NCBI GenBank assembly: GCA_947475165.1
Contig: CANJLD010000030.1
Location: 1 to 33,609 of the forward strand
DNA from: Bacteroidota bacterium
GTDB lineage: Bacteria > Bacteroidota > Bacteroidia > Chitinophagales > LD1
Direction: 5' to 3'
Length of the DNA stretch: 33,609 nucleotides
The translations under genes were made by a program, and so were the position numbers. The number at the start of each line of letters is the position of its first letter. The stretch's first letter is position 1. The notes under the pieces were generated by a model. The model was not told the origin of the DNA. It did not search any database and worked only from the letters and a program-made list of their open reading frames with translations. Positions 1 through 33,609 of the stretch are shown here, piece after piece.

Positions 1-148
1 GTTTTAACGTTGCGAAGGGCATGGCAAAAGATAGCACGGTGTGTTTTAACGTTGCAAATGGCATGGCAAAAGATAGCACAGTATGTTTTAACGTTGTGAA
101 GGGCATGGCAAAAGATGGCACGGTATGTTTTAACGTTGCGAAGGGCAT
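1..148. repeat. 42-bp tandem repeat, about 3.5 copies
   Basis: Units begin at 1, 43, 85 and 127, each with GTTTTAACGTTG; the last copy stops after the ATGG at about 148. Copies differ at a few positions only. The period is a multiple of three, so both strands stay open; on the + strand it would read as 14-residue repeats starting MAKDSTVCFNV. The array continues beyond the left edge and lies just past the 3' end of the leftward SPOR gene. Copies abut with no spacers, so this is not a CRISPR. Whether it is translated cannot be decided here. Confidence 0.9.
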
Positions 149-203
149 GGTCAGCATTAACAAGAGAAAGATTGAAGTTCGGGAAGGCACTGAAGGCCTG
201 AAC

Positions 204-1211
204 TTACTTTTTCAAAAGCCAGAAGTTGGAATCTTCTGCTTGTGCCGTAGCTAGTTCTTCTTTAGCGCGGGAGAAATTGCTGCCCACCGAGTAACCGAGT
301 TTGGTTAAGCGGTTAGTTCTCTCAACCAGAATTATTGAGTCAGGAAATTTCTGTTGCAGGCGTAACTTAGCGGCCTCAATGTTTTTCTCTTCGGCAAAAG
401 CACCTATAACTATATAATAAGTATGCTCACCCAAAGCAGGGGTTGGCGGGGTATAATTGTCTTCTTTTACAATTGTAGCAATCGTGTCAATTACCGGTTG
501 AACAGCTACTGGAGGAGTTGTGTTTACTACAGGCTCGTTCTTAATTTCAACAGGCACGGGCGTTACTTCTACTTCCGGTGCAGGGGCTTTAAAAATATGG
601 GTAAATAAACTGCAAATACCAGCTTCATCTACATGTAGGGGTTTTATTTCGGCACCCATCCAAAGCAGTTCGGCAAACACCACTAACGAAACTATCAGCA
701 GCACAGAAGCGGCAATACTCCATGCTCTGCGTTTGGTAACGGGCTGTTTGGTTTCGTATTTAAACTTCTCGGTAAAATCAATTTGCTTGCTTCTGATAAT
801 CGGCTCGGCTGTAATAGTTCTTAAGCCGAAAGAAGTTTTCAGGTAGTTTACATCTTCTGTCGGAGCAAACTGAACGTTGCCTTCAAAATCTGCAGAAAAC
901 TTTCCTACTTTCTTTAAGAATAAATCTTCTTTCTTCTGCAGCAAATGTTTAGAAGAAGTAACCCAGCTGCTCACTAAATCCGTTGCCGAATCAAATGAAA
1001 CGCCTAGAGTATTTGAAATATAATTAACCAGCAGTCCATCGTTCGATTGTAAGTTTCTGTTGAAAGAAACCGCTTTACTTGGAGGCGCAATAAGATTAAG
1101 CACAGGATGGATATCAGCAGGACGGTAATTGCAGATAAACCCTCCAAAGTTGGGGATGATTACGCAATCGTGCTCAAAAAGCAACTCGCTGATGTATGAA
1201 GAAATATCCAT
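204..1211 (-). CDS. HU-CCDC81 and SPOR domain protein
   Basis: The 335-residue protein has an N-terminal pair of HU-like domains of the CCDC81 type (about residues 1-135, with the typical VIIPNFGGFICNY segment near 17-29). A basic stretch (KRR, 160-162) precedes one membrane helix at about 163-186. A Pro/Val-rich linker (210-260) leads to a C-terminal SPOR domain (262-335, starting HTYYIVIGAF). In Bacteroidota this architecture is known; SPOR domains bind denuded septal peptidoglycan, and HU-type domains suggest DNA or protein binding on the cytoplasmic side. The topology (HU inside, SPOR in the periplasm) follows from the single helix. It is the last gene of the leftward TPR/barrel/SPOR cluster, 190 bp after the barrel gene, so it may also have its own promoter. 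Tethering of chromosome to division site is inference. Confidence 0.9.
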   Translation of the reverse strand: MDISSYISELLFEHDCVIIPNFGGFICNYRPADIHPVLNLIAPPSKAVSFNRNLQSNDGLLVNYISNTLGVSFDSATDLVSSWVTSSKHLLQKKEDLFLKKVGKFSADFEGNVQFAPTEDVNYLKTSFGLRTITAEPIIRSKQIDFTEKFKYETKQPVTKRRAWSIAASVLLIVSLVVFAELLWMGAEIKPLHVDEAGICSLFTHIFKAPAPEVEVTPVPVEIKNEPVVNTTPPVAVQPVIDTIATIVKEDNYTPPTPALGEHTYYIVIGAFAEEKNIEAAKLRLQQKFPDSIILVERTNRLTKLGYSVGSNFSRAKEELATAQAEDSNFWLLKK

Positions 1212-1247
1212 GAAATGTTCCGGAAACGTTCTTTAGGTGACCGCGTG

Positions 1248-1276
1248 CAAAATAGTTCTTTTCGCAAAAGAGCAAA
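1248..1276 (-). promoter_or_regulatory. possible promoter of the HU/SPOR gene
   Basis: On the minus strand TTTG (1273-1276) is followed after 18 nt by TATTTTG (1248-1254), one base short of the Bacteroidota -7 box TAnnTTTG. Transcription would start near 1242, about 30 nt before the start codon. The spacer holds the small inverted repeat CTTTTGCGAAAAG. It is a pattern match only. Confidence 0.3.
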
Positions 1277-1312
1277 GCGGGAGTGAGGAGATTGTGGAAA
1301 AAGAAACCTTGC

Positions 1313-1395
1313 CGTCATTGCGAGCGAAGGTTTCCGAAGCGAAGCAACCCCCGTGTGCAAAAAGGGAGATTGCTTCGCAGAGCCTCGCAATGACG
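1313..1395. repeat. REP-like palindromic element, copy 1
   Basis: This 83-bp element is bounded by a perfect 12-bp inverted repeat (CGTCATTGCGAG at the left, its complement at the right) with a further imperfect stem inside (GAAGCGAAGCAA against TTGCTTCGCAG). It begins 6 bp beyond the stop of the barrel gene and is nearly identical, in the same orientation, to the copy at 2992-3073. Folded, it could act as a 3' mRNA stabiliser or attenuator. The short ORFs running through it are artefacts of the repeat. Confidence 0.9.
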
Positions 1396-1401
1396 ATAAT
1401 G

Positions 1402-3099
1402 TTAAAACGAAAACTTAGCACCAACCCAACCTATAATACCGTAGCTCTGGTAATTGTTCCAGCGTTGATACTTAACGTTAGCGAGGTTGTTGCCCGCCAC
1501 AAAGAAGGAGATATGCTTATTCATGATGTATTCAAATGAAAGGTTCAGGTCGGCAGTGCCTTTCAGTTTCTTTTCCTGTCCGCCAGCCAGCTTTGCATAA
1601 GCACCGGTAATGCCGTATAAATCAAGATTAATCGAAATCTTATTCTTCCAAATGTAATTAGCGCGGAAAGTAAGTTTCAGATTCGGCTCGTGCCAAGCGC
1701 GTGCTTCACGTTTAAGTTGAAATATGTTGTAGTCAGCAAGCACAGAAAAGCGCAGCCACTCTTTTACGTTGTACCCCGCTTCGCCATGAATGCCTAGTGT
1801 GCGCACATTATCATAAATAACCGAAAAGCGTTTCATGTCAAGTGTATCGTTTACATACAAAGGCATATTATCTATATGACCAAAGTGGAACGCCACATTG
1901 TAACTGAAATTCTGAACCGTTCCCTTTAAACCGGAAATCAAATCGCCCACCGGTGTGTTGGTCATAGTCACTGTATCTTCAATAAAATTGTTCGTTTGCG
2001 AATGGGAGAGGAGCGAGTTCTTTTGCAGGTGACGCTCATACGAAGCATAAAGAATAAGCGAATGCTCATACAAACGCTTTTCTACATGAGCATCGGTTAC
2101 AAACACCGGAGTCTTTCCGTTTACAGCCACCCCAATGTAGCCATGCGCTTTCCAATCATCGTTATTAAAACCATAACCCAGCATAGGAGTAAAGATGGTT
2201 CGCGTAAGCGTAACCGTATCATGTTTCAATCTGGAAACATCAAAATAAAACCTCAAACCGGCATAATTATTTTTGAAGAAAGTCTTTTTGATATCGGTAG
2301 TTCCGCTCACTAACCATTCGTTAGCCTTGCCGAAAGTTTCCTGTAAATAATTGAACCGGACAGATTGCTTGAAATCAACTTCGCTTTTGTTCTTCTGTGC
2401 GTTCTTAAAATACACCTCGGCATTATAAGTGCGGAAAACCTGACGCACATTCTTCGCCTTAAATGCGCTATCGGTAATAGTAGTGTCGTTACCAATACCG
2501 TAAAAATGTGTACGGTAATTGCGGAAGGTAAAGTTGGTGCCGAACTCAAACGTCTTAGGGTAATACTTCAGATAAACACCCGCTTCGTCATCAACAAAGC
2601 GCTGGTTCTTCACTTTAAACTCGCGGGCAGATAAGTGATTATAGAAGATGCCGAATTTGAGGTCTTTGGTTTTATTGTCGTTATATGCCAACTGCGCAAT
2701 AGGCATTAACTGACTTCCGAAACCTATCTTGATAAAGCTGTTATTGAACTTCTCCAGCTTTTCCGGTTTCATCGAAAGCGGCTTCAGCGGATTCGCTTCA
2801 AACGTAGCGTCCTTATAATCTTTATTTGGAACCGTGTAAGTAAGCACCGGTTTGGTTTCTTCTACTTCCGGTATGTTGGGTTGTATATTCACCTTCTGCG
2901 CATCCTGAATGGTGGCTTCGTATTCTTTCACTACAATTACTTCTTCTGTGCTTACCTGAGCAAAAGTTTGCAGAAAGCAAAAGAAAACAAACGTCATTGC
3001 GAGCGAAGGTTTCCGTAGCGAAGCAATCTCCAAGCGTAAAGAGGGGATTGCTTCGCAGAGCCTCGCAATGACGTGATTAATATTATTCAGCCCAAGCAT
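1402..3099 (-). CDS. outer-membrane beta-barrel protein
   Basis: The open frame gives 565 residues. After a signal peptide ending in QTFAQ come a short periplasmic region (VIVVKEYEATIQDAQK) and a long run of alternating, aromatic-rich strands ending in WVGAKFSF, the terminal Phe signature of barrel proteins. It resembles TonB-dependent-receptor-like barrels, but no plug domain is apparent. The first 35 codons are mostly a REP-like element (2992-3073) in frame. Two starts are therefore possible: ATG at 3099, which gives a long leader with R29-K30 before the hydrophobic stretch, or ATG at 2997, which lies in the repeat's terminal inverted repeat and gives a signal peptide without a basic n-region. 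The start at 3099 lies 3 nt after the stop of the upstream TPR gene, so translational coupling is likely. Function unknown; a partner of the TPR protein is inferred. Confidence 0.85.
   Translation of the reverse strand: MLGLNNINHVIARLCEAIPSLRLEIASLRKPSLAMTFVFFCFLQTFAQVSTEEVIVVKEYEATIQDAQKVNIQPNIPEVEETKPVLTYTVPNKDYKDATFEANPLKPLSMKPEKLEKFNNSFIKIGFGSQLMPIAQLAYNDNKTKDLKFGIFYNHLSAREFKVKNQRFVDDEAGVYLKYYPKTFEFGTNFTFRNYRTHFYGIGNDTTITDSAFKAKNVRQVFRTYNAEVYFKNAQKNKSEVDFKQSVRFNYLQETFGKANEWLVSGTTDIKKTFFKNNYAGLRFYFDVSRLKHDTVTLTRTIFTPMLGYGFNNDDWKAHGYIGVAVNGKTPVFVTDAHVEKRLYEHSLILYASYERHLQKNSLLSHSQTNNFIEDTVTMTNTPVGDLISGLKGTVQNFSYNVAFHFGHIDNMPLYVNDTLDMKRFSVIYDNVRTLGIHGEAGYNVKEWLRFSVLADYNIFQLKREARAWHEPNLKLTFRANYIWKNKISINLDLYGITGAYAKLAGGQEKKLKGTADLNLSFEYIMNKHISFFVAGNNLANVKYQRWNNYQSYGIIGWVGAKFSF
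2992..3073. repeat. REP-like palindromic element, copy 2, inside a coding region
   Basis: This 82-bp copy has the same perfect 12-bp terminal inverted repeat (CGTCATTGCGAG) and inner stem as copy 1 at 1313-1395. It overlaps the first codons of the barrel gene and is read through in frame as roughly residues 9-36. The complement of its left end supplies the internal ATG at 2997. Confidence 0.9.
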
Positions 3100-3102
3100 C
3101 CT

Positions 3103-6100
3103 TTAGTTTTTAAGTATTGAATCCTGTTCCATAATCAAAGTATCTCCGGGAAGAATCTGCATAATCTTCGATTGCTTTAATTCTTCACTATTTATCGTTT
3201 CAAGTTTTGTTTTTGCTTCCTCAAGCACAGCTTTGTCGCCATCGTAATTCTCTACTATACTTTCCAACGTAGCCTTTGCCTGAAAAGTGTTTCCCTGCGC
3301 GTAATAGTTATCGGCAATCAGTATAAATGTTTTAGCAATCCAGAATTCGTAACTGCTGTAACGGTTCTTTAATTTGAAACAAGTGTCGAGTGAGTTCTTA
3401 TACTTCTGCTGCTCGTAAAGAATTCTTGCTACCATATATTTTGCCTCTACCGCTTTTACACTAACCGGCATTTCGGTTACGCGATTGAAAGCACCGAGCG
3501 CAAACTCTTTATTGCCTTTGCTGTAATAGGCTTTGCCTTTTTCAAAAATAGCTTCCTGCAAGTCCGCATCTTTGGCGGCACCGGAGTTAATAAACTGGTC
3601 TGCATACTCAATTATTTCATCGGTGCTGTTTAGTTTAACGGCTGTGCGCAGCGAGCCAATCATAGCGGTGTAAGTATTCTGTGCCGATGTACTCGCGATA
3701 TACAGTTGTTTGTAGAAAGTATTTGCTTTGGCGTAATCTTTCAGCTCATAGTAAGCAATACCCGATGCCTTGAGCAATGCCTTCTCGTAATACTTGCTGT
3801 ATTTGTTTTGAATAATGGCTTCGTAATCGGGTAAAGCCTTCAGAAATTCCTTTGCGCGTATGTGACAGTCAGCTTTCTTCCAGTGCGCTTCATTTGCAAA
3901 GAAACCGTTAGGGAACCTCGAAACATAATTGCCAAACAGGATAATAGCGCGGGTAGTATCATTACTGCTGTAAGCATTTTCAGCAGCCTGATAAGAAAGC
4001 GAATCTTCTTCCGATGAACTGATGTTGATGTTTGAATTGCCTTTGGCAAATGCAAAATATTCATCCACTCGTCCCAACTCTACATAAATATCTTTCAATG
4101 CCTCCAATGCTTCTTTCGCCTCACGCGATTCAGGAAATTTCTTCACCACCAATTTGTAATCGTCAATTGCTTGTTCTTTCTTACCGGTGTTGTAATCAAT
4201 CACGCCAATCTTCACATACGCTTTAGGCAGGTAAGCGTTGTTTGTATTCTTATTGATGATAGTTTGATAAGCAGTGCGTGCATGAGCGTTGTCGCCCAGT
4301 TGCAAATAAGTTTCACCCAATTCGAAGTTGGCTTGGTCGGCATAATTAGAGCCGGGGAACTTTGAATTCAACTCTTGTAATGCAACAACTTTCTCCTCGT
4401 CTTTGTTTTGCAAACCAAGAATGATTGCTTTTTGAAACTGCGCATACTCCGCGTTGCTCCAATTCATCGCAACAATTTTTGCATAGGCTGCAACAGCAGT
4501 GCTGTAATCTTTAGTAATGAAAGCACAATCGGCAAAGCGCAAAAACAAATCGGGCAGAAGAGAAGTCTTTCCTTTTGAATCAACCGTAGTTTTAGATTCA
4601 TCAATAGCGTTGCCGAAATACAAAGCGGCATCAGCATAATTTTTCTTCTTGAAAGAGCAATAACCCAAATTGTAACTGGCGCGAAACTTTGTTGCTTCTC
4701 CTTTCTTCTCCAATGCCGGTGTAGAATATTGCGCAAACAGGCGATATTGTTGCGCAGCCTCATCATATCTTTCTTTACTGTAAAGAATTTCAGCTTTTAG
4801 GTAAATGGCGAGTGCCTGCAACTCTACATTTAAAGGATTCTTTAACGACTTATTACAAAGCGAAAGTGCTTCATCGGTTTTCTTATCATTAAACAATTCT
4901 ACAGCACGGAAATAAGTAACCTTCTGATACGCTTGCTTTATAAGTGCGCTTTCGGTTTTCATGCCCTCCATTATTTTGTATGCACGCTCGTAATTCTTTG
5001 TTTGTGTAAGAGCAGCCGCTAACAACTCATTGGTTTCATCAATATGGTCACCGGTGGGGTATTTATCTAAATAGGTTTCGAAACTCTGAATGGCTTCGCT
5101 GCTGTAACCTAACTCAAACGAAAGTTTTCCATAACTAAAAAGCGATTGCTGTTTAATCGTCTCGTCAAAATCTTTACTGGCTGCACTCTGGAAAGCACTA
5201 TGTGCTTTATCTTTCTGTCCAAGTTTTAAATAACAATCTGCCATAGCATAAGTGGCGTTCTGTCCAAGCTTTTCATCAAGCACATTCAACTGCTTAAAAT
5301 TGTCAATCGCTTTCTGATAATCGCTATTCATGTAAGCACAATAACCCAATTGGTAGATATCTTCCTTGCTGACCTTTGATGATTTGCTGATGTAATCATT
5401 TAAGAGCGGGTATGCCTTGGTATAATCACTCTTCTGAAAATAACACTTGCCGAGGAGGAATTTCATTTCCTCTTTATATAACACTCCAGGCTTGTCCAGG
5501 TTTTTCTTTACATAAGTTATAACCTGGTCGTAATCTTTTTTGATGTAATAAATCTGCGCTATGTAATATGGTATGACCGGTGCATACATTTTCGAATCTT
5601 CAATCTTGCTGAAACTCTTCAGTGCTTCGTTATAGTCCTTGGTATAAAAACAAATAAACGCGTAGTAGTAAGTAGCGGGATAGAAATACTTGTCCTGAAT
5701 ATCTTTTATAGAAGCAAACAGCGGCTTGGCTTCGGTAAACTTCTTCTTGGTGAAATACGAATACGCCAGCATGAATTTGTAATCGTAAATCTGCTCGTTG
5801 TTTAAATCATCTGTCTTTATCTTGGTTAGATATTCAATGGCATCGCCATAGCGGTTGTTCTTGTAATAGTATTTGCCCAGATAGAAATAATTCAGCCTGC
5901 GCTTATCGGTTTCATGATATTTCTTGTAATAACCTAACAGCAACTGCTCGGCATCTTTATCGTTGGTTTCGGTGGCACAAACAGCAATGTAGTATTCGAG
6001 GTTCTGCATCATCACTTCGTTGTTATGCGAAGTGGCAGTTTTAGGTTGCTTATAAATTTCTTCAAACTTCTCACGCGCACTTAAGTAGTTCTTCTCATCA

Positions 6101-6219
6101 AAAAGTTCAAGACCGTTTTTGAAGGTGGCTTCTTTATCTATATATAGTTGTGTTTGCTGCGCGTGGGCAGTAAATAGTAAATAGTAAATAGTAAATAGAG
6201 AGAATATCCGCTTACGCAC
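3103..6219 (-). CDS. large secreted tetratricopeptide repeat protein
   Basis: The 1038-residue protein starts with a signal peptide (basic MRKR, hydrophobic core, probable cleavage at AHA/QQ) and then consists almost wholly of TPR-type helical pairs. Many units show the YxxG/A...A...Y pattern, for example YNLGYCSFKKKNYADAALYF and FELGETYLQLGDNAHARTAY. No enzyme domain is seen. Large periplasmic TPR proteins next to a barrel and a HU/SPOR gene fit a scaffold or assembly role in the cell envelope; that role is inferred. The barrel gene starts 3 nt downstream. The hydrophobic core of the signal peptide is encoded by four copies of a 7-bp repeat (6171-6198), so copy number changes would shift the frame. 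Confidence 0.85.
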   Translation of the reverse strand: MRKRIFSLFTIYYLLFTAHAQQTQLYIDKEATFKNGLELFDEKNYLSAREKFEEIYKQPKTATSHNNEVMMQNLEYYIAVCATETNDKDAEQLLLGYYKKYHETDKRRLNYFYLGKYYYKNNRYGDAIEYLTKIKTDDLNNEQIYDYKFMLAYSYFTKKKFTEAKPLFASIKDIQDKYFYPATYYYAFICFYTKDYNEALKSFSKIEDSKMYAPVIPYYIAQIYYIKKDYDQVITYVKKNLDKPGVLYKEEMKFLLGKCYFQKSDYTKAYPLLNDYISKSSKVSKEDIYQLGYCAYMNSDYQKAIDNFKQLNVLDEKLGQNATYAMADCYLKLGQKDKAHSAFQSAASKDFDETIKQQSLFSYGKLSFELGYSSEAIQSFETYLDKYPTGDHIDETNELLAAALTQTKNYERAYKIMEGMKTESALIKQAYQKVTYFRAVELFNDKKTDEALSLCNKSLKNPLNVELQALAIYLKAEILYSKERYDEAAQQYRLFAQYSTPALEKKGEATKFRASYNLGYCSFKKKNYADAALYFGNAIDESKTTVDSKGKTSLLPDLFLRFADCAFITKDYSTAVAAYAKIVAMNWSNAEYAQFQKAIILGLQNKDEEKVVALQELNSKFPGSNYADQANFELGETYLQLGDNAHARTAYQTIINKNTNNAYLPKAYVKIGVIDYNTGKKEQAIDDYKLVVKKFPESREAKEALEALKDIYVELGRVDEYFAFAKGNSNINISSSEEDSLSYQAAENAYSSNDTTRAIILFGNYVSRFPNGFFANEAHWKKADCHIRAKEFLKALPDYEAIIQNKYSKYYEKALLKASGIAYYELKDYAKANTFYKQLYIASTSAQNTYTAMIGSLRTAVKLNSTDEIIEYADQFINSGAAKDADLQEAIFEKGKAYYSKGNKEFALGAFNRVTEMPVSVKAVEAKYMVARILYEQQKYKNSLDTCFKLKNRYSSYEFWIAKTFILIADNYYAQGNTFQAKATLESIVENYDGDKAVLEEAKTKLETINSEELKQSKIMQILPGDTLIMEQDSILKN
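6171..6198. repeat. heptanucleotide repeat TAAATAG x4
   Basis: Four perfect copies of TAAATAG lie inside the signal-peptide codons of the leftward TPR gene. Read on the minus strand they encode the core LFTIYYLLFT. Seven is not a multiple of three, so gain or loss of one unit breaks the frame close to the start codon. Confidence 0.95.
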
Positions 6220-6244
6220 TTAAAGTGTTTCTTTATTAACGCTG

Positions 6245-6252
6245 CAAAGTTA
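6245..6252 (-). promoter_or_regulatory. -7 box upstream of the TPR/barrel operon
   Basis: TAACTTTG on the minus strand is a perfect match to the Bacteroidota -7 consensus TAnnTTTG and is followed by C. It lies 25 nt before the ATG of the TPR gene. A TTG at 6268-6270 is a possible -33 element, but the 15-nt spacer is short. Confidence 0.5.
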
Positions 6253-6364
6253 TTTTTTAGTATAGGGCAAGGGCTGTTTACCTATGCTTCGATTTCCACA
6301 AAACACTGTAGGTATCTTAAAAAATGAGCGAGTTGTTTCAGAAATAAATCGGGAGGGAAATAAT

Positions 6365-6493
6365 TTAAAGTCTCTTTTTCTTTCGGTTAATTGGATTGAC
6401 ATTGCTATCCAATCTATCAGAGTCTTCACGAAGAAACTGTTGGTAGAGGAACAAGCCAATGCCAATAAAGGTTAATACTAAAATTCCGCTCAT
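6365..6493 (-). CDS. small single-pass membrane protein, 42 residues
   Basis: Translated from ATG at 6493, the frame begins MSGILVLTFIGIGLFLY, has one hydrophobic helix (about residues 3-17), then the charged segment QQFLREDSDRLDS, and ends in the basic tail RKKKRL before TAA. This gives a clean N-out/C-in or hairpin-free single-pass design with a positively charged cytoplasmic end. It is the only convincing coding signal in the 380-bp gap between 6220 and 6601. No family recognised. The longer overlapping frames (6250-6465 minus and 6284-6475 plus) lack such features. Confidence 0.55.
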   Translation of the reverse strand: MSGILVLTFIGIGLFLYQQFLREDSDRLDSNVNPINRKKKRL

Positions 6494-6601
6494 AATTTTT
6501 TTTTACGTAGAACTAAAGTAACCGAGTGTTGTTATTAGAAGAAATCTAATGCTACAAGCCCGGTAATATGATAGTTGCAAATAGGTATTCGCGCAAATAG
6601 C

Positions 6602-8125
6602 TCATACTATATTATAGTAATGGAACAAATCTTCGGTAGCCGAACGAGATAGGGAAGGTTCTTTTAATCGCTGATAATTCTTTTTCAGTTTAATAAGATA
6701 TTGGTCGCGGTTGGTGCTTAACCAGCAAGCGAGATAATAGTAGGTATAAATGCCGGTATCATTATCGTCATACACGGTTCGCTTAAGTGTGGTTTTATAA
6801 TACCGCTTGTAAGTAAGTTGACACTTATCGTATTTCTTCAGCGCAAAATACCCAGCCATCAGGCAAAGGAAAATACTATCAGTGCTGCCTGCCAAATTCA
6901 TTTGCTGATAGGAGGTAAGCAGGTGTTCTAGTTCGCTCACTCCCTTTTTAATGCGCTCGCCACCCGATAAAATCAGCAAGCCGCCATACAGCATTCGCAA
7001 ACTCATAAAATCTACTTTGTAAATCTTCTCAAGTTTTTCGTTGTTCAAAAACTCTTCGCAGGTTTTAATCAACTCATCAATTTCTGTCAGTTCTGTTTTC
7101 GAAATTCTCTTTAAGTAATCGGTGTGCGATAAAAAAAAATGGTAGTGCGATAGATAGTGCGTAGCCTTAACAGCAATGTAAAACACCTGCGGAATGTTCA
7201 GATAGTTTTTCCAGAACAAAACTGATTGATAATGCTGTTGCAAAGATTTCAACTGACGGTTATCGTCTTTCTTGCTTAAGTCAAGCAGCGAAGAATTCAG
7301 TTTTAAGAAAGTGAAAGTTCCTTTTAAATCAAAAAGGAAAGGGAAAACGATATAGGAAAATGCTTCCATATCTTTTTCCAACTCGCGCATTATGCGCAGG
7401 GTAGAAGTTTCTGCAAATTTATCGGGCTCAAAATAATACAGCGTATACAAAACCGCATACCGGCTGTAAATACGAAGCGAAATAAACTCGCTGCTATGAA
7501 ACGATTTAAAGTAAGCGATGTTTTTTGTGTAATCATCCGGTGCTTTGGAAACAAGCGAAACATTCAGCGTATTTCTAAGTGCAGTAATAAGCCGCTTGGT
7601 AACAAATTCGTTTTCGTGTGCGGTTTCAAGTTTAGCATCGTATTTAATTCCTGCCGCCACATCTTTCATTAAATACGCTTGCTGCGCTAAAAATTTCAAC
7701 ACCAGTATCTGACATTGAAAATCTTCTACCCGCTCGGCAACACTCAGCAAAGTAGTAGAAAGAAATTCGGATTGTTCGTGCTTGCCTTCGTTAATCAGCT
7801 TTTCAATTTCTGGAACATTATGCAGCAGATACGAAGGATAATTCTGCGCCAAATAGTAAGAAAGCCTAAGCGTATGCGATGTAAGCTGATTAAAAGCACC
7901 GCGCGTTTGTATGTTGTTCTTTCCGTAAATGGCTTTGCATAATTCATCAATAGAAATAAAGTGCGGAACTTTCTTTCTTATTTCTTCAATCAATTTAAGC
8001 GGCAGTGCCGCTTTGCTTGTGCGAAGGTAATCTGCAAACTTGTTGTAATGAAAATCGCTGAGCAGAAAAACAAATTTCTGAATGGTTAGTATTTCACCAA
8101 CCTGCTGCTGTTTTATGGGCGACAT
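6602..8125 (-). CDS. uncharacterised helical protein, 507 residues
   Basis: I do not recognise the family. The protein has no signal peptide or membrane helix and looks alpha-helical throughout, with many Tyr, Leu and Lys residues. The second half (about 380-480) has pairs of helices that resemble TPR units (GVSELEHLLTSYQQ, then LMAGYFALKKYDKCQLTYKR). The start ATG at 8125 sits 1 nt past the stop of the upstream lipoprotein gene, so the two are almost certainly cotranscribed and coupled. Cytosolic location and a scaffold-like structure are inferred. Confidence 0.8.
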   Translation of the reverse strand: MSPIKQQQVGEILTIQKFVFLLSDFHYNKFADYLRTSKAALPLKLIEEIRKKVPHFISIDELCKAIYGKNNIQTRGAFNQLTSHTLRLSYYLAQNYPSYLLHNVPEIEKLINEGKHEQSEFLSTTLLSVAERVEDFQCQILVLKFLAQQAYLMKDVAAGIKYDAKLETAHENEFVTKRLITALRNTLNVSLVSKAPDDYTKNIAYFKSFHSSEFISLRIYSRYAVLYTLYYFEPDKFAETSTLRIMRELEKDMEAFSYIVFPFLFDLKGTFTFLKLNSSLLDLSKKDDNRQLKSLQQHYQSVLFWKNYLNIPQVFYIAVKATHYLSHYHFFLSHTDYLKRISKTELTEIDELIKTCEEFLNNEKLEKIYKVDFMSLRMLYGGLLILSGGERIKKGVSELEHLLTSYQQMNLAGSTDSIFLCLMAGYFALKKYDKCQLTYKRYYKTTLKRTVYDDNDTGIYTYYYLACWLSTNRDQYLIKLKKNYQRLKEPSLSRSATEDLFHYYNIV

Positions 8126-8126
8126 T

Positions 8127-8795
8127 TTATAAACCGCTTACTGCTGCAAAAGTTCCTGTAAAAATTTTCATGTTACTGTGCCCGTTATACATTTTACAGG
8201 TAACTGCACCGGTAATTCTGGTAAAGGTTTGTTCATTGGCACCACGTGTTAAAATCTGAAAGATGCTGCCAGTTTGTTCGCCCAAGGATGTCCAAAGCAC
8301 TCCGTTGTTATCGCGCATAGTCAGGTAAGCTCCGTTCTTGCTGTTAGTAGTTGTAAGAAAATTATAAGTGCCGGTTACCAACATATCGTAATACGGACTA
8401 TTTATAAACGGAGTAACATAAATGCGGAAAACTTCTTTGTGTACAGAAACCGAACCAGTGGTGGTATTGTGTCCGGTGTTATCGGTAGTGTGCCATTCGC
8501 AACCGGTAACTAAATTTGATTTGTCATCATCATCGTCATCGTCACCACTGTCGTGATGTCCGTTGTCTTGATGTTCTTCTACGCCATTTGTGTCTGTTGC
8601 ATCGGTAAAATAAGAGGCATTGGTTTGAATGGTAATTTCTTCATCTCCTAAAAAACCGGTTATGCGGTGTTCAGAAAGTGCAGTTTGCTGAATAGGAGTT
8701 TTTTCGACTTCTTTTTTGCAACCGGTGAATAAATTAATAGAGAGGAACAAAAATACGAATAATGGAAGGAACAAAATTCGGTAGCTGGGTTTCAT
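8127..8795 (-). CDS. Asp-rich lipoprotein, 222 residues
   Basis: A type II signal peptide ends at the lipobox LFTGC (Cys26), followed by KKEVEK as in many Bacteroidota lipoproteins. At residues 76-92 lies a His/Asp segment (QDNGHHDSGDDDDDDDK) with seven Asp in a row, encoded by a run of GAT/GAC codons that could expand or shrink by slippage. The C-terminal two thirds look like a beta-sandwich (GTYNFLTTT..., ITGAVTCKMYNG). The acidic segment could bind Ca2+ or another cation; this is inference. The gene is the first of a two-gene unit with the helical protein downstream. Confidence 0.8.
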   Translation of the reverse strand: MKPSYRILFLPLFVFLFLSINLFTGCKKEVEKTPIQQTALSEHRITGFLGDEEITIQTNASYFTDATDTNGVEEHQDNGHHDSGDDDDDDDKSNLVTGCEWHTTDNTGHNTTTGSVSVHKEVFRIYVTPFINSPYYDMLVTGTYNFLTTTNSKNGAYLTMRDNNGVLWTSLGEQTGSIFQILTRGANEQTFTRITGAVTCKMYNGHSNMKIFTGTFAAVSGL

Positions 8796-8927
8796 TTGGT
8801 AATGTTTATTTTTTTAAGGGACATAGAAGAATGCTTATGATTAGCTCGTTTGTATTTTTCAAATCATAATCATTTCATATTGATATTAACTTTGCGCGAA
8901 GTAATTGATTTTTGCAATATCAAAGGC

Positions 8928-8941
8928 TTGATTTAAATCAT
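8928..8941. promoter_or_regulatory. CRP/FNR-type palindrome
   Basis: TTGATTTAAATCAT matches the FNR-type pattern TTGAT-N4-ATCAA at nine of ten fixed positions and contains the perfect 12-bp palindrome TGATTTAAATCA. It lies 34 nt downstream of the TAACTTTG box (8887-8894) and about 133 nt upstream of the leftward lipoprotein start. Which promoter it would control is unclear. Confidence 0.3.
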
Positions 8942-9222
8942 GTTTTCTGATTTTAAATAAGATACGAAACAAGGTAAATAACCTGTAGTTCAAATGGGTT
9001 TGCCTATAGAGGTGTAAGACGAAATTATTTAGCGAATACGAATAGCTACAATTAAACAGAGTTACAATAAGGTCAGTTTCTTTCGAATTGCTTTTCGCTT
9101 TCGTCTTTTTAGATGAACAAAATAGACGCCTTCTGAAGTGGTCTCATAGTATGGTGTCACGCTTTAATGGAAATGTTTTAAGTGTTCTACGATTCATATC
9201 CGATACTTTCTGTTCAAGCGGG

Positions 9223-9252
9223 TTTGAGTTACTCAATATTTTTCTACTTTTA
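9223..9252 (+). promoter_or_regulatory. possible promoter of the secreted protein at 9285
   Basis: TTTG (9223-9226), 18 nt, then TACTTTTA (9245-9252): one mismatch to TAnnTTTG. The expected start of transcription is about 25 nt before the ATG. Confidence 0.35.
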
Positions 9253-9284
9253 TTTTCTCCTTTAAAAAACAAAACAAAAAGTAT

Positions 9285-9890
9285 ATGAAAAAGAATGTTC
9301 TGCTATTAATAGCTATTGTATCAGTAATCGTATTAAACGCGCAGGATGCTTCCTTAGTTTGGAGCAGCCAAACAATGAGTTGGTTTGGAGTTGATTTTAC
9401 CAAAACCAAAGTCTTAGGATTAGAAGACTCTCCGCACAAAATACGCGATGAATTTTTCAAACCTTGGAACGATGTAACCATTGATATGGACCTGACAAAA
9501 ATGTTCGGCAAGAACGCTGTATACAAAGACCCTAACGGCATTACCAAACAAAACCTCGCTCGCGAAACAGAAACCATGAATACCGGGGCCGAAGTGGAGT
9601 TTACCGATGAAGTAATTGACTCACGCATTAAAGAAATAAGCACCGGCAGCAAAAAAAATGGTCTTGGTCTTATCTTTATTGCCGAGAGCATTAACAAAGC
9701 AACCGGTAACGGTATTTTTCATGTAGTGTTCTTTGATATTGCTACCCGCAAAGTGGTTTGGCACAAAAAGATGACCGGCAAAGCGACCGGAAGCAATCCT
9801 AAAACAGCATGGGGCGGTGCGGTAAAAGATGTATTCAACCAGATTGACAAAAAAGAGTGGAAAGCCTGGAGAAAAGAAGCTAACTACTAA
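9285..9890 (+). CDS. secreted protein of unknown function, 201 residues
   Basis: A signal peptide (MKKNVLLLIAIVSVIVLNAQ, cleavage after NA) precedes a mixed alpha/beta domain. Recognisable stretches are WFGVDFTKTKVLG, which may form a first strand, and FHVVFFDIATRKVVWHKKMTGKA near the C-terminus. The second resembles exported proteins that report a difference in a cellular process, but I cannot name the family. The thioredoxin-fold gene follows 57 nt downstream on the same strand, which suggests cotranscription and a shared periplasmic setting. Confidence 0.75.
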   Translation: MKKNVLLLIAIVSVIVLNAQDASLVWSSQTMSWFGVDFTKTKVLGLEDSPHKIRDEFFKPWNDVTIDMDLTKMFGKNAVYKDPNGITKQNLARETETMNTGAEVEFTDEVIDSRIKEISTGSKKNGLGLIFIAESINKATGNGIFHVVFFDIATRKVVWHKKMTGKATGSNPKTAWGGAVKDVFNQIDKKEWKAWRKEANY

Positions 9891-9947
9891 ATAACCAAAA
9901 TCCTGCATACATGGGTTTTTTAGTAATATTAAATACAAGTAGTAATT

Positions 9948-11108
9948 ATGAAAAGAATATTGATATCTGTTTTGTTATTAACCACTGTTGCTAAAGCAGA
10001 AACCATTCCGTTTATTGATAACGATTGGCGCAAAGCCCGCGCAGAAGCCACCTCCACCGGTAAGTATATTTTTGTAGATGCCTACACCGACTGGTGCTAT
10101 TGGTGTAAGGTAATGGACAAAGAAACCTTTCCCGATACACAAGTAGTTGCTTTTATGAATGCCAACTTTGTTCCGCTCAAATTAGAAATGGAACACAACT
10201 ACGGAATCAGAGTGGCTATGAAGTATCATGTCAGTGGCTTCCCTTCTTTCCTCATTCTTACTCCTGACGGAAAGTTAGTAAGAAAACTTACCGGTTACAT
10301 TGAAGCCAAAGCATTTATAGAAGAGCTAAAGGAAACGATCGACACTAAGCAGTATCCGCCACTCGAAGGCATGTCGGCAACCATAGAAACAGAGTTCCCT
10401 GAGTTTTACAAAAAATCGTTCACCGGTTATACCGATAAAAGAGTTTCGCCTGAAGCAACTGAGGTAAATGAATTTATTACTAAGCAGAAAAATTTGTTTT
10501 CAGAAATCAATTATGGTGTAATAGTGCGCTTTGCCCAATTGCTGAACGAAACCAATCGCAATTTTTTACTCGATAATAGAATAAAATTTGAAGCCCTCTA
10601 TGGCAAAAGCGAAATAGACAATGCCATTGATGATATTACAGGAAAACTGCTTAACACCGCAGTGCAGAACAAAAGCGAAACCGGTTTACAAGCTACTATC
10701 ACCTTTTTGGAAAAGTATAGTCCCGACACTTCCGGCTTCAGTAAAGTTTTTTATAGCTTAAGTTATTACAAAGGAATTGGCGATTGGAAAAACATGGCAA
10801 AGCAGGTAGATTCGTTTATTGCTATCAAAGGCTATGAAGGAAGTTACATTAACGACTGGGCGTGGACAGTTTATGAAAAATGTAACGATACCGCAGTAGT
10901 TATAAAAGCACTTAGTTGGATGCAACCGGTAATTCAAAAAAAACAGGAATTCGCATCACTAGATACCTATGCTGCCCTGCTTTATAAAACGGGGCAATAT
11001 GCGCTCGCAAGAACATATGCACTTACAGCTATCGATTTAGGTAAAGCTGCCGGTGATAAAACAGAAGAAACCGAAAAGCTACTGAAGAAAATAGAAGCAG
11101 CTAAGTAA
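9948..11108 (+). CDS. periplasmic thioredoxin-fold protein with helical C-terminus
   Basis: After a signal peptide (cleavage near AKA/ET, residue 17), residues 21-125 form a thioredoxin domain. The redox motif is Cys50-Tyr-Trp-Cys53 (in DWCYWCK) and the cis-proline segment is GFPSFLIL near 97-104. This matches the thioredoxin_7/DUF255-like exported group rather than classical TrxA. The remaining 250 residues are helical with TPR-like units at the end (LDTYAALLYKTGQYALARTYA). It probably reduces or isomerises disulphides in periplasmic clients; the substrate is unknown. mnmD starts 18 nt downstream. Confidence 0.85.
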   Translation: MKRILISVLLLTTVAKAETIPFIDNDWRKARAEATSTGKYIFVDAYTDWCYWCKVMDKETFPDTQVVAFMNANFVPLKLEMEHNYGIRVAMKYHVSGFPSFLILTPDGKLVRKLTGYIEAKAFIEELKETIDTKQYPPLEGMSATIETEFPEFYKKSFTGYTDKRVSPEATEVNEFITKQKNLFSEINYGVIVRFAQLLNETNRNFLLDNRIKFEALYGKSEIDNAIDDITGKLLNTAVQNKSETGLQATITFLEKYSPDTSGFSKVFYSLSYYKGIGDWKNMAKQVDSFIAIKGYEGSYINDWAWTVYEKCNDTAVVIKALSWMQPVIQKKQEFASLDTYAALLYKTGQYALARTYALTAIDLGKAAGDKTEETEKLLKKIEAAK

Positions 11109-11126
11109 ATTTGATTAGGAAGGGCT

Positions 11127-11825
11127 ATGCAAATAATTACCACCAATGACGGCTCACACACTTTATTCTCCGAACAGTTCAACGAAGTCTACCATTCCCG
11201 CCATGGAGCTATAGAAGAATCGAAACATGTATTTATTAAGAGTGGCTTGGATTATTGTCTTTCATCCCTTTCTTCACCAAGGGCAGAGTGGGGGAGTGAA
11301 GCGGCTGTCCGCATTTTTGAACTCGGCTTTGGCACAGGTTTAAACGCTATGCTCACCATGCTCGAAGCAGAAAAGAGAAACATCAAAGTTGATTACACCG
11401 CCATCGAACTCTATCCGGTAGATATAGAAACCATTAAAGTTCTCAATTATACACAACAGTTAGGTTACGAATATTGCTACGGACCTTTTCACTCGCTTCA
11501 TCTTGTGCGCTGGAACGAAACACATGAAGTAACCAAGTATTTTTCCTTCAGAAAAATAAGCGAATCTGTATTTAAATTCAACATTCAACACTCCGCATTC
11601 AACATTATTTATTTTGATGCCTTTGCCTACACTCACCAACCCGAAATATGGAGCGCAGGAGTTTTTAAGAAGATGTATGATGCCCTCGAACCCAAGGGAA
11701 TACTCGTTACTTACAGCTCAAAAGTAGTCATCCAAAAAGCTATGAAAGAAGCAGGCTTCACCATCGAAAAAATCCATGGCCCACCAGGAAGGAGAGAAAT
11801 GGTGAGGGCACATAGAACCGAGTAA
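11127..11825 (+). CDS. mnmD: tRNA 5-methylaminomethyl-2-thiouridine methyltransferase
   Basis: The enzyme uses S-adenosylmethionine to make the final methylation of mnm5s2U at the wobble base of certain tRNAs. The 232-residue stand-alone form lacks the FAD-dependent MnmC1 half found fused in enterobacteria, as usual in Bacteroidota. The SAM-binding loop is FELGFGTGLNAML (residues 64-76), the acidic strand-2 residue is in TAIELYP, and the catalytic-region motif is YFDAFAYTHQPEIW (162-175). The C-terminal GPPGRREM is also typical. An in-frame stretch FNIQHSAFNI (151-160) looks like a duplicated short repeat rather than native sequence. Confidence 0.9.
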   Translation: MQIITTNDGSHTLFSEQFNEVYHSRHGAIEESKHVFIKSGLDYCLSSLSSPRAEWGSEAAVRIFELGFGTGLNAMLTMLEAEKRNIKVDYTAIELYPVDIETIKVLNYTQQLGYEYCYGPFHSLHLVRWNETHEVTKYFSFRKISESVFKFNIQHSAFNIIYFDAFAYTHQPEIWSAGVFKKMYDALEPKGILVTYSSKVVIQKAMKEAGFTIEKIHGPPGRREMVRAHRTE

Positions 11826-11827
11826 TC

Positions 11828-11866
11828 ATTATTGCGAGCGAAGATTCCCAAAGAGAAACTATTGCG
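11828..11866. repeat. decayed half of a REP-like element
   Basis: ATTGCGAGCGAAG followed by TTCCC, a degenerate AGAGAAAC and ATTGCGAC matches the left arm of the elements at 1313 and 2992 with several changes. It starts just after the mnmD stop. The right arm is missing. Confidence 0.5.
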
Positions 11867-11948
11867 ACAAGTTAGGAGTTATAGTATAGTTTCCTATACC
11901 TTATTTATGTATAAACAGTATCAAACTTATCATCAATTCTTAATTCCT

Positions 11949-11956
11949 TAATTTTG
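11949..11956 (+). promoter_or_regulatory. -7 box upstream of the metalloprotease
   Basis: TAATTTTG followed by C fits TAnnTTTG exactly and lies 29 nt before the ATG at 11986. No clear -33 TTTG is seen at the right distance. Confidence 0.45.
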
Positions 11957-11985
11957 CTTTCTTCGTTCTCCTTAAAACAAAAAAA

Positions 11986-13842
11986 ATGCGATACCTATTT
12001 ACACTTTCTATTAGTGTGTTTTCTTTCCTGCTTACTTCAGCAACCAATAATACCGGTGGCTGCGGTGCCGTGGCACCGGCAAATCATCAACTCAATACTT
12101 CCGATGCCGAGCGTAGCAGCAATGCCGTTTCTGCTGCCCGCGGAAGTGTAAGATACGTGCCGGTTGTTTACCATGTGGTAGCTAAAACAAACGGAACCAA
12201 TGTGGCTTCAATTAAAACAGTTTTCGAAACACACTGCGAACTGAATATAGATTTCGGGCCTTCGCAAATATTTTTTTACATCCATAGTATAGATACTATT
12301 AAAGACGATGCACTTTGGGCAATGAACGATGGACAGGGTGGCACCAATTACAACTTAGGCTATGCTGCTTTTTCAAGCCATAATATTGATGATGTAGTAA
12401 ACGTTTACATCACCGGTGCTTTGCCCGGCTTATGTGGCTTTGCTACTTTCCCCGGTTCGGCCCCTAACGGTGGCGGCATGTTTTTGAATGTAGAATGTTG
12501 CGGAACCGGAGGCAGAACAATCGGTCATGAAATGGGACATTTCTTCAACCTCGACCATACGTTTCGCCAAACTAATCCGGTGGAATATGTTGACGGCTCT
12601 AACTGCAACACCAAAGGCGATAAGTTTTGCGATACCCCTGCCGATTTTTTAGATGAAAGAACAGCCTGCCCATACAATGGCGTACAAACCGACCCGCATG
12701 GCGATTTGTATGCTACCGTAATTGATGAAACACTTATTATGAGTTATTTCAGCGATAACTGTGTATACCGTTTCAGCAATCAGCAGCAGAACGAAATGAA
12801 CGCTACACTCACCAGCGACCGTCCCGGTCTATTAAATCATTCCACTCCCGATGCTACTCCTCTTGACTCTGCTGTTTTTATTACACCGGTTGCCGGAGAT
12901 AGCACATCTATAGGTTCAAGCATTAGTTTTAAATGGCACTCCATTCCCGGTGCAACGCATTATCTTTTCCATTTGCAGCCGGCATCCTCTTCAATTGTTT
13001 TGGTAGATACGATAATTACTGATACTACTTTCAGCACCGGTGGCTTGCAGGCAAACAAAAATTACAAATACTATGTAAGAGGAATTAAATACGAAAATGT
13101 TTGTGAAGGGGCATCGCCTAATCAGTATGTTCAAACATCGCTTTTAAAAGCTGTGTTTACTGTTAACACGCCAAGTTGCCAGGGGCAGTCAGATGCCTCT
13201 ATTGGCGTAACACCAAGCAACGGATTTCCGCCTTACACCGTTACCTGGAGCAATAGCCAAACCGGTAACACCATCACTAATCTTTCGCCCGGAACTTATA
13301 CCGTTACTATTACCGATAACAACGGCAAAGTAGCAACTGCTTCGGTAGTAGTAAACGACCCTACACCGGTAGATGTTTCTATTAGCCAGGTGGGAAGTAA
13401 CTTAAACGCCTATGGTGCCGGTGGCACAGCGCCTTATACTTATAGCTGGAGCAATGGTGTAAACGGACAGTTCAATAACAACGTTCCATTCGGCAATTAC
13501 ACCGTTACCGTTACCGATTCTAAAGGATGCACTACCACCGAAACGTTTGTAATTACTCCAACCGGAATTAATCTGTTTACTAAAGTTTCTATGAAGGTGT
13601 TTCCTAATCCGGCTTCAAAGGTTTCCGCTTTAACTCTCCAGATAGATTTGAACGAAAGAACCGAAGCAACCATAACGCTGATGAACGTAAACGGAGAAAC
13701 AATTCAGCAATTGAAAAGAGAATTTGTTTCAGGCACTAACAATGTTCCTTTAAATATCGAGCAGCTTTCTTCAGGAATCTACTTCTTGCAGTTCCGCTCC
13801 AACGAGGCACTTAAAACGGAAAGAATATCGGTGATTAAATAA
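11986..13842 (+). CDS. secreted M43-like metalloprotease with T9SS sorting domain
   Basis: The 618-residue protein has a signal peptide, then a metzincin-type protease domain with the zinc motif HEMGHFFNLDH (181-191, HExxHxxxxxH) and a Met-turn at IMSYF (251-255), as in pappalysin-like M43 proteases. CDTPAD (215-220) is also typical of this family. A fibronectin-like domain (about 285-390) is followed by two SprB-type repeats (about 393-525) rich in YTVTVTD motifs. The C-terminal domain from about 540 (VFPNPAS, ending in ERISVIK) is a type A sorting signal for the type IX secretion system. The protein should be exported through the outer membrane and retained at the surface or released. Substrate unknown. 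A strong terminator follows immediately. Confidence 0.9.
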   Translation: MRYLFTLSISVFSFLLTSATNNTGGCGAVAPANHQLNTSDAERSSNAVSAARGSVRYVPVVYHVVAKTNGTNVASIKTVFETHCELNIDFGPSQIFFYIHSIDTIKDDALWAMNDGQGGTNYNLGYAAFSSHNIDDVVNVYITGALPGLCGFATFPGSAPNGGGMFLNVECCGTGGRTIGHEMGHFFNLDHTFRQTNPVEYVDGSNCNTKGDKFCDTPADFLDERTACPYNGVQTDPHGDLYATVIDETLIMSYFSDNCVYRFSNQQQNEMNATLTSDRPGLLNHSTPDATPLDSAVFITPVAGDSTSIGSSISFKWHSIPGATHYLFHLQPASSSIVLVDTIITDTTFSTGGLQANKNYKYYVRGIKYENVCEGASPNQYVQTSLLKAVFTVNTPSCQGQSDASIGVTPSNGFPPYTVTWSNSQTGNTITNLSPGTYTVTITDNNGKVATASVVVNDPTPVDVSISQVGSNLNAYGAGGTAPYTYSWSNGVNGQFNNNVPFGNYTVTVTDSKGCTTTETFVITPTGINLFTKVSMKVFPNPASKVSALTLQIDLNERTEATITLMNVNGETIQQLKREFVSGTNNVPLNIEQLSSGIYFLQFRSNEALKTERISVIK

Positions 13843-13845
13843 AAA

Positions 13846-13880
13846 ACAAAAACTCCCGCACCAAGCGGGAGTTTTTGTTT
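13846..13880. terminator. intrinsic terminator after the metalloprotease
   Basis: A perfect 14-bp stem (13846-13859 with 13865-13878), a 5-nt loop ACCAA and flanking A and T runs begin 4 nt past the stop codon. It would work in either direction but only the rightward gene is in position. Confidence 0.9.
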
Positions 13881-13902
13881 CCTCATAAACCGCAGCAAAG
13901 CT

Positions 13903-13910
13903 TATTTTTG
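13903..13910 (+). promoter_or_regulatory. -7 box upstream of the PLP enzyme
   Basis: TATTTTTG is a perfect TAnnTTTG box, 15 nt before the ATG at 13925, just past a terminator, so the gene is transcribed on its own. The nearest TTTG upstream (13874-13877) is 25 nt away and lies in the terminator stem, so the -33 is doubtful. Confidence 0.45.
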
Positions 13911-13924
13911 ATAAAACGCTTCGC

Positions 13925-15229
13925 ATGTTTACACGCAAAAAATTTATTCAGCACTCTGCGCTCGCAACGGCAGGTTTTTCTCTGCTTGAGTTTATGCAGC
14001 CCGCCCAGGCAGCAGAATTTAAACAGCATCTGAAAAGAATTTCAACATTGGAGCCGAACGCAGTGGCAGAAGATGAAGACTTCTGGAATCTTATTCGCGA
14101 ACAATACACCGTTTCGCCAAACATCATCAACCTGAATAATGGCGGAGTAAGTCCGCAGCCAAAGCCGGTGCAGGATGCGCATATTCGCTTCTATCAATAT
14201 TGCAACGAAGCCCCTTCTTATTACATGTGGCGCATACTCGACCAGGGGCGCGAGCCTTTGCGCGCCAAGCTTGCTGAGCTTGCAGGCTGTTCACCGGAAG
14301 AAATTGCCATTAACCGGAATACTACGGAAGGCTTAAATACCATCATCTTTGGTTTGAATTTAAAAGCCGGTGATGAAGTAGTGCTTAGCAAATACGATTA
14401 CCCGAACATGATGAATGCATGGAAGCAAAGGGAAAAGCGCGATGGCATTAAACTGAACTGGATTGATTTTGATTTACCGGTAGAAAGTGACGAGGTATTT
14501 GTTCAAAAATTTTCTGATGCTATTACACCAAAAACAAAAATCGTTCACATCACACACATGATTAATTACACCGGTCAGCTAATGCCCGCGCGTAAAATTG
14601 CCGACATGGCACACAAGAAAGGATGCGAAGTAATTGTAGATGCCTCGCACTCATTTGCGCACATCGATTTTAAGATTCCCGATTTAGATTGCGATTACTT
14701 CGCCACTTCACTACATAAGTGGCTTTGCGCTCCGTTCGGCACAGGGTTTATGTATATTAAGAAAGAGAAAATCAAGAACGTTTGGGCATTACTCTCTGCA
14801 CCAATACCCGATGCTGATAACATCGGCAAGTTTGAATCTATTGGTACCCGTTCATTTGCTGCGGAAATGGCAATAGGTAATGCTATAGACTTTCAATACT
14901 TGATTGGCAATAAACGAAAGGAAGACCGGTTGCGGTTTTTAAAGAACTATTGGTGCAACAAAGCATTGAAAATTCCCGGATTCAAGATGCATACTTCTTT
15001 AAAAGATAATTACAGTTGCGCCATTGCCAACTTCAGTATTGAAGGATGGAAACCGGAAGAGGTGGATGCAAAGCTTTTTGAGTTAAAGAAAATTCATTGC
15101 ACTACAATAAACCATGAGAAAGTTCACGGAGTGCGCATCACTCCGCATGTGTATACCACACTTCGCGATTTAGATAAGCTGGTAGAAGGTATTACCGTAA
15201 TTGCTGCGATGGAACCTAAGAAGGACTAA
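13925..15229 (+). CDS. exported class V aminotransferase-fold PLP enzyme
   Basis: The protein belongs to the class V aminotransferase family, isopenicillin N epimerase/cysteine desulphurase-like branch. Lys265 in TSLHKW is the expected Schiff-base lysine, VDASHSFAHID (238-248) holds the Asp that contacts the cofactor nitrogen, and NRNTTEGLNTI (130-140) is the phosphate-side loop. The N-terminus (TRKKFIQ, hydrophobic stretch, AQA at 27-29) resembles a Tat signal with Arg-Lys in place of Arg-Arg; many relatives in Bacteroidota carry RR. Export by Tat would allow the folded cofactor-bearing enzyme to act in the periplasm. Substrate is not predictable. The gene converges with the GNAT gene and shares 4 nt at the stop codons. 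Confidence 0.85.
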   Translation: MFTRKKFIQHSALATAGFSLLEFMQPAQAAEFKQHLKRISTLEPNAVAEDEDFWNLIREQYTVSPNIINLNNGGVSPQPKPVQDAHIRFYQYCNEAPSYYMWRILDQGREPLRAKLAELAGCSPEEIAINRNTTEGLNTIIFGLNLKAGDEVVLSKYDYPNMMNAWKQREKRDGIKLNWIDFDLPVESDEVFVQKFSDAITPKTKIVHITHMINYTGQLMPARKIADMAHKKGCEVIVDASHSFAHIDFKIPDLDCDYFATSLHKWLCAPFGTGFMYIKKEKIKNVWALLSAPIPDADNIGKFESIGTRSFAAEMAIGNAIDFQYLIGNKRKEDRLRFLKNYWCNKALKIPGFKMHTSLKDNYSCAIANFSIEGWKPEEVDAKLFELKKIHCTTINHEKVHGVRITPHVYTTLRDLDKLVEGITVIAAMEPKKD

Positions 15230-15663
15230 GCAAGCCTCTTCTCCATTTCATAATGCGGAATGTTTACTTCGGTAAACTCATCGCCAATTATTTTGTAACC
15301 AAGTTTTAAATAGAAGTTAGATGCAGCTTTGCGGGCGTGGCAGAACATGGTGTGGTATCCGTTTTCTTTAGCGTATTCCTCAGCCGCAACAGATAACTTA
15401 CTTCCTAAACCTTTTCCCTGCGCAGTATCGTAAACTGCTACTTGGCGCATTTTCATTTTCCCGTTGTCTGTTTTAGTAAGGGTTAAACAGGCAACAATTT
15501 TTTCTTCCTCAAACAAACCAAAGTGAATATCGTGTTCATCTTTTTTAAGCTCTGCTTCGGAAAATTGCAATCCTAATGGCTTTCGCAATATCTTATCTCT
15601 TAATTGCAACGCCTGTTTGTATTCGGGAGAGTGGTAATTGAATGTTTTTATTTCGTAGTTCAT
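15226..15663 (-). CDS. GNAT-family N-acetyltransferase
   Basis: The 145-residue size and the acetyl-CoA motif A (RQVAVYDTAQGKGLGSKL, 73-90, with QGKGLG as the pyrophosphate loop) identify a GNAT enzyme. The following segment A...YHTMFCHAR...FYLKLGYKIIGDEF is the usual motif B. It resembles the ElaA/YjcF-type small-molecule or peptide acetyltransferases, but the acceptor is unknown. The start at 15663 is the only sensible ATG. The gene is divergent from the small secreted protein at 15761 and tail-to-tail with the PLP enzyme. Confidence 0.85.
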   Translation of the reverse strand: MNYEIKTFNYHSPEYKQALQLRDKILRKPLGLQFSEAELKKDEHDIHFGLFEEEKIVACLTLTKTDNGKMKMRQVAVYDTAQGKGLGSKLSVAAEEYAKENGYHTMFCHARKAASNFYLKLGYKIIGDEFTEVNIPHYEMEKRLA

Positions 15664-15700
15664 AGAATTGCTAAAAAACGAAAATGAAACAGGTTGCCAA

Positions 15701-15729
15701 TTGATTTTACAAGAATTATTTTACTTTCG
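15701..15729 (+). promoter_or_regulatory. promoter of the first small secreted paralogue
   Basis: TTG (15701-15703), 18 nt, TACTTTCG (15722-15729): one mismatch to TAnnTTTG. The expected transcription start lies about 25 nt before ATG 15761, which supports that start over the ATG at 15668. Confidence 0.5.
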
Positions 15730-15760
15730 AACCACAATAAAAAAACTCAAAACAAATCCA

Positions 15761-16114
15761 ATGAAAAAAATTCTTTTAATCTCGGCTTTTTCAATTGCCG
15801 TTTTCGGAACTATGAATGCGCAAAATGCAGCTACTACAACCACACAAACTACCGGTTCTAAATCGCAATTACCTCAGGTAAGAGCTAAAGCAATGGTTGC
15901 TAAAATCAACAACGCTTGTGGCTTACAAGGCGAGCAGGTTACCAAGGTAAATAACCTTTACATCGAATACTTCACAAAGTTTGATGCATTGGGAACTACA
16001 CCGGATGCTGCAAAAGTGAAAGACTTGAACAATGCAACAGAGGCTTCTTTGAAAAATATATTAAGTAATTCTCAATTAAAATTCTGGCAAGAAGCTTCTT
16101 CTTCAACTAAATAA
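15761..16114 (+). CDS. small secreted protein, paralogue A (117 residues)
   Basis: The start at 15761 (MKKILLISAFSIAVFGTMNAQ) gives a normal signal peptide with cleavage after MNA; an upstream ATG at 15668 would add 31 residues before it and lies upstream of the likely promoter. The mature part is a Thr-rich linker followed by a four-helix-like domain with the pattern VAKINNACGL...EQVTKVNNLYIEYFTKFDAL. The next gene repeats this pattern, so these are tandem paralogues. The fold (short, helical, with a pair of conserved Lys) resembles small periplasmic stress proteins of the Spy type, but I cannot establish that. Terminated by its own hairpin. Confidence 0.75.
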   Translation: MKKILLISAFSIAVFGTMNAQNAATTTTQTTGSKSQLPQVRAKAMVAKINNACGLQGEQVTKVNNLYIEYFTKFDALGTTPDAAKVKDLNNATEASLKNILSNSQLKFWQEASSSTK

Positions 16115-16124
16115 TATTCTCTAT

Positions 16125-16176
16125 AAATTACAATGCCCACGGTTCAGTTAAATGAACTTCGTGGGCATTGTAATTT
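16125..16176. terminator. long hairpin between the tandem paralogues
   Basis: A perfect 17-bp stem (16125-16141 with 16160-16176) encloses an inner 5-bp stem GTTCA/TGAAC. It begins 10 nt after the stop and ends in a T-rich tract paired with an A-rich one. The terminal uridine run is short, so some readthrough is likely. Confidence 0.75.
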
Positions 16177-16196
16177 ATTCTAAATCAATATCAATT

Positions 16197-16571
16197 ATGA
16201 AAGGAATTTTTCTGTCCCTTATAACATCAATATGCTTCTTGAACGCAGTTGATGCGCAAAGTACCGCAACCGCTACACCGCAGCAAAAGGTAAAAGAACT
16301 TGTAGCAAAAATGAGTGCTGCTTGCAATCTTAAACCAGAACAGGCAGAGAAAATAAGCAAAGCGTATCTGGATTATTACACTAAGCATGATGCACTGAAA
16401 AAGCAGAAAGATATTTTAGATAAGAGTTCGTATGATGACCGTTCAGATGCCATGAAGAAAACACGCGATGCAGTGGTTAAATCTACGTTAACTGCAACCC
16501 AATACAAACAATGGGCATCGGCTAAAGAGAAGCAAAAAAAAGAAGCGAAGAAGGATAAGCAGGAGGAGTAA
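16197..16571 (+). CDS. small secreted protein, paralogue B (124 residues)
   Basis: ATG 16197 gives a clear signal peptide (MKGIFLSLITSICFLNAVDAQ); the alternative ATG at 16152 lies in the preceding hairpin and is unlikely. Residues about 31-64 repeat the paralogue A pattern (LVAKMSAACNLKPEQAEKIS, then YLDYYTKHDALKK). The C-terminus is strongly basic and acidic (KEKQKKEAKKDKQEE), which A lacks. Both proteins are probably periplasmic, helical and binding something common, but the function is not known. Confidence 0.75.
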   Translation: MKGIFLSLITSICFLNAVDAQSTATATPQQKVKELVAKMSAACNLKPEQAEKISKAYLDYYTKHDALKKQKDILDKSSYDDRSDAMKKTRDAVVKSTLTATQYKQWASAKEKQKKEAKKDKQEE

Positions 16572-16594
16572 CTAAGTTTAAACTTCCTAAAATC

Positions 16595-16630
16595 GAAAAT
16601 CCCCGACATTGCTGACGGGGAGTTTTCTTT
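16595..16630. terminator. terminator after paralogue B
   Basis: AAAATCCCCG pairs with CGGGGAGTTTT around an ACATTGCTGA loop, followed by TTTTCTTT. It lies between converging genes and could also serve the leftward sigma-factor gene. Confidence 0.75.
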
Positions 16631-16680
16631 GGAACCGAGATTGAAGGACTCTTTTGTGAGCGGTTAAGCTCCCTTATGTT

Positions 16681-17547
16681 TTAGTGTATGTAAGCCATTA
16701 GTAAATGCGGGCTAGTGCTTTCTTTAAGCTGACGGATACATTTTTCTTTTATCTGTCTAACGCGCTCGCGTGTCAGGTTAAATTTCTCGCCTATTTCTTC
16801 TAAGGTCATGGGGTGTTTTCCTCCCAAGCCAAAATAGCTGCTGATAATTTCTGCTTCGCGGTCGGTAAGTTGTGCAAGGGCGTTGCTCAGTTCAGACTCT
16901 ACATTCTTCTGCATCAATTCATCTTCGGGCGATATATCGTTCTTGTCGTATAAAGTATCGCTCAATATTCCACCGCCATCATCAATGCTTCCGAATTTAG
17001 AATCGGTAGAAAGAGTAATAGTATTTACACGGAAGTATTCGTCAATTTCTTCTTTGGTCATGCCCAGCATTTCCATCAGTTCTTCCACATCCGGTTCGCG
17101 CTGGTATTCCTGTTCGAAGTTTTGAAACGCTTTAGTGATTTTTGTGTAGGCACCGATTTTAGCCACCGGTAAACGTATAATGCGCGATTGCTCAACAATA
17201 GCCTGCATAATTGCCTGGCGAACCCACCACACGGCATACGAAATGAATTTGAAGCCGCGGCTCTCGTCAAATTTATAGGCAGCACGAATTAAACCTAAGT
17301 TGCCTTCGTTAATTAAATCGCTTAACAGTAAACCTTGATTTTGATATTGCTTGGCAACACTCACCACAAAACGAAGGTTGGCTTTCACCAACCCATCCAG
17401 CGCATCGGTATCACCGGTGCGTATTTTCTTTGCCAACTCAGCTTCCTGATCTGCAGTAATGAGTTCATTCTTCGATATCTCATTCAGATATTTATCTAAT
17501 TGAGGGTCTCTTGCAGCAATGTTGTGAGTAATTCTTAACGGCCTCAT
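16681..17547 (-). CDS. rpoD: primary RNA polymerase sigma factor
   Basis: The protein is of the short Bacteroidota type, without region 1.1. Region 1.2 ([15 protein letters not shown]), region 2 ([19 protein letters not shown], then [15 protein letters not shown] for -10 recognition and melting), region 3 and region 4 with the helix-turn-helix [20 protein letters not shown] are all present. I take ATG 17547 (MRPLRIT) as the start because relatives begin with MRQLKI; ATG 17574 would add nine residues. Bacteroidota primary sigma factors read TTTG/TAnnTTTG promoters such as those found in this window. Region 3 is less conserved than in close relatives, so a second rpoD-like copy elsewhere is possible. 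Confidence 0.9.
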
Positions 17548-17574
17548 AGGCTCTGGATTTAATCTTCGGTTCAT

Positions 17575-18069
17575 GTGTTTTTACGCCAACAGGTTTAAAA
17601 TGTTACAGGGCTTGTAATAAACAGGCTACATTTTTTTTCAGTGGAATTACGTTAAAAGGAGACGTGATGCTGAGTGAAGTCAAACTAATTATTCAAAATT
17701 CTTCATCTTAATTAGACTTGCGTTCCTTATATCAAGTAACTCACATTAGGAGTTAGCAATTACAGTTTGTATTACTTAAGTAGGAATGAATTGATAATTC
17801 TCAATTACAAGTCTCAAAATTTTTTTATGATGAAAACACCTCCAAGTTAATTGGGTATTGCAATCTGCCTTACAGAAGGGACTTCTTCTAACGCACATTG
17901 TCCTATTAATGTTGTGCTATGTTTTACACATTCTGCGCGTTGTAAACAAGTTGAAACTTTTGAAATCTGCAGGCGTAAAACAACACATCAAAAGTAGTTG
18001 GACCCTGCTGATGATGAACGGGAGCTACCGGGAATGAAGGAACATTCAAAACAAGCTAAATCGGTATTT
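17575..18069. other. intergenic region between rpoD and the PKD protein
   Basis: About 495 bp separate the divergent genes. It includes a small hairpin TAACTC/GAGTTA near 17737-17755, a T-rich run at 17631-17638 and GTGATGCTGAGTGAAGTC near 17664, which recalls repeat sequences of this phylum. No perfect TAnnTTTG box is seen in a position to serve either gene, and no RNA gene is recognisable. Confidence 0.4.
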
Positions 18070-19302
18070 ATGAGAATTTTTACACTAACACTGTTACTGG
18101 CAACACTAACCTTTTCTGCTTTTGCCACGCAGGATAAGAAAACGGTAAAACTCCGTATTCAAGGGCAAAACGGTAACCTCGATGAGGCAACGGTTTATTT
18201 CGATCAGGGCATTAACAGTACTTATACTTATCAGGAAGATGCGCAGAAAGTATTAAGCGGGGTTGCCGGTGTGCCGGTAATTTATTCAGTTACTACCGAT
18301 AATACGCACTGCTCTATCAACGGCTACGGAAATTTATCAAACACTGAAACTGTGCCGGTAGGTATTGTGGTAGATGTGTTTGGCTCGTATACACTTACCT
18401 GCGCTTTGCTCGATAACTTTTCGCCAACCTCTATTATTACTTTAGAAGATAGATTTGTGAACCGCTTTGTTGACCTGCGCACAAACTTCTATACTGTTTA
18501 CTTAGATACTACCGATGCACCCGAAGGCAGATTCTTTATTCACGTATCTTATCCATCTACGGTTTCATCAACCATTGCCGGCTGCGCTAATAACGATGCC
18601 TCTATCACTATAAATACTGACCCTTCAATTACTTGGGATTCATACCAATTGTTTGATGCTTTGAATACACCTGTGGGTAATTCCACCAACGTAAACGCAA
18701 CTGAAAATTTTGACAGCCTTGCAGAGGGCGATTACTATCTGGTGCGCACTTACGGTCAGTATACTACTTCCGAAAACTTCCACATCAACGGCAATTACAT
18801 TGTAGCAAACATAGGAGCTACTGCTACACAGGTAGAAACTCACGAAAACATTACGTTCAGCGCGTTGGCTAACAACGCCAACCACTTTGAATGGGATTTT
18901 GGTGATGGAACTTTAATCATAGGTGTAGCTAATCCGGATTTATCTTACTACGAGCCGGGTGTTTACACGGTAAACCTGCTTAGCTCAAACAACTTTGGTT
19001 GTTCAGATAATGCACAAATAGAAATTATAGTTACCCAGTCAACTTCAACCGGTGTTAAAGAAGAAACAGCTAATAACATTAGCGTAACCACACAAAGCAA
19101 AGTGGTAACAGTAAACTTGAACAACACCGTAAGCAACGATGCACAGGTGCAGATTTACAACCTGATTGGTCAACCGGTATACAACGCTGCGGTTAATGCA
19201 GAAAGAACAACCGTATCGTTAGATGCGCAACCGGTAGGGTACTATTTAGTAAGCGTAAAGAACAACAATAAAGTAAGCACCAAGCGAATCTTTATTCAGT
19301 AA
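18070..19302 (+). CDS. secreted PKD-domain protein with T9SS sorting domain
   Basis: ATG 18070 starts a normal signal peptide (MRIFTLTLLLATLTFSAFA); the open frame extends upstream to a TTG at 17998, with an ATG at 18034, but neither is needed. The mature part starts with a beta-sandwich (about 25-180), a second region (185-255), a PKD domain (about 260-325, with FEWDFGDGT) and a type A sorting domain (about 330-410, ending VSTKRIFIQ). Such proteins are exported by the type IX system and attach to the surface or become part of the matrix. The role as adhesin is inferred from the beta-domain architecture. A terminator follows. Confidence 0.85.
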   Translation: MRIFTLTLLLATLTFSAFATQDKKTVKLRIQGQNGNLDEATVYFDQGINSTYTYQEDAQKVLSGVAGVPVIYSVTTDNTHCSINGYGNLSNTETVPVGIVVDVFGSYTLTCALLDNFSPTSIITLEDRFVNRFVDLRTNFYTVYLDTTDAPEGRFFIHVSYPSTVSSTIAGCANNDASITINTDPSITWDSYQLFDALNTPVGNSTNVNATENFDSLAEGDYYLVRTYGQYTTSENFHINGNYIVANIGATATQVETHENITFSALANNANHFEWDFGDGTLIIGVANPDLSYYEPGVYTVNLLSSNNFGCSDNAQIEIIVTQSTSTGVKEETANNISVTTQSKVVTVNLNNTVSNDAQVQIYNLIGQPVYNAAVNAERTTVSLDAQPVGYYLVSVKNNNKVSTKRIFIQ

Positions 19303-19332
19303 GATATTCTAAACTTAAATTGGTTTTTCATT

Positions 19333-19370
19333 AAAGGTTGCTCTGGGAAAGAGCAGCCTTTGTGATTTTA
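19333..19370 (+). terminator. terminator after the PKD protein
   Basis: AAAGGTTGCTCT pairs with AGAGCAGCCTTT (one G-T pair) around GGGAA, then TTTGTGATTTT. Confidence 0.8.
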
Positions 19371-19391
19371 TAGAAGTTCAATGAACCCGTC

Positions 19392-19420
19392 CATTGCGAG
19401 GCTCTGCGAAGCAATCCCCT
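19392..19420. repeat. half REP-like element
   Basis: These 29 bases are identical to the complement of the right arm of the element at 2992-3073 (CATTGCGAGGCTCTGCGAAG and onward to CCCCT). The other arm is missing. It lies between converging genes. Confidence 0.85.
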
Positions 19421-19452
19421 TACTAAATGAATACAGAATCGAATCAACGATT

Positions 19453-20214
19453 TTACTCGCAGTCGAAATACTGATAAGTATGATACTTAGTTTGCTCACC
19501 ACCGGTAAGCCAGGTTTGAATGGTGCTGCTTACGTAATCGTTATTATCTAAAGTATGCGCGTATTGTATGCGCACCGTATCGCTTATAGCTGGTTGAATA
19601 ATACGAATACTGTCAAGCAGGTTGGCGGAAGACTTGCCAAAATAAGGAGTTACCTCTCCGCTTAAATCAGCAATGCCGGTTTTGTTTAAAGCATTATTGT
19701 GATAGAATACATAACGCTTGTTCAATATACCGCTTATGTAAAGAGAACCGGTGGCAGTATTGCCACCGTCATAACCAAGCGAAAGAATAGTAGCACCGGA
19801 GGTATTATTCGTAGTTTGTTTGGTCAGGTTTCCGTTGGCGTTGTATTCAAAGACTATATAATCGGTAGCGGTAATGTTGCCTGAAAAGTCAAGCGTATTT
19901 CTTATAACTGAAACAACCGAACCGCTGCTGTTGAGTAAACCGGTGAAATTTTCAACCGGCACACCGGTGTTATCATAACTAAGTATGGTAAGCGTATCGG
20001 CATTATAGCTGAGCGTATCTTTAGCTCCATCGGTATGCACTATAAGTTTAAGTCTGCCGTCTTCGTAATACGAAAACACATTAGGCGCAGGAGTGCTTGT
20101 GCCATCGCTTAGGTAATACTTACCCAACTTACAGTTCAGGATATTCTTTTTGCAGGAAGGAAGTATTACAACAAAACAGATTCCAATAAGGAATAACAGG
20201 TTTTTACTTTTCAT
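19453..20214 (-). CDS. lipoprotein of unknown function, 253 residues
   Basis: A type II signal peptide ends in the lipobox ILPSC (Cys21), followed by KKN. The rest looks like repeated beta hairpins with YD and NGN motifs (FEYNANGNLTKQTT, SLGYDGGNTATGS), the pattern of RHS/YD-like or DUF4595-type lipoproteins in Bacteroidota. It is probably anchored to the outer membrane. Its first 11 nt overlap the end of the Cys-rich lipoprotein gene upstream, so the two form a coupled pair. Confidence 0.8.
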   Translation of the reverse strand: MKSKNLLFLIGICFVVILPSCKKNILNCKLGKYYLSDGTSTPAPNVFSYYEDGRLKLIVHTDGAKDTLSYNADTLTILSYDNTGVPVENFTGLLNSSGSVVSVIRNTLDFSGNITATDYIVFEYNANGNLTKQTTNNTSGATILSLGYDGGNTATGSLYISGILNKRYVFYHNNALNKTGIADLSGEVTPYFGKSSANLLDSIRIIQPAISDTVRIQYAHTLDNNDYVSSTIQTWLTGGEQTKYHTYQYFDCE

Positions 20215-20527
20215 CGCAGGTTGCTCTTTTGCCTTTATTAAAATAGCTCGGGTATTGTTCTTCGCCCGGCTGGTTTACACAAAAATCGTAACTGTAGCTT
20301 GGTGTAGTAGCCGCACAGGCGTAGCCTATAGAGGTATCGTGCGCTATGGCGGCATTATATTCTGCGGTAGTGTTAAAACTATCTACACAAAAGGTTTCGG
20401 TAAAAGTGTGGCTGCTAACGGTAATAGCGCAAAGCGTGCAGGCATTATAGCAGTGAAAACATTTTTTGCAACTTGAAATAGAAAGAGCAATAGCATAAAC
20501 AAAAAATGCAAGTAGTAATTTCTTCAT
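20204..20527 (-). CDS. small cysteine-rich lipoprotein, 107 residues
   Basis: ATG 20527 gives MKKLLLAFFVYAIALSISSC with the lipid-carrying Cys20; the frame runs further upstream to 20611 through a palindrome, which is not expected to be translated. The mature end is unusually rich in Cys: C20, C23, C26, C30 and C33 in CKKCFHCYNACTLC, then four more (nine in total). The spacing CxxCxxCxxxCxxC could bind a metal or form disulphides. The 3' end overlaps the following lipoprotein gene by 11 nt. Confidence 0.75.
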   Translation of the reverse strand: MKKLLLAFFVYAIALSISSCKKCFHCYNACTLCAITVSSHTFTETFCVDSFNTTAEYNAAIAHDTSIGYACAATTPSYSYDFCVNQPGEEQYPSYFNKGKRATCDEK

Positions 20528-20588
20528 GAAAATCTTTTTGTAGGGTAAAGATATAAACGCAAACGAAGTAAGCAATCTGGAATCTGGA

Positions 20589-20612
20589 GTTGTTGGTGAT
20601 AACACCAACAAC
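20589..20612. repeat. palindromic element, perfect 10-bp stem
   Basis: GTTGTTGGTG, loop ATAA, CACCAACAAC. It lies between the hydrolase stop (20621) and the Cys-rich lipoprotein start (20527). The left arm, loop and most of the right arm recur inside recF at 24241-24262. Confidence 0.85.
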
Positions 20613-20620
20613 GGCTTTGT

Positions 20621-21463
20621 TTAAAATAACTCACTCAACTTCAGCACAGCATCTTCTCTAACGCCTCGGTCAGTTTGCTTTAAGCTGCAAAGTTCAACCG
20701 TGCGGTCGTGTTCGAAGAAGAGATAGTAGTTATTGGCAATTGCTTCCTCCAAAAAAATCTTCTTCTCATCAAGCGTAAGAAGCGGACGTGTATCATAAGC
20801 CATTACATACGGCAAAGGAATATGCGCCATGCTTGGGAAAAGGTCGGCACAGTAAGCAATGGTTTTGTCACCGGTTTTAATAAGCGGAGTAAACATACTC
20901 TCCGTATGCCCTGAAACTGTTCTTAAAGTAATGTTAGGGTTAATGGCAGTGCTGCCATCTTCAGCAAACTTTAATTGACCGCTTTCCTGTATGGGCAGAA
21001 TATTTTCTTTTAAGAAAGAAGCTTTCTCTCTTTCATTAGGCTTGGTCGCCCAATCCCAATGTTTTTGATTGCTCCAATACACCGCGTTCTTAAATGCTGG
21101 AACTAAAGTTCCGTTTGTATCTCTTTTAATTGCTCCGCCACAATGGTCAAAGTGTAAGTGGGAGAGTAGCACATCAGTAATATCATCAAAACTATAACCC
21201 AATGCATTGATTGATTTTTCTAACGAAGCATCTCCATGCGGTTCGTAACGGCTGAAGAATTTTTCATCCTGCTTGTTTCCAAGTCCCGTATCTATAAGAA
21301 TAAGTTGCCTGCCGTCTTCAATCAACATACAGCGCATGCTCCAGGTGCACATATTATTGGCATCGGGTAGATTCAATTTATGCCAAATGGTCTTTGGCAC
21401 TACGCCAAACATAGCACCGCCATCTAACTTAAAGTAACCGGTATCTATTGTGTGGATTTTCAT
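20621..21463 (-). CDS. metallo-beta-lactamase-fold hydrolase
   Basis: The 280-residue enzyme has the zinc motif SHLHFDHCGG (H102, H104, D106, H107), further ligands likely in VSGHTESM and AYCADLFP, and a final His in FFEHDRT. The overall size and the insertions resemble the lactonase/AttM-like subgroup of the superfamily, so a lactone, thioester or other ester hydrolase is likely. The substrate is not predictable from sequence. It is cytosolic (no signal peptide). It runs in the same direction as the two lipoprotein genes downstream but is separated from them by a palindrome. Confidence 0.85.
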   Translation of the reverse strand: MKIHTIDTGYFKLDGGAMFGVVPKTIWHKLNLPDANNMCTWSMRCMLIEDGRQLILIDTGLGNKQDEKFFSRYEPHGDASLEKSINALGYSFDDITDVLLSHLHFDHCGGAIKRDTNGTLVPAFKNAVYWSNQKHWDWATKPNEREKASFLKENILPIQESGQLKFAEDGSTAINPNITLRTVSGHTESMFTPLIKTGDKTIAYCADLFPSMAHIPLPYVMAYDTRPLLTLDEKKIFLEEAIANNYYLFFEHDRTVELCSLKQTDRGVREDAVLKLSELF

Positions 21464-21516
21464 TAAATGTCTTTTACAATTGCTCTTATCTTCTCTATGA
21501 GGAAATTGGTTTCCTG

Positions 21517-21639
21517 CTAATGATGTTCTTCTAGTTTATTGTAACGCTCCTCCCAAGTCAGCGATGCGTCATCCACATACTTCTTCACTTTTATCCACTT
21601 ATAAGTTTCTGAAATTTCATTCTTTTCCTCTGGTGTCAT
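21517..21639 (-). CDS. small protein downstream of ribH, 40 residues
   Basis: From ATG 21639 the frame begins MTPEEKNEISETYKWIKVKK, continues with YVDDASLTWEERYNKLEEHH and stops at TAG. It is highly charged, soluble and helix-forming, with no signal peptide. The start lies 4 nt past the ribH stop, so it is likely cotranscribed and coupled. The composition is like a genuine protein rather than random sequence. Family unknown; a link with riboflavin synthesis is only positional. Confidence 0.6.
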   Translation of the reverse strand: MTPEEKNEISETYKWIKVKKYVDDASLTWEERYNKLEEHH

Positions 21640-21643
21640 CGAA

Positions 21644-22138
21644 CTACTTTTTTAATTTCTCTTTCAATTCCAGCATCTTCAAAGCTGCCACTGCACATTC
21701 TACTCCTTTGTTGCCGTGTTTACCACCTGCTCTGTCTTTTGCCTGTTGAAGATTGTTAGGTGTAATTACGCCAAACAAAAAAGGTGCTTTGGTTTGCAAA
21801 CTCAAATCCATTAAAGCCTGCGATACGGCATTGTTGATGTAGGTATCATGGTCGGTATCGCCCTTAATTACACAGCCTAAGGCAAGCACAGCATCGGTTT
21901 TTTTCTTTTCATACATCCATTTTGCCGCTAAAGGTAATTCGTATGCACCGGGAACAAGTTCAACAAAAATGTTTTTCTCTTTCACTCCGTACTTCTTCAA
22001 TGTTGCAATAGCACCATCGCGAAGCGCAAAAGTTATTTTATCGTTGTATTCGGATACTACAATGCCAATGCGGTGTTTAGATGCACCGGCTGATGTAACT
22101 GCTTTATGCTCTGAAAGATTTTTGTTTTTAGCTGACAT
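21644..22138 (-). CDS. ribH: 6,7-dimethyl-8-ribityllumazine synthase
   Basis: The enzyme makes the lumazine precursor of riboflavin from 3,4-dihydroxy-2-butanone-4-phosphate and the ribitylamino-uracil. The motifs VPGAYELPL (62-70) and GCVIKGDTDHDTY (88-100, with catalytic His97) and the phosphate-binding region GVITPNNLQQA (123-133) are all present. The N-terminus has about 20 extra residues before KHRIGIVVSEYN, which is common. The gene order pdhA, membrane TPR gene, ribH is read leftward here, with recF divergent. A terminator separates it from the TPR gene upstream, so it must have its own promoter. Confidence 0.95.
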   Translation of the reverse strand: MSAKNKNLSEHKAVTSAGASKHRIGIVVSEYNDKITFALRDGAIATLKKYGVKEKNIFVELVPGAYELPLAAKWMYEKKKTDAVLALGCVIKGDTDHDTYINNAVSQALMDLSLQTKAPFLFGVITPNNLQQAKDRAGGKHGNKGVECAVAALKMLELKEKLKK

Positions 22139-22158
22139 CCCTTATTTGTATTTGTTCC

Positions 22159-22190
22159 CTTCTCCTTCGGAGAAGGGTTAGGGATGAGGT
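22159..22190. repeat. palindromic repeat CCCTTCTCC / GGAGAAGGG
   Basis: CCCTTCTCC, loop TTC, GGAGAAGGG (9-bp stem), followed by TTAGGGATGAGG. The element at 31335-31383 is of the same family in the reverse layout (CCTCATCC, then CCTTCTCC, GGAGAAGG). It lies just upstream of ribH. Confidence 0.75.
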
Positions 22191-22193
22191 GAC

Positions 22194-22224
22194 AAAAAAA
22201 GAGGGAAATAAAATTTCCCTCTTT
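22194..22224 (-). terminator. terminator of the membrane TPR gene
   Basis: A perfect 12-bp stem (AAAGAGGGAAAT at 22198-22209 with 22213-22224) and a T run on the minus strand (complement of 22194-22200) start 6 nt beyond the stop. Confidence 0.9.
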
Positions 22225-22229
22225 CAAAT

Positions 22230-22913
22230 TTATTGTGCGCTTACTCTGGCAATGTATTTTTCAATATCGCGACCTTCTTCGCTGTTAGGGTATTCATCGC
22301 GAACTTTTTCGTAAAGCTTTTTGGCTTGCTCGTTTTTCTTTTCATGCTCATTTGCTAAACCTGCTTTAAATAAAAAGTAAGGAGTGTAAGCCTGATTATC
22401 TGAATAGTTCGCTGCTTTTTCGTAATACTTAATCGCATCGTCAAATTTTCCAAGTTCTGCATAAGCATCGCCTAAGGCTGAAAGATGAATGGCACCAACC
22501 ACAGGGTCGTTAGGACTGCACTTGTCGAAATATTTTTTTGCTTCTTCAAATTTCTTCAAGTGTAAGCAGCAAACACCCGCGCAGTAGCTGGCAAGTTTCC
22601 CTGTTTTAGTCATTCCGAAATCGTTAGCTACCTGAGCATATCCTTTATACGGAGTAGTGCCGATGGCGCTTCCGTTTAATGCAAGCGCGAAAGAATCTTT
22701 CGCAAAAGCAAAGTCTGCCATGTAAATAGCCTTATCTGCTTTGAGTTGTTGGTCCGGTAAATATTTGGCAAATACGTAAACGAGGGCAACTATAATTACC
22801 ACTATCACACCTCCGCCTATCATTACTTTTTGCTGATTATCATCAATAAACTGCTGAAGTTTTCCTAAGCCTCCTTCAATGTTATCTGTTACGTTTCCTA
22901 ATTGGTCTGCCAT
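22230..22913 (-). CDS. membrane-anchored TPR protein
   Basis: A 29-residue cytoplasmic N-terminus precedes one membrane helix (about 30-49, VMIGGGVIVVIIVALVYVFA), then about 175 residues of TPR-type helices in the periplasm (for example HLSALGDAYAELGKFDDAIKYYEKAA). The architecture is that of the YfgM family, which in enterobacteria works with the SecYEG/PpiD chaperone network. Bacteroidota often carry this gene next to ribH and recF, as here. Residues 104-150 hold several Cys. The start at 22913 lies 41 nt beyond the pdhA stop, so cotranscription with pdhA is possible. Confidence 0.85.
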   Translation of the reverse strand: MADQLGNVTDNIEGGLGKLQQFIDDNQQKVMIGGGVIVVIIVALVYVFAKYLPDQQLKADKAIYMADFAFAKDSFALALNGSAIGTTPYKGYAQVANDFGMTKTGKLASYCAGVCCLHLKKFEEAKKYFDKCSPNDPVVGAIHLSALGDAYAELGKFDDAIKYYEKAANYSDNQAYTPYFLFKAGLANEHEKKNEQAKKLYEKVRDEYPNSEEGRDIEKYIARVSAQ

Positions 22914-22954
22914 GGTTTATTTTTAAAAATGAAGTGCGAATATAAAAGGATTGT

Positions 22955-23944
22955 TTATTCTGTCAAGAAGGGGTAATCTTCCTGCACATAAATGTCTTTG
23001 TATAGTTCGCTATCGTGTGGATAAGGGGAGTTTTCGGCAAAGGTTACGCAGTCGTCAATTTCCTTTTCTACGCGGGCAATAATTTCATTCACTTCTTTTT
23101 GCGTAGCGTATTTCTTTTTAAGAATTGTGTCTAAAGTAGTTTCAATAGGGTCGAGTTTCTTATAAGATTCCACTTCATCTTTAGTTCTGTATTTCTGCGG
23201 GTCGCTCATGCTGTGCCCTTTGTAACGGTATGTACACATCTCTAAAAAAGTTGGCCCTTCACCTTTTCGAGCACGTTCTGCAGCTCGCTCTACGGCATCA
23301 TGCACCGGTTCGCATTTCATGGCATCAACCGATTCGCTTGGCATATCATAAGCTTCTCCTAAAGTAGAAATCTTGGTAACGTTAGAAGTTCTACCTACAG
23401 ACGTTCCCATGGCATAGCCGTTATTCTCGCAAACAAAAATAACCGGCAGTTTCCACGTCATTGCCATGTTGAATACTTCATGCAAAATTCCCTGGCGTGC
23501 TGCACCATCACCGAAATAGCAAATTGTCACATTATCTTTTCCGTTGTATTGGTCGGCAAAAGCAATACCGGCACCAAGACCTATTTGTGCACCTACAATT
23601 CCGTGACCGCCAAAGAAACTATGCTCTTTAGAGAAGAAGTGCATAGAGCCTCCTTTGCCTTTTGTGCAACCGGTGGCTTTGCCAAATAGTTCAGCCATGG
23701 CTTCGTTGCAGGTAATTCCTTTTGCAATGCCTAAACCGTGGTCGCGGTAAGCGGTAATCATCCGGTCATCGGCACGTAAAGCACTCATTGTTCCGGCTGC
23801 TACTGCTTCTTGCCCAATGTATAAATGGCAGAAGCCGCGTATCTTTTGCTCACCGTATAACATACCCGCGCGCTCCTCAAATCTGCGCAAGAGGAGCATT
23901 AGTTCATACCAATATAAATAGGTCTGTTTGGTTATTTTCGCCAT
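22955..23944 (-). CDS. pdhA: pyruvate dehydrogenase E1 component, alpha subunit
   Basis: The subunit binds thiamine diphosphate and, with the beta subunit, decarboxylates pyruvate to feed the lipoyl transacetylase. The motif GDG (145-147) followed 27 residues later by NN (174-175) is the ThDP site; HSFFGGHGIVGAQ (108-120) and RYKGHSMSDPQKYR (near 260) are the subunit-specific active-site regions. The length of 329 matches the alpha form of the alpha2beta2 type. The pdhB and pdhC genes are not next to it. It is divergent from recF with 32 nt between the starts, so the promoters overlap. Confidence 0.93.
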   Translation of the reverse strand: MAKITKQTYLYWYELMLLLRRFEERAGMLYGEQKIRGFCHLYIGQEAVAAGTMSALRADDRMITAYRDHGLGIAKGITCNEAMAELFGKATGCTKGKGGSMHFFSKEHSFFGGHGIVGAQIGLGAGIAFADQYNGKDNVTICYFGDGAARQGILHEVFNMAMTWKLPVIFVCENNGYAMGTSVGRTSNVTKISTLGEAYDMPSESVDAMKCEPVHDAVERAAERARKGEGPTFLEMCTYRYKGHSMSDPQKYRTKDEVESYKKLDPIETTLDTILKKKYATQKEVNEIIARVEKEIDDCVTFAENSPYPHDSELYKDIYVQEDYPFLTE

Positions 23945-23968
23945 TCATTTTTTCTTTTAAAAGCGGAA

Positions 23969-23976
23969 CGAAAGTA
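23969..23976 (-). promoter_or_regulatory. -7-like box for pdhA
   Basis: TACTTTCG on the minus strand, one mismatch to TAnnTTTG, 24 nt before the pdhA start and directly before the recF ATG. The same octamer occurs at 15722. Confidence 0.35.
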
Positions 23977-25116
23977 ATGTTTCTGAGTAAAATCACCCTT
24001 CTTAACTTCAAAAACCACGAATCGCTTTCGCTTACTTTCTCGAAGAAAATTAATTGTTTTATAGGCAACAATGGTGTAGGTAAAACCAATATTGTTGATG
24101 CAGTTTATTATCTCTGCTTAACTAAAAGCTATTTCAATTCGATTGACCAGCAGAATATTTTGTTCGGAAGAGATTTTTTTCGATTGGAAGGTAGGTTTAA
24201 AAGAACCGCAGGGTACCGAGGCGGAGACCCTGCGGGGACAGTTGTTGGTGATAACACCAACACCGGCACCGATGCGTTTGAAATTGTTTACAAGTTGCCA
24301 ACTAATAAACGCAAAGAACTTTTAGTAAACGATGTTGTAGTGCCAAAGTTAAGCGACCACATCGGTAACTTTCCCTGCATTATTATTTCACCGGACGATA
24401 GCCAATTGATACTCGGAAGCAGTGAGGAGCGGAGAAAGTTTTTGGACGGAACTATTTCACAAATCAATCACGAATACTTGGAATGGCTGATTACTTACAA
24501 TAAGGTGTTGGCGCAACGCAACGCTGCTCTAAAGCGTTTTGCAGAAACCAAGAAAACCGATAAGCATCTTTTAGAAACTTATGACAGCCAACTAATTCCT
24601 TTAGGAACAAAAATATATGAAGCAAGAAAAATAGTGATGCATAAATTGCAACCTATCTTTAAAAAATTTTATAAGGAAATAAGTTTGGAAAGAGAACCGG
24701 TGAGTTTTAGTTATTACTCACAGTTGAACGAAAAGCCTTTTGATGTATTGCTGGAGAATAGTTTGAACAGAGATGTAATGTTACAGCGCACCGATGTTGG
24801 AGTGCATAAGGACGATATGGAATTTTTTCTAGGTGCAAACAAGATGAAGAAATTCGGTTCTCAAGGGCAGCAGAAGAGTTTTATAATCTCTATGAAGTTT
24901 GCGCAATACGAACTTATTGCGCAGAGCAAACAGTTTAAACCCGTTTTATTGATTGATGATATTTTCGACAAACTGGATAACGATAGAAGTCAGAAACTGA
25001 TTGAGTTAATTGCATCTAACAACTTCGGTCAAATATTTCTCACCGATACCGATGACGCGCACATTCGCCAAACGCTTAAAGGAAGAGAGGATTTGTTTGA
25101 AGTGATTAATGTGTAA
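23977..25116 (+). CDS. recF: DNA replication and repair protein RecF
   Basis: RecF helps load RecA at gaps during recombinational repair. The correct start is ATG 23977 (MFLSKITLLNFKNHESL), giving 379 residues; the frame remains open upstream on the pdhA opposite strand, but those 63 residues are not RecF. The Walker A motif is GNNGVGKTN (30-38), the signature GSQGQQKSF and Walker B LLIDDIFDKLD are near the C-terminus. Between FKR (74-76) and DAFEIVYKLP, residues about 77-98 (GYRGGDPAG, then VVGDNTNTG) are not part of the family pattern and coincide with two palindromes (24206-24264). The insertion leaves the frame intact. Confidence 0.93.
   Translation: MFLSKITLLNFKNHESLSLTFSKKINCFIGNNGVGKTNIVDAVYYLCLTKSYFNSIDQQNILFGRDFFRLEGRFKRTAGYRGGDPAGTVVGDNTNTGTDAFEIVYKLPTNKRKELLVNDVVVPKLSDHIGNFPCIIISPDDSQLILGSSEERRKFLDGTISQINHEYLEWLITYNKVLAQRNAALKRFAETKKTDKHLLETYDSQLIPLGTKIYEARKIVMHKLQPIFKKFYKEISLEREPVSFSYYSQLNEKPFDVLLENSLNRDVMLQRTDVGVHKDDMEFFLGANKMKKFGSQGQQKSFIISMKFAQYELIAQSKQFKPVLLIDDIFDKLDNDRSQKLIELIASNNFGQIFLTDTDDAHIRQTLKGREDLFEVINV
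24206..24264. repeat. double palindromic insertion in recF
   Basis: The first hairpin is CCGCAGGGT (24206-24214) with ACCCTGCGG (24227-24235), with an inner CCG/CGG stem. The second is TGTTGGTG (24243-24250), loop ATAA, CACCAACA (24255-24262). The second is shared with 20589-20612. The segment lies in frame in recF and is absent from the usual family sequence. Confidence 0.85.
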
Positions 25117-25965
25117 TCAGAACCTTTGTTTCATTGTTTTTTGCACCCAATCTTTCTTGGCAAACTGCTTGGCTTTATAATTCAGGAAGAACTTAGGCAG
25201 AAAACGCTTTACATGAAAAACCATTTTCGCCTGCCAAGGATGAAGGACATAAAACTCTCCCTTACCTGCCTCGGTCAATATATAATCGGCAATATCATCG
25301 GGCGAAAACTTAGCGCGCTGAATAATCGTTTGTCCAATCTTAGCCGAGTTTTCATCACCTTTATGATGCTGCATAATATTACTGCGGAAGAAAGTAGGGC
25401 AAACAACACTCGCATCTACTCCAAAGCCTTTGGCCTCGGCATAAATAGTTTCCATTAAAGAAATGACAGCCGCCTTGGTTACATTATACATACCCATGTT
25501 AGGCATATTTGCCAAACCGGCTGCGCTGGCAATAGAAATTATATGACCGCTTCCTTGCTTCTTCAAAAGCGGCAACGCAAAGTGCGAACCGTATATCACC
25601 GCCATTTGGTTAATGCCGGTAATCCAATCCCAATGCGCTAAATCATATTCGCCAACTAAACCGCCATCGCCTACTCCTGCATTGTTTATGAGCAAATCCA
25701 ATCCACCGGCTTTCGAAATAAAATCATCGAAGGCAATTTTGTAATCTTCCTTTTTTGAAACATCAAACTTGTAAGTGAAGGCTTTGCCACCTGCGTCTTC
25801 AATTAATTTTTTCGATTCAGCTAATGCCTCTTCTTTAATATCTGTAATGCCTACTGTCCAGCCATCTTTAGCTAAGGCTAAGCTTAACGCTCTGCCTAAG
25901 CCACCACCACCACCTGTAATAAATGCTCTTTTGTTCGGGTGCTTTACTGAAAGTTTGTATGCCAT
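25117..25965 (-). CDS. short-chain dehydrogenase/reductase
   Basis: This is a classical SDR of 282 residues. The NAD(P)-binding motif is TGGGGGLG (17-24), with NNAG at 94-97 and the catalytic Ser147, Tyr160 and Lys164 (YNVTK). An Asp at 42 after the second strand (GITDI) suggests NAD rather than NADP preference. The C-terminal extension (KRFLPKFFLNYKAKQFAKKD) is basic and hydrophobic, as in SDRs that associate with membranes or lipids. The substrate is unknown. Its stop abuts the recF stop directly (25116/25117). Confidence 0.88.
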   Translation of the reverse strand: MAYKLSVKHPNKRAFITGGGGGLGRALSLALAKDGWTVGITDIKEEALAESKKLIEDAGGKAFTYKFDVSKKEDYKIAFDDFISKAGGLDLLINNAGVGDGGLVGEYDLAHWDWITGINQMAVIYGSHFALPLLKKQGSGHIISIASAAGLANMPNMGMYNVTKAAVISLMETIYAEAKGFGVDASVVCPTFFRSNIMQHHKGDENSAKIGQTIIQRAKFSPDDIADYILTEAGKGEFYVLHPWQAKMVFHVKRFLPKFFLNYKAKQFAKKDWVQKTMKQRF

Positions 25966-25970
25966 ATTGA

Positions 25971-26035
25971 TTGAAGATTTAAAATTGAAGATTGATTACT
26001 TCCTTGAATTGATTATTGGTAATTGGTTATTGACC
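25971..26035. repeat. AT-rich short direct repeats
   Basis: GATTGAAGATT and AAATTGAAGATTG are repeated near 25972-25995, then TTGATTATTGGTAATTGG and variants follow to 26031. The second group reads into the end of the glycosyltransferase, giving its C-terminus ITNYQ. Such tracts are frequent between genes in this phylum. Confidence 0.5.
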
Positions 26036-26759
26036 TAACGAATATCTTTAAAAAATTGCCGAACTCCTGAAGTAAAATTTTCCAATTCATTTTTGAGAGA
26101 ACAATATCCGGGCGCAATTCTACTTCCACTGTTTTAATGGAAAGATTATTACGCGCAGAAAGAAAAATAAATTCCAAATCGAACAGGTACCTGTTAATAG
26201 TAGTTTGCAGAAAAACTTCTTTTCCTTTCTGATTAAAGCCTTTTAACCCGCATTGGGTATCATCTGTAGGAATGCGCAGAAATTTTTTGATAAACCAACG
26301 AAGTAGTTTTGAAATTCTCATTCTGGCTTTTGGAAGGCGCGAGTAATATTTTTCTCCGCGAATACCAATTGCAATATCCGCATCTTCATTTTTTAAAGCG
26401 GAATAAATTTTTAGAAAACTGTCATGTGTGTAAGGAAAATCAATATCCGTGTAGATAATTAAATCACCGGTGGCGGCTTTTACTCCTTCGCGTAAGGCAT
26501 GTCCCTTTCCACAATTTATTTTATTGCCTATCAGTTGGGTTTGAATATTCTGCATCTCGTATGCTTCAAACAGCATAAACGATTTTTTTGTATCACTTCC
26601 GTCATTTACAAATACCAGTTGGATATTTAGAATATCATTTTGTATTTTCTGAAGACTAGTATCAACAGTTGTAAGCCAATCTTTAGGAGGATTGTAATAG
26701 GGAACAACAACAGATAAATGAATATCAGGTTTCAGATAAAGTGTTTTCGCAAGTTTAAT
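26013..26759 (-). CDS. family 2 glycosyltransferase with an unusual start
   Basis: The frame is open over 248 codons but the first ATG is at 26576. Upstream of it the frame encodes clear GT2 sequence: LSVVVPYYNPPKDW near 15-28, then QLVFVNDGSDT. The nucleotide-binding DxD is Asp-Ile-Asp in IIYTDIDFPYT (about 105-107), and CGLKGFNQKG is also typical. The enzyme probably transfers a sugar from a nucleotide or polyprenyl donor (polyprenyl-phosphate-glycosyltransferase-like). No ATG, GTG or TTG lies in frame upstream; the first codon after the frame's stop is ATT (26757-26759), which overlaps the smc stop TAA, and CTG at codon 9 is the other option. Start at ATT is inferred. Confidence 0.75.
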   Translation of the reverse strand: MKLAKTLYLKPDIHLSVVVPYYNPPKDWLTTVDTSLQKIQNDILNIQLVFVNDGSDTKKSFMLFEAYEMQNIQTQLIGNKINCGKGHALREGVKAATGDLIIYTDIDFPYTHDSFLKIYSALKNEDADIAIGIRGEKYYSRLPKARMRISKLLRWFIKKFLRIPTDDTQCGLKGFNQKGKEVFLQTTINRYLFDLEFIFLSARNNLSIKTVEVELRPDIVLSKMNWKILLQEFGNFLKIFVRSITNYQ

Positions 26760-29700
26760 TTAAACTTCTAAAATCAACCGGTACAACTCTGCTCACTCCT
26801 TGCTCGGCCATAGTAACACCATAAATAGCTTCCACCGAACTCATAGTCATTTTATTGTGGGTTACAATAATGAACTGTGATTCTTTTGAAAACTCGCTGA
26901 TGATTTTGTTGAACTTGCCAATGTTGGCATCATCGAGCGGAGCATCTACTTCATCGAAAATACAGAACGGTGCCGGTTTGAGTAAGTAAAGCGAGAATAA
27001 GAGTGCAGTTGCTGTCAACGTTTTCTCTCCACCGGATAACTGGTCTATAACGGTTGGACGTTTGCCTTTTGGTTTAGCAATGATTTCAATTTTAGATTCT
27101 AACGGGTCATCAGGATTTACGAGGAACAAATCGCATTGGTCGTCAGGACTGAAAAGTGTTTGGAATACTTTAATAAAGCTCTCTCTGATTTTAGTAAATG
27201 CTTCTACAAACTGAGTTTTTGCTGTGTCTTCAATTTCTTTAATGGTATCCATCAAAGAGTTCTTTGCGTTTTCTAAATCTGTTTTTTGCACAATGATAAA
27301 GTCGTAACGCTTTTTCATTTCTTCAAATGCTTCCAACGCCATCGGATTTATTTCTCCGAAATTTTCAATTCGCTTTTTAATCTTCTCTACTTCTGCCTGC
27401 ACTTCTTCCAGCGGCTGAACCATTTCAAACTCTTCATTCAGAATTACGTTGATATCAATATTGAATTCTACACTCAATCTTTCTTTCATGGAAGTCATGG
27501 ACAGTTTCAACTCACTGAATTTTTCATTAATGCTGTTGAGCAAATTCACCACATTGTCGCGGTTGCGCGTTAACTCTCTCACCTTACTGTCAAACTCATT
27601 TATCATACCGCGCGAATCGTAGTAGCCTTTTTCTGCTGCTTCAACCTCTGCTGCATAACTTTCTTTATCGGCATAATTGGAAAGTAAAGCCGCTTCAATC
27701 TCTTTCGCTTTTTTATGGCTTTCTTCCAACTGCATCTGGCTTTCTAAAATCACTTCATTGTTTCTCGTCAACTGGCTCATCAAGGTTTCAATCTGACTTT
27801 TCTTAAAACCCAGTTCCTGACTGATAGAGTTTGCGCGATTCTGCTGCTGATGAAACTCAATATTCTTTTGATTGTAACGTGAAGAAGCTTCGCTCAGTTT
27901 GTTCGTGAGTTCTACAAATTCTTTATCCGTTTTTTCAAGAATTGCTTTTACTGAACCCTGTGTATCGCGCAGGGTAGTCAACTCGGTATTGATCGTTTCT
28001 ACTTCTGTTTTCAACGCATCTAAACGCTGTGTAATTGTTTTGCTTTTTTCATCGGCACTTTCCAAAAACTTAACCAGGCTATTGATGCTGGCTTGCGAAC
28101 CGGAGAATTTAGAAGTTAACTGATTTACAAAATTACGTTGCGCATCAATATCGCGCGCCACGCTGCTTCCTTTTAGTTGGTTTATCTTCACCTGCGCATT
28201 CGAAACCTGCTGATGTAATTTGTAAGTACTCAGCTCCAGCGCTTTTATTTCTTCCTGTAATTTTTCAAGATTCTTTGCACGTCCAATTTTCTTTCCTTCA
28301 AACAAACCAACTGCACCACCGCTTAATGAAAAGTCTTTGCGGATAAACTTTCCGCTTTTGGCAAGCACTACTACTTTCTTTCCTTGTGTGTCAAGGTTTG
28401 TTGCGTCAAAGCCTGCATCGTCAATCATGTAAATTTTGTCCAGCAAATACGCTCCAAGTTTTTTGTATTGCGCATCTAACTCCACCAAACCGCTCACCGG
28501 TTTAGCTCCTGTAATTTCAATAGCTGCATTCGGTTCATACTTCTCAAACTCATCAAGAATGAAAAAATTAGCACGACCCATCGAAGAATCGTTCAGCATG
28601 TTTACCGCCATTACCGCCTCCTGAATGTTTTGAACCACATAATAATTCAAATACGGTTCAAGGTAATTTTCAATGGCTACGCGGTATTCTTCGGCACAAT
28701 AAATAATATCTGAAAGGAGAGGAGCCTCTTTACTCCACTTAGCGTTCTTCTTTAAGAATTTAATGGATTCAGGAAAGCCTTCTAAGTTTTCTACCAAACT
28801 TTTGGTTAAGTCAAACTCATTCTTCTTCGCATCCAACGTTCTTGTTTCAGCAGTTAATTCCTGACGCGTTTTTTCTACTGAGGTTTCAAGTTCTGCAATT
28901 TCCTTTTTCTTGTTTTCCTCTTCGGTAATCAGCGATTGTAGTTTTACTTCTGCAGTTTCCTTGTCGGTTTTTAGCTGTTCAAAATCTTTCTGCAATTGTT
29001 CTAACTCCAGGCGTTTCTTCTGCACATCTTCATCGCTGTTCAGTAAGTCACGTTGCAGGGCTTCGTTGCTGCTGCGGTTTACGGCTAACTTCTTTTCCAA
29101 CTCAAAAATGTTCCGCTCTTTTTCGGTAAAGAGTTTTTGCTCGTTGGTCAGCGTATCTTTTAAACCGGTATGCTGACTGCGTATCTCATTCAACTCCGTT
29201 TCAAGTACACTTAACTCATTCTTGCGCGCATCTAAAAGCCTCGCTTCGCTTTCGTGGTCAACAGAAAGTTTATCAATCGAGAGTTTCAATTTTTCAACTG
29301 AATCGTTCGCTTCTACAATTTGCTTTTCGGCTGTATCTTTTTTGTCGAGCGCATATTTTATTTGCGAGTTCAACAGGTTACGCTCATTCTCTTTTTCGCC
29401 CACACCGGCTACCAAGGTGTTCAACTTGCGTTGCACTTCAAACAAGGCTTTCTCCTTGTCCACATTGCCCAGCTTTTCTTTCTCCAAAGTTGCTTCGGCA
29501 TGTGCTATGGCGGCTTCTAATTCAAATTTGTTGTCAACTTCTTTTGTTTTCGATTCTTCGAGGTTTTTATAAGTCTCTTTGTAAGATTGAAGATTGTAAC
29601 GCGCCAACAACAAACTCAACTGCTTGTATTCTTCTTTCAGTTCGTAATAACGCTTGGTCTTCTTAGCCTGCGCTTCGAGGGTTTTAAGGTTGCCTTCAAT

Positions 29701-30291
29701 TTCGAAAAGCAAATCTTTTACGCGCTCTAAATCGGCATCGGTGCCTTTTAATTTATCTACGGTTTCTTTCTTGCGCTTTTTGTATTTGGCTACACCGGCT
29801 GCCTGCTCAAACAATTTTCTTCTGCTGTTATCGCGGTCGTTCAAAATTTCATCCATCATTCCTAACTCGATAATGGCGTAGCTATCGGCACTTACACCGG
29901 TATCCATAAACAGCGAGGTAATATCCTTTAACCGGCAGGTAACTCCGTTCAATTGGTATTCGCTTTCGCCATCGCGGAAAAGCCTGCGGGTAATGGTGAT
30001 GGTTTTATAATCGCTTGAAACAAGGTTCTTGGTATTCTCAAACGTAAGCGAAACCTCTGCCATGCTCGATGCCTTGCGGTTCTTGGTGCCGTTGAAGATG
30101 AGGTTCTCCATTTTCTCCAAACGCAAATGAGAGGTCTTCTGCTCACCAAGCACCCAGCGGATAGAATCTACCACATTGCTCTTGCCACAACCGTTAGGAC
30201 CTACTACACCGGTAATTTTATTATCGAAGTGTATGGTCGTCTTTTCGGCAAAGCTTTTAAAGCCTTTAATTTCGAGGGTTGTCAGTTGCAT
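26755..30291 (-). CDS. smc: chromosome segregation protein SMC
   Basis: The protein condenses and organises chromosomes as an ATP-dependent dimer with ScpA and ScpB. It is full length (1178 residues). Walker A is GPNGCGKSN (31-39), two coiled-coil stretches (about 165-500 and 660-1020) flank the hinge (about 510-650), and the C-terminal head carries LSGGEKT (from 1085) and Walker B FCIFDE (1109-1114), followed by the D-loop DAPLDDANI. The stop TAA overlaps the start region of the glycosyltransferase. The antisense strand holds several Ser/Phe-rich frames that are artefacts of the coiled-coil codons. Confidence 0.97.
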   Translation of the reverse strand: MQLTTLEIKGFKSFAEKTTIHFDNKITGVVGPNGCGKSNVVDSIRWVLGEQKTSHLRLEKMENLIFNGTKNRKASSMAEVSLTFENTKNLVSSDYKTITITRRLFRDGESEYQLNGVTCRLKDITSLFMDTGVSADSYAIIELGMMDEILNDRDNSRRKLFEQAAGVAKYKKRKKETVDKLKGTDADLERVKDLLFEIEGNLKTLEAQAKKTKRYYELKEEYKQLSLLLARYNLQSYKETYKNLEESKTKEVDNKFELEAAIAHAEATLEKEKLGNVDKEKALFEVQRKLNTLVAGVGEKENERNLLNSQIKYALDKKDTAEKQIVEANDSVEKLKLSIDKLSVDHESEARLLDARKNELSVLETELNEIRSQHTGLKDTLTNEQKLFTEKERNIFELEKKLAVNRSSNEALQRDLLNSDEDVQKKRLELEQLQKDFEQLKTDKETAEVKLQSLITEEENKKKEIAELETSVEKTRQELTAETRTLDAKKNEFDLTKSLVENLEGFPESIKFLKKNAKWSKEAPLLSDIIYCAEEYRVAIENYLEPYLNYYVVQNIQEAVMAVNMLNDSSMGRANFFILDEFEKYEPNAAIEITGAKPVSGLVELDAQYKKLGAYLLDKIYMIDDAGFDATNLDTQGKKVVVLAKSGKFIRKDFSLSGGAVGLFEGKKIGRAKNLEKLQEEIKALELSTYKLHQQVSNAQVKINQLKGSSVARDIDAQRNFVNQLTSKFSGSQASINSLVKFLESADEKSKTITQRLDALKTEVETINTELTTLRDTQGSVKAILEKTDKEFVELTNKLSEASSRYNQKNIEFHQQQNRANSISQELGFKKSQIETLMSQLTRNNEVILESQMQLEESHKKAKEIEAALLSNYADKESYAAEVEAAEKGYYDSRGMINEFDSKVRELTRNRDNVVNLLNSINEKFSELKLSMTSMKERLSVEFNIDINVILNEEFEMVQPLEEVQAEVEKIKKRIENFGEINPMALEAFEEMKKRYDFIIVQKTDLENAKNSLMDTIKEIEDTAKTQFVEAFTKIRESFIKVFQTLFSPDDQCDLFLVNPDDPLESKIEIIAKPKGKRPTVIDQLSGGEKTLTATALLFSLYLLKPAPFCIFDEVDAPLDDANIGKFNKIISEFSKESQFIIVTHNKMTMSSVEAIYGVTMAEQGVSRVVPVDFRSLN

Positions 30292-30452
30292 AATTTATCA
30301 GCGTTTATCACAGTAAAAAAGGGTGACGAAAATAGAAAAACACTTGGCGGTAAAAGATAAAGAAGCCAACAGCTATCCACACTCTATCAACATAAAACAA
30401 GCGATGCATCAGGTGGCACAAATACAGGTTGAGTGGCTTGGTTTTAAAATGC

Positions 30453-30485
30453 GAAAGCCCTCTTTGCAGAAGGGCTTTCAGTTTT
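30453..30485. terminator. hairpin downstream of the FnIII gene
   Basis: GAAAGCCCT (30453-30461) pairs with AGGGCTTTC (30471-30479), followed by AGTTTT on the + strand. It lies 90 nt beyond the stop of the leftward FnIII gene and upstream of smc. The remainder of the gap 30292-30568 shows nothing else. Confidence 0.7.
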
Positions 30486-30568
30486 GGTTATAGTTTACTT
30501 TGAAACTTATACCTGTTTGACAGTCAGTCATTTTTTTGTATTTAATGAATTATTAAATAAGCCGCGCA

Positions 30569-31186
30569 TCATCTTACAATGATGTTTTGCGGTTCGCAAT
30601 CGGGACCAAACTCTTCTCTGCCAAGAGCTATTACTTTAACCCATACTTTTACGCCTGGGTCAAAGTTTCCTATCTCTTTGGTAGTTTTTGTAGTTATTCC
30701 CTTAGGGTCCAGATCATCGGTAAAATCTGCATTGAGCGAAGCCATTACGACATACATTACTGCATCGTCTGCTTTGTCCCAATCAACACGTATTCTACCG
30801 TGGTTAGAGCCATCGCTCAGCCGCAGGTTGCTTACCTCACCTGCAATTACAGGGCGCGGTGTTCTGGGTTTTGCTGTATCAAAACCGCTGCTGCGAATTT
30901 TCTCTGCATCTCCACCGCTTGCTTCCTGCACGTATGCTGCCTCCTGGCCGATAATAACCAGTAACTCTTTTCTGCGCAAATACATGGCTGCCACTTTGTT
31001 TTTATCGCGGCTGCGCGAATCGTTATACGCATTTTCGAGAGCTGTTACCGCAGCATCTACTACAGTTAAGGCAGGCACCGGTGTGGTGAAATTGGCATTA
31101 CCTGTCATTTCACCATGTATGTGCCGTGCGCGCTCTATTTGTTCCGGAACCGTTAAACCGCTAAAGCCTATTTTTACTTTAGTCAT
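30569..31186 (-). CDS. fibronectin type III protein, 205 residues
   Basis: The N-terminal half (about 1-110) is helical, from FSGLTVPEQIERARHIHGEM to LLVIIGQEAAYVQEASGGD. The C-terminal part (115-205) is an FnIII-like beta-sandwich (NLRLSDGSNHGRIRVDWDKA, GNFDPGVKVWVKVIAL). No signal peptide is seen. Proteins of this layout are common in Bacteroidota as uncharacterised products and often occur in multiple copies. The start lies 1 nt beyond the stop of a 41-residue frame. A 207-codon open frame on the opposite strand is a shadow. Confidence 0.75.
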   Translation of the reverse strand: MTKVKIGFSGLTVPEQIERARHIHGEMTGNANFTTPVPALTVVDAAVTALENAYNDSRSRDKNKVAAMYLRRKELLVIIGQEAAYVQEASGGDAEKIRSSGFDTAKPRTPRPVIAGEVSNLRLSDGSNHGRIRVDWDKADDAVMYVVMASLNADFTDDLDPKGITTKTTKEIGNFDPGVKVWVKVIALGREEFGPDCEPQNIIVR

Positions 31187-31187
31187 A

Positions 31188-31313
31188 TTATTTAAGGTTT
31201 AGAATGTTATTGAATAGTTCCGATGTATCGGAAACTGTCTTCAGTTTTTGATGAACAATTCGCATCGTTCGCATTTCCTGCTTTTGAGGACCTTCACCTC
31301 GTTTGTGTTTCAT
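31188..31313 (-). CDS. short ORF coupled to the FnIII gene, 41 residues
   Basis: From ATG 31313 it reads MKHKRGEGPQKQEMRTMRIV and then HQKLKTVSDTSELFNNILNLK. It is basic, without a membrane helix, and stops 1 nt before the FnIII start. The arrangement suggests a translated leader or a small partner. The frame continues upstream through a palindromic repeat to 31370, but that extension is not credible. Family unknown and coding status unproved. Confidence 0.45.
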   Translation of the reverse strand: MKHKRGEGPQKQEMRTMRIVHQKLKTVSDTSELFNNILNLK

Positions 31314-31334
31314 AGAATTTGATTTAAACATTTG

Positions 31335-31383
31335 CCTCATCCGTCCTTCGGACACCTTCTCCATGGCCATGGAGAAGGAAAAG
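31335..31383. repeat. palindromic repeat with perfect 24-bp inverted repeat
   Basis: CCTCATCC, then the hairpin GTCC-TTC-GGAC, then the perfect palindrome CCTTCTCCATGG/CCATGGAGAAGG (31355-31378). It is of the same family as the element at 22159-22190. The 227-bp gap to the gene at 31540 otherwise has only a possible promoter. Confidence 0.8.
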
Positions 31384-31487
31384 GAAACGGTGATTTATTA
31401 CAAGAACGCTTTTTGGTTTTTGATGTTGCATTAGAATTGTCACAGAATTGTAAAATTTTTGTAATAACAATTTACCAATGAAAAAAC

Positions 31488-31517
31488 TTGAAAAGGAAAG
31501 GGGTTTTGTTATATTAG
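31488..31517 (+). promoter_or_regulatory. possible promoter of the unknown protein at 31540
   Basis: TTG (31488-31490), 19 nt, TATATTAG (31510-31517): one mismatch to TAnnTTTG. Start of transcription would be near 31523, just before the ATG. Confidence 0.35.
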
Positions 31518-31539
31518 AACTGCCATTAACCCTTAGCTT

Positions 31540-32106
31540 ATGAAACACACTGAACCGGTACCCCTTATTGAAGTAGTTAGAGGTGATTACACTTTAGAGT
31601 TAGCAGACAGAAGGGTGAAGTTTAAGGGCAAACTTCTTCACCCTGAAGTTTTGATTATGTGCAGCAGCGATTATGTGGAAGCAGAAATGCCTGCCGAAAT
31701 ACTTTTCGATTTTACTGCGGGCGACCTTCCTGATAAAATTTATTTTGGTGTGAAGTTGTCGGAAGGGGAATGCCTTGGATTGCTGACTTGCGTAACTCTA
31801 CGCAGAGAAAAAAAATATGTAATAATGGACTTTAGCTTTGAGATAGATGAAGAGGAGCCGCCAAAAGATGATTTGAACCCGTATGTGGTGCTCCCCGTTT
31901 TTACTCAACTGGCAAAAAGGGAGAAGTATAAAGTCAAGACCTACGAGAATGGAATTTGGGGTACCCATATCTCGTTCAAAGTTCCGGTTGGCGATAATGT
32001 TTACAGCCATTACAAAAAGCACCTGGATGCTTTAGAAAACCTGTGCGCGCCAATTGCAAACGATATAATAAAAAGACTGAACAAAAGATTTAAAAGCAAA
32101 CGATAA
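31540..32106 (+). CDS. uncharacterised protein, 188 residues
   Basis: No family is recognised. The N-terminal half is predicted to be beta-rich (LIEVVRGDYTLELADRRVKF, ILFDFTAGDLPDKIYFGV). A very acidic segment EIDEEEPPKDD (about 107-117) precedes a helical C-terminal third that ends in a basic tail (IIKRLNKRFKSKR). No signal peptide or membrane helix, so probably cytosolic. The final basic tail might contact nucleic acid, which is inference. The next gene is convergent. Confidence 0.7.
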   Translation: MKHTEPVPLIEVVRGDYTLELADRRVKFKGKLLHPEVLIMCSSDYVEAEMPAEILFDFTAGDLPDKIYFGVKLSEGECLGLLTCVTLRREKKYVIMDFSFEIDEEEPPKDDLNPYVVLPVFTQLAKREKYKVKTYENGIWGTHISFKVPVGDNVYSHYKKHLDALENLCAPIANDIIKRLNKRFKSKR

Positions 32107-32127
32107 ACACAGCGGTATTTTTAGCCC

Positions 32128-32138
32128 GGGGTAGGTTT
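32128..32138. repeat. 11-nt direct repeat, copy at the 3' side of the next gene
   Basis: GGGGTAGGTTT occurs here and again at 32664-32674, so the two copies sit at the stop and just before the start of the leftward 173-residue gene. The copies are in the same orientation. Confidence 0.6.
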
Positions 32139-32658
32139 ACTTTCCAATTTGCTTAACGGCCATCTTCAACAGATTTTTTTCTGCCTGTAACTGTACTTTA
32201 TTCATCTGCTCCATTACGGTATTAAGCATTGCGCCCAGAGTGCCTTCGGTTTTAAATTCAATTTTTAATTCTAAGCTACCGTCATAAGAGTTGCGTCTAA
32301 TTTTATATCCCTTCGCTTTTGTCAGCTTATATATTTCTGGCAGTAGTTTTTCAGGATTCCAAAACAGCCAGTCGTATTTATCCTCGTTAAGCTCTATGTT
32401 GCCAAATAAATCCACGATTATTTTTTTGCCTTTATGTGTCACTTCCACGAAATCAAAAATTGGGTTGTGTTTTGGTTTCGGCTGAAAATGTAAGCAAAAC
32501 CTGTCAGGAAAATCTTCTGCCTTTATTTTCTCTATCCTCTTAATGTCTAAGTACGGGAAATCGTCTACAATCTCCAGATTTTTCTTTTCATTGTAAAATA
32601 CGCTGTCGCTAAATAGTTTTCCGTGTATATAAACGGATATTTCTTTTATCTGTATCAT
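32137..32658 (-). CDS. uncharacterised protein, 173 residues
   Basis: No family recognised. It has no signal peptide. The first half mixes strands and charged loops (YIHGKLFSDSVFYNEKKNLE, FDFVEVTHKGKKIIVDLFGN), and the C-terminal third is a long helix (ML...VMEQMNKVQLQAEKNLLKMAVKQIGK) fit for coiled-coil pairing. It is flanked by 11-nt direct repeats. It converges with the preceding unknown gene, and no link in sequence is apparent between them. Confidence 0.7.
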   Translation of the reverse strand: MIQIKEISVYIHGKLFSDSVFYNEKKNLEIVDDFPYLDIKRIEKIKAEDFPDRFCLHFQPKPKHNPIFDFVEVTHKGKKIIVDLFGNIELNEDKYDWLFWNPEKLLPEIYKLTKAKGYKIRRNSYDGSLELKIEFKTEGTLGAMLNTVMEQMNKVQLQAEKNLLKMAVKQIGK

Positions 32659-32746
32659 AGCAGGGGGTAGGTTTGAGTTAATACCAATTGGTCGTGCTAA
32701 TTTATACAGCGTTTTTAAAATTACAATACCCTGTAGCTAATGTTTT

Positions 32747-32777
32747 TTGTTGATTTCGGCTTAGCCGAGACCAACAA
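32747..32777. repeat. palindromic element
   Basis: TTGTTG (32747-32752) pairs with CAACAA (32772-32777), and TCGGCT with AGCCGA inside (32756-32768). It lies in the 220-bp gap upstream of the lipoprotein at 32879, which otherwise shows the short palindrome ACCAATTGGT at 32683-32692. Confidence 0.65.
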
Positions 32778-32852
32778 GTGCCAAAGACAAAGCATAGCAG
32801 CATTCTTAGGCACGCAACAGCCATACGCATTCAACTTTTTCGTTGTTTGTTT

Positions 32853-32860
32853 TACTTTTG
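32853..32860 (+). promoter_or_regulatory. -7 box upstream of the lipoprotein
   Basis: TACTTTTG followed by C is a perfect TAnnTTTG match, 18 nt before ATG 32879. No good -33 element is seen. Confidence 0.5.
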
Positions 32861-32878
32861 CCGGTAAACTATAGTATT

Positions 32879-33325
32879 ATGAAAATACATTCTGCGCTTT
32901 TACTTACCGGTGCATTTATGCTGAGCATGGCTGCCTGTAAAAAAGAAGAAACCCAAGTAACCGTAAAAGAAAAGCTGGTTGCCCATCAGTGGAAATCTAC
33001 CGGATTTGTAAACAACGGCATTACTAAAACTACCTGGTGCTGGCTTAACTCGCTATATGAATTTACCAATGCCGGTAACCTGTATTTTACCCAGGGCGAT
33101 AATATGGGGGCTTGCTTTGGTGACCCTATTGGCACCATTACACCTATACCTTATAAAATTTCGGCTGACGAAAAGAAAATTATTCTGCTTCGTACTCCTG
33201 TTGCCTACGAAGGCGATACGTTTGAAATTGTAAGCATTACCGATACCCAACTAAAAACAAAGCGGGCGGTAAACCAAAACACCGCTACACCCGATACCTG
33301 GGAAGATACCTTTACTGCACAGTAA
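32879..33325 (+). CDS. lipocalin-like lipoprotein, 148 residues
   Basis: ATG 32879 gives a type II signal peptide (MKIHSALLLTGAFMLSMAAC, Cys20) followed by KKEE; the alternative ATG at 32843 lies upstream of the -7 box. The mature part has the layout of small lipocalin-like Bacteroidota lipoproteins: LVAHQWKSTGF, a Trp-Cys-Trp, YEFTNAGNLYFTQGD, later IPYKISADEKKIIL and FEIVSITDTQLKTK, which fit an eight-stranded barrel. Ligand and role unknown; probably an outer-membrane lipoprotein facing the periplasm. Confidence 0.8.
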   Translation: MKIHSALLLTGAFMLSMAACKKEETQVTVKEKLVAHQWKSTGFVNNGITKTTWCWLNSLYEFTNAGNLYFTQGDNMGACFGDPIGTITPIPYKISADEKKIILLRTPVAYEGDTFEIVSITDTQLKTKRAVNQNTATPDTWEDTFTAQ

Positions 33326-33388
33326 TGGTTAACTGACAGGCAGGCGCTTAGCTCAATTGCCAGGCTGCATTCTTGCGACAGTTGGGTT

Positions 33389-33472
33389 AGCAAAATAAAA
33401 GGCTGCTTTTGCTTTGCAAAATGTATTTACAAACTTACTAAATACAATAGGCACAAGTCGCAGACTTGCGCC
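33389..33472. repeat. two hairpins in the final intergenic region
   Basis: AGCAAAA (33389-33395) pairs with TTTTGCT (33407-33413), a weak terminator-like stem. Then GGCACAAGTC (33450-33459), loop GCA, GACTTGCGCC (33463-33472) forms a 10-bp palindrome with one mismatch, of a REP-like character. No gene is seen between 33326 and 33486. Confidence 0.55.
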
Positions 33473-33486
33473 AGCGGGGAAGGAAT

Positions 33487-33609
33487 TTACAACTGCACGG
33501 TGGCCTCGGCCAGCTCTGCATCCTTCTTCGACTTTCTGTATAGAAAAGAGTGGAAGATGCTCCTTTTGGCAAAACGATATTGGTTACCGCTATTCAAAAA
33601 CTTGTCGAA
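33487..33609 (-). CDS. C-terminal end of a leftward gene, partial
   Basis: The last 40 codons and a TAA stop (33487-33489) of a gene that enters from the right edge. The frame reads FDKFLNSGNQYRFAKRSIFH, then a basic/acidic tail SKKDAELAEATVQL. The composition is protein-like with no internal stop. The family cannot be named from this fragment. Confidence 0.55.
   Translation of the reverse strand, partial: FDKFLNSGNQYRFAKRSIFHSFLYRKSKKDAELAEATVQL

Follow-up and report, generated by a model that had tools for sequence, protein, structure and literature searches.

A minus-strand gene at positions 1402 to 3099 of the window (the whole 33,609-nt stretch of DNA analyzed here), whose 565-residue product is by inference an outer-membrane barrel, carries an 82-bp REP-like palindrome within the region encoding its signal peptide. 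The repeat (2992 to 3073, minus strand) lies in frame and free of stop codons between the native start and the hydrophobic core, and the gene downstream of it is intact and conserved. As the best reading, we infer that repeats near stop codons land, in tight operons, on the signal peptide of the next gene, which tolerates them. The explanation as a whole, in which a REP-like dimer sits in a native signal peptide, translation still starts at 3099, predicted export is kept, and the packed operon accounts for the placement, appears likely from the sequence comparisons described below.

The 82-bp element is a REP-like dimer of two CGTC-tagged halves in inverted orientation. Its inverted ends form perfect 13-nt arms (2991 to 3003 and 3062 to 3074), with a further inner pair of 14 nt. 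The region from 2985 to 3080 folds at -42.6 kcal/mol, compared with a mean of -21.2 for shuffled sequences (z of -6.6), and none of 200 shuffles was equally stable. CGTC faces outward at both ends, and the first four columns were invariant or at least 90% conserved among 24 aligned copies. The half-element reads CGTC-ATTGC...GCAAT-CCC, and six 40-nt halves from three copies folded weakly and variably. A 12-mer from the arm occurs four times in the window with at most one mismatch, compared with 0.10 occurrences expected, and has 75 exact matches in the 3.88-Mb genome, compared with none for a backward-read control. A covariance model built from 24 copies gave 72 genome hits, with many copies counted on both strands; counted as copies with the exact arm, the repeat is present at least 56 times. 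The palindrome that an earlier note had placed across the first codons of the barrel gene is therefore real by its length, its fold, and its genome-wide copies. High copy number, dispersal, and inverted dimers are traits of CGTC-tagged REPs, and the terminal inverted repeats formed by the perfect arms are a trait of MITEs. Within the window, Rfam gave no match at gathering thresholds. A second copy, differing in sequence from the first, lies at 1313 to 1395 (minus strand), 6 nt past the barrel-gene stop, which is the usual place for this repeat. A partial copy of 29 nt, inverted relative to one arm, was also seen at 19392 to 19420.

The barrel protein matched no Pfam or NCBIfam family. Its open reading frame, from 3099 to 1402, passes through the element without a stop. 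The element occupies codons 9 to 36 and adds 27 codons, which read V-I-A-R-L-C-E-A-I-P-S-L-R-L-E-I-A-S-L-R-K-P-S-L-A-M-T and include the basic residues R13, R22, R29, and K30; the leader with Arg29-Lys30 proposed in the earlier note is thus present in the translation. Ahead of the element are the native start codon (ATG at 3097 to 3099, minus strand) and the native n-region codons (MLGLNNIN and part of H9, 3074 to 3099, minus strand), which encode no Lys or Arg. Behind it are the native hydrophobic core and cleavage region, FVFFCFLQTFA followed by Q (2959 to 2991, minus strand), and this segment is as free of basic residues as had been claimed. About 530 codons downstream of the element are intact. 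The start codon lies 3 nt past the stop of the upstream gene, which encodes a TPR-repeat protein (3103 to 6219, minus strand) that would be exported, judging from its own N-terminus. The hydropathy and charge of the long forms resemble those of signal peptides with long n-regions.

Matches to the barrel protein were found in 56 of 60 genomes, the source genome included, with the match in G001 consisting of the repeat alone. The N-termini of 25 family genes, again including that of the source genome, were read by eye. An ordinary-length signal peptide is encoded by 21 of the 25, with a start that lies no more than about 10 nt from the TPR-gene stop or overlaps it. The closest orthologue (G017, 84% identical) has no repeat and begins MFGLKHKMLLSVAMLFVATGIFAQ, and its ATG is 3 nt past the upstream stop. 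Because this orthologue is repeat-free and colinear with MLGLNNIN... at 3099, the original start was kept and the repeat lies inside the signal-peptide coding region. The alignment of relatives thus shows the native form of the signal peptide, M-F-G-L in G017 being colinear with M-L-G-L here, and contradicts the proposal in the earlier note that the original start had been replaced. The G017 signal peptide also contains GCAATG..GTTTGTT, in which 13 of 15 positions are identical to the end of the repeat and the bases that follow it; the A-M at the junction may therefore belong to the native gene or have arisen by convergence, which leaves the right edge of the element uncertain. At least one Lys or Arg precedes the core or the insertion in all 24 other genes, whereas the source-genome gene has none outside the repeat. 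Because the native n-region of this gene alone (1 of 25) is without Lys and Arg, the repeat-encoded R13, R22, R29, and K30 probably supply the positive charge of the n-region. The sequence supports the earlier note in that the repeat would belong to an export signal and probably gives it a positive n-region.

Inserts from other repeats were found at the same place in the barrel genes of other genomes. G015 and G016 have a common insert, from another repeat family, in the same signal peptide, and each of their proteins exceeds the insert-free protein of G004 by 53 residues. When 136 bases of this insert were used as a query, 14 of 18 genus genomes gave matches (E ≤ 0.001; both carriers included), most of which were partial. 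The gene of G010 has a third insert, a composite of two repeat sequences, which makes the protein 43 residues longer; these sequences recur, whole or in part, in 8 of the 18 genus genomes, the carrier included. All of these inserts lie in frame between the native start and the core. The G015 and G016 genes differ at 42% of synonymous sites, yet both keep the in-frame insert. In the first 140 bases of the gene (L033 and L035), the insert region is 98 to 100% identical between the two genomes and the surrounding gene mostly 83 to 95%. G004 is without the insert although its gene is nearer to that of G015 than that of G016 is along much of its length, and transfer or loss therefore complicates the counting of the G015/G016 insert. 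Judging from these identities, local exchange or loss must have happened at this locus. As far as these alignments go, repeat insertion in the barrel signal peptide is recurrent and not a one-off.

The repeat could instead have supplied a new start, as the earlier note had offered as an alternative. Translation would then begin at the ATG in the terminal arm (2995 to 2997, minus strand), and the part of the repeat upstream of it would stay untranslated, perhaps acting as a hairpin in RNA control. We consider this unlikely. The ATG exists as the note had described and is in the correct frame, and in several species most REPs at ORF 5' ends may be noncoding according to the passages of Di Nocera et al. 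2013 on this point (PMC3733652), which warn that many REPs at the N-termini of ORFs may be untranslated. However, its use as a start is disfavored. The codon lies inside the stem, with an unpaired probability of 0.00 in three fold windows, and the product MTFVFFCFLQTFAQ would have a 13-residue signal with no basic residue at all. Mean unpaired probability was 0.48 to 0.54 for the start at 3099, compared with 0.23 for that at 2997, the start codon at 3099 being itself partly paired (0.06 to 0.53). The native start is retained 3 nt past the upstream stop, and the G015/G016 barrel insert, like an insert in a G015 lipoprotein described below, gives no ATG directly before the core. The G010 insert is an exception to this last point, with in-frame ATGs of which one is near the core.

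It seems improbable that the insertion has abolished export of the protein, or is in the course of doing so, and that the barrel gene is becoming a pseudogene. Expression or export could suffer from the strong hairpin near the start and from an n-region of such unusual length. However, the downstream codons are intact, basic residues are present, and G015 and G016 both retain an in-frame insert in the same place despite their synonymous divergence. In addition, dN/dS against G017 was 0.055 (alignment column 100 onward), a value that mixes time before and after the insertion and was obtained with a near-saturated dS of 1.51. With dS near saturation, the comparison argues that the gene overall is under purifying selection. 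An assembly or binning artifact of the metagenome-derived genome is very improbable: six related records are metagenome assemblies, and repeats are where assemblies fail, but the end of the upstream gene and the mature part match relatives on both flanks of the repeat, the two copies in the window differ in sequence, and the same gene in other genomes has insertions of other repeats.

Copies of the window repeat that have an exact arm (n = 56) were surveyed against mechanically called ORFs of at least 110 amino acids, with partial overlaps scored as outside. Five copies lie inside such ORFs, one of them in a doubtful 123-residue ORF in L012 that is probably spurious. The four clear cases are the barrel gene, a TonB-receptor-like gene, a methyltransferase, and an MMPL-family transporter. 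Signal peptides account for two of the four; a fair figure is one of three, the window gene being preselected. The TonB-receptor-like gene of the source genome, in which a Plug domain scored just above the cutoff, reads MFKKYNT[repeat]LLFSCCAFSFAQ, the same repeat splitting its signal peptide. The insert is present in 1 of 20 orthologues and absent from the 19 others read; repeat-free forms are MFKKFFFIALSLLVYTISFAQ in G017 and MFKKVIFFSISLLISAVAFAQ in G001. The receptor insertion has the same arrangement of A-M-T followed by hydrophobic residues as the barrel gene, which is a point in favor of a start supplied by the repeat. In the methyltransferase (L080, 1076 to 1828, source genome), the same repeat is in frame in the middle of the gene; the orthologues read are without the insert and mostly align as two adjacent pieces flanking it. 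The insert in the MMPL-family transporter is common to the source genome and G001.

Repeats of other families were surveyed in 71 selected copies rather than in all hits, of which 46 lie outside ORFs of at least 80 amino acids. A PBP-like lipoprotein, for which N-termini were seen at 13 of 14 loci, has a repeat in its signal peptide in G015 and ordinary signal peptides in G004, G016, and G017. The bases, read by eye, show that the G015 start overlaps the upstream stop. In the lipoprotein gene of G006, a CCCTTTAGGG-type repeat lies between the core and a start in common with the repeat-free G014. The pattern of this repeat had 68 matches in G011, 31 in G014, 6 in G006, and 4 in G013 and none in nine other genomes; its backward control gave none in all 13. 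In G011, repeats fill about 150 codons of the upstream frame with no clear start, which suggests an untranslated 5' region there and fits the untranslated role that a new start would imply for the barrel repeat. The G011 and G013 lipoproteins were dropped as cases, the former for its missing start and the latter for having only similar sequence.

Searches for further cases were also made across the family. Among the matches listed for a repeat-peptide profile, large stop-free frames were found in the window gene, the receptor, the methyltransferase, and the G001 MMPL-like gene; the leads in G001:C35, G001:C118, and G000:C1 were not kept after their ORF lists were read. Extra N-terminal hits of the window protein in G000:C3, G000:C10, and G001:C25 proved from ORF lists to be repeats at gene 3' ends or intergenic. 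A DNA pattern joining the end of the repeat to four hydrophobic codons matched in 22 of 30 family genomes. No further case emerged from the 30 listed loci or from three more in the source genome, most of which were spacers or unrelated codons.

The reading frames of the window repeat were analyzed in 24 copies in both orientations (n = 48). The frame ending A-M-T was open in 40 of the 48, with a mean net charge of +2.45, and the frame ending R-N-D in 35, with a mean net charge of +0.23. The third was nearly always stopped (open in 1 of 48). One of the two passable frames is cationic, as an n-region requires, and it is this A-M-T frame that is used in both signal-peptide insertions of the window repeat and in the methyltransferase insertion. 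If the barrel gene is translated from the native ATG at 3099, the n-region of its preprotein would exceed the normal length by about 27 residues, the native core and the cleavage site TFA/Q would still be recognized by Sec and signal peptidase, and the insertion would leave the mature protein as it was. Lysines would have been lost from the native n-region (GLKHK in the relative, GLNNI here), with the repeat-encoded Arg and Lys now giving the positive charge. A broader proposal can be made tentatively, with less than even confidence: n-regions at spacer-free operon junctions may be a general niche for REP-like elements, and the source-genome outer-membrane protein may need its REP-encoded Arg and Lys for export, so that a selfish or neutral repeat would have become an essential targeting segment.

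The placement of the repeat was compared with gene ends. Of the 56 copies, 51 lie outside ORFs; of these 51, a gene 3' end is no more than 60 nt away in 36 cases and no more than 10 nt away in 27, and the corresponding counts for 5' ends are 19 and 4. The same bias to the 3' side of genes is described for REPs in the corresponding passages of Di Nocera et al. (PMC3733652). The two signal-peptide copies of the window repeat are 29 and 52 nt from the upstream stop. Repeats would usually settle past a stop codon, at most some tens of bases from it, and at a spacer-free operon junction this position would fall on approximately codons 6 to 15 of the next gene. Where that gene has a signal peptide, an in-frame and stop-free insertion would cost no function and would be retained. 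The TPR gene, whose upstream spacer in the window is 383 nt, served as a control. No obvious inserts were seen in 18 genes, the source genome included, with the long open upstream frames of G007, G005, and G002 left outside the repeat search. This result agrees with the idea that close packing of genes is needed for the usual site of the repeat to coincide with a signal peptide. The suggested packed-operon niche draws on three signal-peptide genes, the first of which was preselected by its insertion.

In-frame palindromes in conserved protein genes are known from the Rickettsia palindromic elements (Ogata et al. 2000, 2002, as described in passages of PMC2229807, PMC3733652, and PMC10969869). 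Two of these, RPE-4 and RPE-6, correspond to CGTC-tagged repeats, and for one Rickettsia enzyme with an in-frame palindromic repeat both production and activity were demonstrated (PMC2229807). The window repeat is similar in being in frame in otherwise conserved genes (barrel, receptor, methyltransferase, and MMPL-like transporter). It differs in its host, a member of another phylum (Bacteroidota), and in that several of the cases here are in signal peptides beside tight operon junctions; we found no report of Rickettsia palindromic elements in signal peptides in the open-license literature. The CGTC-tagged REP superfamily, reported in five phyla including Bacteroidetes, has CGTC ends and inverted dimers that are mostly 3' of genes and in some cases intragenic (passages of Di Nocera et al. 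2013, PMC3733652). The window repeat shares the CGTC ends, the inverted dimer, and the mostly 3' location. The REP form has a stem of 8 to 9 bp that starts with AT, a loop of 4 to 5 nt, and a tail near CCA (PMC3733652); in the weak and variable folds of the six half-elements, no clean stem and loop of this kind was evident. Where that paper mentions signal, its passages do not treat signal peptides.

The predicted signal peptide of Yersinia YPO1552 is partly made by the RU-2 repeat, a MITE (Delihas 2007, PMC2759123). In the available part of the paper, that example is described in detail for a single locus, and the repeat concerned has many hydrophobic residues. In the present case, the repeat lengthens the n-region while the native start and core remain, and more than one gene and several repeat families are concerned. 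Autotransporters have extended signal peptide regions, with a long n-region of conserved host sequence before an ordinary Sec core. The barrel protein resembles them in the long n-region and differs in that the extension is an inserted repeat. In-frame palindromic repeats and, from the portions of these papers available, one MITE-derived signal peptide were thus already known, and no report of recurrent repeat insertion in signal peptides was found among titles and abstract openings of the open-license literature.

If the preferred reading, a repeat held within a native signal peptide, is true, it yields a simple rule, which could be tried on any genome rich in repeats, for the harmless entry of noncoding repeats into proteins: in a tight operon, they enter through the next gene's export signal, a segment that can be removed. 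Insertions that arose naturally, and for which relatives have an empty site, would be a test of how far lengthening of the n-region is tolerated by Sec export and of whether repeat-encoded charge becomes necessary. For annotators, a repeat at an N-terminus would then not always be the sign of a wrong start call.

Several other repeat-associated features were observed. A GH3-family gene (Pfam on L283) has an in-frame repeat-encoded segment common to G015, G016, and G001 (L283, L282, and L289), and candidate in-frame repeat segments were seen in an MBOAT-family gene (Pfam) and in a G004:C26 gene with no Pfam family. At the contig edge, positions 1 to 192 of the window form a tandem repeat with a 42-bp period; there are four copies, of which the last is 64% alike. 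Di Nocera et al. 2013 (PMC3733652) note, in passages on this point, that numerous REPs lie inside repair genes. In the window, recF has another in-frame repeat insert, GYRGGDPAGTVVGDNTNTG, at 24206 to 24267, and three solved RecF sequences have a 17-residue gap at this site. The second half of the recF insert recurs at 20588 to 20615.
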